Shown here: in pieces, positions 1 to 43,590 of the stretch
Layout of the letters: each line of letters opens with the position of its first letter
How positions within the stretch are numbered: the first letter of the stretch is position 1
Assembly: GCA_025463165.1 (NCBI GenBank)
Contig: JAOBAU010000175.1
Coordinates: 1 to 43,590, forward strand
Direction: 5' to 3'
DNA from: Acidobacteriota bacterium
Lineage (GTDB): Bacteria > Acidobacteriota > Thermoanaerobaculia > Gp7-AA8
DNA: 43,590 nt
Notes under the pieces: generated by a model
Seen by the model: only the letters and a program-made list of their open reading frames with translations
What the model was told of the DNA's origin: nothing
Databases searched by the model: none
Made by a program: the position numbers and the translations under genes

Positions 1-30
1 TTTTTCTCTCGATGGAAAGGGGATAAAGAA

Positions 31-2919
<2,889 letters not shown>

Positions 2920-2949
2920 GACGCAAGCTCATCGTAATGAACGAAACGA

Positions 2950-2973
2950 AAGGGCGGCCGCGAGGCCGCCCTT
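2950..2973. terminator. GC-rich hairpin between nrdJ and the convergent gene
   Basis: A perfect 10-bp stem (AAGGGCGGCC / GGCCGCCCTT) closes a GCGA loop, which fits the GNRA tetraloop pattern. It lies 30 bp after the nrdJ stop and includes the first two bases of the TTA that encodes the stop of the minus-strand gene. Read on the minus strand it is followed by a T-rich run (TCGTTTCGTT), so it most resembles an intrinsic terminator for the minus gene; on the plus strand there is no T-run. Confidence 0.65.
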
Positions 2974-3955
2974 ACCGTTCCAGCACGCTCGCCGGCGGCG
3001 GGAGCTCGTCAATCATCAGCACGTGTGCTTCGTGGTAGTCGAACACGAGGCGATGCGCTCCGTAGTCGGCGACGAGGAGCGGTTCTTCGATGTCCCAGCC
3101 GATGTTGAGCCAGTGCGCGGCGAGCTCGCGCGAGGTAGCGGCGCGAATGCGCGGTGTGGTGTCGCCGAGGTAGCGGTGCATGGCGTTGGCGAAAAGCGCG
3201 ATCTCCTTCTCGCCTTTCACGCGCAGTTGCGCGCGAGCTTTACCGCTGGCGGGATCGATGGCGCGCATCGCCGGGCTCTCGACTTTCGCGAGATCGGCGT
3301 CGTGTTGCACCGCGGCATAGAGAATGGGGCCGACGAAGATCATCGGATCATCGCCGTACAGGGAAAGCGTTCCGAAACGCTGCGCTCCGGAAAGCGTCGC
3401 GCGCAAATGCGCGGCGACATCGTTGAGCGTTTTGTCGGGACCCGGTTTGTACGTCACGTCCTTCGGGATGACGGCAGGACGGAATGGCGACGTCGCGACG
3501 CAGCGCAGTTCCGCGCTTCGCCAGAACTTCGCATCCGCAACGTCTCGCATCGTGTGCGTTTCCACGACGTGGAACGTGCCCCCGTTTTCCCATTGCGCCG
3601 CTTCCATGGCCGGTTCGAATGACACGTCGACAGGCGGCATCGTCGAGGTGAACGCGATGGTGAGCAGCGGCGCGGCGAACGGACCCTTTGTGCTCTTCTC
3701 GATCGTTGCGTCGATCGTGATGTCGGCGTTGAAAAGGTCGTCGCCGGTCTTCACGACCTTCAGTCCGTATCGAAGCTCGCGTAACTGCACCGCGTCGCCG
3801 CAACCGCTGACGCGGACCGGAACCGGCCGCTCATCAGTGTGCTTCATGTCGGCCGACAGCGGCGCTTCCGCCGGGAAATCACGCGAGATCGGCATGGTGA
3901 TCGACTGCGCGGTGGCAGTGGCGGCGAACAGCGCGACGGCGACGAGCATCTTCAT
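2972..3955 (-). CDS. Secreted protein of unknown function
   Basis: The 327-residue product starts with a short signal peptide (MKMLVAVALFAATATAQS), with likely cleavage around residue 16, so it should be exported. I recognise no domain. The mature part is mixed alpha/beta in composition with only two cysteines (C52 and C153), which could form a disulphide. The C-terminus contains a stretch reading DIEEPLLVADYGAHRLVFDYH. It converges on nrdJ across a hairpin and is divergent from the SRPBCC-DoxX gene, only 36 bp away. A GACAAT box lies about 6 nt upstream of the start and there is no Shine-Dalgarno. The reading frame is supported by its length, the signal peptide and codon use, not by homology. 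Confidence 0.8.
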   Translation of the reverse strand: MKMLVAVALFAATATAQSITMPISRDFPAEAPLSADMKHTDERPVPVRVSGCGDAVQLRELRYGLKVVKTGDDLFNADITIDATIEKSTKGPFAAPLLTIAFTSTMPPVDVSFEPAMEAAQWENGGTFHVVETHTMRDVADAKFWRSAELRCVATSPFRPAVIPKDVTYKPGPDKTLNDVAAHLRATLSGAQRFGTLSLYGDDPMIFVGPILYAAVQHDADLAKVESPAMRAIDPASGKARAQLRVKGEKEIALFANAMHRYLGDTTPRIRAATSRELAAHWLNIGWDIEEPLLVADYGAHRLVFDYHEAHVLMIDELPPPASVLER

Positions 3956-3979
3956 GACGGCATTGTCGCAGCGCCCAGT

Positions 3980-3985
3980 GATAAT
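3980..3985 (+). promoter_or_regulatory. Putative -10 box, leaderless start at 3992
   Basis: GATAAT (TGATAAT with the preceding T) ends 6 nt before the GTG start at 3992, and there is no Shine-Dalgarno between them. Transcription would begin at or next to the start codon. Confidence 0.5.
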
Positions 3986-3991
3986 CGCAGC

Positions 3992-4894
3992 GTGCCGATC
4001 TTCGTCGAGTCAATCATTCGCGTGCCGCTCGACGAGGTGTGGCGTGCGACGCAGGAGCCGCGGCTGCATCAGCGCTGGGATCTTCGCTTCAGTGAGATCG
4101 AATATCTGCCGAAGACATCCGACGACGCTCCGCAGCGTTTTCTCTATCGGACGCGAATCGGATTCGGACTCGACATCGCCGGCGAGGGGGAATCGGTCGG
4201 CGAGCGTTCGGCGGCGGATGGCAGTCGCACGTCGGTACTACGATTCTGGTCAGATGATGCGAAGTCGCTGATCGTCGAGGGCTCGGGCTTCTGGAAGTAC
4301 GAGCCGGTCGATGGCGGCGTGCGGTTCTTCACCGTCTACGACTACCGCACGCGTTTCGGAGTCGTGGGGCCCTTCATCGATCGGATCGTTTTTCGGCCGC
4401 TGATGGCTTGGGCGACGGCCTGGAGTTTCGATCGGCTGCGGCTCTGGCTCGAAGACGGCGTCACGCCGGAAACATCGCGGCGACTCGCGGCCGTGCATGC
4501 GATCGCGCGCGCGACTCTGGCGTTCAGCTGGATCTACCAGGGCCTTGTGCCGAAGCTGCTCGTCGCACATTCGGGTGAGCTCGCGCTGGCGACGGCGACG
4601 GTCGGTCCGCTGCTGGCGCTGCCGAGCGTGATCGGTGCGGCGATTCTCGAGATCGTGGTCGGAATCGCGCTGCTGTTCTTCACCCGTTCGCGCGCGCTCG
4701 TGCTCGCGTCGATGATCTTCGTCAGCGTGTTGACCATCGCCGGAATCGTCGCCACACCGCAAATCGCGACCGCGCCGTTCAACGCCGTGACGCTGACGAT
4801 CGCGATGCTCGCGTTGGCCGGCATCGTGTTGCAGACGATGGATGCAGTTCCATCGGCGGCGCGCACGCGCTGGAGCCCGTGGAGGAAACAGTGA
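3992..4894 (+). CDS. SRPBCC-DoxX fusion membrane protein
   Basis: This 300-residue protein has two parts. Residues 1 to about 145 look like an SRPBCC/polyketide-cyclase ligand-binding domain (VESIIRVPLDEVWRATQEP at the start, then the WDLRFSEIEYLP strand). Residues about 165-290 form four hydrophobic helices like the DoxX family. Substrate and reaction are unknown. The GTG at 3992 is chosen because the SRPBCC domain begins there and an AT-rich -10 box sits 6 nt upstream; the frame stays open upstream to 3839 but that part runs over the neighbouring gene. The stop overlaps the next start in GTGA, so the two genes are translationally coupled. A DoxX-like protein next to DUF4166 is a recurring bacterial pairing to my knowledge. 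Confidence 0.82.
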   Translation: MPIFVESIIRVPLDEVWRATQEPRLHQRWDLRFSEIEYLPKTSDDAPQRFLYRTRIGFGLDIAGEGESVGERSAADGSRTSVLRFWSDDAKSLIVEGSGFWKYEPVDGGVRFFTVYDYRTRFGVVGPFIDRIVFRPLMAWATAWSFDRLRLWLEDGVTPETSRRLAAVHAIARATLAFSWIYQGLVPKLLVAHSGELALATATVGPLLALPSVIGAAILEIVVGIALLFFTRSRALVLASMIFVSVLTIAGIVATPQIATAPFNAVTLTIAMLALAGIVLQTMDAVPSAARTRWSPWRKQ

Positions 4895-5568
4895 CGTCAA
4901 TCTACGAGCGCGCAATGGGTGCGGAGTTCGGGAAGCTGCATCCCGAGATTCGCAAGCGATTCGGTTTCTCGAGTGAGGACGGCGTCGCGTCGATCGGACG
5001 CGGCGTCATGGACGAGATCTGGCGCGGTCCGTTCTGGACGCTGCCGTTTCTCTACCTCGGCAGCGTGCGCCGAATCATGTTCCCGGAGTACGGCGCGAAC
5101 ATTCCGTTCACCATCGAGAACTACGCGTATCGCGATCGTTTCGATCGTGAAACCGTCACGTGGATTCGCCGCTTCAGCGGACGTAAGCCGCGCCGCTTCG
5201 ATGCCTACATGATCTTCAGCGAGCAACGCCAACGCATCGTCGACTACCTCGGCACCCATCAGCATCTCGCCGTCGATCTCGAGCTTCGCGCCGACGCGGA
5301 GGGAGCGTTGTGCCTTCGTTCGGCCGCGCAGCGATTTTACGAAGGACCGATCGCGTTCACGTTTCCGCTGCTCTTCTCCGGCGTCGCTGAAGTGCGCGAG
5401 TCATTCGACGAACGAGCGGGACGATTTCGCATCGAAGTGAAGGTCGTGAATCGGCAGTGGGGACCGCTCTTCGGCTATCGCGGCGCGTTTGATGTCGAAT
5501 ATCGAAACGTCGCCGCGGACGCGGTGCCGGAAGACGTTCGTCCGGTGCGCGAAGAGCGGCGCGAGTGA
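4891..5568 (+). CDS. DUF4166 domain protein
   Basis: The 225-residue protein has the DUF4166 signature: the LHPEIRKRFGF motif near residue 15, the FPEYGANIPFTIENYAYRDRFDRET segment and the C-terminal GPLFGYRGAFDVEY region. Its function is not known. It overlaps the SRPBCC-DoxX gene by 4 bp (GTGA) and GGAGG at 4881-4885 sits 5 nt before the GTG at 4891, which decides this start over the in-frame GTG at 4879. The arrangement points to a two-gene operon in which a membrane DoxX protein and this soluble partner act together. Its 3' end comes within 4 bp of the convergent propeller gene. Confidence 0.88.
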   Translation: MTSIYERAMGAEFGKLHPEIRKRFGFSSEDGVASIGRGVMDEIWRGPFWTLPFLYLGSVRRIMFPEYGANIPFTIENYAYRDRFDRETVTWIRRFSGRKPRRFDAYMIFSEQRQRIVDYLGTHQHLAVDLELRADAEGALCLRSAAQRFYEGPIAFTFPLLFSGVAEVRESFDERAGRFRIEVKVVNRQWGPLFGYRGAFDVEYRNVAADAVPEDVRPVREERRE

Positions 5569-5572
5569 GCGA

Positions 5573-7420
5573 TCACGGCCGCCCCGCGGCGCGCCGTTTC
5601 GCCGGAGCGGAGTTGAAGTTGAAGACGAACACGCCGCCGGAGCTGTCGCCGAGATAGAGCGTGCCGTCGGCGCCCATGGCAAAGAGCGAATGCGAGGGCG
5701 GCAGCCCCTGCGCCAATGACTGAAACGTCCTGCCGCCATCGCTGCTGCGCTTCACATCGTTGAAGACGTTCTCAATCACGACACCGGGCGCCGACGAATC
5801 GAAAAAGAGATCGCCGCGCACGCCGGAACGCAGCAGCCACGTCGCGCTACCGTCGGTCGACTCGAACGCCTGCGTGGGAGACCAGGCGAAAAGATGTCGC
5901 GAATCATATGGATCGACGGCGACTCCGACCGCATTCAAACCGGTGAGGCCGGTATTGGCCGCCGCCCACGTTGCGGCTCCGTCGACGCTCCTGAAAACTC
6001 CCGCTGGTCCGGCGGCATAGAGAGTCGAAGAGGAGCGCGGATCGACGGTCACGGAGTCCATTGAATCGGCTAATCCGTTGCTGCGTTTGGTCCACGCGTC
6101 ATCGCCGGTTTTCTTATAGACCGCGCCGTTCACGATTGCGTAGAGCGTTCCCGAGAGCTGCGGATCCGCGGCGATGAATTGAGGCGACACTCCCTGCGGC
6201 AGGCCTGCGCCGAAATCGAGCCACGTATTGGCGCCGTCAACGCTGCGTTGGACAGTGCCCGAGACCGCATAGAGCGTCGATGCATTGGCATCGATCGCGA
6301 TTTTCGTCGGCTGCAGTGTGGCCGAAAGAGACCACGTTCGGCCGCGATCGGTGCTTCGCGCCACTCCTGCCGGACCTGCCGCGTAGATCACCGCATCGTT
6401 ATGAGGATCGGCGGCAATGGATTGTGCAGAGAAAGATGTGAGTCCCGACTCGGATCGCACCGTTGTCGCGCCTCCGTCAGTACTTCGATCCACGTGTACG
6501 AAGGCGGCGGCGAGAAATGTCGATGCGTCGTGTGGATCGAACGCAACGGCGACCGCAACAGCATCGAGTAAGCCCGCGCCGCGGCGCCATGAACTGCCTC
6601 CGTCAGTCGAGATCATCGCGCCGTGGTTGGTCGCGGCCAGAATCGTTGTGCGCGTGCTCGGACTGACCTGCAATTCCAAACACGCCAGGTCGCTGTAGCC
6701 GGTTGTGAGCGGCGTCCACGATGCGGCGCCGTCGCTGCTCTTGAAGATCGTCGATGCGCCGGCGTAGAGCGTCGTGCCGTCGGATGGATCGACGGCGAGC
6801 GAGAACACCTGCGCGGCAGTGAGGCCGCTGTTCGACTGCACCCAGTGCGCACCGCCATCGGTCGTCTTGTAAATACCGGTCGCCGATGGGAAGGCCGCGT
6901 AAAGGATCGAGTCGTTGTGCGGGTCAAGCGCGATGCCTGTCGCAAGTCCCGCAGGGAGACCGCTGCCGCGGTTCTCGAACGTCGCGCCGCCGTCCGCCGA
7001 CCGCAGCAAACCGGTGATCGATACGCTGTAGACGATCTTTGGATTCTGCGCGCTGACCGCGAGATGAAACGAGCCGGCGCTTTGAATCATTTGCCACGTC
7101 ACGCCGCGATCGCTGCTCTTATAGAGCCCGAATGGCGAGGCGGCGAAGACGTTCGTCGAGTCGCTGCCGGCGATCGCGATGTCGAGGAAGATCGTGCCGA
7201 GGAGTGCGGGCGCCGCGTTCCAATGCCGTCCGCCGTCCGCACTTCGGAACAAACCATTGGTCGCGCCGGCATAGACAATCGATGAATCGTTCGGATCGAA
7301 GAGCAGACGCCTGACGTTGCCGCCGTCGGGACCGTTGATCGTCCACTGGCCGCTGCCGAAAACGGGCAACGCGAAAAGCAGAGAAAAGACGATGCCGCGA
7401 AGCGGCGCACGAAATTGCAT
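5573..7420 (-). CDS. Secreted Asp-box (BNR/YCF48-like) beta-propeller
   Basis: The 615-residue protein has a signal peptide (MQFRAPLRGIVFSLLFALPVFG) followed almost entirely by about twelve Asp-box repeats of the form S-x-D-x-G-x-x-W (SADGGRHW, SSDRGVTW, TTDGGAHW, STDGGSSW and so on), spaced roughly 40-50 residues apart. This is the architecture of VPS10/sortilin-like or YCF48-like propellers; no sialidase catalytic residues are evident. Such proteins are exported or on the cell surface and probably bind protein or glycan. The ATG at 7420 is preferred because GGAG lies 7 nt upstream; an ATG at 7435 would put five extra residues before the signal peptide. It ends in the sequence KRRAAGRP with no obvious sorting tag. 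Confidence 0.85.
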   Translation of the reverse strand: MQFRAPLRGIVFSLLFALPVFGSGQWTINGPDGGNVRRLLFDPNDSSIVYAGATNGLFRSADGGRHWNAAPALLGTIFLDIAIAGSDSTNVFAASPFGLYKSSDRGVTWQMIQSAGSFHLAVSAQNPKIVYSVSITGLLRSADGGATFENRGSGLPAGLATGIALDPHNDSILYAAFPSATGIYKTTDGGAHWVQSNSGLTAAQVFSLAVDPSDGTTLYAGASTIFKSSDGAASWTPLTTGYSDLACLELQVSPSTRTTILAATNHGAMISTDGGSSWRRGAGLLDAVAVAVAFDPHDASTFLAAAFVHVDRSTDGGATTVRSESGLTSFSAQSIAADPHNDAVIYAAGPAGVARSTDRGRTWSLSATLQPTKIAIDANASTLYAVSGTVQRSVDGANTWLDFGAGLPQGVSPQFIAADPQLSGTLYAIVNGAVYKKTGDDAWTKRSNGLADSMDSVTVDPRSSSTLYAAGPAGVFRSVDGAATWAAANTGLTGLNAVGVAVDPYDSRHLFAWSPTQAFESTDGSATWLLRSGVRGDLFFDSSAPGVVIENVFNDVKRSSDGGRTFQSLAQGLPPSHSLFAMGADGTLYLGDSSGGVFVFNFNSAPAKRRAAGRP

Positions 7421-7487
7421 AGTCTGCTCCGCCATGCATCTTAGTGACGGCTAAATAGTGTTCCGGCAACGTTCTCGAAACGGAACG

Positions 7488-10400
7488 TTAACGTCCGACG
7501 AATCCGCTCGCCACCGACACGCGTCGTCCCGCCAGCGCCGCGGCAACCTGCAGCGCACTGGTGTCGTCGAGCTCCGCGATCGGGCGGAGGCAATCGCCTT
7601 CCATCACGGAGACCGCGATGCCGTCGCGGAAGGCGATGCGCGTCGACGGAATGGCTCGGATTCGTTCCGCGGTCGTGAGGATGCCGATGAGGTTGAGCGG
7701 ATCGGCGGCGCTGATGACGACGAGCTGTCCATCGGGCGCGGTGCGGCGAATCTCGCGCAGCTTCTCGACGGCGTCCGGCAGCGCGAACTGTTCGCCCGAC
7801 ATGCCGGCGACGAAACGGCCGCCGCGAATCTCGCCGCGCGCTTCGAGCCGGCGATAGATACGCGCCAGCTCGCGCCACGGTGCGGCGTTCGGCTCGCGCG
7901 TGAGCAGGCGGCGGAAGATGACGCCGTAGCGTTGCAGCAGCACGCGCGCCTGCGCTTCGACGGCGGCATCGCGCGCGGTCGTTGATTCGTCGGTCAGCAG
8001 CGACCAGCGTCCGGAGAGATTCGTTCGCGCACGCTTGTCGACGAGACCGCGCAATCCGGCGAATCCATCGGATGCGATGAGGCCGGCGGAGACGAGCTCG
8101 CCGAGTGCGCGCTGCAGCTCTTCGTCGGCGATGCCGAGGTCGCGAGGAAAGGACGCGCCGCGCGTGCGGAGCGTTTCGATGATGCGCTTTGCAGTGTCAG
8201 AGAGCGTCGTTTCGAGATCGGCCGGTTCGCGCATGGCGCGCCATGACGGCGCGTGATCGCGAAGGAAGAGTGCGACCGGCGTGGCGCCGACCGGCGAGCC
8301 GCTCGTGGTCGCGGGCGAGAGCCGCGCCCAGCCGACTTCGCCGGCGAGACAGAGCGCGTCGAGCATCGATGCGTCGTAGCGATCCATGCGCAGCGGCAGC
8401 ACGGAACGTTCCCACGCGTTTGCGGCGAGCTCGAAGCCATCGAGCTTCGCGACGATTGACTGCAGTCCGTCGGTGCCTGACAAACGGGCGGATGGTGCAA
8501 CGTGTTGCCACGCGAAAAGGAAGCGGATGAAGTCGGCGGAGCCGACCGGCTCGATCTCGGCGCGCAGGCGATTGAGCGTATAGCGGTGGATGCGCGCGAG
8601 GAGCCGACGATCGCACCATTGCAGCGGTTTCAGTTTCACTGTGGAGGCGGCCGCTCCGGCCGCCACGGCGGGCGAAGCGCCCGCCGCCACAACATTCTCG
8701 AAATGCCCGCGCAACACTGCACCATCTGTTTCGAGTGCGATGAGCGCGGCTTCCGCGTCGCGTTCCGTGATGGCGAGCGATGTTGCAAGCGACTGCGCGG
8801 AGGTCGGTCCGATGAACGAGAGCCGTCCGCGCAGCAGTTCGACGATTGCTTCTTCGCGTGTCCAGACGCGCGTCATTCGCGAAGGTGGCGGTGCGATCGG
8901 CGGTATGACTTCGGGATGCACGGCGACGAACTCGGGGATTCGTTCGGCAGCGACGATCACGAGCCTTCTCCCTCCGGGAGAAGGTGCCCGAAGGGCGGAT
9001 GAGGGGCGGGTTAATGCGATGACGTTCGTGCCTGGCCCCTCACCCGGCGCTGGCGCGCCACCCTCTCCCGGAGGGAGAGGGATGAGGGCGGCGCGGTTGC
9101 GAGCGATTAGCGCTTCGAGAAACGGCGTCTCCACCTCCTCATCCGTGAGAAAGCCGAACGTCAGCAGCACGTCGTGGAGCTCGTCGGCGTCGCGCGGATC
9201 GGGACGCTCTTCGTCGCGAACTCTCTCGATCGCTGCGACGTCGAGTGCGCCGAGGCCATCGTTCGAGCTCGCGTCGCCGGCGCGGCGCGTCCAGACGGCC
9301 TGCGTGCGGCGCTCTTCGAGCGGCGCGTCGTCGAGGAATGCGTACGGCTTCGCGTTGAGGATGTCGTGCGCGAGTGGCGACGGCTCGGTGGTGTCGCGCG
9401 CGATGCAGCGAATCTCGCCGGCGTGAATGCGCGTCAGGATGGCGGCGAGCGATTCGAAATCCATCGCCTCTTCGAGGCAGTCGCGCACCGCCTGATTGAC
9501 GAGCGGATGGTCCGGTAGTTGACGATCGCCGGCGATGTTCTCGAAGCAGGCCGCGGCGTCGGGGAAGACGGCTGCCATCAGATCGTCGGCCATTGTTCGC
9601 TGCAGCTGCGGCGGGACTTTTCGGCCGCCGCGATTTCGCGGCACGGCGAGTGAGATGGTCGTGTTCCAGCGCCAGCGCGTCTGAAAGACCGGCGCGTCGA
9701 GGAACGCCTGCACGAGCACGTCGCGGCTGGTGGCCGGATGCAGATAGCGGAAGACGTCGGCGAGCGGGAACGAGTGCTGCGGTCCGAGCGAGAGGAGCAG
9801 CGCGTCTTCCGTCGCCGCCGCCTGCAGCTCGAAGTTGAACTGGCGGCAGAAACGTTTGCGCAGCGCCAGTCCCCAGGCCTTGTTGACGCGACTGCCGAAC
9901 GGCGCGTGCAGCACGAGCTGCATGCCGCCCGATTCGTCGAAGAAGCGTTCGAGGACGAGCGTTTCCTGCGTCGGGAGGACGCCGAGCGCGAGGCGCGATT
10001 CGGTCAGGTAGTTGACGATCTCCAGCGCCGCGTTTTCCGGGATGCCGGTTTCGGCGATGAGCCAGGCGACCGGATCGGTTTCTGTGAGCAGCTCGAAATC
10101 GGCGCGAAGTGCGCTCACCGCGAGCGACAGCTCATCGCTCCGCGCCGGCGCTTCGCCGAGCCAGAACGGGATCGTCGGCGGCGCGCCGTGCGCGTCGGCG
10201 ACGCGCACCACTCCACTGCCGACTTGCGTGATCAGCCACGAGGCATTGCCGAGCTGGAAGATGTCGCCGGCGTTGCTCTCGATTGCGAAGTCTTCGTTGA
10301 GCGTGCCGATGAACGTCTCTTCTCCTTCGAGAATGACGCGGTAGTCGGCGATCTCGGGGATGGCGCCGCCCGACGTGATGGCGAGCATGCGCGCGCCGCG

Positions 10401-11849
10401 GCGGCCTTTCACGCGCCCGTTCACTTCATCCCGATGGACGAGCGCGGCGCGGCGGCCGCGTTTGGTCGCGAAGCCGTCGGAGATCATGGTCAACACCTTG
10501 TCGAAATCGGCGCGCGCGAGGTTGCGATACGGCCACGCACGTCGAACGAGTGCGAAGAGCGTCTCTTCGTCGTAATCGCAGCAGGCCGATTCGGCGACGA
10601 GCTGCTGCGCGAGGACGTCGAGCGGCGCATCGTGCGTGACGATCCGATCGAGCTCGCCGCGACGAACCGCGCGCAGGAGCGCCGCGCATTCGACGAGGTC
10701 GTCGCGCGAGACCGGAAAGATGCGGCCTTTCGGCAAGCCGAAAACGGTGTGGCCGGAACGGCCAACGCGCTGCAGCAGCGTCGCGATGCGATGCGGCGAG
10801 CCGAGCTGGCAGACGAGATCGACGTGACCGATGTCGATGCCGAGCTCCAGCGACGCGGTGGCGACGAGCGCTTTCAGCTGACCGTTCTTCAGGCGTGATT
10901 CGGCGTTGAGGCGATTCTCTTTCGACAGGCTGCCGTGATGCGCGGTGACGGCGTCTTCGCCGAGGCGATCGGAGAGATGGCGAGCGACCCGCTCGGCCAT
11001 CCGGCGCGTGTTGACGAAGACGAGCGTGGTGCGGTGCTGTTCGATCAGCTCCGTGAGGCGGTTGTAATAGTCCTCCCACACCTCGTGCGACATGACCGTC
11101 TCGAGTTGCGAGAGCGGCGTCTCGAGTGTGAGATCCATGGCGCGGCGATGTCCTTCGTTGACGATTGCGCAATCGGAGGCGCCGCCGGTGAGATAGCGCG
11201 CGACCTCTTCGATCGGCTTCTGCGTTGCTGATAACCCGAGGCGGAGCAGCGGCTGTTCTGCCACCTCGGCGAGACGTTCGAGCGTCAGCGAAAGGTGCGC
11301 ACCGCGGCGCGTGCCGATGACGGCGTGAATCTCGTCGACGATGACGGTGCAAACGGTGCGCAGCATTTCGCGGCTGCGTTCGGCCGTGAGCAGGAGATAG
11401 AGCGATTCGGGTGTGGTGACGAGGATGTGCGGCGGCGTGCGGAGCATCGCGGCGCGCTCTGATGATGTGGTGTCGCCGGTCCTCACCGCGGCCGTGATTC
11501 GCGGCGCGACAACTCCCATCTCCTCCGCGACACGTCGAAGTCCGATGCGCGGCTCGGCGAGGTTCTTGTGGATGTCGGCGCTGAGTGCTTTCAACGGCGA
11601 GACGTAAATGACGCGCACTTCGTCAGGAAGAGGAGCGGTGAGTCCTTCCTGCAGCAGATCGTCGAGTGCGGTGAGGAATGCCGCGAGCGTTTTGCCTGAG
11701 CCGGTCGGCGCGGCGATGAGCGTGTGGCGTCGCTCGGCGATGGCCGCCCAACCCTGTTCCTGGGCGGCGGTCGGTTCACCGAGCGTTTCGTGGAACCAGC
11801 GTTTTGTTACGGGATGAAAACCAACCTGGGACATAGGGCTAACCGGCAT
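7488..11849 (-). CDS. lhr: Lhr-like DEAD/DEAH helicase with two repeat-derived inserts
   Basis: This 1453-residue superfamily 2 helicase of the Lhr (large helicase-related) type is expected to move 3'-5' on DNA and act in repair. Motif I is APTGSGKT (47-54), motif II DEIH (172-175), motif III SAT (207-209) and motif VI QRVGRSGH (360-367). Past the helicase core it has the Lhr winged-helix and C-terminal regions, including WCDRRLLARIHRYTLNRL and FLFAWQHVAP. Two stretches do not look like Lhr: about residues 923-962, rich in Pro/Gly, and about 1053-1070, rich in Ala. They coincide exactly with palindromic repeats at 8964-9081 and 8640-8691, both read through in frame. An alternative start is the ATG at 11834; a TATAGT box lies just 3 nt upstream of 11849, which slightly favours the shorter form. 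Confidence 0.95.
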   Translation of the reverse strand: MPVSPMSQVGFHPVTKRWFHETLGEPTAAQEQGWAAIAERRHTLIAAPTGSGKTLAAFLTALDDLLQEGLTAPLPDEVRVIYVSPLKALSADIHKNLAEPRIGLRRVAEEMGVVAPRITAAVRTGDTTSSERAAMLRTPPHILVTTPESLYLLLTAERSREMLRTVCTVIVDEIHAVIGTRRGAHLSLTLERLAEVAEQPLLRLGLSATQKPIEEVARYLTGGASDCAIVNEGHRRAMDLTLETPLSQLETVMSHEVWEDYYNRLTELIEQHRTTLVFVNTRRMAERVARHLSDRLGEDAVTAHHGSLSKENRLNAESRLKNGQLKALVATASLELGIDIGHVDLVCQLGSPHRIATLLQRVGRSGHTVFGLPKGRIFPVSRDDLVECAALLRAVRRGELDRIVTHDAPLDVLAQQLVAESACCDYDEETLFALVRRAWPYRNLARADFDKVLTMISDGFATKRGRRAALVHRDEVNGRVKGRRGARMLAITSGGAIPEIADYRVILEGEETFIGTLNEDFAIESNAGDIFQLGNASWLITQVGSGVVRVADAHGAPPTIPFWLGEAPARSDELSLAVSALRADFELLTETDPVAWLIAETGIPENAALEIVNYLTESRLALGVLPTQETLVLERFFDESGGMQLVLHAPFGSRVNKAWGLALRKRFCRQFNFELQAAATEDALLLSLGPQHSFPLADVFRYLHPATSRDVLVQAFLDAPVFQTRWRWNTTISLAVPRNRGGRKVPPQLQRTMADDLMAAVFPDAAACFENIAGDRQLPDHPLVNQAVRDCLEEAMDFESLAAILTRIHAGEIRCIARDTTEPSPLAHDILNAKPYAFLDDAPLEERRTQAVWTRRAGDASSNDGLGALDVAAIERVRDEERPDPRDADELHDVLLTFGFLTDEEVETPFLEALIARNRAALIPLPPGEGGAPAPGEGPGTNVIALTRPSSALRAPSPGGRRLVIVAAERIPEFVAVHPEVIPPIAPPPSRMTRVWTREEAIVELLRGRLSFIGPTSAQSLATSLAITERDAEAALIALETDGAVLRGHFENVVAAGASPAVAAGAAASTVKLKPLQWCDRRLLARIHRYTLNRLRAEIEPVGSADFIRFLFAWQHVAPSARLSGTDGLQSIVAKLDGFELAANAWERSVLPLRMDRYDASMLDALCLAGEVGWARLSPATTSGSPVGATPVALFLRDHAPSWRAMREPADLETTLSDTAKRIIETLRTRGASFPRDLGIADEELQRALGELVSAGLIASDGFAGLRGLVDKRARTNLSGRWSLLTDESTTARDAAVEAQARVLLQRYGVIFRRLLTREPNAAPWRELARIYRRLEARGEIRGGRFVAGMSGEQFALPDAVEKLREIRRTAPDGQLVVISAADPLNLIGILTTAERIRAIPSTRIAFRDGIAVSVMEGDCLRPIAELDDTSALQVAAALAGRRVSVASGFVGR
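8640..8691. repeat. Family B palindromic repeat, copy 1 (inside lhr)
   Basis: This 52-bp element has ends TGTGG and CCACA and contains two adjacent hairpins, GGCGGCCGCTCCGGCCGCC and GGCGGGCGAAGCGCCCGCC. By my alignment it matches the copy at 32407-32458 at 44 of 52 positions with no gaps. It lies in the lhr reading frame and encodes the Ala-rich stretch VAAGASPAVAAGAAAS just before the conserved WCDRRLLARIHR motif. The flanking bases are AC on both sides, a possible 2-bp duplication, which would make 54 bp and keep the frame. Confidence 0.85.
8964..9081. repeat. Family A palindromic repeat, copy 1 (inside lhr)
   Basis: This 118-bp unit consists of two head-to-head arms of about 45 bp. The outer ends are hairpins CCTTCTCCC-TCC-GGGAGAAGG and CCCTCTCC-CGGA-GGGAGAGGG, followed inward by a smaller hairpin and a GGATGAGGGGC / GCCCCTCACCC match. 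It is open in the lhr frame and encodes about 39 residues starting PLPPGEGGAPAPGEG and ending RAPSPGGRR. Flanks are ACGAG and ATGAG, a possible imperfect 5-bp duplication. Confidence 0.9.
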
Positions 11850-11872
11850 CGACTATATCGCAGCAGCGTGCG

Positions 11873-11878
11873 TAGACT
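11873..11878 (+). promoter_or_regulatory. Putative -10 box, leaderless start at 11885
   Basis: TAGACT ends 6 nt before the ATG at 11885 and no ribosome binding site is present. The divergent lhr gene has its own TATAGT box on the other strand at 11853-11858. Confidence 0.5.
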
Positions 11879-11884
11879 GCAGCG

Positions 11885-12802
11885 ATGCGGATCTGCGCCG
11901 TGGCCGTGCTGCTGACGCTGGTCGCGAGTGCGGCATTTGCGCAGAAGTGCTCGGCGAATGGGCGGTTCTGTCTCTACAGAGAGTGGAGTGAGGACGCCAC
12001 CGAACCGCGGGTGATCTTTACGATCAGCGACGAACTGTTCGCACCGGGAAAAGTCGTTGGCCGATTTGCGCTGAAGGATCCCGACGGTGAGCCGCTCGTC
12101 TCGGACGATGGACGATTCGTCGTCTTCGTCATGGACGTCTTTCGCAACGCAAGCGTCGCGATCCGCCGCAGCGATGGGGCGATCGTCGCGACGATTCCGA
12201 TCGGCGACCTGCTGACCGAGCACGATATCGAGCTCGCGTATGCGCAGGAATCGCGGTGGTCACTCGAAGGCGATCGCCTCGTGCTGTCGATGTTCACGTC
12301 GCAGCATCCGAAAATCGAGACTCGCGCGAACGTCGAGGTCGATCTTCGCGACGGTCGCGTGCTCACCGCGAAGCGCGATCTCATCGAGCCGCTGGTTCCG
12401 GCGATCCATCCGACAACGGCGAAGTCCAAAACGACGTGGCTTGAGCCGCGTTGTGTCGACGGCGCGACCGTCACATTCGCGACCGCGGGCCTTCCGCGTG
12501 TCGACTCCGCGATCTTCCTTTCGAGCGCTGTCGATACGCCGCTCGCGGAGTATCCGTCGATCGCGCGCAAGGCTCGTATCTCCGGCACGGTACGCGTCGA
12601 AGCGCTCGTCGACGAAACAGGCGCTGTCACCTGTGTGCGCACGACATCACTGGCATTCGGGATCGACAAGTCGGCGCTGGAGTCAGTCCTCCGCTGGCAG
12701 TTCCGCCGCATCCGCACCGGCGCGACGATCGCGCCGGTGCGTGGCATGTTCGATCTCGTCTACGAGCTCGGACGGGTTTCACTGCCGACGACTAACCAGT
12801 AG
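11885..12802 (+). CDS. Exported protein with C-terminal TonB domain
   Basis: The 305-residue protein has a signal peptide (MRICAVAVLLTLVASAAFAQ) and a C-terminal TonB-C domain at about residues 215-295, visible as YPSIARKARISGTVRVEALV, then DETGAVTCVRT and LRWQFRRI. The middle region (30-200) is unrecognised and reads like a small beta domain. Unlike true TonB energy transducers it has no N-terminal anchor helix or Pro-rich spacer, and no ExbB/ExbD genes are nearby, so a role in powering transport is unlikely; in soil bacteria such domains are often found on periplasmic proteins of unknown role. The last 43 bp overlap the end of the convergent M16 peptidase gene. Confidence 0.85.
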   Translation: MRICAVAVLLTLVASAAFAQKCSANGRFCLYREWSEDATEPRVIFTISDELFAPGKVVGRFALKDPDGEPLVSDDGRFVVFVMDVFRNASVAIRRSDGAIVATIPIGDLLTEHDIELAYAQESRWSLEGDRLVLSMFTSQHPKIETRANVEVDLRDGRVLTAKRDLIEPLVPAIHPTTAKSKTTWLEPRCVDGATVTFATAGLPRVDSAIFLSSAVDTPLAEYPSIARKARISGTVRVEALVDETGAVTCVRTTSLAFGIDKSALESVLRWQFRRIRTGATIAPVRGMFDLVYELGRVSLPTTNQ

Positions 12803-15800
12803 TCGCGCGGATACAAACGATACAGTCGCGTGTCGGCGCCTTCCACCGAGCGCAGGTACGCTTCCCAGGCGTCGAGCTGGCGATCGGGACCGATCGTGAA
12901 GTAGATCGCGTCGGGTACATCTTTCCCCTTCACGTTGAAGCCGGGCAGCGTTCGTCCGTAGACGGCGTCTTTGCGATCGAAGAGTTTGTTGCCGAGCTCG
13001 GGATCTTTGCGCAGCTCGAGGATCGACGTCCGGAACTTGCGCACGAGATCGGGCGTGTAGCCGTCGGTGAGATCGTTGGCGATCGCTTCGGCGCGCGCTT
13101 CGTACGTGCCGTTCGCGCGTGTCTCGCCGAAGGCCTGCGCGATCGTGTAGTCGGCGAGGCTCGGATCGCGATGACCGTTCTTCACGACGTCGATCACGAA
13201 CTTCACCGTCTGCGGGATCTCCGGCGTCCGCTCAGCGTAGTAACCCATCCGACCGGTCGTCGGCGATGCGCTCGGTCCGTTGCTGTACGCGAGTCCGGCG
13301 GCGAGCGTCTTGAGGAACATGCCGTGTGCGCCGCCGCCGCCGAAGAGACGCGACGCCAGATAGTCGAGCTGCTTCTCCTTGTCATCGAAGTCGGAGATGT
13401 GGACGCCCGGAACGGACGTCGCGATCACGCCGCCTTTCATGTTCGGTGCGTTCAGTCCGACGTAAATCGGTTTGTCGGTTGCGGCGCCGCGCTCCGCGAG
13501 ACGGGCGTCGATCAGGCGGGTCGTGCCGGCGGGATTGCGAGTTGCCGGTGTTGCATCAAGCGAAGCTGCGAGCGCATCGACGTCGCCGCTCAGCGCCTGC
13601 TGATTCGCGGTCGACGTCACGAAGAACATTCTTGCGGCATTGCGATGGAGGAGCTGTTTGCGCGCGGCGTCGAGCGACGCCAGCACGTCGGCCGGCGGCG
13701 TGAGCAGATCGTCGCGCATGGCGTTGGCGAGATATTCGAAATCGCGCGGCAGACTGGAGTCGGGAATCTCGATCAGCGTCAGGTCGAGATCTTTCAACGC
13801 ATCCTTCGCGATCGCCTGCGCGGCGGGCGAGAGCGACGTCACGTCGCGCTTGGCGAGCCACGTCTTCAGCTCCGCACGCGGCGTGTTTTTCTGCGCGGCA
13901 ACGTCGTTGAAGAACGCGGTCAGCGCATCGCGATCGGCGGCCGGCGCTTCCTTCAGCAGCCAGCGCAGACGGAGCGCGTTGTGCGAGCGCGTAAGAAACG
14001 AATCGGCGTTGAGGAAGTACGGATTCGTCTGCATCCGATACGCGTTGGCCGGGTTCTGCACCCACTGCTCTTCCTGTCCCGACATCGTGTTGCGCAGCTG
14101 TTGCAGCGACTGATCGACGACGTCGCGCAGGCGCGGGAGATTTTCGGGACGCCAGTCGGGATGCTGCAGCACGAGCGTCATCCAGCCGATGGCCCGCTTC
14201 GCTTCATCGGCGCCGATGCCGGCGCCGCGCACGACGAGCTCGACGCGCTGTTTGCGGAGGTTCGTCGAGAAGTAAGCGTTGAGCCCGAGGATCTCTTTGC
14301 GGAGCCGCTCGCTCATTTCTTCGTACGAGACCGGCTTGCCGTTCTCGATGACGCCGCTGCGCGTCAGCAGCGCCGGCATCAGCGAGAGATAACGGAGCTG
14401 CGACGGCGCGAGCTGATCGACCGACAGAGCGACGCCGAGCGTGGCGCTGGTCATGTTCTCGAACGTCGACGTCACGATCGGCACGCCGGCGGCGGTTTTC
14501 GTCGCCGCGTACTTGATCGATTCGTCGAGCGTCATCGGCGGCGTCGAGACGAACGTCGCCGGCGTCACCTTCTTCGCTTCCTCTTCGATGCGCGCCGATT
14601 CCGCTTCGTACTCGTCGCGATAGCGATGGATGGCCGCCTGCGGATCGGTGAGCGCGTACTGCTTCATCAGCCGCTCGGTCTCGGTCTGCGCGCGCGCGGT
14701 CCGTTCTGCTTCCTCGCGCTGCAGCAGCGACGGACTCGGACGCGCGGCGGCGGCGTACGGCGTGACACCAACGAGCTGCCAGCGCGACAGTGCATCACGC
14801 CAGATGTTCTTTCCGGTCGCGAGCTGTTTGCGGATCGCGGCGATCTGCGGCTTGAGCGTGATCGACTTGCGGAAGTCGGGCGTCTTCTCGAGATAGAGGA
14901 ACTGATCCATCCAGACCGAGCCGGTGTTGCGGCCGCCGAACGACGGCGGCGTATTGATCAGCTTCGCGAGGTCGCGCTCACGCTCCGTGAGGCGGCTCAG
15001 GACGCGTTCGTTGAGGTCTTTCAATTCCGCGGAATCGTCCGGCAGCGCGGCGATGCGCGAGATCTCGTCCGTCGTTCGTTTGCGAATGTCGGCGATCTTG
15101 TCGTTCGTCAGATTGGACGCCGCGACGTCGATGAACGTGATCGAGATCGGATTGCCCTGATCGGTACTGATGTCGCCGGAGACGCCGGTCGCGCCGATGT
15201 CGACGACGCGCGTCTTGCTGTCGACGAACATCTTGTAGAGGTTCGTGGTGGCGTCGCCGGCGAAGGTGTTCATGAAGATCTCGGCGAGCAGCAGATCGTT
15301 CGGCGAGAGGTTGTTGACGGCCGGCCACGACAACGCGACGGGACTCGGCTGCTGATCGTTCTTCGTCGGATATTCGGCGATGACGATGCTGCCGGCCGGA
15401 CCCGGCTCCGGTTTCGGCAGCGGCTTCGAGGTCGTCGACTCGCGCTGCTTCGGTTTCGCTTCGACCTTCTTCAGGATCGCGTCGGTGCGCGAGAGCACGT
15501 CACTCAGCGCGACGCTCTGCGGAAACGCGACGATCGTGCCCATGTTGGCGAGGTAGTAATTCGCCGCGTGGAAGTTGCGGATGTCTTCCGCCTTCATCGT
15601 CCGAATGCCCGACGGCTCGCCGCCGGAGTTGTACGCGAGCGGATGATGCGCGCCGTACACGAGGTGATCCATGGCGCGGCCGAGGACGCGATAGCGGTTC
15701 GTGCTCGAGCTGACCATCTCGTTGAAGACGGAGCCTTTTTCTTCGAGGCCGAGAGTGTGATCGGGCTTCTCGGTCACGCCCCAGTTGCGCACTTCGCGGC

Positions 15801-16281
15801 GGATCTCTTCATCGCTGTAGTTGGGATGAAGCAGCGCGTTGAGCTCGGCGCCGAAGAGATCGAAGAAGACGTTCGGGCCGGCGCTGGTGTTGAAGTTGTA
15901 GCTCGTCCGCCACTGTTGCGTGAAGGCGTTCGAGCCGGAGAGCCACATTGTGTCGAGGCCGGCGAACGCGCGTCCGGTCGTTCCTTTGCCGAGGAGTAGA
16001 TGCTCCTGCGTGTGCGGCTCGCCCTGATCGCTGACCGGGATCGAGTTCACCCACGTGTAGCCCTGCGGCACCGACTCGATCTGCAGATAGTCGAGCGTGA
16101 AGCCGCTGCGATCGTGGATGAAGCGCGCGCCGATCGGTTTGTCGGCGGCGTCGAGATAGACGGCGGCGACGTGAAAACCGTTCGCGGCGTCTCCCTTCTT
16201 CAGCGTGGCGAGCTGCAGGTCGGCAGCGAATGCAGTGACAGAGATCATGAGGCAGAAAAGTGCGGCGGCGCGAATGCGCAT
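12760..16281 (-). CDS. Secreted M16C-type (presequence-protease-like) zinc peptidase
   Basis: The 1173-residue protein begins with a signal peptide (MRIRAAALFCLMISVTAFA). It carries the inverted zinc motif H90-T-Q-E93-H94, and E189 in the VFNEM segment lies where the third zinc ligand of presequence proteases sits. Length and order (two M16 pairs of halves joined by a long linker) fit the PreP/falcilysin group, which degrades peptides inside a closed chamber. An export signal suggests a periplasmic peptide-clearing role. The start at 16281 is chosen over 16335 because it begins the signal peptide and GGAGG lies 4 nt upstream. It is 72 bp downstream of the copper oxidase gene on the same strand and may be co-transcribed. 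Its 3' end overlaps the TonB-C gene. Confidence 0.92.
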   Translation of the reverse strand: MRIRAAALFCLMISVTAFAADLQLATLKKGDAANGFHVAAVYLDAADKPIGARFIHDRSGFTLDYLQIESVPQGYTWVNSIPVSDQGEPHTQEHLLLGKGTTGRAFAGLDTMWLSGSNAFTQQWRTSYNFNTSAGPNVFFDLFGAELNALLHPNYSDEEIRREVRNWGVTEKPDHTLGLEEKGSVFNEMVSSSTNRYRVLGRAMDHLVYGAHHPLAYNSGGEPSGIRTMKAEDIRNFHAANYYLANMGTIVAFPQSVALSDVLSRTDAILKKVEAKPKQRESTTSKPLPKPEPGPAGSIVIAEYPTKNDQQPSPVALSWPAVNNLSPNDLLLAEIFMNTFAGDATTNLYKMFVDSKTRVVDIGATGVSGDISTDQGNPISITFIDVAASNLTNDKIADIRKRTTDEISRIAALPDDSAELKDLNERVLSRLTERERDLAKLINTPPSFGGRNTGSVWMDQFLYLEKTPDFRKSITLKPQIAAIRKQLATGKNIWRDALSRWQLVGVTPYAAAARPSPSLLQREEAERTARAQTETERLMKQYALTDPQAAIHRYRDEYEAESARIEEEAKKVTPATFVSTPPMTLDESIKYAATKTAAGVPIVTSTFENMTSATLGVALSVDQLAPSQLRYLSLMPALLTRSGVIENGKPVSYEEMSERLRKEILGLNAYFSTNLRKQRVELVVRGAGIGADEAKRAIGWMTLVLQHPDWRPENLPRLRDVVDQSLQQLRNTMSGQEEQWVQNPANAYRMQTNPYFLNADSFLTRSHNALRLRWLLKEAPAADRDALTAFFNDVAAQKNTPRAELKTWLAKRDVTSLSPAAQAIAKDALKDLDLTLIEIPDSSLPRDFEYLANAMRDDLLTPPADVLASLDAARKQLLHRNAARMFFVTSTANQQALSGDVDALAASLDATPATRNPAGTTRLIDARLAERGAATDKPIYVGLNAPNMKGGVIATSVPGVHISDFDDKEKQLDYLASRLFGGGGAHGMFLKTLAAGLAYSNGPSASPTTGRMGYYAERTPEIPQTVKFVIDVVKNGHRDPSLADYTIAQAFGETRANGTYEARAEAIANDLTDGYTPDLVRKFRTSILELRKDPELGNKLFDRKDAVYGRTLPGFNVKGKDVPDAIYFTIGPDRQLDAWEAYLRSVEGADTRLYRLYPRDYWLVVGSETRPSS

Positions 16282-16353
16282 GAGGCCTCCGGAGACGTCG
16301 CGCGCGATTCTGCACGCAACGTTCGGCCCAGGCAATCGCCCGCCGCGCTCTGC

Positions 16354-17904
16354 CTACTTTAGTTGCACAAATTTTCCAACGGACGGAACGCCGCTCCCAT
16401 TGATGATGAAAAGCAGGTAGTAGCCGGGAGGTGCGAGATTGCCGTTCGCCGGCGCGGTGACGTTCAGATATCCGGAGCTGGTTGTGTACGTGAGTCCGAC
16501 CAGCCGCTGTTCCATGTCGAATGCGTGCGTGACCGCGCCGGGCCGGATCAGCTCCACCGAACGGATCGACTCGGCGTCGGCGCTGCGCACCTGGAACGTG
16601 CTGCCATACGTGATCGTCGATGGCGTCACGCCCGCGATGGCCGGACGCTTCGCCGGCGTGCCGTTGCTGTTGAAGAGATACGGCGGATAGTAGATCTCGA
16701 TGTGCGGCTCGTAGACCTTGCGCTCCGGATTGCCGCCGACGGCGAGCACGCGTCCATCAGGCAGCAGCAGCGTGTTGGAGTGATAGACGCGCGCGAACTC
16801 CATCGAGCCGGCGGGAGCAAACGTGTTCGTGGCCGGATCGTAGAGCTCGGCCCGAAGCACCGCCGTGCTGATGTCTTCATCTTTCGATGAGCCGCCGGAG
16901 ACGAGCACTTTGCCGTTCGGCAGAATGGTGGCGTTGAGCTGCACGCGCGGCGCGACCATGGCCGGACCTCTCGTCCAGACCGGCCTCGCGGCGGAGAGGT
17001 CGATCACTTCCGTCGTCGCGGTGACGTTCTGCGCGCCGGGACCGCCGCCCATGATGATGACTTTCGGACGGAAGTTGTTGGCGGGTGTGAGCGGCAGGAG
17101 GACGGACGTGCCGTAGTCGCGGCTCTGGCCGAAGATGGTCGTGGCGACGTCAGTCCACGTTTTGTTGATCGGATCGTAGAGTTTCGAGTTCGCATTCGAG
17201 CCCGACTCGAACACCTTGCCGTTCGGCAGCAGATTCTGCCGCGGGTAGAGCGGCACGTTCGGAAACGCGTTGCCGCCCGAGGCCCACGTGTTCGTCGCCG
17301 GCGTGTAGATCTCGATCGTCGTATTGGTTGTAGCGCTCGTCGCTTTGAGTCCGGAGATGGCCATGATCGTGCCGTTGCCGAGGACCGTGGCGGTCGGATA
17401 CCAGCGTCCGCCCGCCATGTCTTTGGTGGGGGAGAACGTCTCGGTGCCGGGATTGAATGCGGCAGTTCGGAACTGACCGAAGAACGGGTCGTATCGGATC
17501 GTGCCGCCGATGACGAACGGCCGTCCGTCGGGCAGGACGACCATGCCGTTGCAGAACATGTCCCACGGAATCGTGAAGGTCCTGATCGTCTGCGTGTTCG
17601 GATCGAAGACGCCGGCGGTGAAGATGCGCTGATCGGGATCGTTGCCGGAGCCGGTGACGACGAGGACGCGGCCGGTGTACATCAATGCGACGTGAACGGG
17701 ATTGATCGGCATCGTCGGATCGATCGTTTCCCAGCGGCCGGTCGTGCCGGAGGTTTGCACCAGCGTGGCCATTTTCATGGCGCGTTTGCCGCGCGCATGT
17801 TCGGCCGGCTCGATGAAGGGATGTTCTTCCTGCGCGATGGCCGAGACGGTACACGCCAGGATGATGACGGCAGGAAGGAGACGCAGCATTGCCTTGGAAA
17901 TCAT
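16354..17904 (-). CDS. Galactose-oxidase-like copper radical oxidase (kelch + DUF1929)
   Basis: The 516-residue exported protein (signal peptide MISKAMLRLLPAVIILACTVSA) is made of kelch propeller blades, with LPDG or LPNG turns repeated through residues 75-390, and a C-terminal GlxA/galactose-oxidase-type E-set domain (DUF1929, about 410-516). All residues needed for a Cys-Tyr radical copper site can be placed by comparison with galactose oxidase: C118 in DMFCNG, Y169 in GRWYPT, Y374-H375 in RVYHSN and H460 in VTHAFD. It should oxidise a primary alcohol or an aldehyde and release hydrogen peroxide outside the cytoplasm; the substrate cannot be read. GGAGGA just upstream of the ATG at 17904 fixes the start. 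It is divergent from the M13 peptidase gene. Confidence 0.9.
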   Translation of the reverse strand: MISKAMLRLLPAVIILACTVSAIAQEEHPFIEPAEHARGKRAMKMATLVQTSGTTGRWETIDPTMPINPVHVALMYTGRVLVVTGSGNDPDQRIFTAGVFDPNTQTIRTFTIPWDMFCNGMVVLPDGRPFVIGGTIRYDPFFGQFRTAAFNPGTETFSPTKDMAGGRWYPTATVLGNGTIMAISGLKATSATTNTTIEIYTPATNTWASGGNAFPNVPLYPRQNLLPNGKVFESGSNANSKLYDPINKTWTDVATTIFGQSRDYGTSVLLPLTPANNFRPKVIIMGGGPGAQNVTATTEVIDLSAARPVWTRGPAMVAPRVQLNATILPNGKVLVSGGSSKDEDISTAVLRAELYDPATNTFAPAGSMEFARVYHSNTLLLPDGRVLAVGGNPERKVYEPHIEIYYPPYLFNSNGTPAKRPAIAGVTPSTITYGSTFQVRSADAESIRSVELIRPGAVTHAFDMEQRLVGLTYTTSSGYLNVTAPANGNLAPPGYYLLFIINGSGVPSVGKFVQLK

Positions 17905-17986
17905 GCTTCCTCCATTCAAACTTTCAATTTCGACGGAAGTAAGAATGATAGGTCGCGTTGTGACATCGCGCAAGCCGCCTTCCCTG

Positions 17987-17992
17987 TATCGT
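17987..17992 (+). promoter_or_regulatory. Putative -10 box, leaderless start at 18000
   Basis: TATCGT ends 7 nt before the ATG at 18000. No Shine-Dalgarno is present, in contrast to the divergent oxidase gene, which has a strong one. Confidence 0.5.
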
Positions 17993-17999
17993 GGCGCGT

Positions 18000-20039
18000 A
18001 TGAAGCGCACGTTCTTCGCACTCGCTCTCTTCGCTACGTCGCTTTTTGCGCAGACTGAAAAGCGTCCGCTCGCCGCGTTGCCGTACACGCCGAGTCTGGA
18101 TGTGCCGTCGCTCGACAAAGCGGCCGATCCCTGCACCGATTTCTATCAGTACTCGTGCGGCGGCTGGATCACGGCCAATCCGATTCCGCCCGATCAGGCG
18201 GCGTGGAGCGTTTACGGCAAGACGGCCGACGAGAACGCGCAGTTCCTCTGGGGAATCCTCGAAGAGGCGTCGAAGCCGTCGGCGGATCGAACGCCGTCAC
18301 AACAGAAGATCGGCGATTACTTCGCGTCGTGCATGGACACCGCGGCCATCGAGCGCCGCGGCATCGGGCCGCTGGAACTGCCGCTGGCGCGCATCGACGC
18401 GATGAAAACGAAGCGCGATCTCGCGCCGTTCCTCGCGACCGAGCACTGGTCGTCGTACGGCAACGGCTTCCTGTTCGGCTTCGGCTCCGATCAGGATTTC
18501 GGCGACGCGACGCAGGTGATCGCATCGGCCGGCGCCGGCGGTCTGAGTCTGCCCGATCGCGACTACTACACGAAGACCGACGCGAAGTCGCAGGAGATTC
18601 GCGACAAGTACAAGGCGCACGTCGCGCGGATGCTGCAGCTGATCGGCGAAACGGAGAAGCGCGCCGCGGCCGACGCCGACGCGGTGCTGCGCATCGAGAC
18701 GGAGCTGGCGAAGTCGTCGCTCACGCGCGTCGAGCGCCGCGATCCGTACAAGCAGTACCACAAGATGTCGCCGGCGAAACTGAAGGCGCTGACGCCGTCG
18801 TTCGACTGGACGCGCTATCTCGCCGACAACGGTCTGTCGGACGTGAAGACGATCAACGTCTCCGAGCCGAAGTTTTTCAGCACCGTCGACCGGCTGCTGA
18901 AAACCGTGTCGCTGGCCGACTGGAAGGCGTATCTCCGCTGGCACGTCGCACACGCGCGTGCGCCCTATCTTTCCGAGAGGTTCGTCGCCGAGGATTTTGG
19001 TTTCTATCGCAAAACGCTGCGTGGCGTTTCGCAGATGCCCGCCCGCTGGAAGCAGTGCGTTCGCTACGTCGATCGCGACCTCGGCGAAGCACTCGGCGAG
19101 GAGTTCGTCCGCCGAACGTTTACCGCTGAAACGAAGCAGAAGACGATCGAGATGACGAAGCTCGTCGAGAAGGCGATGGAGCACGAGATTCGGACGCTCG
19201 ACTGGATGACGCAGCCGACGAAACTGCGCGCGCTCGAGAAGCTGCATTCGATCGCGAACAAGGTCGGCTATCCGGAGCGGTGGCGCGACTACTCGAAGGT
19301 CGAGCTGCAGCGCGGCGACTTCGCCGGCAACGTGGTGCGCGCGACGCGCTTCGAGTCGGAGCGGGAGATTCGGAAAATCGGCCAGCCGCTCGATCGCGGC
19401 GAGTGGCACATGACGCCGCCGACTGTCAACGCTTACTACAACCCGCAGATGAACGACATCAACTTCCCGGCCGGCGTGCTGCAGCCGCCGCTCTACGACC
19501 CGAAGATGGACGACGCGCCGAACTACGGCAACACCGGCTCGACGATCGGCCACGAACTGACACACGGCTTCGACGATGAAGGCCGCAAGTTCGACGCGCA
19601 GGGAAACCTGAAGGACTGGTGGACGGAAGCGGACGCGAAAGCGTTCGAGGAGCGCGTCGGCTGTCTGCAGAATCAGTACGCCGAGTACGTGATCGTCGAC
19701 GACATCCACATCAACTCGAAGCTGACCTCAGGCGAAGACGTCGCCGACCTCGGCGGAACGTTGCTCGCCTACATCGCGTGGAAGGAAGCGGTCGCGAACG
19801 AGAACCTGCAGCCGCAGGACGGCTTCACGCCCGATCAGCGATTCTTCATCGGCTTCGCGCAGTGGGCGTGCAGCAATCAGCGTCCGGAGAACGAGCGGGT
19901 GAACGCGCTGACGAATCCGCATTCGCCTGGACGCTATCGGATCAACGGCATCGTCTCGAACATGCCGGAGTTCGCGAAGGCGTTCAACTGCGGCGAAGGG
20001 AAGCCGATGGTGCGGAAGAACATTTGCAAGATCTGGTGA
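18000..20039 (+). CDS. Secreted M13 (neprilysin/PepO-like) zinc endopeptidase
   Basis: The 679-residue protein has a signal peptide (MKRTFFALALFATSLFAQ) and the complete M13 signature: the substrate-binding VNAYYNP motif, the zinc motif H518-E519-L-T-H522 in GHELTHGFDDEGR, and E579 with D583 in GEDVADLGG as the third ligand and its partner. The family cleaves oligopeptides in the periplasm or outside the cell. Bacterial members are about 650-700 residues, so it is full length. The ATG at 18000 is preferred to a GTG at 17991 because of the signal peptide and a -10-like box 7 nt upstream. With the M16 peptidase on the other side of the oxidase it makes a neighbourhood of exported peptidases. 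Confidence 0.96.
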   Translation: MKRTFFALALFATSLFAQTEKRPLAALPYTPSLDVPSLDKAADPCTDFYQYSCGGWITANPIPPDQAAWSVYGKTADENAQFLWGILEEASKPSADRTPSQQKIGDYFASCMDTAAIERRGIGPLELPLARIDAMKTKRDLAPFLATEHWSSYGNGFLFGFGSDQDFGDATQVIASAGAGGLSLPDRDYYTKTDAKSQEIRDKYKAHVARMLQLIGETEKRAAADADAVLRIETELAKSSLTRVERRDPYKQYHKMSPAKLKALTPSFDWTRYLADNGLSDVKTINVSEPKFFSTVDRLLKTVSLADWKAYLRWHVAHARAPYLSERFVAEDFGFYRKTLRGVSQMPARWKQCVRYVDRDLGEALGEEFVRRTFTAETKQKTIEMTKLVEKAMEHEIRTLDWMTQPTKLRALEKLHSIANKVGYPERWRDYSKVELQRGDFAGNVVRATRFESEREIRKIGQPLDRGEWHMTPPTVNAYYNPQMNDINFPAGVLQPPLYDPKMDDAPNYGNTGSTIGHELTHGFDDEGRKFDAQGNLKDWWTEADAKAFEERVGCLQNQYAEYVIVDDIHINSKLTSGEDVADLGGTLLAYIAWKEAVANENLQPQDGFTPDQRFFIGFAQWACSNQRPENERVNALTNPHSPGRYRINGIVSNMPEFAKAFNCGEGKPMVRKNICKIW

Positions 20040-20127
20040 AGCCCGATTTTTTTGTCGCTGGCCGGTGATTGCAAGTCAGTAGATACGGACGTATTGTCTT
20101 GCGTAGTCCGTGTCGGTAAATCTTTAA

Positions 20128-20289
20128 CGACCTGAAGGCGACCATTGCGATCGACCTCCCGGTACGCTCCTGGAGATGACGATCCTCGGGCCGGGCAAAC
20201 TGGCGCTCTTCTACTGGGACTCGAACAACGCTGACAACACCGGCTCGGTGACCGCAACCGTCGCGACGTACAAGGGGCCGGTGACCTGA
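20128..20289 (+). pseudogene. Remnant of a lectin-like (PA-IL/LecA-type) C-terminal domain
   Basis: The frame ending at 20289 reads GPGKLALFYWDSNNADNTG and then a beta strand SVTATVATY before the stop. This resembles the last strands of PA-IL-like sugar-binding or similar exported beta domains, which end in a D-x-x-x-x-D-N-x-G motif. Only about 53 codons are open back to a TAA at 20125, there is no signal peptide, and the only internal ATG (20176) has GGAG directly abutting it. It looks like the 3' end of a lost exported protein rather than a working gene. It fills much of the 292-bp gap between the M13 peptidase and the kinase; apart from it I see only a T7 run just after the peptidase stop. 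Confidence 0.45.
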
Positions 20290-20317
20290 TTCGGTCTGTC
20301 CCGGCGCGCCGCCGGAG

Positions 20318-20323
20318 TATCCT
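20318..20323 (+). promoter_or_regulatory. Putative -10 box, leaderless start at 20332
   Basis: TATCCT ends 8 nt before the GTG at 20332. The sequence between is CCGG-rich and has no Shine-Dalgarno. Confidence 0.45.
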
Positions 20324-20331
20324 TTCCGGCG

Positions 20332-22950
20332 GTGCTTGCGCCGCACACGCGATTCGGCCCTTACGAAATTCTGGAGCACATCGGCTCGGGCGGAATGGGC
20401 GACGTCTATCGCGCGGTCGACACCCGTCTCGATCGCAGCGTGGCCATCAAAGTTTTGCCGGCGCAGAATCCCCTGCTGCGCGAGCGGATGGCGCGCGAGG
20501 CGCGGGCGATCTCCGGCGTCTCGCATCCGAACATCTGCGCGCTCTACGACGTCGGTTCCGAGGATGGTGTCGATTACCTCGTGATGGAGTATCTCGAGGG
20601 GGAGACGCTGGCGGCGAAACTCGGGCGCGGTCCGCTGCCGTTTTCGCAGGTGCTGCGCGTCGGTGCGGAGATCGCGTCGGCGCTGGACGTCGCGCATCGT
20701 GCCGGTGTCGTCCATCGCGATCTGAAGCCGGGCAACATCATGCTGACGAAGTCGGGCGCGCGACTGCTCGACTTCGGTCTGGCGCGGAACATCGTGTCGG
20801 TCGGTCCCGACGCGCCGACCGTGCGCGAAGCGCTCACCGAAGCCGGCATGGTCGTCGGCACGTTGCAGTACATGTCGCCCGAACAGCTGGAAGGAAGCGT
20901 CGTCGATGCGCGCTCGGACATCTTCGCGTTTGGTTGCGTGCTGTACGAGATGACGACCGGCCGCCGCGCGTTCGACGGCGAGACGCGGACGGGCGTCATC
21001 ACCGCGATCCTGACGCGCGATCCGGCGCCGCCGAGCAGCCTCGTCGATGATTTGCCGATCGCCATCGATCGCGTGGTGACGCGTTGTCTGGCGAAGGATC
21101 GTGAGGAGCGCTGGCAGTCGGCGCACGACCTCGCGGACGAGTTGCGGTGGATGGCGCAGGATCGGAGCAACTCGTCGCAGCGAACGACGGTCGCACCGAA
21201 GCCGCGCCGAAGGTTCGCGAGTGCAGCATCGATCGCCGCGCTGCTCGTCACGCTCGGCGCGCTGGCGTTTGCATTTGTGATGTGGCGACGGAGCGTTGCC
21301 GTACGCACTCCGGAAACGCTGCTGTTGACGATGTCGCTGCCGCCGGGCGCGACGCTCTCGCAACGCGCGGTAACGACGGAGCTCGCCGTCTCGCCGGACG
21401 GAAAGCAGATCGCGTTCGCGGTCGTACACGGCGGCCGGCGCTCCATCATCATCCGCGAGCTGGCCGCACTGAACTATCGCGAGCTCGCCGGTACCGACAG
21501 CGCCGCTTCGCCGTTCTGGTCGCCGGACGGGAAGTGGCTCGGCTTCTTCGCTGAAGGAAAGATGAAGAAAGTGCCGGCGGCGGGCGGTCCGGTGCAGGTG
21601 ATTTGCGATGCGCGCGGCGGTGCTGCCAGCTGGAGCGAAAGCGGCGACATCGTCTTCGCGGAATGGGGACCGGAGACGAACGACGCGCTGCAGGTCGTGA
21701 GCGAGAGCGGCGGGAAGCCGCACAACGTGACCACCGCCGACGCCTGGCATAACTGGCCGTTCGTGATTCCGAACAGCCGGAACTGTCTCGCCACGAGCAT
21801 CTCCGCGAAGTCGCGCGCGCTCACGGTCAGCTCGCTCGATGACAAGACGGTGAAGAACCTTGGCGACGCGACGCGTACAGTCGCCGACGATGCCGGCAAC
21901 GTCTATTACATTCGCGACAGCGTGCTCGTGACGCAGCGGCTCGACGTTCGTAACGCACGCCTGATCGGTGATGCGGTGCCGCTCTTCACCGGCGCGTTTC
22001 AATTTGCGCAGACCGGATGCTCGAATCTCAGCGTGTCGCGCGACGGCAGCGTGATCGCCGTGCAGCGCATGGCGCTGCCGACGCAGCTCGTCTGGCGCGA
22101 TCGCAACGGCCGCGAACTCGGACGCGTCGGCGCTCCGCAGCTCTACCGGAAGTTCCGCGTGTCACGCGATCACGAGCGCGTCGCGATGGAAATCGCCGAG
22201 CCTGACTCGCAGCGATCGAACATCTGGGTACACGACGTCGCGCGGGGCGTCAGCACGAGGATCACGTCGGACGCGATCGCCGGAATCTCGTCGCCGATCT
22301 GGTCGCCTCACGGTGAGGCGTTGTTCGTGACCGCGCCTGCAACGACGGGTCCCGGCGATGCGCCGCAGATCACACGACTCTCGCTGTCGAACGGACGATT
22401 CGAGCCGCCGCATCGAAAAGATGGTCCGCAGTACGCGACGGACACCACATCCGATGGCCGCGTGATCTATACGATCAGCCGCGGCCGCGACAATGACGTC
22501 GAGCTGCTCTCCGCCGACGGGAAGCAGAAGCAATCGCTCCTCGGCTCTCCGTTCAATGAATCGGACGCCGTGCTCTCGCCCGACGGCCGCCGGCTGGCGT
22601 TTCAGGCCGACGATTCCGGACGCGCGGAGATCTACCTGCAGCCGTTCGGACGCGAAGGCGAACGGTCGCGTGTCTCCACCGACGGCGGAGTCGAGCCGCG
22701 CTGGAGCGCCGACGGCAAAGAACTCTATTTCATCAACGCGGCGAGCATGCTGAATGCGGTGGCGATCGACGCGACCGGTCATCCCGGCGCGACCGAACTG
22801 CTCTTCCCGATCAACTCCGCGACGATGCTCGAACAGAAAGAATTCGGTCCCGCGCACTACGACATCGGTACGACGAAGGATCGATTCCTCGTGCGCGAGA
22901 TTCCATCGGGCGCTGACGACCCGCCGGTGATCGTCATCATCCGGCGGTGA
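20332..22950 (+). CDS. Transmembrane Ser/Thr protein kinase with PD40 propeller sensor
   Basis: The 872-residue protein has an N-terminal Hanks-type kinase domain (about 10-272): glycine loop GSGGMGDVY (18-26), K40, E56, H-R-D130-L-K-P-G-N135 and D147-F-G, followed by a GTLQYMSPEQ activation segment, so it should be catalytically active. One membrane helix (about 298-317) separates it from a C-terminal domain (about 335-870) built of WD40/PD40 repeats recognisable as SPDGK or SPDGR turns. The kinase would be cytoplasmic and the propeller periplasmic. This architecture is abundant in Acidobacteriota. The start is GTG; a -10-like TATCCT lies 8 nt upstream. The signal sensed and the substrate are unknown. 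Confidence 0.95.
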   Translation: MLAPHTRFGPYEILEHIGSGGMGDVYRAVDTRLDRSVAIKVLPAQNPLLRERMAREARAISGVSHPNICALYDVGSEDGVDYLVMEYLEGETLAAKLGRGPLPFSQVLRVGAEIASALDVAHRAGVVHRDLKPGNIMLTKSGARLLDFGLARNIVSVGPDAPTVREALTEAGMVVGTLQYMSPEQLEGSVVDARSDIFAFGCVLYEMTTGRRAFDGETRTGVITAILTRDPAPPSSLVDDLPIAIDRVVTRCLAKDREERWQSAHDLADELRWMAQDRSNSSQRTTVAPKPRRRFASAASIAALLVTLGALAFAFVMWRRSVAVRTPETLLLTMSLPPGATLSQRAVTTELAVSPDGKQIAFAVVHGGRRSIIIRELAALNYRELAGTDSAASPFWSPDGKWLGFFAEGKMKKVPAAGGPVQVICDARGGAASWSESGDIVFAEWGPETNDALQVVSESGGKPHNVTTADAWHNWPFVIPNSRNCLATSISAKSRALTVSSLDDKTVKNLGDATRTVADDAGNVYYIRDSVLVTQRLDVRNARLIGDAVPLFTGAFQFAQTGCSNLSVSRDGSVIAVQRMALPTQLVWRDRNGRELGRVGAPQLYRKFRVSRDHERVAMEIAEPDSQRSNIWVHDVARGVSTRITSDAIAGISSPIWSPHGEALFVTAPATTGPGDAPQITRLSLSNGRFEPPHRKDGPQYATDTTSDGRVIYTISRGRDNDVELLSADGKQKQSLLGSPFNESDAVLSPDGRRLAFQADDSGRAEIYLQPFGREGERSRVSTDGGVEPRWSADGKELYFINAASMLNAVAIDATGHPGATELLFPINSATMLEQKEFGPAHYDIGTTKDRFLVREIPSGADDPPVIVIIRR

Positions 22951-22955
22951 CGCGA

Positions 22956-23243
22956 TCACTTCTGCAACGTGATCTCGCCGCATTCGACGCGGCGCCGCTC
23001 TTCGTCCGATGCGTCGACCACTTCGAATGCGCCGTGCGTCGTGTCGACAGCGGCGTTGAGTCGTCGCCGCCATTCATCGCGATCGCCCGGCTCCGGTACT
23101 TCGATCAACCAGACGAAACGGGCGATCTCGCGATGCGCGAGCTCGTTCCGCTCGATCGCTCCCTGCGCGTATTCGGGATCCGATCCCGGCACCTGCGTGT
23201 AGAGCGCTTTCAACAGCAACATGGTGAGCAGTAGTTTTTTCAT
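22956..23243 (-). CDS. Small exported protein, unknown
   Basis: This 95-residue ORF starts MKKLLLTMLLLKALYTQVPG, which fits a short signal peptide, although no clear cleavage site follows. The rest is charged and predicted helical (GAIERNELAHREIARFVWLI, then a basic-acidic stretch), with one cysteine near the C-terminus. I recognise no family. It converges on the kinase gene with a 5-bp gap and its start is directly preceded by a perfect inverted repeat. No Shine-Dalgarno is evident. It could be a real small gene or a chance frame; the signal-like start and its neat fit between neighbours favour a gene. Confidence 0.55.
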   Translation of the reverse strand: MKKLLLTMLLLKALYTQVPGSDPEYAQGAIERNELAHREIARFVWLIEVPEPGDRDEWRRRLNAAVDTTHGAFEVVDASDEERRRVECGEITLQK

Positions 23244-23262
23244 TTCACGCGAGTGGCGTGAA
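23244..23262. promoter_or_regulatory. Perfect 7-bp inverted repeat between divergent genes
   Basis: TTCACGC-GAGTG-GCGTGAA directly precedes the start of the small minus-strand gene and lies 52 bp before the amidase start. It could be an operator or a hairpin in the 5' end of the minus transcript. Only one copy is seen in the window. Confidence 0.35.
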
Positions 23263-23301
23263 GAGAGAAGACCGGCAGGTCCTCGGTGGGCGCAATGACT
23301 T

Positions 23302-23307
23302 TATCAT
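23302..23307 (+). promoter_or_regulatory. Putative -10 box, leaderless start at 23315
   Basis: TATCAT ends 7 nt before the ATG at 23315 with no Shine-Dalgarno between them. Confidence 0.5.
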
Positions 23308-23314
23308 TCCCCGC

Positions 23315-24925
23315 ATGACGATCGATCGCCGCAACTTCCTCGGCTACGCAACGCTCGGCACGGCGGTGGCGCTCGCGCGTCCCGTGACGACGTTCGCGGA
23401 GAACGCAACAACCGCCGCGGCCGTGCCGCCGTTCGAGCTCGAAGAGATCACAGTCGCCGAACTGCAGGAAGGGATGACGAGCGGACGATGGTCGGCTCGC
23501 ACGATCGCCGAGGCGTATCTCATGCGCATCGATGCGATCGATAAACGCGGCCCGGCGATCAACGCGATCATCGAGCTCAATCCCGATGCGCTGACGATCG
23601 CCGACGCACTCGACCGCGAGCGCAAAGAGAAAGGTCCGCGCGGTCCTCTGCACGGCATTCCGGTGCTGATCAAAGACAACATCGACACCGCCGATCGGAT
23701 GCACACCACCGCCGGCTCGCTGGCGTTGTCGGAGAACATCGCGTCGCGCGATGCGTTCGTCGCGCAGCGGCTCCGCGAAGCGGGCGCCGTGATCCTCGGC
23801 AAAACGAATCTCAGCGAATGGGCGAACTTCCGTTCGACGCATTCGACGAGCGGCTGGAGTGGACGGGGAGGGCTGACGCGCAACGCGTACGTCCTCGATC
23901 GCAACGGCTGCGGCTCGTCGACCGGCAGCGGCGTCGGGATCTCCGCGAACCTCGCCGCGATCGCGATCGGCACCGAGACCGACGGCTCGATCGTCTGTCC
24001 GTCATCGGTGAGCGCGCTCGTCGGCATCAAGCCGACACTCGGTCTCGTCAGCCGCTCCGGAATCATTCCGATCGCGCACAGTCAGGACACCGCCGGTCCG
24101 ATGGCGCGCACCGTTCGCGACGCCGCCACGCTCCTCGGCGTGCTGACAGGCGTCGACGAGCGCGATCCGATCACGATGAAAGCGCGCGCACACACGGAGC
24201 GCGACTACACGAAGTTCCTCGACGCGAACGGATTGAAAGGGGCGCGCATCGGTGTCGCGCGGCAGTACTTCGGCATCAACGATCACACCGATCGGCTGAT
24301 GGAGGAGTCGATCGCCGCGATCAAAGCACTCGGCGCGACGATCGTCGATCCGGCGAACATGGATTCCTCCGGTAAGTACGACGCAAGCGAGGGCGTGGTG
24401 CTGTCGTACGAGTTCAAGGCGGACGTGAACAAGTACCTCGCCGGTGCGCACGCGAACGTTCGCAGCCGTACGCTGGCCGATCTGATCAAGTTCAATGAAG
24501 AGCATCACGCCGAGGAGTTGCAGTACTTCGGACAGGAACAGTTCATCGCCGCCGAGAAACGGGGGCCGCTGACGACACCGGAGTACACGAAAGCGCTGGC
24601 GAAGAACCGGCGGCTGTCGCGTGCCGAAGGAATCGATCTCGTGCTGAAGAAGCACAAGCTCGACGCACTCATCGCGCCGACCGGCGGTCCGGTGTGGCCG
24701 ACGGATCTCGTGAACGGCGATCACTACACCGGCGGCTATTCGAGCGCGTCGGCGGTTGCGGGATACCCGCACATCACGGTCCCGGCCGGATTCGTGTTCG
24801 GGCTGCCGGTGGGATTGTCGTTCTTCGCGGAGGCGTGGAGCGAGCCGAAGCTGATCAAGTTCGCGTACGCGTTCGAGCAGGCGACGAAGGCGCGGAAAGC
24901 GCCGCGGTTTTTGGCGACTATCTAA
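23315..24925 (+). CDS. Tat-exported amidase (amidase-signature family)
   Basis: The 536-residue enzyme belongs to the amidase-signature (GatA/FAAH-like) family and should hydrolyse an amide with a Ser-cisSer-Lys triad. K120 (in IPVLIKDNID), S201 (in GCGSSTGSG) and S225 (in TETDGSIV) occupy the expected positions. Residues 1-30 hold a twin-arginine signal (DRRNFLGYATLGTAVAL), so it is exported folded. As a single gene with a signal peptide, and with no gatB or gatC beside it, it is not a tRNA amidotransferase subunit. The start at 23315 is preferred over 23258 because the Tat signal begins there and a -10-like box is 7 nt upstream. It ends directly against a family A repeat. Confidence 0.93.
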   Translation: MTIDRRNFLGYATLGTAVALARPVTTFAENATTAAAVPPFELEEITVAELQEGMTSGRWSARTIAEAYLMRIDAIDKRGPAINAIIELNPDALTIADALDRERKEKGPRGPLHGIPVLIKDNIDTADRMHTTAGSLALSENIASRDAFVAQRLREAGAVILGKTNLSEWANFRSTHSTSGWSGRGGLTRNAYVLDRNGCGSSTGSGVGISANLAAIAIGTETDGSIVCPSSVSALVGIKPTLGLVSRSGIIPIAHSQDTAGPMARTVRDAATLLGVLTGVDERDPITMKARAHTERDYTKFLDANGLKGARIGVARQYFGINDHTDRLMEESIAAIKALGATIVDPANMDSSGKYDASEGVVLSYEFKADVNKYLAGAHANVRSRTLADLIKFNEEHHAEELQYFGQEQFIAAEKRGPLTTPEYTKALAKNRRLSRAEGIDLVLKKHKLDALIAPTGGPVWPTDLVNGDHYTGGYSSASAVAGYPHITVPAGFVFGLPVGLSFFAEAWSEPKLIKFAYAFEQATKARKAPRFLATI

Positions 24926-24926
24926 T

Positions 24927-25035
24927 CCTTCTCCCTCCGGGAGAAGGCGCCCGAAGGGCGGATGAGGGGCGAGTTCCCGCCGCGATCACGCCCCTCACCC
25001 GGCGCTACGCGCCACCCTCTCCCGGAGGGAGAGGG
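24927..25035. repeat. Family A palindromic repeat, copy 2 (between convergent genes)
   Basis: This 109-bp unit has the same plan as copy 1: CCTTCTCCCTCCGGGAGAAGG at one end, CCCTCTCCCGGAGGGAGAGGG at the other, head-to-head GGATGAGGGGC / GCCCCTCACCC arms inside and a short unrelated centre. AT flanks both ends and may belong to the element. It starts one base after the amidase stop and contains the stop codon of the convergent saccharopine-dehydrogenase-like gene. Its hairpins could end transcription from both sides. Confidence 0.9.
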
Positions 25036-26033
25036 ATCTCGTTCACGAAGTTCATCCCGAACGCGCTCGATGGCGTAAATGCGCCGCCGCGCGGTGCGCC
25101 GAGCACCCGTTTAACCGCACTCACCGCGGCAACCGCCGTGAATGCGTAGCCTTCCGGCGTCTCGAGCGTCATCGAGCGCGTCTCGCTTCCGTTCGACACT
25201 TCACCCCACAGATACACACGTCCGCTCGCGCGTTTAGCTGCATCGGGTCCGCTGCGGCGATCGGCGAATTTCTGCAGCAGTCGGCGGATCGGTTTCGGCG
25301 AGAGCAGCGGCAGGAACGCGCGCATACGTCGCGCTCGCGCGATCGCCTTCCGCGGCGTCGCGAGGTAGACGCGAATGTTCGGGATGCCGGTCGAATGAAA
25401 CGCGGTCGAGACGTCGCCCCACGGAATCGTCATCGTGCTTTTCGTTCCGCCGGAGAACGGGATGTCGCGCGCATCGAACGCGACCGGCACGCGAACGATC
25501 CGTCCGTTGCGGCGGATCGCGCCACCTTCACCGATCGATTCGATCATCGTCTTCATCGTGCCGCGGCTCAGTTCTCCGCCTTTCGGATGGAACGCCAGTA
25601 CGAGCTCGGTCGCGTCCGGCATTTGTGCGGCGAGCTGTGCGGCGAGGCAATCGGTTGGCACGACGTCGAAGCCGACGCCGGGCACGAGCATCACGTTGCG
25701 GCGCCGCGCTTCGTCATCGAGCGCGAAGATCGCTTCGAAGACGGAGATCTCGCCGGTGATGTCGAGGTAATGCACGCCGGCATCGAGACAGGCGCGCACC
25801 ATCGGCGCCGATGTCTGCACGAACGGTCCCGCGCAATGCAGCACGAGCGACACCCCGTCGAGCTGCGGCTTGTCGAGTGCGAACGCTCGCGATTCAAGTC
25901 CGAGCTCGCGCGCCAGCGGCGCGATTTTCTCCGCGCTGCGGCCGGCGAGAATCGGAGTCTCGCCGCGCTTTACTGCTTCGCGCGCGATCAACTCGCCGGT
26001 GTAACCGTTCGCGCCATAGATCAGCCATTTCAT
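25005..26033 (-). CDS. Saccharopine-dehydrogenase-like oxidoreductase
   Basis: The 342-residue protein begins with a Rossmann fold, MKWLIYGANGYTGELIA, with the nucleotide-binding G7-x-x-G10-x-x-G13 motif, and continues with the pattern of the saccharopine dehydrogenase family that includes trans-acting enoyl reductases and short saccharopine-dehydrogenase-like oxidoreductases (VVLHCAGPFVQTSAPMVRA, then DITGEI and VPGVGFDVVPTDCLAA). It probably reduces or oxidises a lipid-like or amino-acid substrate with NAD(P)H, but no substrate can be assigned. The start at 26033 rather than 26138 is set by the Rossmann strand and a TAGAAT box 10 nt upstream. The last nine residues (PLPPGEGGA) and the stop codon come from a family A repeat, so the original C-terminus has been replaced or extended. 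Confidence 0.88.
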   Translation of the reverse strand: MKWLIYGANGYTGELIAREAVKRGETPILAGRSAEKIAPLARELGLESRAFALDKPQLDGVSLVLHCAGPFVQTSAPMVRACLDAGVHYLDITGEISVFEAIFALDDEARRRNVMLVPGVGFDVVPTDCLAAQLAAQMPDATELVLAFHPKGGELSRGTMKTMIESIGEGGAIRRNGRIVRVPVAFDARDIPFSGGTKSTMTIPWGDVSTAFHSTGIPNIRVYLATPRKAIARARRMRAFLPLLSPKPIRRLLQKFADRRSGPDAAKRASGRVYLWGEVSNGSETRSMTLETPEGYAFTAVAAVSAVKRVLGAPRGGAFTPSSAFGMNFVNEIPLPPGEGGA

Positions 26034-26043
26034 CGTGCCGGCG

Positions 26044-26049
26044 ATTCTA
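26044..26049 (-). promoter_or_regulatory. Putative -10 box for the minus-strand gene at 26033
   Basis: Read on the minus strand this is TAGAAT, ending 10 nt before the ATG at 26033. No ribosome binding site lies between, so the leader would be a few nucleotides at most. Confidence 0.45.
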
Positions 26050-26078
26050 TGAGGGAATTGCGGCGGCGCGCGCCGAGG

Positions 26079-26084
26079 TATAAG
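26079..26084 (+). promoter_or_regulatory. Putative -10 box, leaderless glnS start
   Basis: TATAAG ends 7 nt before the ATG at 26092; a TTGCGG sequence lies 15 bp further upstream as a weak -35. No Shine-Dalgarno is present. Confidence 0.45.
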
Positions 26085-26091
26085 GCAGACC

Positions 26092-27774
<1,683 letters not shown>

Positions 27775-27776
27775 AG

Positions 27777-29546
27777 CTACAGCGATTTCAGGTACTCGAT
27801 CAGCGCATCGACCTCCGGCTGCTTGAGGTTCGTTCCCCACGTGTGGCCGGTGTTGTGATTGCCGTCGATCGTCGTGTCGAACTTGAAGCGGCCGTCGCCG
27901 GGCGATGAATCGAATCCGACGTTGACCGGATCGAATTCGCGGCTGCCGACGAAGAACGTCGCCGGCCGTTGCGCGACCGGCATGAGCAGATCGCGCAGCG
28001 ACGGTACCGATCCGTTGTGCAGATACGGCGCGGTTGCCCAGATGCCATCGAGGGGACGCGCTTTGTAGGCCAGTCCGGTCGGCGCCGGCTCCTGCGCGGC
28101 TAGCGCTTCTCTCAAATCGAACTTCACCGGATCGCTCGTCGACGCCGCGCTGTCTGCCGGTGCTTTCGATGCGGTCGCGTGCGACGTCGATTTCAGATCG
28201 AGTCGCAGATCGTGCTCCGATCCTTCGGCCTTGCGCGTCGACGTCGACGCGTTCGCCGTCTTCGCGGCGCGCGCGCGTTCCATCGCGAGGAGATCTTCGA
28301 GCGAAAGCGGCGCGAGAATCGCGCCGAGCACCGCGTTGAACGTGATCGAGCCGGCGCCGGCGGTCGGGCCGAACTTGTCGCCGAGGATCATGAACTTGCG
28401 GACGCCTTCGAGGACGCCGGTCTTGTTGGTGCGATTGGCCGCGACCGTCACCATCACCGGATCGGTGCCGGCGTCGGCGAGCGGCGTCATCGTCACGTTC
28501 TGTTCGACGCCGGGCGTGGCGATCGCGTGACAGCCGACGCACATCCGGTCATAGATGATTTTCCCGTCGCCGACCTTCGTCTGATCGAGCGGAGGAAATG
28601 CCGCCGGCCAGCGCGGCGAACGGAGGTTCGCGAGACGGTCTTCGATCTCGAGCAGGTTGAAGCGCTTGGCCGTCGATTCGTAATAGAGATGAAGGAGGGT
28701 CGGTTTGCGGATTTCGATGTCGGCGAAGACGCCGAGCACTTCACCGACGTTGCGCGCGAGGCGCAGGACGGCGAGTTTGTTCGGTGCGCTGCCGTTCCAC
28801 TGCACGACGTTGTGCCACGACGTGTCCCACAGGAACGGATAACTGACCGGCGCGTTCGGCGGCTCGTTGTTCGACGGGATCTTCAGGTCGATCGCGGTGA
28901 CGCGATTGAAGATCGCGCCGAATGCGTCGGCGCGCGCGAGTCCCCACGACGAATCGGGCGTCGTGTCGATGACGAACGTCGCGAAGGAGTGGCTGAACTT
29001 TTTGAGCTCGACGAAGAGCATCGTCCGTTTTGCGAGATTGTTCGAGGAGCCGAGGACGCGTTTCGCGAAGCGCAGGAACTTCGGATCGGTCGGGCTGACG
29101 CAGGTGGCGGTGAGCGATTCCGAAAGCTCGGCGAGGAAGCCGAAGAGATCGGCGCCGGTCGGTGCGCCATCGATCTGATACGTGACGCCTTTGTAGTCGA
29201 GCTGATTGGTGTGACAGGCGGCGCAGGTCATGCCGAGGTGATCGAGCTTGCGGCCGGTATCGCGCACGAAACCGACCGGCAGGCCGTCGGGATTCGTGCT
29301 GCTCTTCGCATTCGGCAGGTAGTGGAGACGCGCCAGTCCGTCAGCGAAGAAGAGCGTCTGATCGTCGACGCGCTCGAGCGCGAGCGCCCATTTGTAGGGC
29401 ACGAGTTTCGAGCCCTGCGGCGTCGTGTAGAACCACGCCCAGTCGGACGCGGTCCAGTTTTGCGGAAGGCGCTGCGGCGGACCGGCGAGGAGTGCGGCGT
29501 TGCTCGTGACGAGAAGAAACAGGATCGCGAAAACGGATCGGCGCAT
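27777..29546 (-). CDS. Exported dihaem cytochrome c, RoxA/cytochrome-peroxidase-like
   Basis: The 589-residue protein has a signal peptide (MRRSVFAILFLLVTSNAALLAG) and two haem c sites, C108-A-A-C111-H112 and C336-V-G-C339-H340. The N-terminal WFYTTPQGSKLVPYKWALALE stretch, the spacing of the two haems and the GIWATAPYLHNGSVPSL motif near 501-516 match the dihaem family that includes the rubber oxygenase RoxA and distant cytochrome c peroxidases. Whether it is an oxygenase or a peroxidase cannot be told. An acidic, Ser/Ala/Lys-rich stretch at about 421-488, between the second haem region and the C-terminal motif, looks like an unstructured insert. AAGGAG 5 nt before the ATG sets the start. 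It would act in the periplasm or outside the cell. Confidence 0.88.
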   Translation of the reverse strand: MRRSVFAILFLLVTSNAALLAGPPQRLPQNWTASDWAWFYTTPQGSKLVPYKWALALERVDDQTLFFADGLARLHYLPNAKSSTNPDGLPVGFVRDTGRKLDHLGMTCAACHTNQLDYKGVTYQIDGAPTGADLFGFLAELSESLTATCVSPTDPKFLRFAKRVLGSSNNLAKRTMLFVELKKFSHSFATFVIDTTPDSSWGLARADAFGAIFNRVTAIDLKIPSNNEPPNAPVSYPFLWDTSWHNVVQWNGSAPNKLAVLRLARNVGEVLGVFADIEIRKPTLLHLYYESTAKRFNLLEIEDRLANLRSPRWPAAFPPLDQTKVGDGKIIYDRMCVGCHAIATPGVEQNVTMTPLADAGTDPVMVTVAANRTNKTGVLEGVRKFMILGDKFGPTAGAGSITFNAVLGAILAPLSLEDLLAMERARAAKTANASTSTRKAEGSEHDLRLDLKSTSHATASKAPADSAASTSDPVKFDLREALAAQEPAPTGLAYKARPLDGIWATAPYLHNGSVPSLRDLLMPVAQRPATFFVGSREFDPVNVGFDSSPGDGRFKFDTTIDGNHNTGHTWGTNLKQPEVDALIEYLKSL

Positions 29547-29682
29547 CGACTCTCCTTTGGACGCTCAACCTGGGAGTGGCGCGGCGAGCCCATTTCCCTA
29601 CCCACCCGATATCGGTGCCGAAAATGATGCACGTTTTCGTGCTACCGTATTTCCAGCTCGGAAGCGGAGGTGCTGCACAAAA

Positions 29683-29916
29683 ATGGCCGTTTGCTGGCGT
29701 TGTCCCGGTTGCAATGAAGTGAGTTGCGAAGACGACCAGAACTCCACCGGCCATGCGGTGGCGTGCGATCACTGCGAGCGTCCGTATCCGCCGCAAAGCA
29801 CGCTCTGCACGACGTGCGATGCGCCCAATCCGTGGCGCCGCCGCGATTCCGTTCACTACATCTGCGGCGAGTGCGGCACGAGCCAGACCTTCTACTCGCA
29901 CCTCGCGACCGCGTAG
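29683..29916 (+). CDS. Small multi-cysteine zinc-ribbon protein
   Basis: The 77-residue protein contains ten cysteines: C4, C7, C10, C15, then CxxC pairs at 28/31, 42/45 and 61/64. The last pairs (CDHCERPYPP, CTTCDAPNPW, CGECGTSQTF) look like zinc-ribbon knuckles, so it probably binds two zinc ions. No DNA-binding or enzymatic part is visible. It starts at ATG 29683, with GGAGG 13 nt upstream, which is further than usual. It ends 10 bp before the YfhO gene, so the two are probably co-transcribed. About 136 bp separate it from the divergent cytochrome gene; that gap holds a small GCACG-TTTT-CGTGC hairpin and nothing else I recognise. Confidence 0.75.
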   Translation: MAVCWRCPGCNEVSCEDDQNSTGHAVACDHCERPYPPQSTLCTTCDAPNPWRRRDSVHYICGECGTSQTFYSHLATA

Positions 29917-29926
29917 ACGGCGTCGC

Positions 29927-31891
29927 ATGTCGCGCGACGCGAAGATCGCCCTCATCCTCGCCGCGGCGGCCTTCCTCCTTTTCGCCGACGTCATCTTCAC
30001 CGGCAGCGGTTTTTACTATCGCGATGTGTTGCGCGATTACCTCCCGTCGCGTCTCGTGCTGCGCGACGCGGTCATGCACGGCGAGTTTCCGTTCTGGAAT
30101 CGCTTCTACTCTGCCGGGCAACCGCTCGCTGCGAATCCCGGCTTCCAGGCGTTTTATCCGCTGACGTGGCTCGTGCTGTTCGGCATTCGCGGATTTCAAC
30201 TCGGCATCGTGCTGCACCTCGCCATCGCGGCGGCGGGGATGTACCTCTTCCTCCGCTCGCTCGCGTTGCGCGAAGAGTCATCGCTGTTCGGCGCGATCGC
30301 CTTCGCGTTCGGCGGCTGCATGCTGTCGCTCACGAACCTCGTGCCGTTCCTGACGTCGATCGTCTGGTGGCCGGTGATTCTCTGCTGCGCGCGGCGGCGG
30401 AACTTCATCGGCTTCACGCTGTCGCTGGCGATGTTGCTGCTCGCCGCGGAGCAGTCAGCGATTCTGCAAACGTCGCTCCTCGTGCTGATCGCGATCGCGA
30501 TGAGCAGCGAGCGCCGCAAGCTGCTCATCGGCTGCGTCGCAGCGTTCGCGATCGCATCGGTGCAACTCATCCCGGCGCTCGATCTGAAGCGCGACGTCGC
30601 GCGCTCGCAGCCGATCGCATTCGATGACGCGATGGCGTGGAGCATGCCGCTCGATCGGCCGCTCGAGCTCTTCTACGCGCACGCCTTCGGAACGATCACC
30701 GACGATGGCGCGGAGTTCACGGGAGCACGGAGATACACGCCGCCGCGCGTGCCGCTCATCCTCTCGATTTACTGCGGAGTGATCACCGCGCTGCTCGCGG
30801 TTGCCGGCATCGTTCATCGCGTTCGCGGCTGGGCGATCGCACTCGCGCTGATGGCGTTGTCGTTCGTCGTCGCTGCCGGCGCGCAGACGCCGCTCGGACG
30901 CGCGCTTTACGACGCGGGACTCTTTCGCTCGATTCGCTATCCGGAAAAGTTCGTGCTCGGCGGCGTCTTCGCGATGATCGTCCTCGCGGCGATCACGTTC
31001 GATGCGATGGTGCGCGATCGCCGCATCGCCATCGCGCTGATCGCGATCACGGCGCTGGAGCTCGCGTATCACTCGTTCGAGGTCGCGCCGCGCAAGCCGT
31101 CACGGTTCTTCGACGCGCCGCCGATCGTGAACGCGCTGCGCGGCGAGGATCGCGTCTTCCATCTCGGCGCGCTGCCCGGCAGCGGCATGCGTTATCCGGC
31201 CGGCGATCAGACGTACGAAGCGCTGCGCGCCACGCTCGTCCCGTTCACTCCGGCGTCATACGGAATCGCCACCGTCTACGAGCCGGACATCAATCTGACG
31301 ACGCTGCTGCCGACCGCGGAAGTGATGCGCAGCGTCTGGGAGCTTCGCGCGCCGCTACCACTTCTTCGGATGGGCAACGTCGGCCGCGTGATCGTTCCCG
31401 CCTCTGCCGGCGGCGTGCGCGTGCAGCGCATCGAAACGCTTCCGCGCTACTGGTTCGCCGACCGTCTCGTCGTCGCGCGCAATCACGAAGAGATCGCGCG
31501 CGCGCTCAACACCATCACGCCGCACACCGCACTCGTCGACGTCGCGTCGTTCGTTCCTGCATGTGCGGAACTGCTCAGCATCAACGAAGCGCGCAACGGT
31601 GCAACGCTTCGCGTCCGCGCATCGGCGGCGTCGTTTCTCGTCGCCGGCGTCACGCGACATCGCTACTGGCACATCGCCATCGACGGCCGCGAAGTCGACG
31701 CCGTCGCCGCGAACGTCGCGTATCAGGGGATCGTCGTTCCGGCCGGCGAACACGTCATCACGATGCGCTACAGCAACCCGCTGATCGTCGGATTCGGCAT
31801 CGTCAGTCTTCTCGCGCTTGCCGCTGCATTGTTATGGCGGTACCCTTCACACAAATCTTCACTGGATCAGACGGGAGGGGCGGATGGGTGA
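29927..31891 (+). CDS. YfhO-like polytopic membrane protein
   Basis: The 654-residue protein opens with a membrane helix (KIALILAAAAFLLFADVIF) followed by a conserved loop FYYRDVLRDYLPSRLVLRDA and FPFWNRFYSAGQPLAANPG, the signature of the YfhO/GT-C-like group. About eleven more hydrophobic segments follow up to residue 390, then a soluble domain (about 400-620) and one last helix (LIVGFGIVSLLALAAALLW). Relatives are thought to act in glycosylation of cell-envelope polymers with lipid-linked sugars; the substrate here is unknown. The ATG at 29927 is chosen because the first helix starts there, although the frame is open upstream. Its 3' end overlaps the next gene by 8 bp, so translation is coupled. 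Confidence 0.85.
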   Translation: MSRDAKIALILAAAAFLLFADVIFTGSGFYYRDVLRDYLPSRLVLRDAVMHGEFPFWNRFYSAGQPLAANPGFQAFYPLTWLVLFGIRGFQLGIVLHLAIAAAGMYLFLRSLALREESSLFGAIAFAFGGCMLSLTNLVPFLTSIVWWPVILCCARRRNFIGFTLSLAMLLLAAEQSAILQTSLLVLIAIAMSSERRKLLIGCVAAFAIASVQLIPALDLKRDVARSQPIAFDDAMAWSMPLDRPLELFYAHAFGTITDDGAEFTGARRYTPPRVPLILSIYCGVITALLAVAGIVHRVRGWAIALALMALSFVVAAGAQTPLGRALYDAGLFRSIRYPEKFVLGGVFAMIVLAAITFDAMVRDRRIAIALIAITALELAYHSFEVAPRKPSRFFDAPPIVNALRGEDRVFHLGALPGSGMRYPAGDQTYEALRATLVPFTPASYGIATVYEPDINLTTLLPTAEVMRSVWELRAPLPLLRMGNVGRVIVPASAGGVRVQRIETLPRYWFADRLVVARNHEEIARALNTITPHTALVDVASFVPACAELLSINEARNGATLRVRASAASFLVAGVTRHRYWHIAIDGREVDAVAANVAYQGIVVPAGEHVITMRYSNPLIVGFGIVSLLALAAALLWRYPSHKSSLDQTGGADG

Positions 31892-32396
31892 GATCAAGCT
31901 GTTCCAGATCTGCTTTGAGGGCGACCTCACTGTGGAAGTGTCGCACGCGATGCGACGCCTCGGTGCGGAGCCGAATTTCGATCAGAGCTGGCAGATATGG
32001 CTTCCCGAAGGACGCCACGCCGCACCGCTGGTCCGCTATCTCCGCTCACGACTCGGCGAAGATGCGCGACTGCTCGTCGCATGTGCGCAGTTCACGATCG
32101 CGCGCGACTTCCTCCTGATCCGTCACAGTCAAACTCCCGGCGCTGACTACAGCGAACTGCACGACGCCATCGCGCGACTCGGCACCGTCGTCGAGCTGCC
32201 GTTCGAATCGACGTTCATCGTGCAGTCCGCCGATCCGACCGACGTGCAGACGCTCGGCCTCGCCTTCGGCGAGCTTTGCCCCGACGACTCGCTGATGGTC
32301 CTCGGCGTCAGTCACGACTGGGCGTACAGCGACGCCGGCATCAGCCGGATGCACGTCGCCGACGAACAGGTCGAGCTGCAGTTCCGCGCGTTCTAA
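31884..32396 (+). CDS. Two-domain Cas2/SinR-like ferredoxin-fold protein, unknown role
   Basis: This 170-residue protein seems to be an internal duplication. Residues 5-69 and 74-144 share the order strand, helix with (A)xRLG, strand ending in (S)xxIW or (S)TFIV, helix, acidic turn (EDARLLVACAQ / DDSLMVLGVSH). The second half, with PGADYSELHDAIARLG and ESTFIVQSADPTD, closely follows the pattern of SinR-like proteins related to Cas2 and VapD. No catalytic residues can be assigned and no CRISPR array is in the window. GGAGGGG just upstream of ATG 31884 and the 8-bp overlap with the YfhO gene show translational coupling. A family B repeat follows 10 bp after its stop. I infer the fold; the function is unknown. 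Confidence 0.7.
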   Translation: MGEIKLFQICFEGDLTVEVSHAMRRLGAEPNFDQSWQIWLPEGRHAAPLVRYLRSRLGEDARLLVACAQFTIARDFLLIRHSQTPGADYSELHDAIARLGTVVELPFESTFIVQSADPTDVQTLGLAFGELCPDDSLMVLGVSHDWAYSDAGISRMHVADEQVELQFRAF

Positions 32397-32406
32397 GAAA
32401 AAAAGG

Positions 32407-32458
32407 TGTGGGGTTGGCCGCTTCGGCCGACCTGGCGGGCGAAGCGCCCGCCACCACA
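32407..32458. repeat. Family B palindromic repeat, copy 2 (between convergent genes)
   Basis: This 52-bp element with TGTGG/CCACA ends holds the hairpins TTGGCCGCTTCGGCCGA and GGCGGGCGAAGCGCCCGCC. It is the same length as the copy inside lhr and matches it at 44 of 52 positions. Here it lies between two convergent stop codons, where its hairpins could serve as a terminator; an A-run precedes it at 32398-32404, which would read as a T-run after the hairpins on the minus strand. Confidence 0.85.
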
Positions 32459-32469
32459 TTGAATTCTGA

Positions 32470-33537
32470 TCACGTCAGCGCCGCGAGATTCCGCGCCAGC
32501 GCCGGCGCCATCAGCAGCAGCGACGCGATTCGCCGCGACACGCTCGAGAACTGCGACACCTCGTCACGCAGCAGCGCGCGGCCGATCGCGGTCGCGCTTC
32601 GATCGCGCAGCCAGCGCGGCAGCACCGGCGACTCGCCATACGAATAGTTCCAGACGTGCTGCGGGACGTTGCGCCAGAACGCTTTGTCGTTGAGATAGAC
32701 GTCGCATGTGCGCGCACCGAGGAGGTCGATGACCTCGCCGGTCGTCATGCCGTTCGCGCGCGCGTGATCGCTGAGCGCGACCAGCTCTTCATCATCGTAT
32801 TCGCGCACGACGATGCGTCCTTCGCCATCCCACCAGTCGCTCAGCGCGAGCACGGAGCCGCGCAACATCCGCGCTTCTTTCCCGACGCGCGTCGCGGTGC
32901 CGATCCAGCGCAGCTCCTGATCGTCGCGCCGCAGCGCGAGCGTCGACGGCTCGCCGTACAGCGACGCGATGCGATAGCCGAGCACCGCCGAGAAACGGAT
33001 CAGCTCCGCGGAGTCGGGAAGTGGCACCGACATGATCGCGTGACCATCAGCGGCGAGCACCGCGACCGTGTGATGGAAGAGTTCCGTCTCACCGCAGCCA
33101 AGGCGTACAGCGTGCTGGCGAGCTTCGCGGGTCAGGTTCGGAGTCCGGCCGCTTGCGGAGACGCAGTGCAGCGGGAAGAGTCGAAGATGGCCGCCGCGAA
33201 CGGCATTGCGCGCGATGAAGGGCGCCTGGATTCCGTGCGCATCGATCGCCAGCCAGTCGGTCGCGCCGGCCAGCTGCTCGCGATAGACGCGCTCGCGCTC
33301 GTCGTTCGCGTAGCACCAGCGAACGTCGAACGGCTGTTCGTTGCAGGCGATGACGTACGACTCGTCGAAATGAAAGCGAAGCGTTTCGTGATGCGGCCGC
33401 CGCGCCTCGTGGCGCATCCGGCGAATGAGGCGCGGCCGATCGGCATCGGCGCGATCGGGCGAGGTTCCGAGACCGGTGAACGAAGTGCTGAAAAGGTCCG
33501 CAAGGGTGGTGGTGCCGGTTTTCTGCCGTGTGGGCAT
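32470..33537 (-). CDS. Orphan type ISP restriction-enzyme C-terminal (specificity-like) domain protein
   Basis: The 355-residue protein resembles only the last third of type ISP (LlaBIII-like) restriction-modification enzymes. The C-terminal block YLNDKAFWRNVPQHVWNYSY then G-x-x-PVLPRWLRDR (281-313), followed by a helix ending RRIASLLLMAPAL, is the family's end. QPFDVRWCYAND (68-79) matches the RPFDTRW segment, and LFPLHCVSASGRTPNL (120-135) and FHHTVAVL (154-161) also fit. There is no nuclease, helicase or methyltransferase part in this protein or beside it. The frame is intact and GGAG stands 6 nt before the ATG at 33537, so it looks maintained, not decayed. It might bind DNA specifically; that is inference. 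A start at 33579 is possible. Confidence 0.65.
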   Translation of the reverse strand: MPTRQKTGTTTLADLFSTSFTGLGTSPDRADADRPRLIRRMRHEARRPHHETLRFHFDESYVIACNEQPFDVRWCYANDERERVYREQLAGATDWLAIDAHGIQAPFIARNAVRGGHLRLFPLHCVSASGRTPNLTREARQHAVRLGCGETELFHHTVAVLAADGHAIMSVPLPDSAELIRFSAVLGYRIASLYGEPSTLALRRDDQELRWIGTATRVGKEARMLRGSVLALSDWWDGEGRIVVREYDDEELVALSDHARANGMTTGEVIDLLGARTCDVYLNDKAFWRNVPQHVWNYSYGESPVLPRWLRDRSATAIGRALLRDEVSQFSSVSRRIASLLLMAPALARNLAALT

Positions 33538-33603
33538 CCTGATCTCCGGGAGTCGCTGCCTCGCGCGGACCTCGCGCAAAGCGTCAGCGGACGGATGGAG
33601 TGA

Positions 33604-33855
33604 TCAGGCGTTGCGCGGCGGTTGATAGGCGGGCGGGATCGGCAGCGAGAGCGCGGGCGGCGGTTGCGGAGCGACGAGCCGGTCGATGACGTGCGGCGGT
33701 TCCAGCGGAAGGACGAGCGCCGTCGTCGTCACGTCGTCCTGCTCCGACGTACACGCCAGCGTCAGCGCGATCATCGAGACAAGCACGAGCAACAACACGC
33801 CGGCGGCGCGGAGTGCGCGTCGTTCGAAACCACGGCTGTCGCGAAAGCGGGACAT
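33604..33855 (-). CDS. Small putative lipoprotein
   Basis: This 83-residue ORF has a basic start (MSRFRDSRGFERRALRAAG), a hydrophobic stretch VLLLVLVSMIALTLA and then C36 in the sequence LTLACTSEQDD, which fits a lipobox with an acidic residue a few places after the cysteine. The remainder is Pro-rich (LEPPHVIDRL, APQPPPALSLPIPP) and probably extended. No family is recognised. A perfect TACAAT -10 box lies 12 nt upstream of the ATG. It is divergent from the exporter operon and stands 66 bp upstream of the type ISP-like gene on the same strand. A start at 33912 is possible but would bury the signal sequence. Confidence 0.6.
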   Translation of the reverse strand: MSRFRDSRGFERRALRAAGVLLLVLVSMIALTLACTSEQDDVTTTALVLPLEPPHVIDRLVAPQPPPALSLPIPPAYQPPRNA

Positions 33856-33867
33856 GCTTGCAACGAG

Positions 33868-33873
33868 ATTGTA
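33868..33873 (-). promoter_or_regulatory. Putative -10 box for the lipoprotein gene
   Basis: Read on the minus strand the sequence is TACAAT, ending 12 nt before the ATG at 33855. The leader would be about five nucleotides, and no Shine-Dalgarno is seen. Confidence 0.45.
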
Positions 33874-33993
33874 CTGACTATCGTCACTTCGCGCCCATGA
33901 CGAACGGCACATGCGCCGATGAGCCGCGGTCGCTAAGTTGCTACCATGTCAAGCGGACTTGCGTCCATCCATCAACAACCTGGGGAATCAAAG

Positions 33994-35166
33994 ATGACCG
34001 TTCCCGATCAACGGCCGAAGAGCGATCTCTCGGCGTTGCGGATCAATCGCGAAGAAGAGAACAGCAGCAGTACGTTTCCGATTGGCAGAGCGATCGGCTG
34101 GCTCGTCGTGCTCGCTGTCGCGGCGGCTGTCGCATACGTCGTCTGGAATCGGCTGATCGTGCCGGGCCGCGCGCCGCTCGTGGAGACGGCGACCGTCAAA
34201 GCGACGGTCAACGTCGCGAACCCGCCGCTGCTCACGGCCACCGGCTATCTCGTCGCAAACAAGCAGTCGAAGATCACACCGAAGATCTCCGGCAAAGTCG
34301 TGCGCATCAACTTCGACACCGGGACGAAAGTCCGTCGCGGCGACGTCCTGGCGGTGCTCGAGAGCACGAACCTGCGGGCGCAGCTCGACGAAGCGGAAGC
34401 GTCGCTCGGCGAAGCGCAGCGCGAATACGACCGCCAGTCGGCGTTGTGGCGCACCGGAGTGACCAGTCGCGCGCTCGTCGATTCCGCACAGGCGCAGCTG
34501 AAGGCGGCGAACGCGCGCGTCGCGCAGATTCGCATCAACATGCAGGACATGATCGTGCGCGCGCCATTCGACGGCACGATCGCGACGAAGAACACCGAGG
34601 TCGGGGAAGTGATCTCGTCGGTGACGATGGGACAGGTTGCCGGCACGCTGCCGGCCGGCGCGATCTGTACGCTCGTCGATCTGAAGACGCTCGAAGTCGA
34701 AGCCGACGTCAACGAAGGAAGCATCGGTCAGTTGCACGAAGGCCAGCCGGCCGAAGTCACCGTCGATGCCTTTCCGGGACAGAAGTGGAAAGGCGTGCTG
34801 CGCCAGATCATCCCGACCGCCGATCGCGCCAAGGCGATCGTGAAAGTGAAAGTGGCGATCGTCGATCCGGCCGAGCGGCTGCTGCCGGAGATGAGCTCCA
34901 GCGTTTCGTTCCTCAACAACGCGCGCACCGATGCTGAGCTGCACGAGCCGCCGCGCATCTGGATCTCCACCGCGGCACTCATCGACGGCAAGCGCGTCGC
35001 GGTCGTCGGCGCCGACAAACACGTGAAGCTGCAGAGCGTCACCACCGGCGCTCTCCGCGAGAACCGAATCGAGATCACCGGCGGTCTTCGCGAAGGCGAC
35101 CGCATCGTCACTACGAACGCCGACGCGCTGCGCGACGGCCAGCTGATCCGAGTCAACGAAGAGTAA
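33994..35166 (+). CDS. HlyD/MacA-like periplasmic adaptor of an ABC exporter
   Basis: The 390-residue membrane-fusion protein has one N-terminal anchor helix (IGWLVVLAVAAAVAYVVW), a split lipoyl domain (KITPKISGKVVRINFDTGTKVRRGDVLAVLE, returning at IVRAPFDGTIATKN), a helical hairpin between them (about 120-185) and beta-barrel and membrane-proximal domains. It should link the inner-membrane ABC complex to an outer-membrane channel. GGGGA lies before ATG 33994, which is preferred over ATG 33946 because it follows a plausible -10 (TACCAT at 33942) by a normal leader. It is the first gene of a four-gene operon. No TolC-like outer-membrane factor is in the window, so the exit duct must be encoded elsewhere. 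Confidence 0.92.
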   Translation: MTVPDQRPKSDLSALRINREEENSSSTFPIGRAIGWLVVLAVAAAVAYVVWNRLIVPGRAPLVETATVKATVNVANPPLLTATGYLVANKQSKITPKISGKVVRINFDTGTKVRRGDVLAVLESTNLRAQLDEAEASLGEAQREYDRQSALWRTGVTSRALVDSAQAQLKAANARVAQIRINMQDMIVRAPFDGTIATKNTEVGEVISSVTMGQVAGTLPAGAICTLVDLKTLEVEADVNEGSIGQLHEGQPAEVTVDAFPGQKWKGVLRQIIPTADRAKAIVKVKVAIVDPAERLLPEMSSSVSFLNNARTDAELHEPPRIWISTAALIDGKRVAVVGADKHVKLQSVTTGALRENRIEITGGLREGDRIVTTNADALRDGQLIRVNEE

Positions 35167-35179
35167 TCAGGAGTCACAC

Positions 35180-35890
35180 ATGGACACACTCGTAACGATC
35201 GACAACATCCGCAAGGTCTACAAACGCGACGCCTTCGAAGTGCCGGTGCTGAACGGCATCTCGCTCGAAGTGGAGCGCGGCGATTTTCTCGCGCTCATGG
35301 GACCGTCCGGCTCGGGCAAGACGACGCTGCTCAATCTGATCGCCGGCATCGACCGGCCGACGAGCGGCCGCATTGTCGTCGACGGCAAAGAGATCTCGAA
35401 ATTCAACGAGACCGCGCTGGCGACGTGGCGCGCGCGACACATCGGCTTCATCTTCCAGATGTACAACCTGATCCCGGTGCTCACCGCACTCGAGAACGTC
35501 GAGCTGCCGCTGCTGCTGACGAAGTTCTCGAAGAAAGAACGCCGCGAGCGCGCGCGAACCGCACTCAACATCGTCGACCTCGGCGATCGCGTCGGTCACT
35601 ATCCGCGCCAGCTTTCCGGCGGTCAGGAACAGCGCGTCGCCATCGCCCGCGCCATCGTCACCGATCCCTCGATCCTCGTCGCCGACGAGCCGACCGGCGA
35701 TCTCGACGCGAAGAACGCCGAGGAGACGCTGGAGTTGTTGCGGCGTTTGAATGAGGAGTTCGAGAAGACGATCGTGATGGTCACGCACGATCCGAAAGCG
35801 GCGCTGCGCGCGAAGCGAACGCTGCATCTCGAGAAAGGTCTGCTCGCGGAAGGTCAGTACGGACACGCCGTTGAGGAGGTCGCGGGATGA
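35180..35890 (+). CDS. ABC exporter ATP-binding protein (MacB/LolD-like)
   Basis: The 236-residue ATPase has Walker A GPSGSGKTT (41-49), Q-loop Q93, signature LSGGQ (145-149) and Walker B ILVADEPTGDLD with D169-E170. Its closest kin are the ATPases that partner FtsX/MacB-type permeases in LolD, FtsE and DevA-like systems. It would drive mechanotransmission through the two permeases that follow instead of moving substrate across the membrane itself. It starts 13 bp after the adaptor gene (AGGAG before the ATG) and its stop overlaps the next start in ATGA. Confidence 0.96.
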   Translation: MDTLVTIDNIRKVYKRDAFEVPVLNGISLEVERGDFLALMGPSGSGKTTLLNLIAGIDRPTSGRIVVDGKEISKFNETALATWRARHIGFIFQMYNLIPVLTALENVELPLLLTKFSKKERRERARTALNIVDLGDRVGHYPRQLSGGQEQRVAIARAIVTDPSILVADEPTGDLDAKNAEETLELLRRLNEEFEKTIVMVTHDPKAALRAKRTLHLEKGLLAEGQYGHAVEEVAG

Positions 35891-37026
35891 AGTTCGCGAA
35901 CCTCATCTTCCGAAACATCTTCCGCAACAAACTGCGCGCGTTCATGACGCTGTTGCTGCTCGCGGCGATCTTCTTCCTCGTCGCGACGCTGCTGGCGATC
36001 AACGCCGCGTTCGAGCGCAACGACACTGGCGGCACCGGCGACCGGCTCGTCACGCAGTCGGCCTTCTCGCTCGCGAACATGCTGCCGTTCGCGTACGAAG
36101 AAAAGATCCGCCGCGTGCCGGGCGTCGTCGACACCGCGAAGACGCAGTGGATCGGCGGCTACTACAAAGACACGCGCAACAACGTCGCGCTGATGGCTAT
36201 CGATCCGAACAAAGTCGAGAGCGTGTTTCCCGATTACAAGATTCCGCCGGCCGAGCTCGCGGCGTTCGAGGCCGATCGCACCGGCGCAATCGTCAGCCAG
36301 GAGCTGGCGAAACGCTGGGGCTGGAAAATCGGCGACCGCATCACCATCAAGCGCCAGATCTTTCCGTTCGATCCGCAGCTGACCGTTCGCGCCATTCACC
36401 ATCATCCGGTGCAGAAGAGCGCGATCTGGCTGCAGATGCCGTACTTCCAGGAATCGATCGGCAACTTCGGCCGCAGCGACATGATCTGGCTGAAGGTCGC
36501 GAAGACCGACGACATGCCGCGCATCAGCCAGGAGATCGACGCGCTGTTCAAGAACAGCAACGATCCGACCGAGACGTACACCGAAAAAGAATTCACGCGG
36601 CAGTTCGTCTCGATGATGGGCAACGTCAAGGTGCTCTTCATGAGCGTCAGCATCTCGTCGATCGCGATGATCGTGCTGCTCGCGGCGATCACGATGAGCA
36701 TGTCGGCACGCGAGCGCGTCACGGAAGTGGCCGTGCTCAAGGCGATCGGTTTTCAGCCGCGGCTGATCCTGACGCTGATGCTGACCGAGTTCGCGTCGCT
36801 GACGCTGCTCGGCGGTCTGATCGGCATCGGCGGCGCGGTACTGTTTTATCAATCCGTCGACGCGGGCGCCGCGACGCAGGGCTTGCTCGAGAACTTTCGC
36901 ATCGATCCGCAGACGACCACGATCTGCGTCGTCCTTGCCGCACTCGTCGGCATCATCGCCGGCGGTCTGCCGTCGATTCGTGCATCGCGCCTGACCGTCG
37001 TCGACGGTTTGCGGCGTGTGGTTTAA
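35887..37026 (+). CDS. FtsX/MacB-type ABC permease, first
   Basis: The 379-residue protein has the MacB/FtsX layout: one N-terminal helix (LRAFMTLLLLAAIFFLVATL), a large periplasmic domain (about 45-245) and three C-terminal helices (about 250-375) ending with the coupling sequence PSIRASRLTVVDGLRRV. It pairs with the second permease to form a heterodimer with the ATPase. It overlaps the ATPase gene by 4 bp. The second permease is similar in layout but clearly diverged, so this is an old duplication and not a recent one. Confidence 0.94.
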   Translation: MKFANLIFRNIFRNKLRAFMTLLLLAAIFFLVATLLAINAAFERNDTGGTGDRLVTQSAFSLANMLPFAYEEKIRRVPGVVDTAKTQWIGGYYKDTRNNVALMAIDPNKVESVFPDYKIPPAELAAFEADRTGAIVSQELAKRWGWKIGDRITIKRQIFPFDPQLTVRAIHHHPVQKSAIWLQMPYFQESIGNFGRSDMIWLKVAKTDDMPRISQEIDALFKNSNDPTETYTEKEFTRQFVSMMGNVKVLFMSVSISSIAMIVLLAAITMSMSARERVTEVAVLKAIGFQPRLILTLMLTEFASLTLLGGLIGIGGAVLFYQSVDAGAATQGLLENFRIDPQTTTICVVLAALVGIIAGGLPSIRASRLTVVDGLRRVV

Positions 37027-37035
37027 GGAGAAGCG

Positions 37036-38202
37036 ATGGCCATTCCGTTCAAATACAACATCGGCAATCTCACCAGCCGCCGTGTCTCCACGCTGCTGAC
37101 GATCGTCGGCATCGGCGTCGTCAACGCCGTGCTCGTTTCCATGCTCGCACTCTGGAACGGCGTGAAGCACACGACGTCGACTTCCGGCTCGGCCGCCAAT
37201 CTCATCGTGCTGCGCGACGGCTCGGAGACAGAGCTCTCCAGCTGGTTCGAGAAGGGAAAAGAGAATGTGATCCGCACGCTGCCCGGCATCGCCAAACGCG
37301 CGAATGGCGAGCCGCTCGTTTCGCCGGAGCTGATGATGCTGTTCAAGCTGCCGCGCAAAGGCGATGCGAAAGAATCGAACGTCGAAGTGCGCGCGCTGCG
37401 GCCGGTCGGCTTCGAGATGCGTCCGAACGTGAAGATGGTTGAAGGCCGCGTCTTCAAGCCGGGGCTGAATGAGGTCATCGTCGCGAAACGGCTGCACGAT
37501 CGTTTCGCCGGCATGGATGTCGGCGACAGCTTCAAGTTCGGGTCGACGGTGTGGAACGTCGTCGGTGTGTTCGACGCCGGCGGTACCGCGTTCGATTCCG
37601 AGATCTGGGCCGATCTCGATTACTTCGCCTCCGCGCGCAAACGGACGTCGACGTATTCGTCCATTCTCGTGCAGCCGGTCGACGCGGCGGCGCTGAAGGC
37701 GGTGAAGGAAACGGTGGAGAACGACAACCGGCTGAAGCTGATGGCGAAGACGGAGCAGAAGTATTACGCGGAGCAGACCAGCGGCCTGTTCGGCGTGATC
37801 ATCCTCGTCGGTTTCGTGACGATCTTCATGGTCGTCGGCGCGATCCTCGGCACGATGAACACGATGTTCACCGCCGTCGCCTCGCGGAAGCGCGAGCTCG
37901 CCACGATGCGTGCGCTCGGCTTCAAGCGCCGCGCGATCCTCGCGTCGATGGTGATCGAAAGCGCCATCGTCTCGTTCCTCGGCGGCATCGCCGGCTTGAT
38001 CATCGCGTGGCCGATCCGCTACGTGACCACCGGCACGACGAACTTCCGCACGTTCTCGGAGGTGGTGTTCAACTTCCGCATCGACTGGAAGCTCGCCGCG
38101 ACGACGCTGACGATCGCCGTGGTCGCCGGCGTCATCGGCGGACTCGCCCCCGCGATCAGCGCCGCCTGGATGCCGATCACCAGAGCGTTGCGCGAGATCT
38201 GA
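37036..38202 (+). CDS. FtsX/MacB-type ABC permease, second
   Basis: The 388-residue protein repeats the layout of its neighbour: N-terminal helix (VSTLLTIVGIGVVNAVLVSML), a periplasmic domain (about 45-245) with KMVEGRVFKPGLNEVIV, and three C-terminal helices with the conserved ASRKRELATMRALGF coupling helix near 285. AAGGAG precedes the ATG by 5 nt. Export substrate unknown; relatives move peptides, lipids, glycolipids or macrolides. It is the last gene of the operon, followed 14 bp later by a family A repeat that probably ends the transcript. Confidence 0.94.
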   Translation: MAIPFKYNIGNLTSRRVSTLLTIVGIGVVNAVLVSMLALWNGVKHTTSTSGSAANLIVLRDGSETELSSWFEKGKENVIRTLPGIAKRANGEPLVSPELMMLFKLPRKGDAKESNVEVRALRPVGFEMRPNVKMVEGRVFKPGLNEVIVAKRLHDRFAGMDVGDSFKFGSTVWNVVGVFDAGGTAFDSEIWADLDYFASARKRTSTYSSILVQPVDAAALKAVKETVENDNRLKLMAKTEQKYYAEQTSGLFGVIILVGFVTIFMVVGAILGTMNTMFTAVASRKRELATMRALGFKRRAILASMVIESAIVSFLGGIAGLIIAWPIRYVTTGTTNFRTFSEVVFNFRIDWKLAATTLTIAVVAGVIGGLAPAISAAWMPITRALREI

Positions 38203-38216
38203 GCTTCGCGCGTCAT

Positions 38217-38325
38217 CCTTCTCCCTCCGGGAGAAGGTGGCGCGAAGCGCCGGATGAGGGGCGACGTGGATCCGAAAACACGCCCCTCACCCGACCTTCG
38301 GCCACCCTCTCCCGGAGGGAGAGGG
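38217..38325. repeat. Family A palindromic repeat, copy 3 (between convergent genes)
   Basis: This 109-bp unit is the same length as copy 2. Its ends match the other copies (CCTTCTCCCTCCGGGAGAAGG and CCCTCTCCCGGAGGGAGAGGG); the inner small hairpin is GGCGCGAAGCGCC. AT flanks it on both sides, as in copy 2. It lies between the exporter operon and a convergent membrane-protein gene whose stop is 5 bp beyond the repeat. Confidence 0.9.
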
Positions 38326-38329
38326 ATTT

Positions 38330-39202
38330 TCATTGCCACCACTCCGGCAGCCGCGCGCGAACATCCATCCTGCTGACGATGCCGGACTCGGATCCGATCA
38401 CGACGAGTCGCTTCTCGATCACGATCGGTTCGCCGCCGAAGACGAAGAACGCAGCGCCAAGGAACAGCAGCGCGATGATCGGCGTCGCGGCCGCGGCTTC
38501 GCGCAACTCGACGCCATCGAGCTTCTCGTAGCGCGCGGGTGGACGTCGCGCGATCGCCACGAAGAACGTAAGCGCCGCAAACGCGGCGGCGGCGATCCAG
38601 CCTTCGACGTACTCGTTGCGATACGCGAGGGCGCCGAGGATTGCGGAGGCGGGGACGACGCGAATCAGCCAGATGAGTACGCGGCGGCCGGGACGCTGCA
38701 ACTCGATGACGTTCGCGAGATCGTTCGCGATCCAGCCCTCGGCGCGGATCACGAAGAAGATCGCGACGATCAGCACGGCCGCGGCGACGTAGAGGTTCGC
38801 GGCGATCACGATCGGCCACACCGTGAACAGCATGATCATCTGCACGAGTGACATCGCGAACATCCGCCGGCCGAGCATCGGCGCGAGCGGCCAGAAGTAG
38901 ATGAGCATCGCCAGCAGCAGCGCGCCGCCGGCGAGGAACGGCATCGCGCGCGTTCGTTCCTCGGCGGCGATGCTCGCGTAACCGCTCAGCCGCTCGATTC
39001 CGGCGAGCCGCTGCCACGGCGCGCCGTGTATCAGCCAGGCGCGGCGAAGGCCGGAATTGCGCAGCACGAGCATGTCGGCGACGCCGAGAAAAAGCGCGGC
39101 GAGCACCGCGGCGATGAGCAGCTGGCCGAGCGAAGTGAGGGCGATTCGCCAGTACGCCGGCTTCGGCCGGAACCGAAAGTCAAAATCTCCGTATACCGAC
39201 AT
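38330..39202 (-). CDS. Polytopic membrane protein, unknown
   Basis: The 290-residue protein has about seven to eight hydrophobic helices: near 19-40 (ALTSLGQLLIAAVLAALFLG), 85-100, 109-130, 130-150, 168-185, 190-210 and 225-245, followed by a short soluble tail with RLVVIGSESGIVSRMDVRA. I recognise no family; the layout is loosely like Yip1-domain proteins but no motif confirms it. The start at 39202 leaves a hydrophilic N-terminus MSVYGDFDFRFRPKPAYW before the first helix; the frame stays open to 39307 but that part crosses the divergent phosphatase gene. It is 68 bp from the phosphatase start, head to head. Confidence 0.75.
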   Translation of the reverse strand: MSVYGDFDFRFRPKPAYWRIALTSLGQLLIAAVLAALFLGVADMLVLRNSGLRRAWLIHGAPWQRLAGIERLSGYASIAAEERTRAMPFLAGGALLLAMLIYFWPLAPMLGRRMFAMSLVQMIMLFTVWPIVIAANLYVAAAVLIVAIFFVIRAEGWIANDLANVIELQRPGRRVLIWLIRVVPASAILGALAYRNEYVEGWIAAAAFAALTFFVAIARRPPARYEKLDGVELREAAAATPIIALLFLGAAFFVFGGEPIVIEKRLVVIGSESGIVSRMDVRARLPEWWQ

Positions 39203-39270
39203 GGTCAGGGCGGCGCGGCCGCTGCGATATCCTGAGGCTACACGCGCGCAGTCCGGACGACAACGACAAG

Positions 39271-41262
39271 ATGACCATGCTTCCGACGACTCCTCCGCCG
39301 CCACCACCGCGGCGGACCCATCGCGCGCTGATCGTGTGGCTGGCGTCGTTCGCCGTCATGATCTCCGCGCAGTACCTCGACTCTCTCCTGCCGCGCTCTT
39401 TCGCGCACGCGTTCCTCGGCTTCGTCACCTTCTGCTCGTCGCTCGTCTTCATCGCGCTGACGATCTACTGGTTCGCGGTCGCCATTCGCTGGATGCTGCG
39501 CAAGCTTTTCTGGCGCGTCGGACGACGACTCTTTCTCAGCTACGTGCTCATCGGCGTGCTGCCGTTCATCCTGATGTCGATCCTGCTGCTCGCCGTCGGC
39601 TACATGGGCGCCGGCGTCATGGCGCAAGCCGCGCTGCGCGGCGAACGGCAGGCCAGCCTCGGGCAGATGGAATCGTGGAGCCTCGAGTACGGCCTGACCG
39701 GACGCAAACCGATCGACGGACTGAAGTCGCTCGAGATCTACGACACCGCGGAGGCAAGCGGCGCGCAACTGCCGGCGTGGCTGAAGAAAGCGAGCTTCAG
39801 CGGGATGGTTGGCCGCAACGACGGCGCGCTGCTCGTCGTGTCGCGGCAGATGCAGAACGCCGACGCGCTGCGAACGATCGTCTTCGTGCAGCCGCTCGAC
39901 GCGTCGTGGGCCGCGCAACTCGCCGAGAAGAGCGGAATGCAAATCCGCACCGCGTACGACCACGGCGCCAAAGGAATGCGCAAGGGCGCGACCGAAGGAG
40001 TCAGCGACGGACGGCGCACGCGGCGCCAAAATCACATCAACCTCTCCGTCGATGATGACGATGGCGACGATCTGCAGAAACTTTTCATGCGTTCCGTCGG
40101 ACGAAAAATCGTCTGGGGCGACATCACCGCGCTGACCGACTGGACCAGCGGCGACACATCGGAAGAGCTGCAGGTCGTGACGCTGATCGCCATCCCGGTC
40201 ACGAACCTCTTCCAGTTCTACTTCGGCTCGTCCGGCCGCTACTTCGAAACGGTCGTCAACGTGATCCTCGCGCTGACCATCGCGCTGTTCATCATCTACC
40301 TGATGGCGGCGCTCTTCGCCGCGGTGCTGATCTTCTCGATCACGCGCGCCGTGAATCGAATCGAGAAAGGAACGAAAGCGGTCGAGCGCGGCGACTTCTC
40401 GTATCGCATCGCCATGAAACCGACGAACCAGCTCGGCGAGATGGCGCAGTCATTCGATCGAATGACGGAGTCGCTCAGCTCACTGCTCGTTACCGTCGCC
40501 GAGAAAGAGCGACTGCAGAGCGAGATCGAGATCGCGGCGACGATCCAGCGCAACCTGCTGCCGAGCGAAGGGCCGAAGTTCCGCGGCGTTTCGTTCTCCG
40601 CGCACTTCGAGCCGACGGCGTCGATCGGCGGCGATTACTACGACGTCTTCAATCTCGACAAGACGCGCCTCGCCGTCGCGATCGGCGACGTTTCCGGCCA
40701 CGGACTCTCGACCGGCATCGTGATGGCGATGGTCAAGGCCGCGATGACGACGCTCGTCGAAGAAGGGGCGGACGAGCGTTCGCTGTTCCGCAGACTGAAC
40801 GAGCTCGTGCATCGCTCGACGGAACGCCGCGCATTCATGACGCTCGGCTTCACAATCTTCGATCTCGAGCACTCCACGATCCGCCACACGAATGCCGGCC
40901 ATCTCTATCCGTACCTGCTGCGGAAGAACGCCGCGCCCTACTCGATCGAATCGCCGTCGCTGCCGCTCGGCGTCCGCAGCGACATCGTCACGCAGACGGT
41001 CGAACTGAAGCTGGAAGAGGGCGACGCGATCGTCTATCTGTCGGATGGAATCGTCGAAGCGCAGGATGCGAACGGCGATCCGCTCGGATTCGATCACCTC
41101 GAAGCGATCCTCGCGCAGCAGACCGATCGCTCACCGAGCACGATTCGCGATGCAATCCTGGATGCGGTCGCGCGTCACGCGGGCACCCGCCCGGCCGATG
41201 ACGACCGTACGATCATGGTGCTGCGGTTCGATAATTTCTCGACGGTCGCTACCGCGCCGTAG
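39271..41262 (+). CDS. Membrane HAMP-SpoIIE (PP2C-type) phosphatase
   Basis: The 663-residue protein has a Pro-rich start, three N-terminal membrane helices (about 19-37, 45-72 and 88-112), an extracytoplasmic region with a poly-Asp patch (260-267), a fourth helix (about 329-357), a HAMP segment (358-412) with RIEKGTKAVERGDFSYRI, and a C-terminal SpoIIE/RsbU phosphatase domain. The metal ligands are visible: D455 in GGDYYD, D473 in IGDVSGHG and D597 in YLSDGIVEA, and the end reads DDRTIMVLRF. It should dephosphorylate an anti-sigma antagonist or similar switch protein in response to an outside signal, but no anti-sigma or STAS gene lies next to it. The first gene of its unit, it lacks a Shine-Dalgarno. 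Confidence 0.93.
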   Translation: MTMLPTTPPPPPPRRTHRALIVWLASFAVMISAQYLDSLLPRSFAHAFLGFVTFCSSLVFIALTIYWFAVAIRWMLRKLFWRVGRRLFLSYVLIGVLPFILMSILLLAVGYMGAGVMAQAALRGERQASLGQMESWSLEYGLTGRKPIDGLKSLEIYDTAEASGAQLPAWLKKASFSGMVGRNDGALLVVSRQMQNADALRTIVFVQPLDASWAAQLAEKSGMQIRTAYDHGAKGMRKGATEGVSDGRRTRRQNHINLSVDDDDGDDLQKLFMRSVGRKIVWGDITALTDWTSGDTSEELQVVTLIAIPVTNLFQFYFGSSGRYFETVVNVILALTIALFIIYLMAALFAAVLIFSITRAVNRIEKGTKAVERGDFSYRIAMKPTNQLGEMAQSFDRMTESLSSLLVTVAEKERLQSEIEIAATIQRNLLPSEGPKFRGVSFSAHFEPTASIGGDYYDVFNLDKTRLAVAIGDVSGHGLSTGIVMAMVKAAMTTLVEEGADERSLFRRLNELVHRSTERRAFMTLGFTIFDLEHSTIRHTNAGHLYPYLLRKNAAPYSIESPSLPLGVRSDIVTQTVELKLEEGDAIVYLSDGIVEAQDANGDPLGFDHLEAILAQQTDRSPSTIRDAILDAVARHAGTRPADDDRTIMVLRFDNFSTVATAP

Positions 41263-42004
41263 CGGCGGCAACTTTCTCGACCGGCTTCGCGGGCTCGAGC
41301 GCCCTGCGAACGTGCTTCGCGATCCGATTGATGTAGTTCACGGTCTCGCGGAACGGCGGGACGCCGTTGTACTTCCAGACATTTCCTTCACCGGCGTTGT
41401 ACGCGGCGACGGCGAGATCGGCGTTGTCCTTGAACGTCTGCAGCAGCCACCGCAGATAGCGCGTGCCGGCGTGAATGTTCGCGACCGGATCGAAGGAATC
41501 GGTCACGCCAAACCGCGCGGCGGTGGCCGGCATCAGCTGCATCAATCCTCGCGCGCCTTTGTTCGAAACCGTGCGCGGGTCGTAATCCGATTCCGCTTTC
41601 ACGACTGCCGAAACGAGCGCCGCATCGACGTCGAATTTCTTCGCCGCTTCGATGATGATCTTGTCGTATTTCGAGTGGAAGATCGGGCCGCTCGCTTCGC
41701 TGTAGTGCCACGACTTCTTCGGAAACACGCCTTCATCGACGATCTTCTTCACCTCGGCGACGATCGCCGGAGGAATGACGTCGGCCACTTCGTCATCGAC
41801 GATCCGATCGACGCGCGCCAGCGGCACCGTCATCGAGCCGCCCGACTTCAGCGTCAACTCGATCGAGTCGTCATTGATGAGCTTGTAGGCGCTCACCTTC
41901 ATCGAACGGCCGTCCGTGAACAACGCAATGCCCGCGCTCGCTGTCGTCGCGGACAAAGCGCTGATGAGCACGGCAATGAGAGACAGTTGTTTGGACACGG
42001 ACAT
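41249..42004 (-). CDS. Exported lytic transglycosylase (SLT domain)
   Basis: The 251-residue protein has a signal peptide (MSVSKQLSLIAVLISALSATTASA), a small N-terminal beta region with GRSMKVSAYKLINDDSIEL (32-50) and a goose-type SLT domain (about 110-235). The catalytic glutamate is E138 in VVKAESDYDP, followed by GARGLMQLMPATA and the AVAAYNAGEGNV motif. It should cleave peptidoglycan glycan strands in the periplasm. The convergent phosphatase gene overlaps its last 14 bp. It follows the recombinase gene by 25 bp on the same strand and may be read through from it. Confidence 0.95.
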   Translation of the reverse strand: MSVSKQLSLIAVLISALSATTASAGIALFTDGRSMKVSAYKLINDDSIELTLKSGGSMTVPLARVDRIVDDEVADVIPPAIVAEVKKIVDEGVFPKKSWHYSEASGPIFHSKYDKIIIEAAKKFDVDAALVSAVVKAESDYDPRTVSNKGARGLMQLMPATAARFGVTDSFDPVANIHAGTRYLRWLLQTFKDNADLAVAAYNAGEGNVWKYNGVPPFRETVNYINRIAKHVRRALEPAKPVEKVAAATAR

Positions 42005-42029
42005 TCGATAACCGGTTTTCTGCAGGCGA

Positions 42030-42977
42030 TTATGCCCGCGGGTGGTACGTCTCGTACATCTTCTGCAGCCTCGCGCGTGAGACGTGCGTGTAGATCTGCG
42101 TCGTGGAAATGTCGGAATGGCCGAGCATCATCTGCACCGAGCGCAGGTCGGCGCCGTTTTCCAGCAGATGCGTTGCGAATGAGTGGCGGAGCACATGAGG
42201 TGAGACGTGCGTGGTGATGCCGGCGTCACGCGTGTAACGAACGATCTTCATCCAGAACGACTGGCGCGTCATCGGCCGGCCGCGTGTCGACAGGAAAAGA
42301 TGCGGATCGTTGAAACGGTCGAGCTCGGGACGACCGCTCTCCATGTACGCCACGATCGCGTCGCGCGCGGTGTCGCCGAACGGCACGATTCGCTCTTTCG
42401 AGCCCTTGCCGATCGTGCGCAGGAAGCCGGCATCGAGCACGACTTCATCGATGCGAACTTTGATCAGCTCGCTGACGCGCAGCCCGGTCGCGTAGAGCAA
42501 CTCGAGCATTGCGCGATCGCGCATTCCGTCGACTCTCGCGGCGTCCGGCGCGCAGAGCAGCGCTTCGACTTCGGATGGCTGCAGCGACTTCGGCAACGTC
42601 GTCCAGAGTTTCGGATTCTCGAGGTTCTCGGTCGGATCACCTTTCAGATGGCGCTCCGCGACGAGAAAACGAAACATCCCGCGAATGGCCGCGAGCGCGC
42701 GTGCAACGGAACGCGTCGAGATCCCGGCGGCGCGCAGCTTCTGAAAGTATTTGACGATGTCGATTCGCTCGACCTGATCGAGTGTCAGCTGCCGATCGGC
42801 GAGGTAGTGGCCGAAGTGGCGCAGGTCGATCGCGTACGCGGAGAGCGAGTTCTTCGCGAGGCCGCGCTCGACCGCGAGATAGTCGAGGAACATCGGCATC
42901 CACGTGATGAAGAACGGGCCTTTGTCCGGCTTCTCCGGATCGGCGCTGCGCGGATGTCTACCCGTTCGCGGCGGCAT
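42030..42977 (-). CDS. xerD: XerC/XerD-type tyrosine recombinase
   Basis: The 315-residue recombinase has the N-terminal SAM-like DNA-binding domain (FLDYLAVERGLAKNSLSAYAIDL) and the catalytic set R167 (ATGLRVSEL), K194 (GKGSKERIV), H261-x-x-R264 (HVLRHSFATHLL), H287 (LGHSDISTTQIYTH) and Y296. Length and the lack of mobile-element neighbours point to the chromosome-dimer resolvase, not a phage integrase; XerD rather than XerC is a guess. The ATG at 42977 overlaps the lipA stop by 20 bp. ATG 42899 is an alternative that begins at the conserved domain, but codon use between the two looks like coding sequence and neither has a strong Shine-Dalgarno. Confidence 0.93.
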   Translation of the reverse strand: MPPRTGRHPRSADPEKPDKGPFFITWMPMFLDYLAVERGLAKNSLSAYAIDLRHFGHYLADRQLTLDQVERIDIVKYFQKLRAAGISTRSVARALAAIRGMFRFLVAERHLKGDPTENLENPKLWTTLPKSLQPSEVEALLCAPDAARVDGMRDRAMLELLYATGLRVSELIKVRIDEVVLDAGFLRTIGKGSKERIVPFGDTARDAIVAYMESGRPELDRFNDPHLFLSTRGRPMTRQSFWMKIVRYTRDAGITTHVSPHVLRHSFATHLLENGADLRSVQMMLGHSDISTTQIYTHVSRARLQKMYETYHPRA

Positions 42978-43590
42978 CGTGCGCCACCACGTCCGCCATG
43001 TACGAGCTGCGGACGAATGGTCCGGAAAAGACTGCGCGGAATCCCAGCTGTTCGCCGATCGTGCGGTACTCATCGAACACCGTCGGATGGACGTACTCGA
43101 CGACCTCGAGCTTCTCGCGCTTCGGCTGCAGGTACTGGCCGATCGTGACGATCTCGCAGCCGGCATCGAGCAGCCGGCGGAGCGAGTCGACGACCTCTTC
43201 GCGCATTTCGCCGAGTCCGAGCATCAGACCCGACTTTGTGACGACGGTCGGATCGATTCGTTTCACTTCGCGCAGCAGGTCGAGCGAGCGCTCGAAGCGC
43301 GCGCCGGGACGAACGTGCCGGTAAAGCCGCGGCACGGTCTCGACGTTGTGATTGTAGTAATCCGGCTTCGCCTCGGTGACGATGCGGACCGCCTCGAGGT
43401 TGCCGCGGAAATCGGGCGTGAGCACTTCGACCGCGCAGCCGGGAACGTGTGCGCGTAACTCGTGAATCGTTTCCGCGAACTGCTCGGCGCCGCCGTTCGG
43501 AAGATCGTCGCGTGTGACCGAGGTGACGACGATGTGGCGCAGTCCCATCCGCTTCGCGGTCTCGCCGACGAGACGCGGCTCATCGATCGA
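42958..43590 (-). CDS. lipA: Lipoyl synthase, 3' part
   Basis: The frame runs off the right edge, so about 210 C-terminal residues are visible. They follow lipoyl synthase closely: DEPRLVGETAKRMGLRHIVV, then TSVTRDDLPNGGAEQF, LTPDFRGN, YNHNVETVPRLYRHVRPGA, TKSGLMLGLGE and TIGQYLQP, ending near FSGPFVRSSYMAD. The enzyme uses radical SAM chemistry to insert two sulphur atoms into octanoyl groups on 2-oxoacid dehydrogenases and glycine-cleavage protein H. The radical-SAM CxxxCxxC site and the auxiliary cluster cysteines belong to the missing N-terminal part. The stop overlaps the recombinase start, which suggests read-through from lipA into xerD. Confidence 0.96.
   Translation of the reverse strand, partial: SIDEPRLVGETAKRMGLRHIVVTSVTRDDLPNGGAEQFAETIHELRAHVPGCAVEVLTPDFRGNLEAVRIVTEAKPDYYNHNVETVPRLYRHVRPGARFERSLDLLREVKRIDPTVVTKSGLMLGLGEMREEVVDSLRRLLDAGCEIVTIGQYLQPKREKLEVVEYVHPTVFDEYRTIGEQLGFRAVFSGPFVRSSYMADVVAHDAAANG

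Follow-up and report, generated by a model that had tools for sequence, protein, structure and literature searches.

Unrelated palindromic repeats in frame within one Lhr helicase gene of an acidobacterium, and within the same Lhr loops in other bacteria

The window, by which we mean the whole stretch of 43,590 nucleotides that was analysed, belongs to a 5.1 Mb assembly in 471 contigs, which is of Acidobacteriota type and whose nearest named relatives are Acidobacteriota. It carries a gene for the large helicase-related protein Lhr and several copies of two families of palindromic repeats (A and B), one of each family being located inside this gene. The features are as follows:

7488..11849, reverse strand: lhr, large helicase-related protein, 1,453 amino acids, frame intact; phmmer match to M. 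smegmatis Lhr (7lhl) with E = 2e-198
8640..8691, no strand assigned: family B copy in lhr, 52 bp; ends TGTGG...CCACA enclosing hairpins 8646-8664 and 8667-8685; 18 codons
8964..9081, no strand assigned: family A copy in lhr, a doublet of hairpins 8964-8984 and 9061-9081; 40 codons touched
24927..25035, no strand assigned: family A copy flanked by convergent ORFs and overlapping one of them, ORF 25005-26138 (reverse strand), at its 3' end
32407..32458, no strand assigned: family B copy between putative convergent genes 31818-32396 (forward) and 32470-33579 (reverse)
38217..38325, no strand assigned: family A copy between putative convergent genes 37036-38202 (forward) and 38330-39307 (reverse)

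The lhr reading frame is open throughout its 1,453 codons, and the two repeats, which are 272 bp apart, are both in the lhr frame and correspond by coordinate arithmetic to Lhr residues 923–962 (A) and 1053–1070 (B). An earlier reading of this DNA, made from its sequence only, had described both repeats as open in the lhr frame, and the coordinates, the ORF and the genome-wide counts given below confirm that two unrelated dispersed palindromic repeats sit in frame in one Lhr gene. The contrary outcome which it had considered, a broken frame, is not seen in the assembly, where the ORF is read intact, and translation of the inserts in the host organism would be expected. The same reading had placed both families outside genes as well, and this is borne out by the A copy at 38217-38325, although the frames beside it were picked by codon usage and other mechanical ORFs overlap it, and by the B copy at 32407-32458, the right-hand frame of which has a codon-usage score slightly below the threshold. 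The 3' end of ORF 25005-26138 falls within the neighboring A copy, so that its last codons are repeat-derived.

Such an arrangement could also arise if repeats had joined unrelated contigs during assembly, or if the gene were a dead one. The assembly is indeed fragmented, and the Lhr frame is broken in another species (locus L126 of the comparison set). However, the sequence on either side aligns collinearly with the same orthologues, the frame is open over its full length, and Dyella and Rhodanobacter strains from independent assemblies have inserts in the same loops, for which reasons we consider an artefact or a pseudogene to be extremely improbable.

Both families are dispersed over the window genome. 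With up to 3 mismatches, the A hairpin has 74 forward and 67 reverse matches, and the B hairpin, with up to 2 mismatches, has 44 and 45 on the two strands (the number of elements is lower than these match counts, as hairpins that are nearly self-complementary are often scored on both strands). The counts are far above those of the reversed-pattern controls (0 and 0 for A, 1 and 1 for B), which means that the repeats are not due to chance. Flanks were examined for 53 A and 68 B places among the matches listed, that is, for all but four of the listed places (A: C44, C126; B: C331, C402). A frame test based on codon usage called 4 of the 47 scorable A places and 7 of the 60 scorable B places in frame, 14 of the 121 places being unscored because of their proximity to the ends of stretches; this is a rough estimate from a weak test, which recovers the true frame for 170 out of 217 windows from its own training genes and misses both Lhr copies. 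The inverted repeats TGTGG...CCACA are present at both ends of 24 of the 27 B doublets listed (counted by eye). At L042 (G000:C128, 1479-1878), seven B hairpins are arrayed within 400 bp, in units about 100–120 bp apart.

In an alignment of close Lhr orthologues (after which the partial gene L092 was dropped from the Lhr rows), no insert is present at the A site of L094, L097, L108, L121 and L066, and most rows have a short B site. The set holds no congener of the window genome, whose own empty site is therefore deduced from other genera. In two pairs of congeners, the A site is found both empty and filled: it is empty in L108 and holds an A-like repeat in L103, and it is empty in L094 and holds a repeat of a different family, C, in L095. 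Near residue 225, an A-like repeat is present in L095 and none in L094. Family C is itself dispersed, the genome of L095 having 92 matches to it and that of the window 14, and L098 carries near residue 908 a repeat of yet another family, matched 93 times in the L098 genome (both strands counted in each case). The A-like, C and L098-family inserts found among these relatives indicate that unrelated palindromes entered the same few Lhr loops. The gaps in the orthologues, for which the sequence-only reading had proposed to look, support its placing of the repeats at variable linkers of Lhr, and its view that the mobile unit is the DNA and not the peptide gains from the dispersed copies and from the differing families and frames at one site. 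One ORF at L045 (G000:C159), with a provisional start and no Pfam match, apparently contains, besides a B repeat, a C-type one close to its start.

A wider alignment comprised 83 Lhr genes, namely 80 homologues, that of the window, L091 and L066, the genes at L126 and L137 being without a single open frame (the former, from a gp6 acidobacterium, contains several inserts). The 83 genes have 95 inserts of at least 12 residues, of which 23 show a folding z-score below −3, as compared with 3 of 238 control segments, and such an insert is borne by 19 of the genes; the inserts were trimmed for this test, which overlooks some obvious palindromes, among them the family C repeat of L095 (z −1.8). The Lhr proteins of Dyella and Rhodanobacter carry the TM repeat described in PMC4666352 at about residues 225 and 928, in the same loops as the window-type inserts, and several of these Lhr inserts have its three blocks with both loops of 1–6 nt and at most 3 substitutions. 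Near residue 225, the strict TM motif is in codon phase 0 in L131, L135, L139, L143 and L170 and in phase 2 in L155 and L171, so that the peptides differ. Whether the two phases at one site come from separate insertions or from one insertion followed by compensated shifts, they imply that what arrived was DNA and not peptide. In three Dyella genomes, an exact, narrower TM pattern occurs 121, 22 and 26 times (0 for the reversed control), and by position at least 3 of the 121, 2 of the 22 and 0 of the 26 fall in Lhr, an enrichment which is biased since these genomes were chosen for having TM in Lhr. Of 30 TM places sampled in these genomes, those called in frame were Lhr and one other. The lhr gene of Dyella acidisoli (L139) has five A-type hairpin matches at several positions, which is the maximum among the genes scanned.

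That the same Lhr loops were hit by unrelated families in two phyla raises the question of whether insertion is targeted, i.e. whether the repeats, or the enzyme moving them, prefer sites in lhr and in other repair genes. At 39 proteobacterial loci, A-type hairpins number 26 in about 170 kb of Lhr sequence against 9 in 335.3 kb of flanks, although shared descent inflates the difference; by locus, such a hairpin occurs in Lhr at 12, in the flanks at 7 and in both at 3. On the other hand, the A-type match is absent from Lhr at the gp6 (8), gp4 (8), Gemmatimonadetes (9) and Latescibacterota (2) loci. Inverted repeats in general have about the same density in Lhr as in the flanks, being denser in 5 of 10 groups and sparser in 5 of 10, and palindromic and non-palindromic inserts share alignment positions, as is expected from tolerance alone.

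The position of the two inserts in the protein was considered on an AlphaFold model of Lhr residues 845–1300, built with 41 of the 83 Lhr rows as input (mean pLDDT 85.8). Insert A corresponds to model residues 79–118, between predicted strands 76–80 and 119–123, with 10-residue mean pLDDT values of 56–77, and insert B to residues 209–226, between predicted strands 201–204 and 233–236, with values of 51–62 in the middle of the insert. The closest structural match of the model is the C-terminal domain of M. smegmatis Lhr (7lhl_B; Z 18.1, rmsd 17.9 over 347 residues), followed by AlkX/YcaQ (Z 10.2, rmsd 5.6 over 170 residues) and AlkZ (Z 9.1, rmsd 3.4 over 169 residues), while winged-helix regulators are found at Z 7.4 or less, a range in which the tool warns of a mere common arrangement; the comparison tests mainly model residues 63–245. 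Judging from the predicted strand order, both inserts would be at the tips of beta-hairpins which form the wing tips of successive winged-helix domains.

The inserts of the Dyella and Rhodanobacter type also show what becomes of a repeat after its arrival. The hairpin has disappeared from L142, L146 and L160 (z 0.4, 0.4 and −0.8, respectively), in which a related insert is still in frame. A comparison of L135 with L139 gives 10/8/14 differences at the first, second and third codon positions of the insert (51 codons) and 45/18/200 at those of the core (537 codons). Five further pairs with at least 41 insert codons show the same tendency, a seventh pair having 12 insert codons only; the least clear pair is L135/L146, where the insert has 18/10/28 and hence a third-position excess. 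The frame is kept, and by these substitution patterns the amino acids of the insert appear to be largely free, although the third-position excess in some pairs suggests that the peptide may be not wholly so. One could suppose that the inserted peptides are kept because they are useful to Lhr, for instance by altering the contact of the wing with DNA, as the inserts are at predicted wing tips of DNA-binding-type domains and the frame has been kept over the splits between Dyella species. We find this very improbable, since differing families and reading frames put unrelated peptides in the same loop, insert amino-acid positions change much faster than those of the core, and many Lhr orthologues have no insert.

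In-frame repeats are not limited to Lhr, and the search of the genome for repeats inside ORFs that the sequence-only reading had called for yielded several hosts among the listed places. Family A is in frame in SufD (ORF residues 84–104), in an ArsA-type ATPase, between its two halves (337–377), and in a second Lhr of the window genome, the gene for which is truncated by a contig end and in which the repeat is near the equivalent of residue 225, as aligned by eye. Family B is in frame in DnaE2 (residues 492–507), in a carboxyltransferase-domain protein (129–150, inside a single Pfam match at 28–255) and in a nuclease with weak AddB-like matches (501–507, inside a match below the cut-off at 415–804). 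Less certain hosts, in which no family match spans the insert, include several membrane proteins, a histidine kinase and a peptidase S41. The linker of DnaE2 holds B in the window genome and another long insert in G013, and none so long in the other 10 of the 12 sequences aligned; these were taken from 12 of 18 matching genomes, and several of the other six show split matches at the same linker. In Dyella (L261), a TM doublet is in frame after the lipoyl-type domain of a putative dihydrolipoyl dehydrogenase, named from its sequence. The occurrence of A near the same position in the second Lhr, and of repeats in DnaE2 and in the nuclease, which are akin to the repair genes listed in PMC3733652, could again be taken to point to targeted sites.

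The survival of the frame can be approached through the copies not called in frame. The A doublets among them are open in at least 4 of the 6 frames in 28 of 35 cases, and the B doublets in all 6 frames in 23 of 29. Element lengths divided by three leave remainders of 0, 1 and 2 in 10, 18 and 11 cases for A and in 11, 17 and 7 cases for B, i.e. all three classes are represented, so the element itself is no guarantee of the frame and selection after insertion is the likely explanation for its survival in Lhr. Because linker length differs among genera, the net insert length in Lhr can be given approximately and not to the base. It had been suggested that duplications of the target, of 5 bp for A and 2 bp for B, preserved the frame, but flank matches of this kind are absent from the other copies. 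For A, a match at 4 of 5 positions is found in 1 of 25 full copies, which is the Lhr copy itself, and at 5 of 5 in none; for B, a 2-bp match is found in 1 of 39 copies, with 2.4 expected, and a 3-bp match in 1, with 0.6 expected. Target duplications are therefore rejected for both families. AT is present just outside the A hairpin in 22 (left) and 21 (right) of 25 copies, and the right-hand ATGAG that had been read as a flank is thus probably in part element and not target.

No transposase linked to A or B was found in the window genome. The GTAG and CGTC tags are present within 8 nt of A hairpins at 2 and 10 of 188 ends (background 0 and 13), and of B hairpins at 2 and 11 of 256 ends (background 1 and 17). 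There is one PF01797 match in this genome, a Y1-type transposase ORF at L174 (G000:C254, 1351-2433), which is flanked by 27-bp inverted repeats and whose 3.3 kb locus contains no A or B hairpin. A RAYT was rejected as the mover of A and B, the sole Y1 transposase being unlinked to either and having inverted repeats of its own.

Taken together, we find it highly probable that the palindromes insert broadly as DNA and that selection keeps the in-frame copies in those Lhr loops which tolerate changes in length. A and B would be short dispersed palindromic repeats of a REP- or MITE-like kind that entered lhr as DNA. Having few stops in most frames, they could be tolerated wherever they add a whole number of codons at a place with room for extra length. 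The two Lhr copies would be of this sort, lengthening the tips of beta-hairpins by flexible loops of about 40 (A) and 18 (B) residues. Insertion itself, which we infer to be random rather than targeted, would probably be broad, with purifying selection sparing the survivors that are in frame and in a loop; over time the palindrome would decay and the frame would stay, turning the repeat into an ordinary linker peptide. Targeted insertion seems unlikely to us in comparison, as no target duplication was seen for A (5 bp) or B (2–3 bp), in addition to the evidence from densities and positions given above. Equally doubtful is the idea that Lhr is a preferred recipient of hairpin- or triplex-forming repeats at its wing-tip loops, be it through the mode of insertion or because altered wings would help cells to cope with such DNA. 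Since unrelated repeats have also used these loops in other bacteria, hairpin repeats seem to be one way in which new protein linkers arise, and lhr amounts to a natural replicated experiment in one gene, in which the same loops have varied repeats and are found empty, freshly filled or with decayed copies that are now plain linkers. This opens a direct test of the passage from selfish DNA to protein linkers, as well as of the suggestion made in PMC3733652 that DNA-repair genes are favored targets.

Several known systems resemble the repeats described here. The sequence-only reading had named the Rickettsia palindromic elements as precedent, and rightly so, as these are reported to be inserted in frame in unrelated genes and also elsewhere in the genome (PMC10969869). 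They share with A and B the presence of in-frame palindromic repeats within genes, but their host belongs to another phylum, the likeness drawn is one of description, and in the present case unrelated families are found in one gene and, between genomes, in one loop. To treat them as the one known precedent, and two unrelated families in one gene as a clear new case, is an overstatement in view of the REPs of PMC3733652, for which two insertions in one gene are on record. That paper describes intragenic REPs in several species, as monomers or dimers and in many replication and repair genes including DnaE2, with double insertions in uvrA and uvrB, and differing REPs at approximately the same recB site in two Xanthomonas species. 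In-frame repeats and DnaE2 as a host are common to these GTAG/CGTC REPs and to A and B, which however are without a GTAG or CGTC tag, and Lhr is not among the intragenic REP hosts named in the sections of that paper that were consulted. As for MITEs, family B shares with them its terminal inverted repeats but is without a target-site duplication at 2–3 bp. ERIC-type small repeats are reported to be fused in frame in C-terminal regions, none of them within conserved superfamily domains (PMC2759123), whereas the in-frame repeats of the present study are inside the C-terminal domain of Lhr, in its loops.

There is also a likeness in plan to the TM repeat, which forms an intrastrand triplex, is described as always intergenic in E. 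coli MG1655 and has no mobility genes near its copies according to PMC4666352; the same hairpin is reported for Enterobacter sp. 638 (PMC2869309). Family A has the same CCCTCTCCC-loop-GGGAGAGGG-loop-GG(G/A)TGAGGG plan together with an inverted doublet. With at most 3 substitutions, 29 of the 52 A loci in the window genome fit the plan with both loops of 1–6 nt, and 51 of the 52 with a second loop of 7–22 nt; the best fit of most A copies has a longer second loop, and a triplex would be a prediction from the motif. In contrast to the intergenic copies of E. coli MG1655, the copies described here include ones within coding frames. Literature searches, including those for Lhr with palindromes and for Acidobacteria with REPs, returned no report of palindromic repeats in lhr, nor a description of the loops of one gene being re-used by unrelated families in two phyla. 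The event is of a familiar kind, met here in a new setting, and it takes coding palindromes beyond Rickettsia and the tagged REPs, to untagged repeats, TM included, in the Acidobacteriota and the Gammaproteobacteria.

Follow-up and report, generated by a model that had tools for sequence, protein, structure and literature searches.

Organization of the locus

The window, by which we mean the whole stretch of 43,590 nucleotides that was analysed (contig JAOBAU010000175.1 of an Acidobacteriota bacterium, class Thermoanaerobaculia), carries on its plus strand, at positions 31884–32396, a gene for a protein of 170 amino acids plus stop, referred to here as the tandem Cas2/SinR-like gene. The product is a single chain in which an N-terminal half (31884–32093, +), a C-terminal half (about residues 71–150; 32094–32333, +) and a C-terminal tail (residues 151–170; 32334–32393, +) can be distinguished. 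The ATG is preceded by a Shine–Dalgarno-like start signal at 31868–31883 (+), GGGAGGGGCGG, the form in most relatives being GGGAGGGTGTGATG. The latter was considered as a special regulatory element and rejected: the identical 14 bases are also found elsewhere in this genome, 5' of two genes unrelated to it, coding for an RDD-like membrane protein and a SPOR-like protein (G000:C136:151 and G000:C215:25828; both proteins were named from their sequences). Because it precedes two unrelated genes, we take GGGAGGGTGTGATG to be a strong but ordinary start.

Immediately upstream lies an open reading frame for a YfhO-family membrane protein (29753–31891, +; its true start is probably further in), which overlaps the start of the tandem gene by 8 bases. 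Further upstream are a small zinc-ribbon protein (29500–29916, +; Pfam DZR, E 0.01, below cut-off) and, on the minus strand at 27777–29546, a RoxA-like (rubber-oxygenase type) cytochrome c (Pfam PF21419, E 8.6e-20). Downstream, a minus-strand gene at 32470–33579 codes for a 369-amino acid protein, the C-terminal part of which matches the type ISP restriction enzyme specificity domain (Pfam PF18135, E 7.5e-8); a methylase or helicase part was not seen beside it, and its location between the tandem gene and HlyD is peculiar to the window.

Distribution and conservation of the tandem gene

A search of 148 genomes of the class located the tandem gene in 15 of the 18 genomes of its own family and in one genome from a sister family belonging to the same order, always as a single copy and with 56–78% identity. 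Across 396 genomes of the phylum, a profile built from these 16 sequences detected no relatives beyond the known carriers. A pattern-based scan covering 84,980 species genomes, a method that responds to close relatives only, returned four, all titled Thermoanaerobaculia or Acidobacteria. No relatives of the protein were found in a plasmid search, and matches in a phage search were at chance level. An open frame of 155 amino acids in genome G234 was evaluated as a second tandem protein and rejected, being made of one unit and an unrelated upstream extension. Values of dN/dS ranged from 0.09 to 0.40 (19 pairs listed); the gene is under purifying selection and is a real, conserved gene. Direct family searches with the whole protein against Pfam, NCBIfam, PADLOC and PDB sequences gave no family match.

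Gene neighbourhood and relation to CRISPR

Neighbourhoods were compared in the window and around 14 other copies of the gene. YfhO adjoins it in three cases, the window and two genomes of one other genus (G050 and G066), where it is also directly adjacent. In three other neighbourhoods the gene directly upstream codes for a zinc ribbon. The gene order zinc-ribbon, YfhO, tandem gene, raised in the earlier note as one that might be kept in relatives, was found as a strict triplet in the window only. An HlyD-ABC-FtsX group is located downstream in seven neighbourhoods; one of the seven is the window, in which two minus-strand genes separate it from the tandem gene. In six or seven neighbourhoods the gene adjoins a peptide transporter, assigned to the POT type by its sequence and not from a family search, and MurB, a zinc ribbon or GlnRS make up other flanks. 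The zinc ribbon of the relatives is itself either close to GlnRS or immediately 5' of the tandem gene. In 13 carriers YfhO does not lie directly upstream; 12 of these display a TA---T hexamer 40–60 bases before the gene, and the summed score of this promoter-like hexamer was higher than in all of 2000 shuffles (which kept base composition only). Judged from these upstream regions, most carriers without an adjoining YfhO possess their own promoter-like site for the tandem gene.

These data bear on the coupling to YfhO that the earlier note had also advanced, which would imply that the tandem protein acts with YfhO at the membrane. The 8-base overlap and the adjacency in the two other genomes would fit such a role, but we regard it as very improbable: the adjacency is limited to the window and two relatives of a single other genus, and most carriers have differing, housekeeping neighbours and usually the promoter-like site described above. 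The overlap with YfhO is a local feature and the link appears mostly incidental.

A role outside CRISPR, on the other hand, had been anticipated correctly. Neither cas1 nor cas2 was found when sought in the genome carrying the window, cas1 is present in only 3 of the 15 family carriers and neither of the two was recognised next to the tandem gene in the neighbourhoods of relatives; the tandem protein is CRISPR-independent. Given its varied neighbours, its own promoter-like site and the scarcity of cas1, the tandem gene is best regarded as chromosomal and stand-alone.

CRISPR loci were also observed in two of the relatives' genomes, in which short arrays alternate with repeated cas2 genes (G030:C68, L146:5402-14928, and G022:C42, L147:6247-8230); the repeat in both is GTCCGAATGAGTGCGCCGCT[CG]GAAGGCGATTGCGAC. 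The first locus contains 54 repeats and seven Cas2 matches within about 9.5 kb (one match has an internal TGA and three are partial; an eighth is located on C94). In the second, about 2.3 kb separates two Cas2 copies, and there is a 300-base duplication that is 90% identical.

The C-terminal half is homologous to SinR-like proteins

A set of SinR-like proteins of about 90 residues was drawn from viral contigs, the query being a consensus sequence; all five sequences checked against the PHROGs library were matched by phrog_1090. Alignment of the 16-member tandem family with these five sequences (HHalign) covered residues 83–150 with a probability of 96.7 and E 3.8e-10, and comparison of the C-terminal half with the SinR-like profile gave a score of 51.5, against a mean of 10.7 and a maximum of 17.3 for 200 column permutations. 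When run over the 396 genomes of the phylum, the SinR-like profile picked out the tandem gene, and no other, in each of the six sampled carriers (E 1.5e-6 to 3.2e-4). Nine matches fell outside the tandem gene: the one present in G260 and G297 is a bona fide Cas2 (Pfam CRISPR_Cas2, E 8.6e-17) and two others fit the Cas2 profile weakly (0.0024 and 0.013). Conversely, phrog_1090 matched 7 of the 16 tandem-family members (best E 1.4e-4), while the Pfam CRISPR_Cas2 profile matched none of the 16. At the level of sequence, then, homology links the C-terminal half with the phrog_1090/SinR-like family of Cas2 fold, the similarity being far above chance, and the SinR/Cas2-like nature that the earlier note had ascribed to the second half holds.

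The N-terminal half and the predicted fold

Sequence similarity of the N-terminal half is marginal. Its HHalign score against the SinR-like profile was 19.1 (maximum of 200 permutations, 20.2), and its score against the C-terminal half was 18.1, with 3 of 200 permutations higher. Both alignments nevertheless sit in the register that a repeat would give, and it is the register of the AlphaFold2 model as well. That model was computed from 42 rows, of which 37 were SinR-like sequences placed on the C-terminal half (as shown by the half of the alignment rows that was inspected). Since SinR-like rows were given to AlphaFold2, the model of the C-terminal half is not independent of the SinR-like hypothesis. 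For the whole chain the pLDDT was 85.8 and the pTM 0.82; the N-terminal half reached a pLDDT of about 90 although the SinR-like rows cover the C-terminal half. With five close relatives only and no SinR-like rows, the order of strands and helices was similar but of low confidence (pLDDT 52).

The predicted order is E4–12, H17–25, E29–32, E35–41, H46–57 and E62–69 in the N-terminal half, and E76–81, H90–99, E110–114, H121–129 and E137–150 in the C-terminal half (E, strand; H, helix), where the second strand is reduced to two residues (101–102). Two further strands are predicted in the tail, the sequence of which is variable (pLDDT 43–57). A ferredoxin-like fold is thus predicted for both halves, in agreement with the earlier proposal of two such halves in one chain, and a single-domain outcome was not seen. 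From the model and the marginal sequence score together, we infer that the N-terminal half is also homologous to the Cas2/SinR-like unit. The pTM suggests a fixed arrangement of the halves, and it is plausible, from this confident whole-chain prediction, that they are packed as a pseudo-dimer.

Searches of the model against PDB and viral structures with Foldseek gave no match at E<=0.001. Cas2 chains are among the weak hits, most of which cover a single domain (TM to target 0.41–0.58), mixed with ACT-type and other ferredoxin-like folds. The top PDB matches are ACT-type regulatory subunits, and it could be supposed that the protein is a tandem ferredoxin-like sensor or regulator responding to a small molecule, in which the SinR-like similarity reflects fold and not action. 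We consider this improbable. These top matches are themselves weak (E 0.011, TM 0.24), the ACT matches to this confident model have a TM of about 0.25 with an rmsd above 12 A, no ACT family match was obtained in Pfam or NCBIfam, and the sequence match of the C-terminal half to SinR-like proteins (the E-value of 3.8e-10 given above) extends over most of the fold.

Conserved residues and loss of the cleft aspartates

In each protomer of Cas2, VapD and BPSL1038, strand 1 ends in an aspartate, which is located at the dimer cleft and adjoins a conserved Ser or Ser/Thr turn (PMC9510766, PMC10491678, PMC11980593). In the Cas2 and VapD homodimers the active cleft is formed between two identical subunits, with one Asp per protomer. 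The end of strand 1 reads Y-D-L in 37 of 37 SinR-like rows and R80-H81-S82 in all 16 tandem proteins, so that the position of the Cas2 catalytic Asp is occupied in the C-terminal half by His81 (16/16). Strand 1 of the N-terminal half ends at an invariant E12-G13 (16/16); going by the strand ends of the model, Glu12 is probably the N-half counterpart of the catalytic Asp. With His81 and probably Glu12 at the aspartate positions, the protein no longer has the canonical two-Asp nuclease site. The helix-2 'RD' of the SinR-like family (R in 28 and D in 34 of 37 rows) is likewise replaced, by L124-G125 in the window protein.

The Ser/Thr turn is largely kept. It reads D-S-T-W in the SinR-like family. 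In the C-terminal half, the turn F107-[ED]108-S109-T110-F111 is mostly kept (E108-S109-T110-F111 in the window protein), and S109 aligns with a Ser in 37 of 37 SinR-like rows, within a pattern [DE]-S-T-[FW]. The turn between strands 2 and 3 of the N-terminal half is F32-D33-[QR]34-S35-W36 (D33-Q34-S35-W36 in the window protein). Invariant across the 16 sequences are E12, S35, W36, R80, H81, S82, Y89, E91 and H93. The aspartates are lost, yet an unusually fixed set of polar residues persists.

Discussion

The explanation that we favour, with modest confidence, is that two Cas2/SinR-like ferredoxin-fold units form a pseudo-dimer within the single chain of the tandem protein, which is independent of CRISPR and probably binds nucleic acid without a canonical nuclease site. 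Its gene would probably have arisen when the gene for a small, stand-alone protein of phrog_1090 type was duplicated and the copies were fused, and would then have been inherited chromosomally within one Thermoanaerobaculia lineage. In the process, the symmetric two-Asp cleft would have given way to a fixed asymmetric Glu12/His81 pair, the Ser/Thr turn lining the cleft being largely kept. RNA or DNA would be held across the cleft of the pseudo-dimer, by what would be a binding or regulatory protein without canonical cleavage. Nucleic-acid binding is the most likely activity, as we infer it: with both aspartates lost and a site of action outside CRISPR, the protein has probably been re-purposed for binding nucleic acid.

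Comparison with known systems brings out both relationship and divergence. The phrog_1090/SinR-like proteins (about 90 amino acids, function unknown) are homologous to the tandem C-terminal half over nearly the whole fold, and Y89, S109, D/E135 and the Ser/Thr turn are retained. In contrast to these phage- and plasmid-borne single units, the tandem protein consists of two predicted units in 170 amino acids, has RHS in place of YDL, lacks the helix-2 'RD' and is encoded by a conserved chromosomal gene. With Cas2 it shares the ferredoxin-like unit and a predicted double arrangement, and the SinR-like profile finds both the tandem gene and true Cas2; unlike Cas2, it is fused, has no catalytic Asp and is found in a genome without cas1 or cas2. 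In the case of VapD and VapW, a toxin and its catalytically dead homologue (PMC11980593), active and inactivated versions of a Cas2-type fold are known, but the tandem protein is a single chain and has no sequence-family match. The BPSL1038 sub-family of Cas2/VapD nucleases (PMC10491678) is similarly stand-alone and CRISPR-free and has the Ser/Thr turn between strands 2 and 3; however, BPSL1038 is a homodimer of single units and D11 of its D(X20)SST motif is missing from the tandem protein.

The chief rival is a nuclease that is active through a remodelled site: Glu12 would lie opposite His81 across the pseudo-dimer, and the pair would cut RNA or DNA, possibly without a metal. The nine invariant residues listed above resemble an active site more than a scaffold, and metal-independent activity has been reported for Helicobacter pylori VapD and BPSL1038 (PMC10491678, PMC9510766). 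Against this, the Asp that is important in Cas2 and VapD is gone from the C-terminal half and probably from the N-terminal half; a VapD homologue without catalytic residues, VapW, can be a non-catalytic partner (PMC11980593); and no small, antitoxin-like partner gene was found to be conserved beside the tandem gene in the neighbourhoods examined. On balance a Glu12/His81 nuclease seems rather unlikely. A broader proposal may be entertained tentatively, namely that duplication and fusion created an asymmetric Glu12/His81 site with a new activity, either catalytic or in RNA/DNA recognition, serving a conserved chromosomal function in one lineage.

To our knowledge, no natural single-chain version of Cas2 or VapD has been described, and none was found in a limited literature search. 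A natural fusion in which both catalytic positions are changed would reveal a use of the Cas2 fold outside CRISPR and toxin–antitoxin systems, and would permit each half of the cleft to be mutated separately. It would also connect phrog_1090, a phage and plasmid family of unknown function, with a conserved chromosomal gene.
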